Source of the DNA: a virus
Direction: 5' to 3' (one strand)
DNA length: 21,751 nt
IMG/VR virus record: IMGVR_UViG_3300011440_000200
Coordinates: 1 to 21,751 of that record
In this document: piece by piece, positions 1 through 21,751 of the stretch
Numbering within the stretch: the first letter of the stretch is position 1
How the letters are laid out: every line of letters begins with the position of its first letter
Translations under genes and position numbers: made by a program
Notes under the pieces: model-generated
What the model was told of the DNA's origin: nothing
The model's database searches: none
What the model saw: the letters and a program-made list of their open reading frames with translations, nothing else

Positions 1-104
1 ATCCCAAGTGGTGGAATCCTGGATGGTGGCCCTGGTGGATGATCGTGCTGGTGCTCGTGGTGCAGGTGGGTTTCTGGACAATGGTCATCAGGGGTCGGAG
101 GTAG
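1..104 (+). CDS. Partial small Trp-rich membrane protein (cut by left edge)
   Basis: The third reading frame is open from the window edge to a TAG at 102-104 and encodes 33 visible residues. A Trp/Pro-rich stretch (WWNPGWWPWW) is followed by a hydrophobic segment of about 16 residues and a basic tail ending RGRR, as in a small single-pass membrane protein. Alternatively the real start is the ATG at 39, which overlaps a TGA in frame 1 in the ATGA style used by the neighbours, giving a 21-residue membrane peptide. Either way it precedes the string of tiny plus-strand genes. Its function is unknown and the frame choice is uncertain. Confidence 0.35.
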   Translation, partial: PKWWNPGWWPWWMIVLVLVVQVGFWTMVIRGRR

Positions 105-124
105 AGCGTTCCGGGACAGCGAAA

Positions 125-349
125 ATGACCCCCAAGAGCTTGAAGGAGCGGCTGGAGGCGCTGGACGTTCGGCACTCGTCGCCACTCTCCTCGACGTGCT
201 CGCGCTGTCAGATAGACGCCATCGCCCAAGCCCTCCAGGAGCAAGCGGACGAGATCATCAACCGCGCCGCGAACTGGGAGGACCCGAGCCCCATCCTCTC
301 AGACGAACTCTGCGAATGGGCGGACCGTCTCGCCCCGAGGAAGCCATGA
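125..349 (+). CDS. Small helical protein of unknown function (74 aa)
   Basis: This is a 74-residue acidic, mostly helical protein starting at ATG 125. It carries a CSRC pair near residues 22-25 followed by an amphipathic stretch (IAQALQEQADEI). A GGAGG lies about 24 bases upstream, too far to be a good ribosome site, so the start is less secure than for most neighbours. The end overlaps the next gene by ATGA at 346-349, which supports a real coding sequence in a coupled operon. I do not recognise a family. A single CxxC is not enough to call a zinc finger. Confidence 0.6.
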   Translation: MTPKSLKERLEALDVRHSSPLSSTCSRCQIDAIAQALQEQADEIINRAANWEDPSPILSDELCEWADRLAPRKP

Positions 350-822
350 CCGACACGCCGACCCCGCTGGAGCCGTTCGCCTACGACAATGGCGAGCCTA
401 TGACATTGGCGGATGCATGTCAGGTTGGGGCGAACGTGTGCTTCGAGGAAGCGAAGCGAGAACGGGCTGGGGAATTCCCTGCCGATGCCCTCGAAACTGA
501 AGCCGCGATGCGGATGCTCCAAGCCGAGTGTGACCGACTCAATACATTGGGGCGCGCCCCCAAGCCGACGCCAGCGGAGCCGAATCAAATGGACTCTAGA
601 ACTCGCGTGCGAAACGGGAAAACCGAACGAGTCTCCGACTGTGGGAACTTTTGGGTGCCAGACCGTGCGCCAGCGGAGCCGATGGAGAGGTTCACGAAGG
701 CGGCGATGGAGTTGGCGAAGTGGTGGCAAGAGAAACGGCTGGAGAACGATCTCCGGGGGATACATCTGGAGATGCTGAACGCCTACCGCGCCCTGACGCC
801 CGAGCCTGGGGAGGAACTGTGA
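346..822 (+). CDS. Hypothetical protein (158 aa) with repeated PAEP motif
   Basis: The start is the ATG at 346, overlapping the previous stop and preceded by GAGGAA at good spacing. The N-terminal half is acidic and helical. The middle has a short duplicated motif (PTPAEPNQM and RAPAEPMER) flanking a basic linker. The C-terminal third is helical (AAMELAKWWQEKRLEN). No catalytic motif is visible. Its PAEP-type repeats and length resemble small phage accessory proteins of unknown function, which is inference. It overlaps the next gene by GTGA at 819-822, continuing the coupled plus-strand operon. An opposite-strand frame over the same region is a shadow. Confidence 0.65.
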   Translation: MTDTPTPLEPFAYDNGEPMTLADACQVGANVCFEEAKRERAGEFPADALETEAAMRMLQAECDRLNTLGRAPKPTPAEPNQMDSRTRVRNGKTERVSDCGNFWVPDRAPAEPMERFTKAAMELAKWWQEKRLENDLRGIHLEMLNAYRALTPEPGEEL

Positions 823-1004
823 AGGTCCAATTGGATGCGCCAGGTAAGCAGTTCAACGAGGATGTGGTTCTCGCTCTGATTCCACGAGAGGGAGACACCA
901 TCGAATGGAAGAATGATAGCGACGATTCCCGCACGTTCCGAGTGCATCATGTCGTGTGGTTTGTTGGCGACGCCGAACCGATTGTCCGTCTGGTACTCCG
1001 ATGA
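819..1004 (+). CDS. Small beta-rich protein (61 aa)
   Basis: The GTG start at 819 overlaps the upstream TGA and follows a GGGGAGGAACT ribosome site with good spacing. The 61 residues alternate hydrophobic and polar positions, with a central IPREGDTIEW followed by FRVHHVVWFVG. That pattern fits a compact SH3-like or OB-like beta barrel, as seen in many small phage proteins where PR-x-GD-x-(I/V) marks a turn. The fold is inference. No catalytic residues are evident. The end overlaps the following zinc-ribbon gene by ATGA at 1001-1004. Confidence 0.65.
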   Translation: MKVQLDAPGKQFNEDVVLALIPREGDTIEWKNDSDDSRTFRVHHVVWFVGDAEPIVRLVLR

Positions 1005-1441
1005 CCGAGCAAGACGACACCCCGGACGCACTGGAGGAGTTGAAGGAAATGCTCGTAGAGTGGGACGGACAGCCCTACGCGCCACCTGGGCATGTCATGG
1101 TCGCACGCTCACGAATAGACCGCGCCATAGCCGCAATCGAATCGCTTCGCGGCGAAGTCCGTGAGTGGCTTTGCGTGAAGTGTCGGACCATCTACCCGGG
1201 GCCGCCGCAGAAGGGATTCGCCTGCGTCCAATGCCCCAAGTGCGGTGGCGACTGCGGCCCTCGAAACTTCATGGAACTGCGCCGGCTCCAGGCGGTTGCT
1301 GCCCTGTACGGAGAGTGGTTCGGATACGCCCATGACCGCATGTGGGTGTGCCGTGGTTGCGGGCTTGAAAAGGGAAAGCATCAAGACGGCTGCCCGGTGG
1401 GACTCTACGAGGAGGGGCTAGTCGTGGTGGAGGAGTCATGA
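1001..1441 (+). CDS. Double zinc-ribbon-like protein (146 aa), paralogue of 1960-2241
   Basis: The protein begins MTEQDDTP and has a helical N-terminal half. It then shows two Cys clusters: C58/C61 with C75, C78, C81 and C85 (CVKC...CVQCPKCGGDC), and C117/C120 with H127 and C131 (CRGCG...H...GC). These look like two treble-clef or zinc-ribbon sites. Between them lies LRRLQAVAALYG. The start, that motif and the C-terminal DGCPVGLYE recur in the gene at 1960-2241, so the two are diverged copies. Start and end both overlap neighbours by ATGA. The role is unknown; such ribbons often bind nucleic acid or protein partners. Confidence 0.75.
   Translation: MTEQDDTPDALEELKEMLVEWDGQPYAPPGHVMVARSRIDRAIAAIESLRGEVREWLCVKCRTIYPGPPQKGFACVQCPKCGGDCGPRNFMELRRLQAVAALYGEWFGYAHDRMWVCRGCGLEKGKHQDGCPVGLYEEGLVVVEES
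1002..1026 (+). repeat. Direct repeat, copy 1 (25 bp identical)
   Basis: Positions 1002-1026 are identical to 1961-1985 over 25 bases and encode the TEQDDTP start of two paralogous zinc-ribbon genes. Further identical blocks between the genes are CCGGCTCCAGGCGGT (1282-1296 and 2064-2078) and GACGGCTGCCCGGT (1385-1398 and 2197-2210). Together they mark a gene duplication within the operon. Confidence 0.85.
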
Positions 1442-1863
1442 GTAAATGTCCAGAGTGCGGCGAGCCCATCCCATGTAGCGGATTCCATCCCGCTGTTCCC
1501 AAGGCGTTCACGCTTCCACAGGCATCCGGCACCGTGGTCTATGACTCTCCCGTGGTAGTGAGCCAAGAGCAGCGGACACCCTCCGAGATGCGTGACGTGG
1601 CTCGTACGCGCTTTCTCGGACTCCGCGCCGTGAATCGAGAGCGGTTCATGCGCATCGCCGAGAATCGCACCAATGCCGTAATCGAGCGGCTGCGGATTCT
1701 CGGAAACTGCTCGAACCGGGGCGCATATGAGTACACGCCAGCTGACGTTAAGAGGATATTCGAGGAGATCACAAGAGCGGCGGAATCGACTCGGCGGCAA
1801 TTTGAGCGCACCGCATCGCGGCCAAGGTTCAAACTGGAGGCCTCTCCGGCTGTGGAGGAGTGA
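1438..1863 (+). CDS. Hypothetical protein with N-terminal CxxC knuckle (141 aa)
   Basis: The ATG at 1438 overlaps the previous stop by ATGA and follows GGAGG at good spacing. The N-terminus is CPECGEPIPCSGFH (Cys 4, 7 and 13 with His 17), a likely single zinc knuckle. Residues 50-130 are strongly helical and basic/acidic mixed (RDVARTRFLGLRAVNRERFMRIAENR), which could form a coiled coil or helical bundle. The overall shape is a small zinc knuckle on a helical stalk, consistent with binding a nucleic acid or protein partner, but I recognise no named family. Confidence 0.7.
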   Translation: MSKCPECGEPIPCSGFHPAVPKAFTLPQASGTVVYDSPVVVSQEQRTPSEMRDVARTRFLGLRAVNRERFMRIAENRTNAVIERLRILGNCSNRGAYEYTPADVKRIFEEITRAAESTRRQFERTASRPRFKLEASPAVEE

Positions 1864-1867
1864 CGAC

Positions 1868-1963
1868 GTGAAGGCTAGAGACGGTTGGCAGATTGTGTTT
1901 CTCGTCGCCGCATGCGTATGGGTAGTGGGTATAACGTGGCTGTTCTTCGGGGGCTGGAAGTGA
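1868..1963 (+). CDS. Tiny single-pass membrane protein (31 aa)
   Basis: The GTG at 1868 follows a GGAGGAG about seven bases upstream that also overlaps the end of the preceding gene. The 31-residue product has a short charged head (MKARDGWQ), one hydrophobic span of about 20 residues rich in Val, Trp and Phe, and a GGWK tail. It fits one transmembrane helix with a cytoplasmic N-terminus. It overlaps the next gene by GTGA at 1960-1963. Function is unknown; it is one of at least three tiny membrane proteins in this operon. Confidence 0.6.
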   Translation: MKARDGWQIVFLVAACVWVVGITWLFFGGWK

Positions 1964-2241
1964 CCGAGCAAGACGACACCCCGGAGTCCATAATGAAATC
2001 CGAATGGGAACTAATTGCCAGGCGAGCCCAAGACTTATCGGCCAAGTCGCTAGATCAACTTTCCCGGCTCCAGGCGGTCGCCGCCCGCTACGGGCCTAGC
2101 TTCGGGTACGAGAATGTCCACTATGACGGGATGACCTCAACCCACTGCGTTGGGTGTAAGAAGGTCAAGCACCACGGCTCTAAAGTGGCCCACGCGGACG
2201 GCTGCCCGGTAGGACGGTATGAATCGGAGGGCCAGAAGTGA
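1960..2241 (+). CDS. Single zinc-ribbon-like protein (93 aa), shorter copy of 1001-1441
   Basis: The GTG start overlaps the previous stop by GTGA. The product opens with MTEQDDTP, has a divergent 25-residue helical segment, then SRLQAVAARYG, then CVGC (Cys 63/66), a His-rich patch, His 78 and Cys 82 in ADGCPVGRYE. Against the 146-residue protein it lacks the first Cys cluster but keeps the start, the RLQAVAA-x-YG motif and the C-terminal ribbon. The two genes share a 25-base identical stretch at the start and shorter identical blocks later, so this is a recent or constrained duplication. Role unknown. Confidence 0.72.
   Translation: MTEQDDTPESIMKSEWELIARRAQDLSAKSLDQLSRLQAVAARYGPSFGYENVHYDGMTSTHCVGCKKVKHHGSKVAHADGCPVGRYESEGQK
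1961..1985 (+). repeat. Direct repeat, copy 2 (25 bp identical)
   Basis: This is the second copy of the 25-base stretch at 1002-1026. The base just before it differs (GTG start here, ATG start in copy 1), so the identity begins inside the start codon. Such a repeat could support homologous recombination that would delete the roughly 960 bases between the copies. Confidence 0.85.
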
Positions 2242-2342
2242 AGTGGACCCTGGTAGATTACGTCCTTGGGATCACCATCATCGCGCTGTCTGCGGCGGTG
2301 GTGGTCGGCCTGGCGAGGGCCTTCCTCGCCGTCTTCTGGTAG
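2238..2342 (+). CDS. Tiny single-pass membrane protein (34 aa)
   Basis: The GTG at 2238 overlaps the TGA of the zinc-ribbon gene (GTGA) and is preceded by GGAGGG at good spacing. The 34-residue product has a short head (MKWTLVDY) and one long hydrophobic helix (LGITIIALSAAVVVGLARAF) ending VFW. It is too short for the usual ORF cutoffs but has all signs of a translated gene. It probably sits in the inner membrane. The function cannot be read from sequence. Confidence 0.55.
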   Translation: MKWTLVDYVLGITIIALSAAVVVGLARAFLAVFW

Positions 2343-2358
2343 GAAGGGAGGAACCCTT

Positions 2359-2550
2359 ATGCTCTGGAAGTGGTTTCTGCGGGAGTGGAACGAGGACAAG
2401 CGAAGCAAGCTGGAAGTCTCGGCACTCCTCGTGTTCGCGGTTCTCACGGCGGCATCGCTTCTCATTACCTGGTCCATGGGTAACGGAGCGGACCCGCACA
2501 TGAGCCCGCGTCAGGCCCAGGACAGTGCGGAGTCCACTACCTGGTACTAG
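2359..2550 (+). CDS. Small single-pass membrane protein (63 aa), last gene of the plus operon
   Basis: The ATG at 2359 follows GGGAGGAA at eight-base spacing. A charged amphipathic N-terminus (LWKWFLREWNEDKRSK) precedes one hydrophobic helix near residues 20-39 and a polar tail rich in Ser, Gln and Asp. The topology suggests a cytoplasmic N-terminus and an outside C-terminal tail. It is the last gene before the convergent stem-loop at 2558-2600. A lysis-accessory role is possible given the membrane span but is not supported by any motif. Confidence 0.6.
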   Translation: MLWKWFLREWNEDKRSKLEVSALLVFAVLTAASLLITWSMGNGADPHMSPRQAQDSAESTTWY

Positions 2551-2557
2551 ACACGGC

Positions 2558-2600
2558 GTAGAGGGCAGTTTGGAGGGCCAGGGAAGGCCCGACCCTCTAC
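2558..2600. terminator. Candidate bidirectional terminator (nested stem-loop)
   Basis: GTAGAGGG at 2558-2565 pairs perfectly with CCCTCTAC at 2593-2600, and inside it GGGCC (2575-2579) pairs with GGCCC (2586-2590) around a six-base loop. It lies exactly where the plus operon (ending 2550) meets the minus operon (ending 2597) and includes the minus-strand stop codon. There is only a mixed CTTCCTT tract after it on the plus strand and no T run on the minus strand, so intrinsic termination may be weak. Structure is seen; function is inferred. Confidence 0.5.
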
Positions 2601-2929
2601 CTTCCTTGCTCGATATCGGCCCAGGTGCGGGTATGCTGCTCGGCCCACGCCTTCTCCGCCATCCTCGCCTTCGCCCTCTGGATCACCGGATCCGCCTCCA
2701 GGTAGGCTCTCAGATTCTCCGGGGTGAAATCCTTCGTCCGGAATCCTCCACCCGGTGGCCCGAAGAGCTTCTGATCGAACTTCCCGTAAGCCTGGAGCGC
2801 ACGAAGCTGCCACTCGGGGATGTTCTGGTTCGCCTTCATGTAGGAGTTAGCCGCATCGTAGATGCCGGTACGGGCTGCGGAGGTCATGAGCCCCGACCTT
2901 GCCAGCATCGCGAGGAGAGCTGGGTTCAT
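2597..2929 (-). CDS. Small helical protein, last gene of the structural operon (110 aa)
   Basis: The ATG at 2929 overlaps the stop of the PA14 gene by ATGA. The 110 residues are mostly helical and Ala-rich at the N-terminus. They include a Gly/Pro linker (FGPPGGGF, residues 56-63) followed by an acidic/basic helix (ENLRAYLEADPVIQRAKARMAEKAWAEQ). There is no signal peptide or membrane span. Its position behind lysis and internal-virion-like genes suggests a minor virion or lysis-accessory protein, but no family is recognised. Its stop codon falls inside the convergent stem-loop. Confidence 0.65.
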   Translation of the reverse strand: MNPALLAMLARSGLMTSAARTGIYDAANSYMKANQNIPEWQLRALQAYGKFDQKLFGPPGGGFRTKDFTPENLRAYLEADPVIQRAKARMAEKAWAEQHTRTWADIEQGR

Positions 2930-3753
2930 TGGCTAAACGCCTCCGCAGGAATCACCTGCCGTGTCCCGCCCGGTGGGATCCAATCGAGCCGGAGCATCGC
3001 ATCCCCGTTATTGTGGAAGAAGTCGAGCCGGAAGGGATACCGCACTCCGGCTGCCAGGGAGATCGTCACGCTCCGTTCGTGCTCCTCCTGGACCGCCCAA
3101 TCCCGGATCACCGTCGACCCGTTCACCATCAAGGAATCCCCATCCTCCGCCCTTGCGATCAATACGTATTCCCCTGTGATGGCGGGGGAAAGATACCCGA
3201 TCATGGTTCCCGAGAAGGTGTCGGGCTGGATCGAGGGGTGCGGGCTTCCGTAGTCCCAATCGAAGGCGATATTGGGCACGTTGAAGAGAACGGTCGAAGG
3301 GCCGGTCATGTCCGCGGTGTCGAAGAGAACCGTGTGAAGCCCCGGCTCAAAGTCCTCGGGAGGGATGGCGATCATCACCTTGTTCCCTTCACAGCTCCAG
3401 CCCGCCGAACTCTTCGCCATCGCCCATCCCTGGTAGTAGCTCCCCGAGGTCAGTACGGTCTCGACCTTCATCGAATCCCCCCGAGAGCAGGGCATGAGGA
3501 AAAGAAGCGTGTCCCCGTGCGTGAACCGCCAGACCACGAGCGCACACTCCTCCACGTTCGCCAGAGAGTCCGCCCCGACCGCATATCCACACATCGAATC
3601 CGGGTTCTCCACCGCCTGATACATCGGAACAGTCCACTCCCACTCGATCGAGGCCGCGTGGGCCCGATGAGTTTGAACACATTCCCCCAGCATCCACCCC
3701 GCCACCCAGCAAAGGACGCCAAGGAGAAGAAGCCAAAGACAGGACCATCTCAA
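2926..3753 (-). CDS. Secreted PA14-domain protein (275 aa)
   Basis: The chosen start is TTG 3753, overlapping the upstream TGA as TTGA. It gives a classic export signal: Arg 2, then a hydrophobic core (residues 4-22) and a possible AHA cleavage site at 31-33. Residues 38-160 form a beta-rich domain with Cys 55, 70, 89 and 121 that could pair outside the cytoplasm. Residues about 165-275 read as a PA14 domain: DYGSPHPS, GTMIGYLSP, GEYVLIARAEDGDSLMVNG, a Trp-containing turn, LAAGVRYPFRLDFFHNNGDAMLRLDW and VIPAEAF. PA14 domains commonly bind carbohydrate or mediate adhesion. I infer a role at the cell envelope or in glycan recognition. The longer open frame upstream (to 3849) overlaps the preceding gene and is unlikely. 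Confidence 0.7.
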   Translation of the reverse strand: MRWSCLWLLLLGVLCWVAGWMLGECVQTHRAHAASIEWEWTVPMYQAVENPDSMCGYAVGADSLANVEECALVVWRFTHGDTLLFLMPCSRGDSMKVETVLTSGSYYQGWAMAKSSAGWSCEGNKVMIAIPPEDFEPGLHTVLFDTADMTGPSTVLFNVPNIAFDWDYGSPHPSIQPDTFSGTMIGYLSPAITGEYVLIARAEDGDSLMVNGSTVIRDWAVQEEHERSVTISLAAGVRYPFRLDFFHNNGDAMLRLDWIPPGGTRQVIPAEAFSQ

Positions 3754-4133
3754 CCGAGTTTGACCACCTCCGCCTTTGCTTCTTTCTGCATCGGAGTGAG
3801 TCCCGCCTTGAAGATCCCGGCCTTCTCCAGCCCAGGCCGGAGGAAGCACTCGTAGAAGGAAGACGCCACCACCGAGAGCGCAAGCGAGCCCATGGCCTTC
3901 GCCCCGAAGGAGAGGTGATGAACGAAGTCCCCGAAGACTCCAGCCTCGACCGGAGCGGGCCCGCCCGAGAACACACTGAGGAACGCAATCAGCGCGTTCA
4001 GAAACGGAATGAGGAGATTCGGGAGCTTCGCCAGGAAGGGGACGTACTTGTAGACGATCCCCGTTCCCACGAGGAGCGCCATGACCGGAGCAAGCGCGGC
4101 GAGCGCCTTTGCGATTTCATCCAGGACGTTCAA
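3750..4133 (-). CDS. Multi-span membrane protein, holin-like (127 aa)
   Basis: The gene starts with TTG at 4133, after a GGGAGGG ribosome site fused to the upstream TAG. Hydrophobic segments near residues 13-31, 38-56 and 79-97 give two or three transmembrane helices. The C-terminal tail is charged (MQKEAKAEVVK), as in many holins. It lies directly downstream of the M15 endolysin gene, the usual place for a holin that opens the inner membrane to let the lysin reach the cell wall. Family membership cannot be assigned, and another phage membrane role remains possible. Confidence 0.6.
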   Translation of the reverse strand: MNVLDEIAKALAALAPVMALLVGTGIVYKYVPFLAKLPNLLIPFLNALIAFLSVFSGGPAPVEAGVFGDFVHHLSFGAKAMGSLALSVVASSFYECFLRPGLEKAGIFKAGLTPMQKEAKAEVVKLG

Positions 4134-4142
4134 GAACCCTCC

Positions 4143-4553
4143 CTAGTAGTAGGTCCACTCCACCTCCTGGGGCAATGCGAGCGAAATGTCCACATGGAGG
4201 TAGTCCTTCCCCGTCCCGACCCGGTTGAAGAGAGCCCAGACGTAAATCCACCGCTTCATCAGATAGCGGGTCCGACTCGCCACACAGGCGATGTCCGCGG
4301 CCTCTCCAGTCAGGTGCGCGCTGTCCGGCTTCCCTCCGACCGCCTTGTTGTGGGCGGTACAGCGGACCCCGGAACGGATCACGATCGGTCCCCGGACGAA
4401 ACTTCTAAGCCGCTCCAACTTCTCGACCAACTCGGGCTCGACGTGATCCGCTCCACACCCACACTTACATGCGAACTCGCTTCGACTAAAGTGGGCTGAC
4501 AGGTCTCCCAAACTACGCGGGCGGTGCCGGGGGAACTCCTTCGAGGAGCGCAC
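4143..4553 (-). CDS. Endolysin, M15-type zinc D,D-peptidase (136 aa)
   Basis: The core reads as a peptidase M15 domain, a zinc enzyme that cuts D-Ala-containing peptidoglycan stem peptides. FSRSEFACKCGCG opens the domain; RSGVRCTAHNKAVGG precedes the zinc motif SAHLTGEAAD (His 80, Asp 87); and YLHVD supplies His 120. The length is normal for a single-domain phage lysin, with no separate wall-binding domain or signal peptide, so export would rely on a holin. The start is uncertain. GTG 4553 overlaps the previous gene by 41 bases with GGAGG almost touching it; TTG 4511, just after the upstream stop, would remove 14 residues without touching the domain. Confidence 0.85.
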   Translation of the reverse strand: MRSSKEFPRHRPRSLGDLSAHFSRSEFACKCGCGADHVEPELVEKLERLRSFVRGPIVIRSGVRCTAHNKAVGGKPDSAHLTGEAADIACVASRTRYLMKRWIYVWALFNRVGTGKDYLHVDISLALPQEVEWTYY

Positions 4554-4851
4554 CCTCCAGCTTCGTGTTGTTCGTCTTGATGTCCGCCAGAATCTTCTCC
4601 CCCTCTGCCTGGGAGATCACGTTGGAAGCGACCAGCCCACGGATGTACTCGATGAGACTGTCCACCACCGTGCTCTGAGCCGCGATTGCGTCGAAGATGT
4701 CCTGATCCAGCGCCATTTGGTTTTCTCCTTGGATGGTTTGAATCCGTTGACTGCGTGAGATCCGGTCAATCTTGCGGTTCGTTGATGCCAGCGCCTTCTC
4801 GATACGGTCCAACTGGGTCACGACTGTCTGCACGCTCCGCTTCCCTGCCAC
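4513..4851 (-). CDS. Small helical protein with likely internal second start (112 aa)
   Basis: The start is taken as GTG 4851 because a strong AGGAGG fused to the upstream TAG lies six bases before it. Residues 1-40 are a basic amphipathic helix (TQLDRIEKALASTNRKIDRISRSQ). A second in-frame ATG at 4716, with its own AAGGAG at 4725-4730, would yield a 67-residue form containing only the second half (MALDQDIFDAI...). That half is helical and ends in a Pro/Ala tail (GVPPAPPA), a pattern common in small phage proteins. The neighbours are lysis genes. No family name is certain. Confidence 0.65.
   Translation of the reverse strand: MAGKRSVQTVVTQLDRIEKALASTNRKIDRISRSQRIQTIQGENQMALDQDIFDAIAAQSTVVDSLIEYIRGLVASNVISQAEGEKILADIKTNNTKLEGALLEGVPPAPPA
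4725..4730 (-). promoter_or_regulatory. Internal Shine-Dalgarno for a second start at ATG 4716
   Basis: AAGGAG on the minus strand lies eight bases before an in-frame ATG (4716) inside the 4513-4851 gene. It would let ribosomes start a 67-residue short form in addition to the 112-residue product. The site could also mean that the short form is the only real product, but the upstream GTG has an equally good site. Confidence 0.5.
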
Positions 4852-4861
4852 TACCCACCTC

Positions 4862-5230
4862 CTATCGGGCCACAAGAGATGTAGCGGTGGCGATCGCAGC
4901 CGCCAGGATGAGAACGATAGCCCCGCCGACCCACTGCTTTCCCTTGTCGTTGGCGCTTTGGTTCTCCAAGAGCTTCAACCTCCGATCCACCTCGATCTCG
5001 GTGGAGCGAGTCGCTTTCTCGATCGCTTCAATCCCTCGGTCGTAGGTCTCTCTCGGAATGTAGGTGGCTTGCATCTCCCGGAGCCTTGCCGCTTCCCCGT
5101 TCAGCATCTCCAGGCGTCGGTGGAGTTCCGACTGGGCCACGTTCAATGCATCCGCTGCTGCCCTGATCCTCTCCTCCAGCCTTGCCATGGATACCTTGAC
5201 GTCTTCTTCGCTCAAGTCCAGACGCTCCAC
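4862..5230 (-). CDS. Coiled-coil protein with C-terminal membrane anchor (122 aa), XhlA-like layout
   Basis: The start GTG 5230 is preferred over an upstream TTG (5278) because GGGGGA sits just before it. Residues 5-95 are a long heptad-rich coiled coil (ARLEERIRAAADALN, RRLEMLNGEAARLREM, DRRLKLLENQS). Residues about 102-120 form one transmembrane helix (WVGGAIVLILAAAIATATSLV) near the C-terminus. This layout, coiled coil then tail anchor next to lysin and holin genes, matches XhlA-type lysis-associated phage proteins in architecture. No direct homology was checked. It could instead be a virion protein anchored during ejection. Confidence 0.65.
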   Translation of the reverse strand: MERLDLSEEDVKVSMARLEERIRAAADALNVAQSELHRRLEMLNGEAARLREMQATYIPRETYDRGIEAIEKATRSTEIEVDRRLKLLENQSANDKGKQWVGGAIVLILAAAIATATSLVAR

Positions 5231-5289
5231 GTTCCCCCGGTTTCTGCACCCCACACGTGAAGGGCCTGGGGCGAGCAAGCCCTCTGTGG

Positions 5290-6063
5290 CTACTGGCGAA
5301 GCGCATCTGGTTCTGCCGATAGGAGTATCTGTTGCACCATCGCGGCGGCGGCTCTCGGGGACTGCCGGGCCGCCCTCTGGAACTTGGGACTGGCGAGTAG
5401 CTTACCCAGCTTGGCGTTAACGGCTGGGCTATTGATGACGGCCTCCGCCGCCACCCCAGCTATCGCTCCGGGGATCGCGTTCCCATGGCTCTGGCCCAGG
5501 AGCCCGCCAGCCAGAGGGCCCAGGAAGCGGCTCTTGGCTGGCTTCTCAGCAAGCGATACAGCGCGCCGGGCCGCAAGTCTGCCTGCCAAGCCCACCCCGC
5601 CAGCCAAAAGCCCTCCAGCGGCCTGTGCGCCGCCTTCTATGGCCCCCCGGGACATGATCGCCCTTGGGTCCATGGGCTGGTTTAGTACAGCCCGCTTTCC
5701 CACCTCTCCCAGAGCGCCCCCAGCCCCAGCTCCGGCGATGGCCCCAGGGATCGCCCCAGAGAACCCGAGGTAGGGGGTGGCCGCTGCTCCAGCCAGCCCT
5801 CCACCGACCCCACCAGCAAAGCCGCCTACGGACGGAAGGGTCCCCGCCGCCATGCGCCCCACATCGGGCTTCCCTAGCTTTCTCCAGAGTTCGATCCCCC
5901 GAGGGTTCAGAAACGGCGGATCATCCCACTCCTCCTGAAAGCCCTGGGCTTGCGGCGCGGCTTTGGGTCCGCCGTAGTGCTTCGCCATGACCGCCTGCAT
6001 CTGCTCCGGTGGAGTCCCGTCCGGGAACTCGATCACCTTTCCGTCTGGACCTTGGACTCTCAT
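5290..6063 (-). CDS. Ala/Gly-rich likely ejection (internal virion) protein (257 aa)
   Basis: The ATG at 6063 overlaps the previous stop by ATGA. The N-terminus, GPDGKVIEFPDGTPPEQMQAVM, is a motif I know from many phage minor structural and ejection proteins. Residues about 73-165 are rich in Gly and Ala with glycine-zipper-like patterns (GGFAGGVGGGLAGAA, GAIAGAGAGGALG). IPGAIAG occurs twice (105-111 and 198-204). The C-terminal part is basic and helical. Such sequences can insert in membranes, so an internal virion protein that helps DNA cross the envelope is a reasonable inference. It could alternatively be a membrane protein of the lysis region. Confidence 0.65.
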   Translation of the reverse strand: MRVQGPDGKVIEFPDGTPPEQMQAVMAKHYGGPKAAPQAQGFQEEWDDPPFLNPRGIELWRKLGKPDVGRMAAGTLPSVGGFAGGVGGGLAGAAATPYLGFSGAIPGAIAGAGAGGALGEVGKRAVLNQPMDPRAIMSRGAIEGGAQAAGGLLAGGVGLAGRLAARRAVSLAEKPAKSRFLGPLAGGLLGQSHGNAIPGAIAGVAAEAVINSPAVNAKLGKLLASPKFQRAARQSPRAAAAMVQQILLSAEPDALRQ

Positions 6064-6974
6064 CGAGCAGGCTCCAGGGTTCCGGTCTGCGGGTTATAGA
6101 TCAGGTCCGGCTTCCCCATGGCTGCGGGGGGAGCGACATCATCCCCGTAACTCGGGACGATCAGCTCGGGATCGACCTCGTACTTCTTCGCCGCGTTCTC
6201 GTAGAGCTTGACCTTCCGGGTATACGTATCTTTCTGGGTGTCGTGGAGTCTCTTCCCGGCCTCACGGAGTTCCCTGCGGCCCTGCACCGTGAGGCGGGTT
6301 CCCTTGAACCACCGCTCCGGGAGGTTGTAGGTCCGCTGGACGTATCCCACGGCCTCCTCTGCGTTCTTGAACTCCGTCTCCCTCACCACTGAGTTCGGGT
6401 CGAGAACCCGCATGTAGGAGAAGATGGCCCCGAGGTCTCCGAATCCAGAGCCCAGCTTGAGCGTGTCATTGATACGCCGGAAGTTATCCCGGACCACGGT
6501 GTAGTTCTGGACATCCTTGTCGGCTCGGAAGTTGTCCGCGAGCGTGTTGTAGTTCCCGAGGTCGGGCTTCTTCGGCTTCTCGGGTTTCTCCGGTGGAGTC
6601 GTCGCCTTCTTCAAGCGGGATTGGAAGTCGATGTATTGCTTCTGCCCTTCCGGGTCCAGCTCCCAGGGTTGCTTCTTCTCTGGCTTCTCCGGCTTTGCAG
6701 GCTTCTCCAGATTCTTCATCAGGGCTTCGGTGTACCGGTTTCGTACCTGCCGATCTTCCGCCGCTTGTTCTGCTTGCATCTGCTTCATGGCGTAGTCTTG
6801 GGCGGCTTTCTGGGCGAGGTCTCGTTGCTGGAAGGCCCCGCTCGCACCGGCTCCAAGGGACTGGAGGAAGCTAGCCCCACGAGGCAGCCTAGAACTGGCT
6901 GCTAGCCCGGCAAGTGCGCCCCGAAGCGCAGCCTTGATCCCCGTCTCTTCGTAGGGTTGGTATCCGGTTGGCAC
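6060..6974 (-). CDS. Likely internal virion / DNA ejection protein (304 aa)
   Basis: The start is GTG 6974 with a G-run ribosome site fused to the upstream TAG. Residues 1-60 are Ala/Gly-rich, 60-90 form a Gln-rich helix, and 91-137 are a Lys/Pro linker with repeated KPEKP units. Residues 145-265 are helical and include GAIFSYMRVLDPNSVVRETEF (182-202), a sequence pattern recurrent in large phage ejection and internal virion proteins. A long charged helix follows, then a short C-terminal tail with an NPQTGTLE motif. Position between the tail hub and lysis genes agrees with a protein carried in the capsid and injected with DNA. The exact role is inferred. Confidence 0.7.
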   Translation of the reverse strand: MPTGYQPYEETGIKAALRGALAGLAASSRLPRGASFLQSLGAGASGAFQQRDLAQKAAQDYAMKQMQAEQAAEDRQVRNRYTEALMKNLEKPAKPEKPEKKQPWELDPEGQKQYIDFQSRLKKATTPPEKPEKPKKPDLGNYNTLADNFRADKDVQNYTVVRDNFRRINDTLKLGSGFGDLGAIFSYMRVLDPNSVVRETEFKNAEEAVGYVQRTYNLPERWFKGTRLTVQGRRELREAGKRLHDTQKDTYTRKVKLYENAAKKYEVDPELIVPSYGDDVAPPAAMGKPDLIYNPQTGTLEPAR

Positions 6975-6983
6975 TAGTCCCCC

Positions 6984-7499
6984 CTATCCGACAAAGGAGC
7001 CACCGCCCCAGTTGCCCGTCGCCTGCCCACCGTACCCACCGCCCCCACCGCCCAAGGCTCCAAGCCCTGGGATGAACCCGCCCGCGATGCCTGCGAGGTC
7101 TTGGAGGAAGCTGCCCTTCTGAGCCTTCTGGGCCTGCTTCTGGAGGATCTGATTCTGGCGGAACTGGCGCTGGCTCTGCATGATCTGCTTCAAGTAGTCC
7201 GCGTATCCCTGGGATGTTCTCCCTTGTGCGGCTCCGTAGAGAGTCGAGGCTAGTTTCGCCCTGAGCGCGTTCCCGGCTCCGCTATCCGCCAGAGGACCCA
7301 TCCCGGCAAGCTGCCGCTCGATCTGCCCGTATCCGCTGGAGAGGTCCCGTCCGAGTTGGCCGTACTCCGCTTTTTCGAGGGCCTTCCGATAGACATCCGC
7401 CTCGCCCGTGAGCCTCCCCATCTGCGCCTGCTCTCGTTGCGCGAGCGGCATCGCCTGATTCTTTGCGACCTGCGCGAGTATTTCCTGATAGCTAGGCAT
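6984..7499 (-). CDS. Gln/Ala-rich virion-associated protein with Gly-rich tail (171 aa)
   Basis: The ATG at 7499 follows AAGGAG at good spacing, a few bases after the previous stop. The first 125 residues are helical and rich in Gln and Ala. They contain GPLADSGAGNALRAKLASTLYG (residues 69-90), typical of small internal virion proteins of podovirus-like phages. Residues 133-171 are hydrophobic and then extremely Gly-rich (GGGGGGYGG, GNWGGG), a likely flexible or membrane-active tail. It is the first of three consecutive genes of this type. Function as an ejection-apparatus component is inferred from composition and position. Confidence 0.65.
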   Translation of the reverse strand: MPSYQEILAQVAKNQAMPLAQREQAQMGRLTGEADVYRKALEKAEYGQLGRDLSSGYGQIERQLAGMGPLADSGAGNALRAKLASTLYGAAQGRTSQGYADYLKQIMQSQRQFRQNQILQKQAQKAQKGSFLQDLAGIAGGFIPGLGALGGGGGGYGGQATGNWGGGSFVG

Positions 7500-7508
7500 C
7501 TGGCTCCT

Positions 7509-7850
7509 TCATCGGACGAGAATGTCCGCGACCGTGTTCGCTACGCTGCATTTGAGCACAATGACCCTGGATGTAGAGGGGAGCGGGAAGTCGTTGTAGA
7601 TGACCCCACCTGCACCGGTGCCAGCCTTGTTGCCGAGAGGAGTGAATCCCGAAGGCGCAAAACCCAGCCCGTGGAAGACCACGACCGGCACGTTGGCTGT
7701 CTTGAAGCTGACCGTGAGCCTTCGCTCCCGTGCGTTCGTCTTCGTATTTGTGAATCCACCATGAACCTTGAAGGAGCCGGGCTGGAGCCGAACCGTGCTC
7801 TGGGCCATGGTCTTCGAGGTCGTGAGCTTCCGGGCTAGTTCAGAGATCAC
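7509..7850 (-). CDS. Small HGLG-motif structural protein, tail-associated (113 aa)
   Basis: GTG 7850 overlaps the stop of the 816-residue gene by GTGA and has AGGGGG upstream. An alternative start is ATG 7808 (MAQSTVRLQPGSF), which has a weaker site. The second half is beta-rich with VVFHGLGFAPSGFTPLG (58-73) and ends in a strand VANTVADILV. The HGLG-x-x-P pattern is common in small phage fibre, knob or head-fibre proteins. I infer a minor tail or fibre component next to the tail hub. No enzyme motif is visible. Confidence 0.65.
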   Translation of the reverse strand: MISELARKLTTSKTMAQSTVRLQPGSFKVHGGFTNTKTNARERRLTVSFKTANVPVVVFHGLGFAPSGFTPLGNKAGTGAGGVIYNDFPLPSTSRVIVLKCSVANTVADILVR

Positions 7851-10297
7851 ACTTGCCCCCTACGAATCCCTGCCGGGTTCCCTTCAAGGACTGCTCCGAA
7901 GAACCGCTGCCGGTTCACCGTCCCCGAGGCCGAGCTCGCCACCGTGAAGCTGATCTGGATGTCCGATAGTCCCCGCGGCACCGCCGAGAACGTACCACCA
8001 ATCAGGGAGTAATCGTCCCCCGTGTCTGGGGTGCCTGTGTTCAGTGTGCCCGGAGAACTCCCGATGAACGTGGTAGGGGTGAACGCTAGGGCCGGTGTGC
8101 CCCACCCGTTTGTCGCTTGGTAGTAGGCGAGAAGCCGAGCGGTGCTGAGTAACCGATTCGGAGGAAGAGGAAAGTGCATCGTGGCAGCACACGAGTAGTT
8201 CGAGCCTGCGTCCTGGGTCGTGAGTTCTCCCAGGAAAAGCCCGTACTCCCCCGCCGCGGTCGTGTAGTCCACCTTCCCCCAGATCGAATGCACCATCCCT
8301 GCGTCGTTATTGCCTAGCGGCGCATGGATCGTGGCGAGCGGGGCAAGCGTGCTCGCAAAGCCCGCCAGAAGGATCGTGCTCCAGGGGTGCTTCTTTGCCA
8401 GGAAGGCTTCGAGGCTGAACCGGTAAGCCAGCCCGATCGTACCCATGTCCGCCGATGCGATCCGGATGTCATAGCGCCCGTTATGGATCGTGGCCCTCGA
8501 CCCTCCGTGCGTTTCGTAGCTCATCGAGCCGAAGGTCTGATCCATCGAGTCCGAGATCCGCTTCGGAAGCCCGGTCCCGTCCCAGGCATAGAAGCCATCC
8601 TTGGCAGCCCAGACGAGTACCCCATCCCCCACCGCAATCGACTCGGGCGCGACACACCCCACCGCTGGATGAATCGGGTAGAGGTGCGGCACGTCCATGT
8701 CGATATTCGTGAGTCCCCATGTCTGATCCTCGGTGAAGAGAACCACCTGATCTGCGAACTCTACCCCGCCCATGTGCCGCCCACCCTGGGCCCTAGCGAG
8801 CGAGATGAAGTTGGTCGCCCTCTGGAAGATGTCCGGCTTGAACGGGTCCGACCAGTACCACGCGAGATCGTCTCCGAGGAGAAGACGGTTCTGGTAGACC
8901 GCGACGTACTTGCACCGCTCGGGCGGCTTGTTGTCGTAGAGAACAGCCTCCACAGGCGGGAAGACCGGAGCCGGGAAGTTGTCCACGATGATGCCGCCGC
9001 CCTGAATGGCCGTCGCTGGATTCGTGCCCGTGGTGATGCGATAGCGGGACGTGATGAGAAACGCGGGGAATGTGTCCCGGTCACTCACGGGAACTCCGGT
9101 CAAGTCCTGCGTGCGGTAGACGTAGATTCCGCCAGCGTCGGTTGGCATCGTGCCAGTGATCGTGATGTAAACCTCTTCATTGCCGAGTGTCGTGGTGATT
9201 TCGTTCGCGTACGTAGCCCCACCCACCGTGGCGAGGGCTTCTCCCACCCCATAAAGGGAACCTAGGTCCCTCTGAGTGCTGCCCGAAGTTGGATCGAAGT
9301 TGTTCTGTCCGTATCCCCACGCTACGTAGTAGCGCCAGATCCCAGCCCCGATTCCAGTGAACGCCCCAGGACCGGAGAGCGTGGCGGTGGCGGCGAACTT
9401 CTGGAGCCCGATCGAGTTGATATTGGCCCCGTCCCATCGATCCTGCTCTCTACCCGTCGTGAAGTAGAGCCTTCCTCGATAGGACGCCGCTCGTGCGGGC
9501 TGGGACGCCCCGGAGAACATGGACCCCAAGACTTCGTACCACTGAGTGGTGGTCCCGGTCTGACCGAGCCGCTTCAAGCTCGCGGTCGAAGCCCCGCCAC
9601 GGGGGTTTTGGTTGATCTCGTAGAGTTCCCGCATCCCTACCCAGGTACCGAAAATCCAGTGGCAGAACCCGGTAGCGCCGGACGAGATGGCCGAGAGACG
9701 GACCCGCATCCAGTATTTGAGGACCGTTCCGTTGTCCGTATCCCCCTCGGCGCTCGCCACCCAATTCGTGGGAAGGGTCCAGGAAGCGTATTGCGTGGCG
9801 TTGATATTGCTCCAGGTGATGGTCTCCGCAGTCGTGAGCGCGGCCCAGGTTGACCCGTTCCAGTATTCGTATGCAAAGGTAGCCCCAACGAGTGCGGCAC
9901 CGCCCGAGGACATGAGGTTTGTCGTGATGCGAGAAAAGGGGAGATCGGACCCACAGTACACGGCATCGTTCACAACGTTCGTGGGGAAAGGTGGCCATCC
10001 TCCTGGATCGAGCTGGAGGTTCTTCGAGAACCGAGACCCCGCAGCCGCTGCCGAATCGTAGGTACGAATCCACCCGTAGGAAGTGTTCACTTGGTGGACA
10101 CAGGAGTATGCGCCAGCCGAAGCTGCGTCCGCTGCGGTGCCCCCGTTCGGCTTCAACTCCTCCATCCCGCCTCGGGCCTCTGCGTACCCGCTTGCCTTGA
10201 TCTCCATGTTCTGGAGCGCTGTGAGAGTCCCTTGCTCCCGGCCAAAGATCGGTCCGTCGAAGAGACCCTTCAAGGGCATGCAGGGGATTGCGGGCAT
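7847..10297 (-). CDS. Tail hub / nozzle-like protein, beta-propeller type (816 aa)
   Basis: ATG 10297 directly follows the stop of the adaptor gene (TAGATG). The start, with LKGLFDGPIFGREQGTLTALQN and then EARGGMEEL, matches the usual opening of phage stabilisation and tail-nozzle proteins. Residues about 145-200 form a beta insert (YEYWNGSTWAAL, WTLPTNW, YWMRVRLS) of a type shared by many tail proteins. Repeated blade-like segments follow (YRGRLYFTTG, YQNRLLLGDDLAWYWSDP, FADQVVLFTEDQTWGL, GDGVLVWAAKDGFYAWDG), like P22 gp10 or T7 gp12 in general plan. The C-terminus is a beta sandwich. I infer a short-tail tube or hub component built on the adaptor ring; the exact family is not proven. Confidence 0.7.
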   Translation of the reverse strand: MPAIPCMPLKGLFDGPIFGREQGTLTALQNMEIKASGYAEARGGMEELKPNGGTAADAASAGAYSCVHQVNTSYGWIRTYDSAAAAGSRFSKNLQLDPGGWPPFPTNVVNDAVYCGSDLPFSRITTNLMSSGGAALVGATFAYEYWNGSTWAALTTAETITWSNINATQYASWTLPTNWVASAEGDTDNGTVLKYWMRVRLSAISSGATGFCHWIFGTWVGMRELYEINQNPRGGASTASLKRLGQTGTTTQWYEVLGSMFSGASQPARAASYRGRLYFTTGREQDRWDGANINSIGLQKFAATATLSGPGAFTGIGAGIWRYYVAWGYGQNNFDPTSGSTQRDLGSLYGVGEALATVGGATYANEITTTLGNEEVYITITGTMPTDAGGIYVYRTQDLTGVPVSDRDTFPAFLITSRYRITTGTNPATAIQGGGIIVDNFPAPVFPPVEAVLYDNKPPERCKYVAVYQNRLLLGDDLAWYWSDPFKPDIFQRATNFISLARAQGGRHMGGVEFADQVVLFTEDQTWGLTNIDMDVPHLYPIHPAVGCVAPESIAVGDGVLVWAAKDGFYAWDGTGLPKRISDSMDQTFGSMSYETHGGSRATIHNGRYDIRIASADMGTIGLAYRFSLEAFLAKKHPWSTILLAGFASTLAPLATIHAPLGNNDAGMVHSIWGKVDYTTAAGEYGLFLGELTTQDAGSNYSCAATMHFPLPPNRLLSTARLLAYYQATNGWGTPALAFTPTTFIGSSPGTLNTGTPDTGDDYSLIGGTFSAVPRGLSDIQISFTVASSASGTVNRQRFFGAVLEGNPAGIRRGQV

Positions 10298-10981
10298 CTA
10301 CCAGCGCCCTCGGGAGTAGCCCATCGTATCGACCGCTCTACGAGGAGACCGCACATCCACCGCGACCCGGTTCATGGCCTCCTTCTTCCCTCTCTCCCAC
10401 TTCGCTTCCCACCGGTCTGCCAAGGCGAGGCAGGCTGGAGACCCCTCGGCGAACCGAAGGAAGCAGCTCGCCACAGCCCCATAGACCACCGTCCACTGCT
10501 CCCGGAGATCCACTTCGGGGCCCTGCCCGCCCGAGACCATCGTCTTCGCGTACTGTCTGCCGAAGCACTGGAGATTCCCGACCGGCATCTCCGCCGTCAG
10601 AGTCGCGGTGAAGTCCGGGATGTGATCCAGGATGAAGATGGTCTGGTGGTCCCCGGAGACATTGGCACCCCAGACCGCGAACTGGTGCGGCGCTCCTGGA
10701 GGTAGGGCCGGGTCTAGATCCTCCACCTCGCACTTCGTGAGCCACTGCTTCCCCATCACCTCGTCACAGAACTGTATTTTCTCGACCCCGGTATATTCGG
10801 GAGGGACGGAGTAGTCCGACTGACCCGAGACGGTGGTGGTGTACCAGGCCGAGACGTTCGCGTCCGTGTCGGCACAGAGTTCCGCCATGCGGTTATTGAG
10901 GAAGTTCAGAATCTGGGCCGAGGTCACCTGGGTCGCGGTGGTCGAGTCCTCGCCCATGAGATCGCGTACCGATGTGACCAT
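10298..10981 (-). CDS. Head-tail adaptor / connector candidate (227 aa)
   Basis: The N-terminus (VRDLMGED...TSAQILNFLNNRMAELC) is the helical opening seen in many phage head-tail adaptor proteins. It is followed by a beta domain (YTTTVSGQSDYSVPPEYTGVEKIQF, HQTIFILDHIPD) and a C-terminal helix (DRWEAKWERGKKEAMNRV) ending RGRW. It sits directly before the large tail hub gene, as adaptors do. ATG 10981 has no good ribosome site. A perfect GGAGG fused to the upstream TAG points five bases ahead to an in-frame ATC at 10996, so the protein may really begin five residues earlier at a non-standard start. Confidence 0.75.
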   Translation of the reverse strand: MVTSVRDLMGEDSTTATQVTSAQILNFLNNRMAELCADTDANVSAWYTTTVSGQSDYSVPPEYTGVEKIQFCDEVMGKQWLTKCEVEDLDPALPPGAPHQFAVWGANVSGDHQTIFILDHIPDFTATLTAEMPVGNLQCFGRQYAKTMVSGGQGPEVDLREQWTVVYGAVASCFLRFAEGSPACLALADRWEAKWERGKKEAMNRVAVDVRSPRRAVDTMGYSRGRW

Positions 10982-11001
10982 TTCTGCCGTAGTGATGGCG
11001 T

Positions 11002-11006
11002 CCTCC
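11002..11006 (-). promoter_or_regulatory. GGAGG ribosome site that points to an ATC codon
   Basis: On the minus strand GGAGG is fused to the TAG stop of the 59-residue gene and lies five bases before ATC at 10996-10994. That codon is in frame with the adaptor protein. The nearest standard start, ATG 10981, is 20 bases away from GGAGG. The arrangement suggests either a rare ATC start or a base error in the assembly (ATG read as ATC). Confidence 0.5.
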
Positions 11007-11185
11007 TACTTCCGGTCGAGCTTCAACCGGCTTTGGATCTGACGGCGGATTCTCTCCTGCTGGATCGTCTTCTGCATCTCGGGGCTATCCGTGGGGTTCA
11101 ACGGGCCAGAGTCCACGGACTTGTCGAACTTGTATCCCTTCTTCTTCTTGGCCATCCCTACGGCGATATCGTATGCCTTTGGCAT
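11006..11185 (-). CDS. Small basic protein (59 aa)
   Basis: ATG 11185 follows GAGGGAAC at good spacing, nine bases after the end of the membrane micro-gene. The product has a Lys run (MAKKKKGYKF, residues 11-20), a short Pro/Ser linker and a basic Gln-rich helix (IQQERIRRQIQSRLKL). An internal ATG at 11155 would give a shorter form starting at MAKKKK. The charge suggests contact with DNA or with an acidic capsid partner. I recognise no family. Note the similar KKKKG motif in the 17-residue gene two positions upstream. Confidence 0.6.
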   Translation of the reverse strand: MPKAYDIAVGMAKKKKGYKFDKSVDSGPLNPTDSPEMQKTIQQERIRRQIQSRLKLDRK

Positions 11186-11193
11186 GTTCCCTC

Positions 11194-11328
11194 TCAGTGC
11201 GGAAGAATCTGCATCAGCTCCACGAGACAGAGGAGGAGCACCGGAACCCCTAGAGGACACTTGCCCATCAGGGACATGACTGTCGTCACGAACGCAGCGA
11301 GTAGCAAGAGAATCGTTACCGTCATCAT
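11194..11328 (-). CDS. Small membrane protein (44 aa)
   Basis: ATG 11328, followed by a second ATG, has GGGAGGG seven bases upstream and starts one base after the previous stop. The 44 residues hold two hydrophobic segments: TVTILLLLAAFVTTVMSLM and LGVPVLLLCLVELMQIL, joined by a GKCP turn. They could form a hairpin of two transmembrane helices. It is below usual ORF length cutoffs. The ribosome site and packing favour a real gene. A small holin or ejection-aiding protein is possible, but nothing proves it. Confidence 0.5.
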   Translation of the reverse strand: MMTVTILLLLAAFVTTVMSLMGKCPLGVPVLLLCLVELMQILPH

Positions 11329-11329
11329 C

Positions 11330-11383
11330 TCAGTACCCTCCCATTCCCTTCTTCTTCTTGGGCGGCTTCTTCTGTCCGGTCAT
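11330..11383 (-). CDS. Lys/Pro-rich micro-gene (17 aa)
   Basis: ATG 11383 overlaps the fibre gene stop by ATGA and has a perfect GGAGG with four-base spacing. It encodes MTGQKKPPKKKKGMGGY, then TGA at 11330-11332. This is the tightest ribosome site of the three micro-genes here. The peptide is very basic, and its KKKKGM resembles KKKKGY in the 59-residue neighbour. It could be a translated basic peptide or a coupling leader that delivers ribosomes to the membrane gene one base downstream. Translation is inferred from signals only. Confidence 0.45.
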   Translation of the reverse strand: MTGQKKPPKKKKGMGGY

Positions 11384-13104
11384 AGTGCCTCCACGCGAAT
11401 GTAGAGAGAGTAGGCGGGAGCCCCCACGGCACCGGCGTAGGTCGTGGTAAAGGCGATGTTCGTGGCTCCGTCCACGCGGATCGTGATCTCTCCCTCGTCA
11501 AAGTTTGTTGCAGTCAGGAGAATCTGGGGTGCCGGGGTTCTAGTCCTCGCCGCCGTTCCATCGTTCCAGGAGATCGTAGTGTCGAGGGTTCCCGCTGCTC
11601 CGGCTGTGGTGCAAACGTGGTAGACCGAGACCCGATAGACTCCAGCGGCGGGAGTTGAGAGAAGCGTGGTGGAGCCGATCGAAGCACCCTGCCCCGTCAG
11701 ATCAATGAAGGACCCGGTGGTGCGGGCACTTCCCACCGTCTTATAGTCGAAGTTGGGGTGTGTGGAAACCCGCAGCGTGGTGACTCCGGTGAAGTCGTGG
11801 ACGAGACAGTCTCCGAAGCCGCCGTTTTGGAAGACCATGTTGGCTGTGGTGCCGTCCATCACGATATTCCCGGCACCGGAGAGGGTCTTCGCGAGGAGCG
11901 TCTGGGCGGTGCCCGTAAAGGCAAAGGTATCCCCAGCGCCGATATTGGGAATGGTGATAACGGTGTTTCCAGCCGTATTGCGGAAGAAGTAGACTCGCCC
12001 CCCTCCCGCCGTTCCCCCTTCGAGGCAGAATCCACTCAAGGTGGTCGTACTTCCGGAGATCGCAGCGCGGAAGTCGGATACGACATGGGACCCGATACTT
12101 GCTCCGTGGCCTCTCCAGTTGATGGGACCTCGGAGTTCCTGGAATGTGCCGCTTGCGTCGGTCGCGTTGTACGTCCCTCGCCCACCGGTCAGGAAGAGGC
12201 CCGCCCCAGCGAGACTCCCGTCGATCACCACCGTGTCGCTAAAGTGGTCTCCGGGCTGGAAGACGAAGGTGGAAGGTCCGATGTTGACGCCACTAGCGTT
12301 CGTCGAATTGACGGTGACTTGTCCTGGGGTGCCGATGTCCGTGACGATCCGGCCCTGGCATCCGGTGCGAGACTGGTCTCCTAGTAGCACGTAGTCCCCG
12401 ACCTTGACCGCTCCGGGAAGGTTGGCCGATGTGATGATGAGCGAGGTGTTGCTCCAGGAGCAGGCCGCAATCGCAATCGGCTTCAAGTGCGCCAGGGCAT
12501 CGTGCTGGACGGCGGGATTCAGACTCCACGCTACATCCGTCCCGTCACTCGTGAGAACCGTATTGGCCGCTCCGATCACGAGTTCATCCCACTTGGGAGT
12601 GGAGTTCCCGTAGATGAGAGACCCGCGAGTCACCGCCTGGGCCACGGTGTCCGTGTGGTTCGCTGCATCAAGAAGCGCGTTCGTCACGGACGGAAGGGCT
12701 GCAAAGGCGGGCTGCACTCCCGCGCCACCGGACCTCAGAAACTCGCCCGCATTTCCGAGCGAGGCCGGAAGGAGTAGCAGCCCGCCATAGTTGGGGGCGA
12801 CCACCGTTCGGGTAGTTCCCGTGGAGATGGCCGAAACATCCCACGCCTGTACCTTCGTGGGGTCGTCCCCGTCTGTGATGTGCCAGCGGGATCCGAACAT
12901 CCTCCCTAGAGCGTCAATACGGGCGAGCGCGATGGTGCCCCAGCCCACGCCGAGCGTGATGCCCTCGGTCCCGGGGCCCATCTGGATCAGCCCGCCCGCA
13001 GCACATGCGGCCTTGGCAGCGGCTAGTCCCGCGGCGTCCCCGTCTTCTAGGGTCGAGCCGAAGGTCCCCGTAGCGTGGTGGTAGATGGCTCCTGAGCCGG
13101 ACAC
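11380..13104 (-). CDS. Tail fibre-like protein with receptor-type C-terminal domain (574 aa)
   Basis: GTG 13104 directly follows the previous TAG. Residues 70-195 carry repeats typical of tail fibres (GSRWHITDGDDPTKVQAWDVS, SLGNAGEFLRSGGAGVQPAFAALP, GSLIYGNSTPKWDELVIG). The middle (210-470) is beta-rich with Gly/Thr/Asn turns, possibly beta-helical. The C-terminal 100 residues, from SIGSTTLLSTPAAGVYRVS through TISWNDGTAARTRTP to YAGAVGAPAYSLYIRVEAL, form a beta-sandwich I know at the ends of many phage fibre and surface proteins. I infer a receptor-binding or surface-decoration role outside the cell. No chaperone or peptidase motif is visible. Confidence 0.7.
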   Translation of the reverse strand: MSGSGAIYHHATGTFGSTLEDGDAAGLAAAKAACAAGGLIQMGPGTEGITLGVGWGTIALARIDALGRMFGSRWHITDGDDPTKVQAWDVSAISTGTTRTVVAPNYGGLLLLPASLGNAGEFLRSGGAGVQPAFAALPSVTNALLDAANHTDTVAQAVTRGSLIYGNSTPKWDELVIGAANTVLTSDGTDVAWSLNPAVQHDALAHLKPIAIAACSWSNTSLIITSANLPGAVKVGDYVLLGDQSRTGCQGRIVTDIGTPGQVTVNSTNASGVNIGPSTFVFQPGDHFSDTVVIDGSLAGAGLFLTGGRGTYNATDASGTFQELRGPINWRGHGASIGSHVVSDFRAAISGSTTTLSGFCLEGGTAGGGRVYFFRNTAGNTVITIPNIGAGDTFAFTGTAQTLLAKTLSGAGNIVMDGTTANMVFQNGGFGDCLVHDFTGVTTLRVSTHPNFDYKTVGSARTTGSFIDLTGQGASIGSTTLLSTPAAGVYRVSVYHVCTTAGAAGTLDTTISWNDGTAARTRTPAPQILLTATNFDEGEITIRVDGATNIAFTTTYAGAVGAPAYSLYIRVEAL

Positions 13105-13311
13105 CTAGAAGGGCCTCCAGACTGGCTTCTCTCGTTCGATCCACATGCTCGTCCCGGGGGCCGGAATCTCCATCGGCATCCAGGGCAGCATGAGAATCGG
13201 AGAGGTATCCGCGGGGGCCGGCGTTTCCCGCTCAGACCATGCGGGGAGTTGAGACACGCGCTCAGTCGCCGCGGGGGCCTGTGCCACCCGTTCGATCCAA
13301 GTGATGGGCAC
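13105..13311 (-). CDS. Small W-x-E-R repeat protein (68 aa)
   Basis: GTG 13311 shares its first base with the last base of the upstream TAG (TAGTG). The product has repeated short motifs: WIER (5-8), ATER (15-18), WSER (25-28) and WIER (57-60), separated by Pro/Ala-rich linkers (QAPAA, TPAPADTS, EIPAPGTS). The C-terminus of the preceding 437-residue protein also ends in SWIERTVP, so the repeat type crosses the gene boundary. I recall tandem W-x-E-R repeats in small phage structural proteins, of unknown role. It may be an extended spacer or adhesive peptide of the virion. Confidence 0.65.
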   Translation of the reverse strand: MPITWIERVAQAPAATERVSQLPAWSERETPAPADTSPILMLPWMPMEIPAPGTSMWIEREKPVWRPF

Positions 13312-14624
13312 TAGGGCACCGTCCGTTCGATCCAGGAGGTGGAAACCGCATGGCTCGGGGTTCCGTAGTCGAGCTGGATCACGTCCAAGACCTTCTGGAA
13401 GGAGCCTCCGTCTGGAGAGTATCCAGTACCGAGTCGGTCTCTACCGGGCCACTCGAAGGTGATGAACTTGGTTCCGAAGCCCTGGGTGGGAGCCGTGCTT
13501 CCAGAGAAGCCGTTGATCTCGGCCAGATAGACTCGGTCCCGTTCGTCCAGGTTCGAGACAGATCCAACAGAGTCGTAGTAGTCCCGCACGGGGAGCACGT
13601 TGGTGGCACCGGTTGCGGGCCAGGTGAATACCACGTTCCCGTCTTCGTCCGTCACACCATCGAGGACCGCTCCATCCACGTCCGAGGTCATATAGACGGG
13701 GATGCCGGACACGGAGTTCCCGGTCGGATCCACCACCTTCACATCATAGGATCGGAAGTCTGCGACACCGTCCTGGGGCAACACAATCCCACCGGAAAAG
13801 GCGATTCTCGGCACGCCAGGGGTGTCGCTCCATCGAATGTTGTTCAGGGTCCAGAATGGGGTTTGGGTGCTGCATCGTAGGTCCGCTACCGTTGGGGCCC
13901 CCGACAGTTGAATGTCCCCAAGGACTACGTTGGAGGCCGCGGAAGATAAAAACGAGCCTGGGGCCGTACAAGCCAGGATATTCCCACCTCCCGAAGTCAC
14001 AAACGAAGCGGTGATGATGTTCCCGGTGCCTGCACTTACCAGGGAGTTGTTCCACAGTTCGAGTGCCGTTCCCGTGGAATTGCCCAGCACGAAGGAGGAG
14101 CCAGCTTGCAGTATGCACCCGGCCACCGTCATCGAGAGGCCCGTACCGTTCAGGAACTGAATCTGGACTGTCGAGTCGATGGCGGTGCCGTAGAGATTCA
14201 CCGTGCCCCGGAAGATGAGGTTTGCGCTCATGTGGATGGAGCCGCCGTTTTTCCCGGACATCCGTTCCCCGGTCCCGATCTTGGTTCCCATGGTGAACGA
14301 TGTGGTGGTGGCATTCGCGGTCGTGAAAGCGAGCCTTGACCCGATGACGAAGAGGTCAGCGTCGGTAGCATCCACGAACGAAGTGGCTGCCGTGTTGCCT
14401 GCGGTGGGGTGCCCGATCGTGACCAAGACCGCGGGAAGGTACTGACGATTCGTGGCGCTATAGGTCGCCCCAGCCGCAGACTGAAGGCGTGGGAAATCTA
14501 CTGGGAAAGTCGTGTTGCACTCTAGCCACGTATGAGGCGAGCCTGCCGCATGTCCCCCAGTGGCGTCGGCATCATCGTAGCAGTAGATGGCCGTCCCCGC
14601 CCCGCCAGGCTGGAACCATCCCAT
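13311..14624 (-). CDS. Beta-rich virion protein with Ig/transthyretin-like domain (437 aa)
   Basis: ATG 14624 follows the previous TAG directly. Residues 60-290 are rich in Gly, Thr, Ser, Asn and Val with short strands (SIHMSANLIFRGTVNLYGT, NIITASFVTSGGGNILAC), consistent with a beta-helix or beta-prism. Residues about 292-337 (YDVKVVDPTGNSVSGIPVYMTSD...DGVTDEDGNVVFTW) match the pattern of an Ig-like or transthyretin-like repeat often found on phage surfaces. The last residues are SWIERTVP, the same motif as in the next gene. I infer a head or tail surface protein or fibre. An enzyme function is not suggested. Confidence 0.65.
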   Translation of the reverse strand: MGWFQPGGAGTAIYCYDDADATGGHAAGSPHTWLECNTTFPVDFPRLQSAAGATYSATNRQYLPAVLVTIGHPTAGNTAATSFVDATDADLFVIGSRLAFTTANATTTSFTMGTKIGTGERMSGKNGGSIHMSANLIFRGTVNLYGTAIDSTVQIQFLNGTGLSMTVAGCILQAGSSFVLGNSTGTALELWNNSLVSAGTGNIITASFVTSGGGNILACTAPGSFLSSAASNVVLGDIQLSGAPTVADLRCSTQTPFWTLNNIRWSDTPGVPRIAFSGGIVLPQDGVADFRSYDVKVVDPTGNSVSGIPVYMTSDVDGAVLDGVTDEDGNVVFTWPATGATNVLPVRDYYDSVGSVSNLDERDRVYLAEINGFSGSTAPTQGFGTKFITFEWPGRDRLGTGYSPDGGSFQKVLDVIQLDYGTPSHAVSTSWIERTVP

Positions 14625-14843
14625 CTACGGGAGACCCGCTGCCAAGGTCTTGATCTGGGCGATCACCGCGGCGCGTTCTGCCAGTTTCGCCGCTCTCTGG
14701 GGTCCGGTCAGCGTGTAGTAAGTCTCCCCCTCAATGTCCTCGCTGGGAATGGGAGAGACCGTGGTCGCCACAGCCGCCTGTGTGATCCGGACCGCCTTCA
14801 TGGAGAGCTTCGAGATCGTTACCAGGTCTTCAACGAGCGCCAA
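14625..14843 (-). CDS. Small helical protein, TTG start (72 aa)
   Basis: The start is TTG 14843 with GAGGAGAG eight bases upstream, a single base after the methyltransferase stop. The 72 residues form an N-terminal helix (VEDLVTISKLSMKAVRITQAA), a Pro/Glu turn (SPIPSEDIEGETYY) and a C-terminal helix (AAKLAERAAVIAQIKTLA). It stops at TAG just before the ATG of the 437-residue gene. Helical small proteins here could be chaperones or minor virion parts; I recognise no family. Confidence 0.6.
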   Translation of the reverse strand: MALVEDLVTISKLSMKAVRITQAAVATTVSPIPSEDIEGETYYTLTGPQRAAKLAERAAVIAQIKTLAAGLP

Positions 14844-14844
14844 T

Positions 14845-15336
14845 CTACACTCTCCTCATCACATGCCAGCCGCAGACGAAGCGGGGTGCGCCGGTGGTGA
14901 AGGCGTAGGTCTTCTCCCGTACGAGTCCTGGGATGTCCTCCGGGACGGCGGGCTGCATCATCCCGAAGCAACCTCCCACCTTCAAGATTCTCCTGACCTC
15001 TTTCAGAATCTCGAACTCTGTCGGGAGCTTGTTCGGGATGCCGTAGAAGGCCTGGTTGAAAAGTTCGCTTACCGGAGGATCGCTCATGACCCACTCCACC
15101 GAGCCGTCCTCGAGCGGGGTGTGCCTGACATCGCAGCAGTGAGTGGGGTTCGTCTCGGGCCTAAGGTCCACGGTGATACCCCGTCTCACCGCGCCCCCGA
15201 AGAGATGCACCACTCGATCCGGGTCTGTGACTCCCAATCGCTCGAACGCCCAGGCCAGGAATCCGCCCGTGGGGTATCCGGTATCCTCGTCTCCGAGGAA
15301 CTCGACTTCCAGGATCTCGTCCAGGACTACTCTCAA
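14845..15336 (-). CDS. SAM methyltransferase-like protein (163 aa)
   Basis: The chosen start is TTG 15336, overlapping the upstream TGA as TTGA, because the frame further upstream runs over the previous gene. HLFGGAV (44-50) stands where the glycine-rich SAM loop (motif I) is expected, followed by an acidic VDLRPE strand. DPPVSE (86-91) fits the D-P-P-x catalytic motif of N-methyltransferases. EILKEVRRILKVGG is the helix and turn typical of class I methyltransferases. The length is short for a DNA methyltransferase and no target-recognition domain is visible. The substrate (DNA base, protein or small molecule) is open. It is unusual between structural genes. Confidence 0.65.
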   Translation of the reverse strand: MRVVLDEILEVEFLGDEDTGYPTGGFLAWAFERLGVTDPDRVVHLFGGAVRRGITVDLRPETNPTHCCDVRHTPLEDGSVEWVMSDPPVSELFNQAFYGIPNKLPTEFEILKEVRRILKVGGCFGMMQPAVPEDIPGLVREKTYAFTTGAPRFVCGWHVMRRV

Positions 15337-15590
15337 TCGGTGAAGATCGCTATGGTGAAGGCGTCCGCCGCCGTGAGCGCGCCGATCGTGAGAACTCCCG
15401 TTGACGCCACATATGCGAACGTCACCGCCGTCCGAGGCGTGGCGGACGTGAAGACCGGATAGCCTACCGAGACCAGGGCCTTCCCTGCCGGTAGCGTGAC
15501 GGTTTCCGTTGCGCCTGCTGCGGAAGCGCAAGTGACCAGGTACATTTTCCCATTCCCGAGGTGAGCAACTTTGCTAACGGTATTCGCCAC
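15333..15590 (-). CDS. Small beta-rich structural protein (85 aa)
   Basis: GTG 15590 follows AAGGAGA about nine bases upstream, part of which overlaps the end of the previous gene. The 85 residues are mostly short beta strands rich in Ala, Thr and Val (GKMYLVTCASAAGATETVTLP, TAVTFAYVASTGVLTIGALTAADAFTIAIF). Size, composition and place soon after the capsid gene fit a head-decoration or similar small virion protein, which is inference. Its stop overlaps the TTG start of the methyltransferase-like gene. Confidence 0.65.
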   Translation of the reverse strand: MANTVSKVAHLGNGKMYLVTCASAAGATETVTLPAGKALVSVGYPVFTSATPRTAVTFAYVASTGVLTIGALTAADAFTIAIFTD

Positions 15591-15594
15591 CTAG

Positions 15595-16017
15595 TTAGTC
15601 TCCTTCACAGTGGCAGCTCTGCACCTTGGAGTGGCCGCAGGGCTTGTGCCACGGCATCTGGGGCATCGTGATTCCGGGCCGGAGCCGGTGCTGGCATAAG
15701 CCCGGATACGTGGCTCGGAGCATTTGTTCTTTGTCGGCTCGGATGAGATCCGAGGACCCGTCCGCTCTCGTGATCCTCAGGTCCCCGCCGTTATCGTTCC
15801 ACTCCTTCATCCCTTCGTGAATCATCTGGGGTGCGGAGTCCTTGAAGATGCCTTTCAGCTCCTTCACGTACTTCACCCCTCGAGCCTTGATCTCCCACTG
15901 AGGGATCCGCTTCTCCGTGACGGTGCCGTCCGGGTTGACGGTTTGCTCGATCCGAGGTGGGAGATCGATCTTCTCGATCCCCTCCTTCTCGGGCTCTTTA
16001 GTTAGCAGTTTGCTCAA
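15595..16017 (-). CDS. Protein with Cys/His-rich C-terminus, TTG start (140 aa)
   Basis: The frame begins at TTG 16017 and overlaps the previous gene by 20 bases, with AGGTGG just upstream. Residues 40-100 are basic/acidic and helical (VKYVKELKGIFKDSAPQMIHEGMKEW). The last 35 residues hold C108, H110, H124, C127, H129, C135 and C137 (CQH...HKPCGH...CHC), a likely metal site. The family is not recognised. With the upstream 208-residue protein it forms a Cys-rich pair directly behind the capsid gene. Confidence 0.65.
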   Translation of the reverse strand: MSKLLTKEPEKEGIEKIDLPPRIEQTVNPDGTVTEKRIPQWEIKARGVKYVKELKGIFKDSAPQMIHEGMKEWNDNGGDLRITRADGSSDLIRADKEQMLRATYPGLCQHRLRPGITMPQMPWHKPCGHSKVQSCHCEGD

Positions 16018-16624
16018 CCGCCACCTTCTTTGGGCGTCCGCGCTTCGGCTTCGGAGGCTGCTTCAAGTGGTCGTAGAACGGGGCCAGGTCCTGCACCTCG
16101 GTCTGAATGACGAGATGCTTCCCCAGCTTTCCCGTTACCGGGTCTATTTCACGGGTATTCCCTGGGATCGAGGTTCGATCGGTCAGGATCTGCCAGCCAT
16201 CCTGCAAGTAGTGAGTCGAGGACGTTGGCCTGCCTTGCTGCGAGATGCCGCAATAGACCACATGACATGGCGCTGAATCGACCGCCCCATTTTTCTCTAT
16301 GATGACATTGACGGGGCCGATCCTCCCGTACTGAATGAGAATCGGACACCCGCCGCCAATCGATGCAAGACACCCCAGCCCCACTTCATCCCCGCCCTTA
16401 CCACACGTCCTCACATGGGGCTGGGGGACCGCCATGAGTTCCGGAATCAGTTTCAGCGGGAATCCCGGGTAGCGTTGCCCAGAGATTGGGACAATCGTCT
16501 TCGAGTCGCTGTTGACCTTCATCCTTCCCGCAACTGGATGCTGGATGTAGGTGAAGCGGGCAGCCGGAGATGTGAACGGCGTCCGGTTGGGGTCAAACGC
16601 TGTCTGGCTCTTCGGCTGCCCCAT
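15998..16624 (-). CDS. Cys-rich protein with AT-hook-like C-terminus (208 aa)
   Basis: ATG 16624 follows AAGGGAG fused to the capsid stop (TAAGGGAG), so the open frame upstream of it is not used. Residues C74, C85, C93, C120 and C125 sit in Gly-rich loops (CGKGGDEVGLGC, IGGGC, CHVVYC), suggesting a metal-bound core. Near the end KPKRGRPKK (192-200) resembles an AT-hook or basic DNA-binding tail. Directly downstream of the capsid gene one would expect a head-completion, decoration or packaging-related protein. None of the usual families is recognisable, so the function is open. Confidence 0.65.
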   Translation of the reverse strand: MGQPKSQTAFDPNRTPFTSPAARFTYIQHPVAGRMKVNSDSKTIVPISGQRYPGFPLKLIPELMAVPQPHVRTCGKGGDEVGLGCLASIGGGCPILIQYGRIGPVNVIIEKNGAVDSAPCHVVYCGISQQGRPTSSTHYLQDGWQILTDRTSIPGNTREIDPVTGKLGKHLVIQTEVQDLAPFYDHLKQPPKPKRGRPKKVAVEQTAN

Positions 16625-16635
16625 AACGTACTCCC

Positions 16636-17487
16636 TTACGTGGTGGTCGTGACGATATGCACGCCGCCCGTGGTCTCGTGGAGCACCTTGCAGGCGTACA
16701 TGGTAGAAGCCACGACACGGGTGGAGAGATCGGTCCTCTCCATCTCGATCTTCGGGCGGTTCTTCCGCACGAGGACGATCGACTTCTTGGAGAGGATCAC
16801 ATTGCGAAGCGTGGTCGATAGCAGCACGTTCTTCGTGAAGTTGAAGTTGACCCCGAACGCCATGCCGACATTGCCGGTCTTGGCGGACGAGTTGGACTCG
16901 CCACGCACGGACGCGGTGTAGAAGTCCGCGATCCCCATGATCGTGTCCCACATCTGGGGGTGATACCAGCCGTCCAGCTGGCCGAGCTGCACCTTGTCTC
17001 CGCCGTTCGTGAGGATCTTGGAGACCAGGGTGTGGAAGTTTCCTTCGGTGAACGCCCCGCCGTCCGTCTGGCTATTGGTCGTGAAGTTGACCGCCTGGGC
17101 CAGAATATCGATGTCGATCTGCTGGTAGAGGGCCTCGGCCAGTGCAGGTGTGTAGGTCCGCACCGTGTCATAGGCTGTGGTGAGAAGAACGTCTTCGAGG
17201 AGAATCATGGCCGCGTAGGTCACGGTCGGGGTGACTTCCACCTCGGTCGGCGTGCCAGCTACGGAGTTGGCGATCGCCACGGACATCGCAGCGCCTAGAG
17301 CGGTCGCGGGAATGGCCTCCACGATCGGGAAGTTGACCTTGAAGCCAGGGCCGAAGTAGGTCTCTCCGGTATCCCAGATCGACTTCGTAACGCCACGGGT
17401 GTTATTGACCGCATACTCGGGCTGTGCGGCCCAGAGTTCGGAGAGTAGCTTTGCCGCAGTGGTTTGAGTTGTTGGAGCGTGAGCCAA
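16636..17487 (-). CDS. Major capsid protein (283 aa), TTG start
   Basis: The start is TTG 17487: a TAG stop in the same frame lies directly before it, GAGGAG stands six bases upstream, and the next Met is about 69 residues in. The product has the size and texture of an HK97-fold coat protein: an N-terminal arm (SELWAAQPEYAV...SIWDTGETYFGPGFKVNFP), a central region with VTPTVTYAAMILLEDVLL and a long helix (TPALAEALYQQIDIDILAQ), and a mixed beta/loop C-terminal half. The gene follows a scaffold-like gene, the standard order. Prior to assembly it would be soluble in the cytoplasm. Fold is inferred from context. Confidence 0.8.
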   Translation of the reverse strand: MAHAPTTQTTAAKLLSELWAAQPEYAVNNTRGVTKSIWDTGETYFGPGFKVNFPIVEAIPATALGAAMSVAIANSVAGTPTEVEVTPTVTYAAMILLEDVLLTTAYDTVRTYTPALAEALYQQIDIDILAQAVNFTTNSQTDGGAFTEGNFHTLVSKILTNGGDKVQLGQLDGWYHPQMWDTIMGIADFYTASVRGESNSSAKTGNVGMAFGVNFNFTKNVLLSTTLRNVILSKKSIVLVRKNRPKIEMERTDLSTRVVASTMYACKVLHETTGGVHIVTTTT

Positions 17488-17500
17488 CTAAATCTCCTCG

Positions 17501-18334
17501 TTACCCGGAGCTGACCTTCGTTCCATCGGAGAGTCCCCTGAATCCTGGGGCGAGCGATTCGAGCGCGGCCTGGAGTCTCATGGACTTCTGTTCGGGGCTC
17601 TCGCCATCTCGATCCGCAATGATGTCCTGGATCGATCCGAACTGGTTCATGACAGGCGGCGTGCTTGGGGCCATGCCTGACGGAATGACGATCGGTGCTC
17701 TCGGGTTTCGGTTGGGGTCCCCATATTGATAGGGCGACGGACGGTAGCCGCTGCCCGTTCCGTTCGTGCGGATTCCCATGTACCGGGCCGTGCGTTCCAC
17801 CGCTTGCGCCGGGGAAACACTCTCAGGAGGCCCGTCGGGCCAGAGTTCCGCCATGGCACCGAAGAAGGCTTCGGGCTGAATCTGGCTCTGGCTTGGAACG
17901 GCTCTCATCACGGTCTGATAGTGGGAGTTCAGTTCCTGTCCGAGTCTCTGAGCCTGGGCCGACTTCCGATCCATGTCCTGCCTCTCCCGCCTCTCCTCCA
18001 AGAACATCCGTTTCATCTCTTGGAGTTCGTTATAGACGGGGCGGACGGCGGGATCGATCTCGTAGGTTGGCTCGGGCGGCATGTACTGCCGGGTCTGCCG
18101 AGACATAGCTTCTAGCTGTGCTTCTTTGAGTTCGAGGTCCCGGGTGCGCTTTCGATTCTCCTCGTACACTCGGCGGTTTTCTTCCTGGAGCCGCATCGAG
18201 CTTTCGAGTTCATCGGGAGACATCCCATACTGCTGGGCGGCGATCTCGAGCGCAACACGCGGGTCGATCTCTTGGGGCTGCTGGGGCTGCGGCGCTGGCG
18301 GCGCTTCCTGTTCCTGCGGGACTTCCGGGTCCAT
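17501..18334 (-). CDS. Scaffold-like protein (277 aa)
   Basis: ATG 18334 follows AAGGGG and the upstream TAA. The N-terminus is a Pro/Glu/Gln linker (PQEQEAPPAPQPQQPQ), then residues 45-130 are strongly charged coiled coil (RLQEENRRVYEENRKRTRDLELKEAQLEAM, LQEMKRMFLEERRERQDM). The remainder is disordered and Pro/Gly-rich, ending in a short helical segment (SPEQKSMRLQAALESLAPG). Acidic-basic coiled coil between portal and capsid genes is the hallmark of internal scaffolds that guide procapsid assembly. There is no protease domain, so removal or cleavage of the scaffold must depend on another factor. Confidence 0.7.
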   Translation of the reverse strand: MDPEVPQEQEAPPAPQPQQPQEIDPRVALEIAAQQYGMSPDELESSMRLQEENRRVYEENRKRTRDLELKEAQLEAMSRQTRQYMPPEPTYEIDPAVRPVYNELQEMKRMFLEERRERQDMDRKSAQAQRLGQELNSHYQTVMRAVPSQSQIQPEAFFGAMAELWPDGPPESVSPAQAVERTARYMGIRTNGTGSGYRPSPYQYGDPNRNPRAPIVIPSGMAPSTPPVMNQFGSIQDIIADRDGESPEQKSMRLQAALESLAPGFRGLSDGTKVSSG

Positions 18335-18336
18335 CG

Positions 18337-18618
18337 TTACCCCTTCTGTGATTCGGGACTCATGTGTGGCTTCAAGGGATCGAGCCAGTTGTCATCGTGA
18401 AGGTTGGTCTTCTGGAACGCTCCGAGCGGTGGCGCATCAACTTCCTTCGTGGCTAGCGACACGGCTACGAGCGGTGCTGGATCATTGGTGGAATCCAACT
18501 CATGGAAGCGGTCGGCGCTCGCGGTAGAAGCGGCATCGTTCGTGGGTGTCGGGAAGCTCTGGTACCCCAACCCTTGGACGAGCGGGCCCGTGTCGATGGG
18601 TAGATCCTTACCTGCCAT
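18337..18618 (-). CDS. Hypothetical protein (93 aa)
   Basis: ATG 18618 has GGAGG fused to the preceding TAG (TAGGAGG), a strong coupling signal, and marks the true start within a longer open frame. The 93 residues are polar and low in regular structure, rich in Pro, Thr, Asn and Asp (PTPTNDAASTASADRFHELDSTNDPAPL). A short helical or strand segment (LVAVSLATKEV) lies in the middle. It precedes the scaffold gene; small virion or assembly-accessory proteins often occur there. No family is recognised. Confidence 0.6.
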   Translation of the reverse strand: MAGKDLPIDTGPLVQGLGYQSFPTPTNDAASTASADRFHELDSTNDPAPLVAVSLATKEVDAPPLGAFQKTNLHDDNWLDPLKPHMSPESQKG

Positions 18619-18626
18619 GGTCCCTC

Positions 18627-18845
18627 CTACTTCTTCTTGATCGGGGTGCGGGTCTTGGCGGCTTCTACCTCGGGCTCGGGGTGGGTGGCTTCCCACACTT
18701 CATCGATCTTGTCCTGGAGCTCCGAGAACGCCTCAGCCGGGGTCACGAGACCATCGTAGATTTTCTTGTCCAGGGTCTGGACGTAGGTCTCGATCATCTT
18801 GAACTTCTTCACGTCCTCTTCGGTGGTGCCGGTCTTCCAGGGCAT
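18627..18845 (-). CDS. Small acidic helical protein (72 aa)
   Basis: ATG 18845 overlaps the previous stop by ATGA. The 72 residues are charged and helical: TTEEDVKKFKMIETYVQTLDKKIYDGLVTPAEAFSELQ... reduces to two helices joined by a GLVTP turn, followed by a Pro/Glu/Lys tail ending PIKKK. It could be a small chaperone or portal-associated protein. Nothing in it points to an enzyme. The stop TAG carries the ribosome site for the next gene. Confidence 0.6.
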   Translation of the reverse strand: MPWKTGTTEEDVKKFKMIETYVQTLDKKIYDGLVTPAEAFSELQDKIDEVWEATHPEPEVEAAKTRTPIKKK

Positions 18846-19033
18846 CAGACTCCCCCGATGTCGTGGGCGGACGGTCCTACCGGAACCTTCTGGGTGTTCG
18901 AGGTCTCGATCACGGCCTCGATCAAGGGGCGGCCTGGATTCTTGGAGTTTCGGATTTCCTCCGAGATCTTGGTCGAGTAGGGGCTCACGTTATTGAACAT
19001 GGGGTGTTCGCACTGGCTACTGGCCTCGTTCAT
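18845..19033 (-). CDS. Small hypothetical protein (62 aa)
   Basis: ATG 19033 lies 13 bases after the portal stop, with only a weak AAGAG ribosome site; the longer open frame upstream overlaps the portal gene and is rejected. The product has a polar N-terminus (SSQCEHPMFNNVSPYS), a helix with KISEEIRNSKN, and a strand-like EAVIETS. Cys 8 and His 10 are the only candidate metal residues. It ends with an ATGA overlap into the next gene. No family is recognised. Confidence 0.55.
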   Translation of the reverse strand: MNEASSQCEHPMFNNVSPYSTKISEEIRNSKNPGRPLIEAVIETSNTQKVPVGPSAHDIGGV

Positions 19034-19046
19034 TTGCGGGCTCTTG

Positions 19047-20993
19047 TTATCCAATGGGCATCCCTCCTTCGGGCATGGGTTCCATAGCGGGCGGCGCGGG
19101 CTCAGGGGCACCAGAAGGCGGCCCGGATGCCGGAGCCATCTCCTGCTGAGTGCCGCGCCGCACCAGCATTTCCTTGATCCGTGCCGGAGGGAAGCCGATC
19201 GCCTCCAAGACATCTGGGAAGTAGGGGCTTTGCACCATCATCGGATTCGTGAGCACGGGGACGGCGTTCTGTCCGAGCAGCTTGTCCCGGAAGGCGGGCT
19301 GGGTGTTGACCTCGACCCGGACGTTTACTTTGGGGAGCTTCTTCACTTCGATCTGGATGGACTGCACTTCCGAGTTCGCCATGGTTACCGGGACTTCCTG
19401 AGCGTCCCCGTAGAACTGCTGCATCATCTGGCGAATGATGTTCCCGCCGTCACTCATGAACTGAGAGAGGCCCGAGGCGTGTCCCTTCATCCGATCGGAG
19501 AGCCGTGCGTTACTGATCTCGGCTTCCGTGGCGCTAACCGGCGGGGAGCCGCTCTGCCCCCCCAAGCTCACCGAGGAGAGTCCAGAGACCACGGTGAAGT
19601 GGTACTGGAGCGCACCCAGGACTCCGTTCCAGAGCTGCATGTCTGCAGAGGCTGGGTTGATGAAGCGAGCCTTCCCGCAGAGGTGGTCCGGGGTGGGGTG
19701 CTGCTGCTTCGGGCCGTTCCCCATGGCGGTGTAACTCTTGGCGCCGATCGGGTACTCGAATGGCCCGAACATCGCGAGCACGACACCATCGACCCCCATC
19801 GAGACGACGGTGTTCTCCGCGATCTGGAGTGACTTCAATAGACTCACATCGTTCGAGCCGTAGAAGTCTCCCGGTACTCGGTCGTGGTGGTAGACGAAGA
19901 AGGGATAGACCCCTTCCAGCTCGTATGGATTCTCTCCGTCATAGAGAAGGGTGGTGCCGGAGTAGACGATCAAGCGTCCGTAGGGATACTGGCGGCGAAC
20001 GATCTTGTTGTGCTCGATCTTCGGGGGGATGGTGACTTGTTCCAGGGTTCCGGCGCAGGTGGGGCAGGGTTCTCCGAGATCGAGTCCCGGAGTCGCGTCC
20101 TCCTCGTAGACCGTGCCGCACGAAACGCATGAGAAGCCCGGGCCCGCGTCCTTCAACATGACACTCTGTAGGTCTTCGATCAGGGACTCGTCCCGCACCC
20201 AGATGAAGGAGACGGTGGCCTTGCGTGACTTCAAGGTGTTCTGGGAGTCGATCACGAACTCCCCAGCGGTGCCGAAGATGAGATTATCGTCCGTGTTGTC
20301 TGGCTTGTAGGTCCAGCCGCCCGTGACCTGTCTGCTATTGGGCTTTACCTCGTTCGCCTTGGAAGGCCACATCTCTCGGATCGTGCTCATGTCGAGTTCG
20401 GTCTCCCAGACCACGAATCGACAGTTGGGAGAGGTGATGGAGTCGGCAGAGGGATCTCGGTAGAACTCGTCCGATCGAATATTGTGCAGGGCCAATTTCA
20501 TGGCGCCTGTAAGTGGGTCGGCCTTGGCGGAGACCATGGCGACTCCGACTCCCGAGGCAGAGCCCCAGAGGTAGGCGTCTTCTTTGACCTGCCGGAAGCG
20601 GAGCCGCGTCATCTCGTGTTCCAAGGCACTCTTCCAGAGGAGGCGATCGTAGTAGGTGCTCTGGTCGTCCAGGGGATCGCAGAAGAGTTCGGTGGGGGCC
20701 GAGCAGAGCATGGCGGCTTTGGTCTTCACGGTGGCATAGGTCCAGTTCACCACTCCCTTGAAGGCCCACTGGTCGATCTGTTTGGCCGCGCTTGTCTGGG
20801 GAGTGCCCCACTGTTCTTTCCCGAGGAGGAAGTTCCAGTTCTCCTTGAAGGACTTGACACGTTCCCCTGCGGCGGAGCGAGCGGTCTCGCAGAGAGCCTT
20901 TCCGTATCGGTATCCGGGGAGTTCTTGGTCTTGGGTCTTGATGGATTGTTCGGGGGCGATGGAGTTACCGGGGACGTCTAGGTAATCAGCCAT
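19047..20993 (-). CDS. Portal protein (648 aa) with zinc-ribbon insert
   Basis: This is the dodecameric head vertex through which DNA enters and leaves. The N-terminal region (FKENWNFLLGKEQWG, residues 49-63, then VVNWTYATVKTKAAMLCSAPTEL) is the usual portal opening. The middle has beta-rich wing segments (SGVGVAMVSAKAD, RFVVWETELDMSTIREMWPS). The second half holds the stem and clip regions (PGDFYGSNDVSLLKSLQIAENT) and a helical barrel-like stretch with ISNARLSDRMKGHASGLSQFM. A C-x-x-C pair twice (C289/C292 and C310/C313) inserts a zinc ribbon. The tail is Pro/Glu-rich. ATG 20993 has no good ribosome site; see the promoter entry upstream. Confidence 0.8.
   Translation of the reverse strand: MADYLDVPGNSIAPEQSIKTQDQELPGYRYGKALCETARSAAGERVKSFKENWNFLLGKEQWGTPQTSAAKQIDQWAFKGVVNWTYATVKTKAAMLCSAPTELFCDPLDDQSTYYDRLLWKSALEHEMTRLRFRQVKEDAYLWGSASGVGVAMVSAKADPLTGAMKLALHNIRSDEFYRDPSADSITSPNCRFVVWETELDMSTIREMWPSKANEVKPNSRQVTGGWTYKPDNTDDNLIFGTAGEFVIDSQNTLKSRKATVSFIWVRDESLIEDLQSVMLKDAGPGFSCVSCGTVYEEDATPGLDLGEPCPTCAGTLEQVTIPPKIEHNKIVRRQYPYGRLIVYSGTTLLYDGENPYELEGVYPFFVYHHDRVPGDFYGSNDVSLLKSLQIAENTVVSMGVDGVVLAMFGPFEYPIGAKSYTAMGNGPKQQHPTPDHLCGKARFINPASADMQLWNGVLGALQYHFTVVSGLSSVSLGGQSGSPPVSATEAEISNARLSDRMKGHASGLSQFMSDGGNIIRQMMQQFYGDAQEVPVTMANSEVQSIQIEVKKLPKVNVRVEVNTQPAFRDKLLGQNAVPVLTNPMMVQSPYFPDVLEAIGFPPARIKEMLVRRGTQQEMAPASGPPSGAPEPAPPAMEPMPEGGMPIG
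20055..20129 (-). other. Zinc-ribbon insert within the portal gene
   Basis: These bases encode portal residues 289-313: CVSC, an acidic 17-residue loop (GTVYEEDATPGLDLGEP), then CPTC. The spacing of two CxxC pairs is that of a rubredoxin-like or zinc-ribbon knuckle. It falls in the middle of the protein, just after the ML...GPGF strand. Whether it binds metal is inferred. Confidence 0.65.
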
Positions 20994-21001
20994 GCCGCAA
21001 C

Positions 21002-21030
21002 TGTGTACGACTGGCCCGGTATTATGTCAA
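21002..21030 (-). promoter_or_regulatory. Candidate sigma70-type promoter before the portal gene
   Basis: TTGACA (21030-21025, minus strand) is a perfect -35 box and lies 17 bases before TACACA (21007-21002), which matches the -10 consensus at only three of six positions. The -35 overlaps the stop codon of the glycosyltransferase gene. Transcription would start close to the portal ATG (20993), giving a near-leaderless mRNA, which would fit the absence of a ribosome site there. Confidence 0.35.
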
Positions 21031-21518
21031 CTAGGAATCGGGGGTCGGATCTGGGCAATGATGGGACTGGCCCATTTTTTGTCGATGTGGATGCGTTGTA
21101 GGTAGTGGTAGTCGGAGCCGTACCCGTCGCTCACCCATTGGGGGGAGGCGAGTCGGGGGACCAAGAGGCACTGGCCCTGCTGGTTTCCGGGCATGATCTT
21201 CCCCGGGACCTTCCACATCGGGTCCCCACAGAGGAGGATGCGGAAGATCCAGCAGACCTCGGGGTCTTCCGAGATGGCCTGGTGGAAGGCTTCAATGGCT
21301 CCGGGGAGGGCGATATCGTCGTCGTCCAGGAACCAGAGGTGGGTGCCCTGGGCTCGGGCGATCATCTCGTCCCGGCACCAGTTCCCATCATCCTTGTGTG
21401 GCTTGGAATCGACCTGGATGAGGAGTTCGTCCCCGGGGAGGAGCTGGCTCAGGATGGAGTCGATCGATCGCTGGAGGGTGGGCCGTCCCAGGGTGGGGAG
21501 GATGACCGAAACGCTCAC
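21027..21518 (-). CDS. Family 2-like glycosyltransferase (163 aa)
   Basis: GTG 21518 overlaps the upstream stop by GTGA. The N-terminus VSVILPTLGRPTLQRSIDSIL is the classic GT2 (GT-A fold) nucleotide-binding opening. WFLDDDDIALPGAIEAF (62-78) carries the D-x-D metal and sugar-nucleotide site. The protein is short for a GT2 enzyme and has no membrane helix, so it is likely soluble. Possible roles are transfer of sugar to phage DNA bases, virion proteins or host surface glycans; no acceptor clue is present. It lies directly before the portal gene, with only the 33-base candidate promoter gap between them. Confidence 0.75.
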   Translation of the reverse strand: MSVSVILPTLGRPTLQRSIDSILSQLLPGDELLIQVDSKPHKDDGNWCRDEMIARAQGTHLWFLDDDDIALPGAIEAFHQAISEDPEVCWIFRILLCGDPMWKVPGKIMPGNQQGQCLLVPRLASPQWVSDGYGSDYHYLQRIHIDKKWASPIIAQIRPPIPS

Positions 21519-21751
21519 CTGGCTGGGTCTAGTTGGTGGGGATCGTGTTTCCCCATGAACCAGGGGGTTTTGACTCCTGGGCGGAAGGAGTGGAAGAGGT
21601 AGACCCCGGTGGCGACCCCTAGCTTTAACCCTTGGGCTTTGACGGCTTGGGAGAAGGTGATGTCGTGGTTCAAGTGGCCTGAAAAGCCTCCAGCCTTCTT
21701 CCAGGTCTCCTTCTTGAAGAGGAGGAAGTGTCCGAAGAGGAGGTCTCCGGC
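21515..21751 (-). CDS. Partial glycosyltransferase-like protein (cut by right edge)
   Basis: Only the last 78 residues are visible; the gene continues beyond position 21751. The sequence (GDLLFGHFLLFKKETWKKAGGF then HLNHDITFSQAVKAQGLKLGVATGVYLFHSFRPG) resembles the C-terminal half of GT-A glycosyltransferases, where a [D/E]-x-x-[F/L]-x-x-x-[V/L] helix and a V-x-x-x-V-x-x-H strand complete the sugar-acceptor site. It overlaps the next gene by GTGA, so the two transferases are coupled. The N-terminal part needed to confirm the family lies outside the window. Confidence 0.6.
   Translation of the reverse strand, partial: AGDLLFGHFLLFKKETWKKAGGFSGHLNHDITFSQAVKAQGLKLGVATGVYLFHSFRPGVKTPWFMGKHDPHQLDPAR

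Follow-up and report, generated by a model that had tools for sequence, protein, structure and literature searches.

Most of the exported phage proteins known to change the surface of the host come from prophages of model bacteria. Bor and Lom of phage lambda, exported envelope proteins encoded by morons near the late genes, are likewise known from prophages. PA14 serves as a recognition domain in yeast flocculins and bacterial adhesins (PMC6650083, PMC3325183), and in MhPA14 the residues Asp136, Asp137 and Asp181 hold both the calcium and the sugar (PMC6650083). One of the variable genes of Cryophage encodes a secreted protein with a PA14 domain, and a role in superinfection exclusion or strain competition has been proposed for it (Bellas et al. 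2020, PMC7468147).

Here we analyze a PA14 gene of the virus record IMGVR_UViG_3300011440_000200, whose 21,751 bases constitute the stretch of DNA that we call the window. We suggest, with somewhat less than even confidence, that its product is an exported phage accessory factor of the moron type that binds surfaces or glycans and plausibly serves superinfection exclusion. The features on which the analysis is built are as follows.

2926..3753, minus strand: gene of the PA14 protein, with a TTG start at 3753 and its stop at 2926; 275 codons plus stop for 275 aa, frame open
3655..3753, minus strand: probable Sec signal peptide, residues 1-33, with cleavage expected between AHA and AS (hydrophobicity, predicted helix 4-23, N-terminal signals of relatives)
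3349..3654, minus strand: domain with four Cys (residues 34-135), which resembles FN3/Ig-like domains in its motifs alone
2929..3348, minus strand: PA14 domain, residues 136-275 (Pfam, PDB sequence matches, AlphaFold, Foldseek, VIA)
3139..3147, minus strand: E203-D204-G205, where PA14 lectins have their Asp-Asp calcium motif
3750..4133, minus strand: hydrophobic ORF of 127 aa directly upstream of the PA14 gene, candidate holin or other membrane protein
4143..4553, minus strand: endolysin (Peptidase_M15_3, 5e-17; phrog_894, 2e-28)
2597..2929, minus strand: ORF of 110 aa with no assigned function, which overlaps the PA14 stop and closes the minus-strand block

The PA14 gene and its surroundings

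The minus strand of the window is mostly a late block, which holds the portal, a capsid candidate, structural genes, the M15 endolysin, the hydrophobic ORF, the PA14 gene and the 110-aa ORF, while plus-strand ORFs at the far left make up the other block. The portal is P22-like, the capsid gene is a candidate that has no profile match, and neither the portal nor the 816-aa structural protein has a match in a cultured phage. The TTG of the PA14 gene overlaps the TGA of the hydrophobic ORF (TTGA), and its stop overlaps the ATG of the 110-aa ORF (ATGA); judged from sequence, such stop/start overlaps on both sides are the pattern of translational coupling. No promoter or terminator patterns were found in the region searched around the gene.

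The initial annotation had placed the gene at the end of a phage lysis region with endolysin and holin-like genes. The endolysin is indeed an M15 peptidase, whose SxH...D...HxD residues are preserved in four relatives, and the neighboring ORF is indeed hydrophobic, but family-model searches including Pfam, PHROG and NCBIfam returned neither a holin call nor any family match for it. Homology of this ORF to its counterpart in L030 found no support in the comparison. The 275-aa PA14 protein itself had zero PHROG matches and no match in the defence-protein library. A host search covering 396 genomes from the same phylum as an acidobacterial MAG (G067) found nothing, a negative result of little weight.

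Elsewhere in the window, a family 2 glycosyltransferase (PF00535, 8e-9) extends at the contig end across two overlapping frames (21027-21749, minus strand), which may reflect a frameshift or two genes. The second half of the ORF at 14845-15531 (minus strand) reads like a SAM methyltransferase (LKVGGCFGMMQP...), and a Cys-rich ORF at 956-1441 (plus strand) gave a weak 4Fe-4S/zinc-ribbon-like match that lies below the cut-off (Fer4_9, E 9e-4).

Three-part plan of the protein

According to profile and structure models, residues 136-275 are a genuine PA14 domain with the PA14 beta-sandwich fold. The PF07691 match covers residues 136-271 with an E value of 1.6e-22 and 80.3 bits against a curated cut-off of 24 (relatives score 52.9-54.1 bits), and the PDB sequences matched are the RsgI-type PA14 domains 6qdi (E 1e-25) and 6qe7 (4e-23). 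The AlphaFold model, built with a 16-sequence alignment (a single-sequence run reached a pLDDT of 39), has block-mean pLDDT values of 82-97 over residues 141-275. VIA superposed it on 6qe7 and 6qdi with Z scores of 23.2 and 23.1, Foldseek likewise placed it on these two structures, and MhPA14, MpPA14, flocculins, Epa1 and anthrax PA followed at a VIA Z of about 14-16. Thus the C-terminal PA14-like domain named in the initial annotation was confirmed both by Pfam and by the comparison of a predicted structure with PA14 structures.

The N-terminus, MRWSCLWLLLLGVLCWVAGWMLGECVQTHRAHA followed by AS, consists of an Arg, a hydrophobic core and an A-x-A motif. It is the most hydrophobic among the N-termini of 17 window genes examined, and residues 4-23 are helical in the AlphaFold model. 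The six further complete loci, which come from five distinct phages, each have a hydrophobic N-terminus too, the segments being widely divergent, and by sequence reading the A-x-A is present in the window protein and most relatives. These features are consistent with the hydrophobic export signal that had been proposed, and the PA14 protein would probably be exported through an N-terminal Sec-type signal.

Between signal and PA14 lies a middle domain of about 100 aa that contains, as had been noticed earlier, four cysteines (C55, C70, C89 and C121). Cysteine is enriched here, with 4 in 102 residues versus 0.9% elsewhere in this phage (P 0.013); every member compared preserves C55, and those that also bear PA14 preserve C121 as well. 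FN3-like motifs near the end of residues 34-135 give the domain a motif resemblance to FN3/Ig-like folds. For the same residues a PDB profile search and Pfam gave chance-level matches at most, and the L031 protein gave one weak FN3 match (E 0.02). The middle domain has low pLDDT in the AlphaFold model (under about 55), and the VIA structural matches, which span residues 130-275, leave it out.

The initial annotation further called the protein glycan-binding, a label carried over from the family name; the calcium/sugar site by which PA14 lectins are defined is altered in this protein. In the alignment to MhPA14, E203 falls at Asp136, D204 at Asp137 and H247 at Asp181, so that the pair D-cis-D plus loop Asp, by which calcium-dependent PA14 lectins are recognized, is absent from the window protein. 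The same holds for the family, with EDG in every phage member, where 9 of 10 bacterial PA14 domains in the comparison have DDG, and with His or Ala in place of the loop Asp across the phage members. Given this altered Asp site, the mechanism of a calcium lectin cannot be assumed; the ligand may be a protein, or a glycan bound independently of calcium.

A gene that moves and is exchanged

Related contigs were found through portal and capsid-candidate searches, and PA14 was present in 2 of the 15 related records searched. A single-sequence pattern search of IMG/VR found no close relatives of the window protein, and alignment-based searches found five and six loci. The plan of signal, four-Cys domain and PA14, correctly described at the outset, recurs in uncultured phages in five further sets of contigs (L029/L032, L033/L034, L035, L030/L036 and L037). 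In L031/L051 the signal and middle domain alone occur at the syntenic place. MT835643 was rejected as a phage homologue, since the match sits in Bacteroidota-like DNA within a GH3-PA14 enzyme.

The position of the gene bears directly on whether the protein could be an accessory lysis factor, that is, an exported spanin-like or auxiliary protein that helps to break up the outer envelope or attaches to debris of the cell wall late in infection. Such a role would agree with the window, where the gene follows the endolysin and the membrane ORF with overlapping stop and start codons, and with L029/L032, where it comes after the endolysin in the same gene order. However, it lies between the major capsid gene and small ORFs in L033/L034 and L035 (the capsid copy of L033 matches phrog_1328 at 6e-58), on the strand opposite the endolysin and about 1.3 kb away in L030/L036, and in an opposite-strand block in L037. 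Moreover, among 49 further records, 47 of which were picked by their M15 endolysin and two of which were known members, PA14 was found in the two known members and in 0 of the 47 others. Given these 47 records and the mixed positions among the members, M15 lysis cassettes do not include the PA14 gene as a standard component, and the gene also occurs outside them. The lysis link that had been proposed is therefore local to the window and L029 and is not conserved across relatives, and of the late-region homologues sought, one is syntenic while the others are found next to the gene of the major capsid protein or on the other strand. The window protein itself, by reading, has a single N-terminal hydrophobic segment, with no lipobox, second transmembrane segment or coiled coil, and in L029 a different ORF is more Rz-like (phrog_739, E 0.06). 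We thus regard a part in the lysis machinery as unlikely, and a gene next to an endolysin need not encode a lysis protein.

At the start of the L029 PA14 ORF (L029:3238-3357), the same DNA read in another frame encodes a small basic ORF, which is conserved in L031. These may be overlapping genes, and the overlap makes the exact start of the L029 PA14 ORF uncertain.

Adjacency to the major capsid gene in L033 and L035 raises the possibility of a virion component, in which a tail or capsid decoration would bind host or environmental glycans through PA14 and the hydrophobic N-terminus would serve another purpose. PA14 does occur in the tail protein of one phage, Tunturi_4, and many predicted proteins of phages contain it as well. 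Virion proteins, however, are normally devoid of Sec signals, whereas every member here has a predicted Sec-type signal, and neither in the window nor in L029, L030 or L037 does the gene belong to the structural block, which makes this role quite improbable.

The locus is also exchanged between near-identical phages. L037 and L036/L134 are 99.96% identical over 2729 bp and diverge 20 bp inside the PA14 gene of L036/L134; beyond the junction both carry PA14 genes of the same plan, the proteins of which are 41% identical. The L037 version retains a dead stub of the other allele, namely its first seven codons (MTRAWVL) and then a stop. A chimeric assembly is an unlikely source of the switch, because L135, from another, third sample, repeats the L037 junction with 100% identity over 4501 bp. 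In G009, a shorter protein, predicted to be exported, occupies the PA14 slot. The PA14 locus is thus a replaceable, flexible slot. Between L033 and L035, dN/dS is 0.12 for the PA14 gene and 0.07 for its PA14 part versus 0.23 for the capsid gene, and amino acid identity is 88% for the PA14 gene versus 74-75% for portal and capsid. The low dN/dS together with conservation higher than that of portal and capsid indicates that the PA14 gene is under purifying selection.

The lysis region of G003, a related phage (L136:2696-3094, minus strand), encodes a different short protein, MKTLLILAVLLALMCGMAQA...SVGLKVYLGR, which is predicted to be exported, has no Pfam match and is possibly a small outer-membrane barrel.

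A proposed accessory factor at the envelope, and its known counterparts

The occurrence of the relatives in swappable slots, and not only by lysis genes, makes an envelope-modifying accessory factor likelier than a part of the lysis machine. A likely signal in every member, a position unlinked to any one neighborhood, allele exchange and the other exported proteins of the slot all fit such a factor, and the earlier suggestion of action at the host envelope remains the best available reading. Its N-terminal signal would direct the PA14 protein into the Sec pathway of the host, by which it would leave the cytoplasm and reach the periplasm or the outside of the infected cell, where the PA14 domain may bind a surface glycan or another envelope component, the four-Cys domain possibly acting as a disulphide-stabilised spacer or as a second binding part. 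The likeliest benefit would be that the receptor of the infected cell is masked or altered, such that competing phages, or the phage's own kind, fail to adsorb; receptor masking, and hence superinfection exclusion, is the simplest benefit that can be proposed. The gene would be swapped among phages as an interchangeable module.

Several points count against this explanation. The place of the gene in the late lysis block of the window and L029 would be late for blocking superinfection, the incomplete set of canonical PA14 calcium ligands makes glycan binding uncertain, and the long segment ahead of the expected cleavage site in the window protein may mean an uncleaved membrane anchor. Lysogenic conversion by a prophage is without support, since a tyrosine integrase was found in 0 of 12 related records, mostly fragments. 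A more far-reaching proposal, which we consider doubtful, is that the exported PA14 proteins of these phages make up a distinct family that lacks the canonical calcium site, and that its cassette-exchanged alleles form a variable surface barrier of phage against phage, through receptor masking with interchangeable specificity. If true, the combination of a recognizable fold for binding with an export signal and alleles that can be swapped would make these uncultured phages a test case for competition through exchangeable surface factors.

The same predicted export and allelic variability, together with the recognition role of PA14 in flocculins and bacterial adhesins, might instead point to an adhesin that aggregates infected cells or changes the behavior of the host surface, as PA14 does in flocculins, RTX adhesins and TraA. 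Yet the protein is small, no surface anchor or sorting signal is visible and the calcium site is altered, so that we give this role little credence. The rather long stretch between hydrophobic core and cleavage site in the window protein, along with helix 4-23 of the model, makes an uncleaved inner-membrane anchor possible, from which a periplasm-facing protein would act on the entry of injected DNA or on peptidoglycan, but the classical A-x-A-ending signals of L035, L036 and L032 make this improbable.

For the envelope-acting accessory factor, the Cryophage PA14 gene, a type IX secretion (T9SS) cargo gene, is the closest published case. Both are phage-encoded, both carry PA14, and both lie at a locus that varies between near-identical phages; the Cryophage protein is secreted, and the window protein probably is. 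The Cryophage protein, however, has a C-terminal type IX sorting domain, whereas the window protein begins with a probable Sec-type signal, continues with a four-Cys domain and ends with PA14, with no NCBIfam match to a type IX sorting domain. Lambda Bor and Lom are likewise exported accessory proteins encoded near late genes, but their sequences are unrelated to that of the window protein and they are prophage-borne, whereas no integrase was found in the 12 related records described here. In Tunturi_4 (XOB77344.1), PA14 is also found in a phage, but within a long tail protein in a structural operon. The closest solved folds are the RsgI-type anti-sigma PA14 pairs (6qdi, 6qe7; Z 23, rmsd 1.1-1.4, 25-27% identity), which are outer domains of cellular transmembrane sensors, whereas the phage protein of the window is short and has one PA14. 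With the calcium-dependent PA14 lectins (MhPA14 6m8m, MpPA14, Flo5, Epa1) it shares the fold and, probably, an extracellular setting; in contrast to their Asp-Asp and loop Asp, the phage members carry Glu-Asp and a His or Ala.
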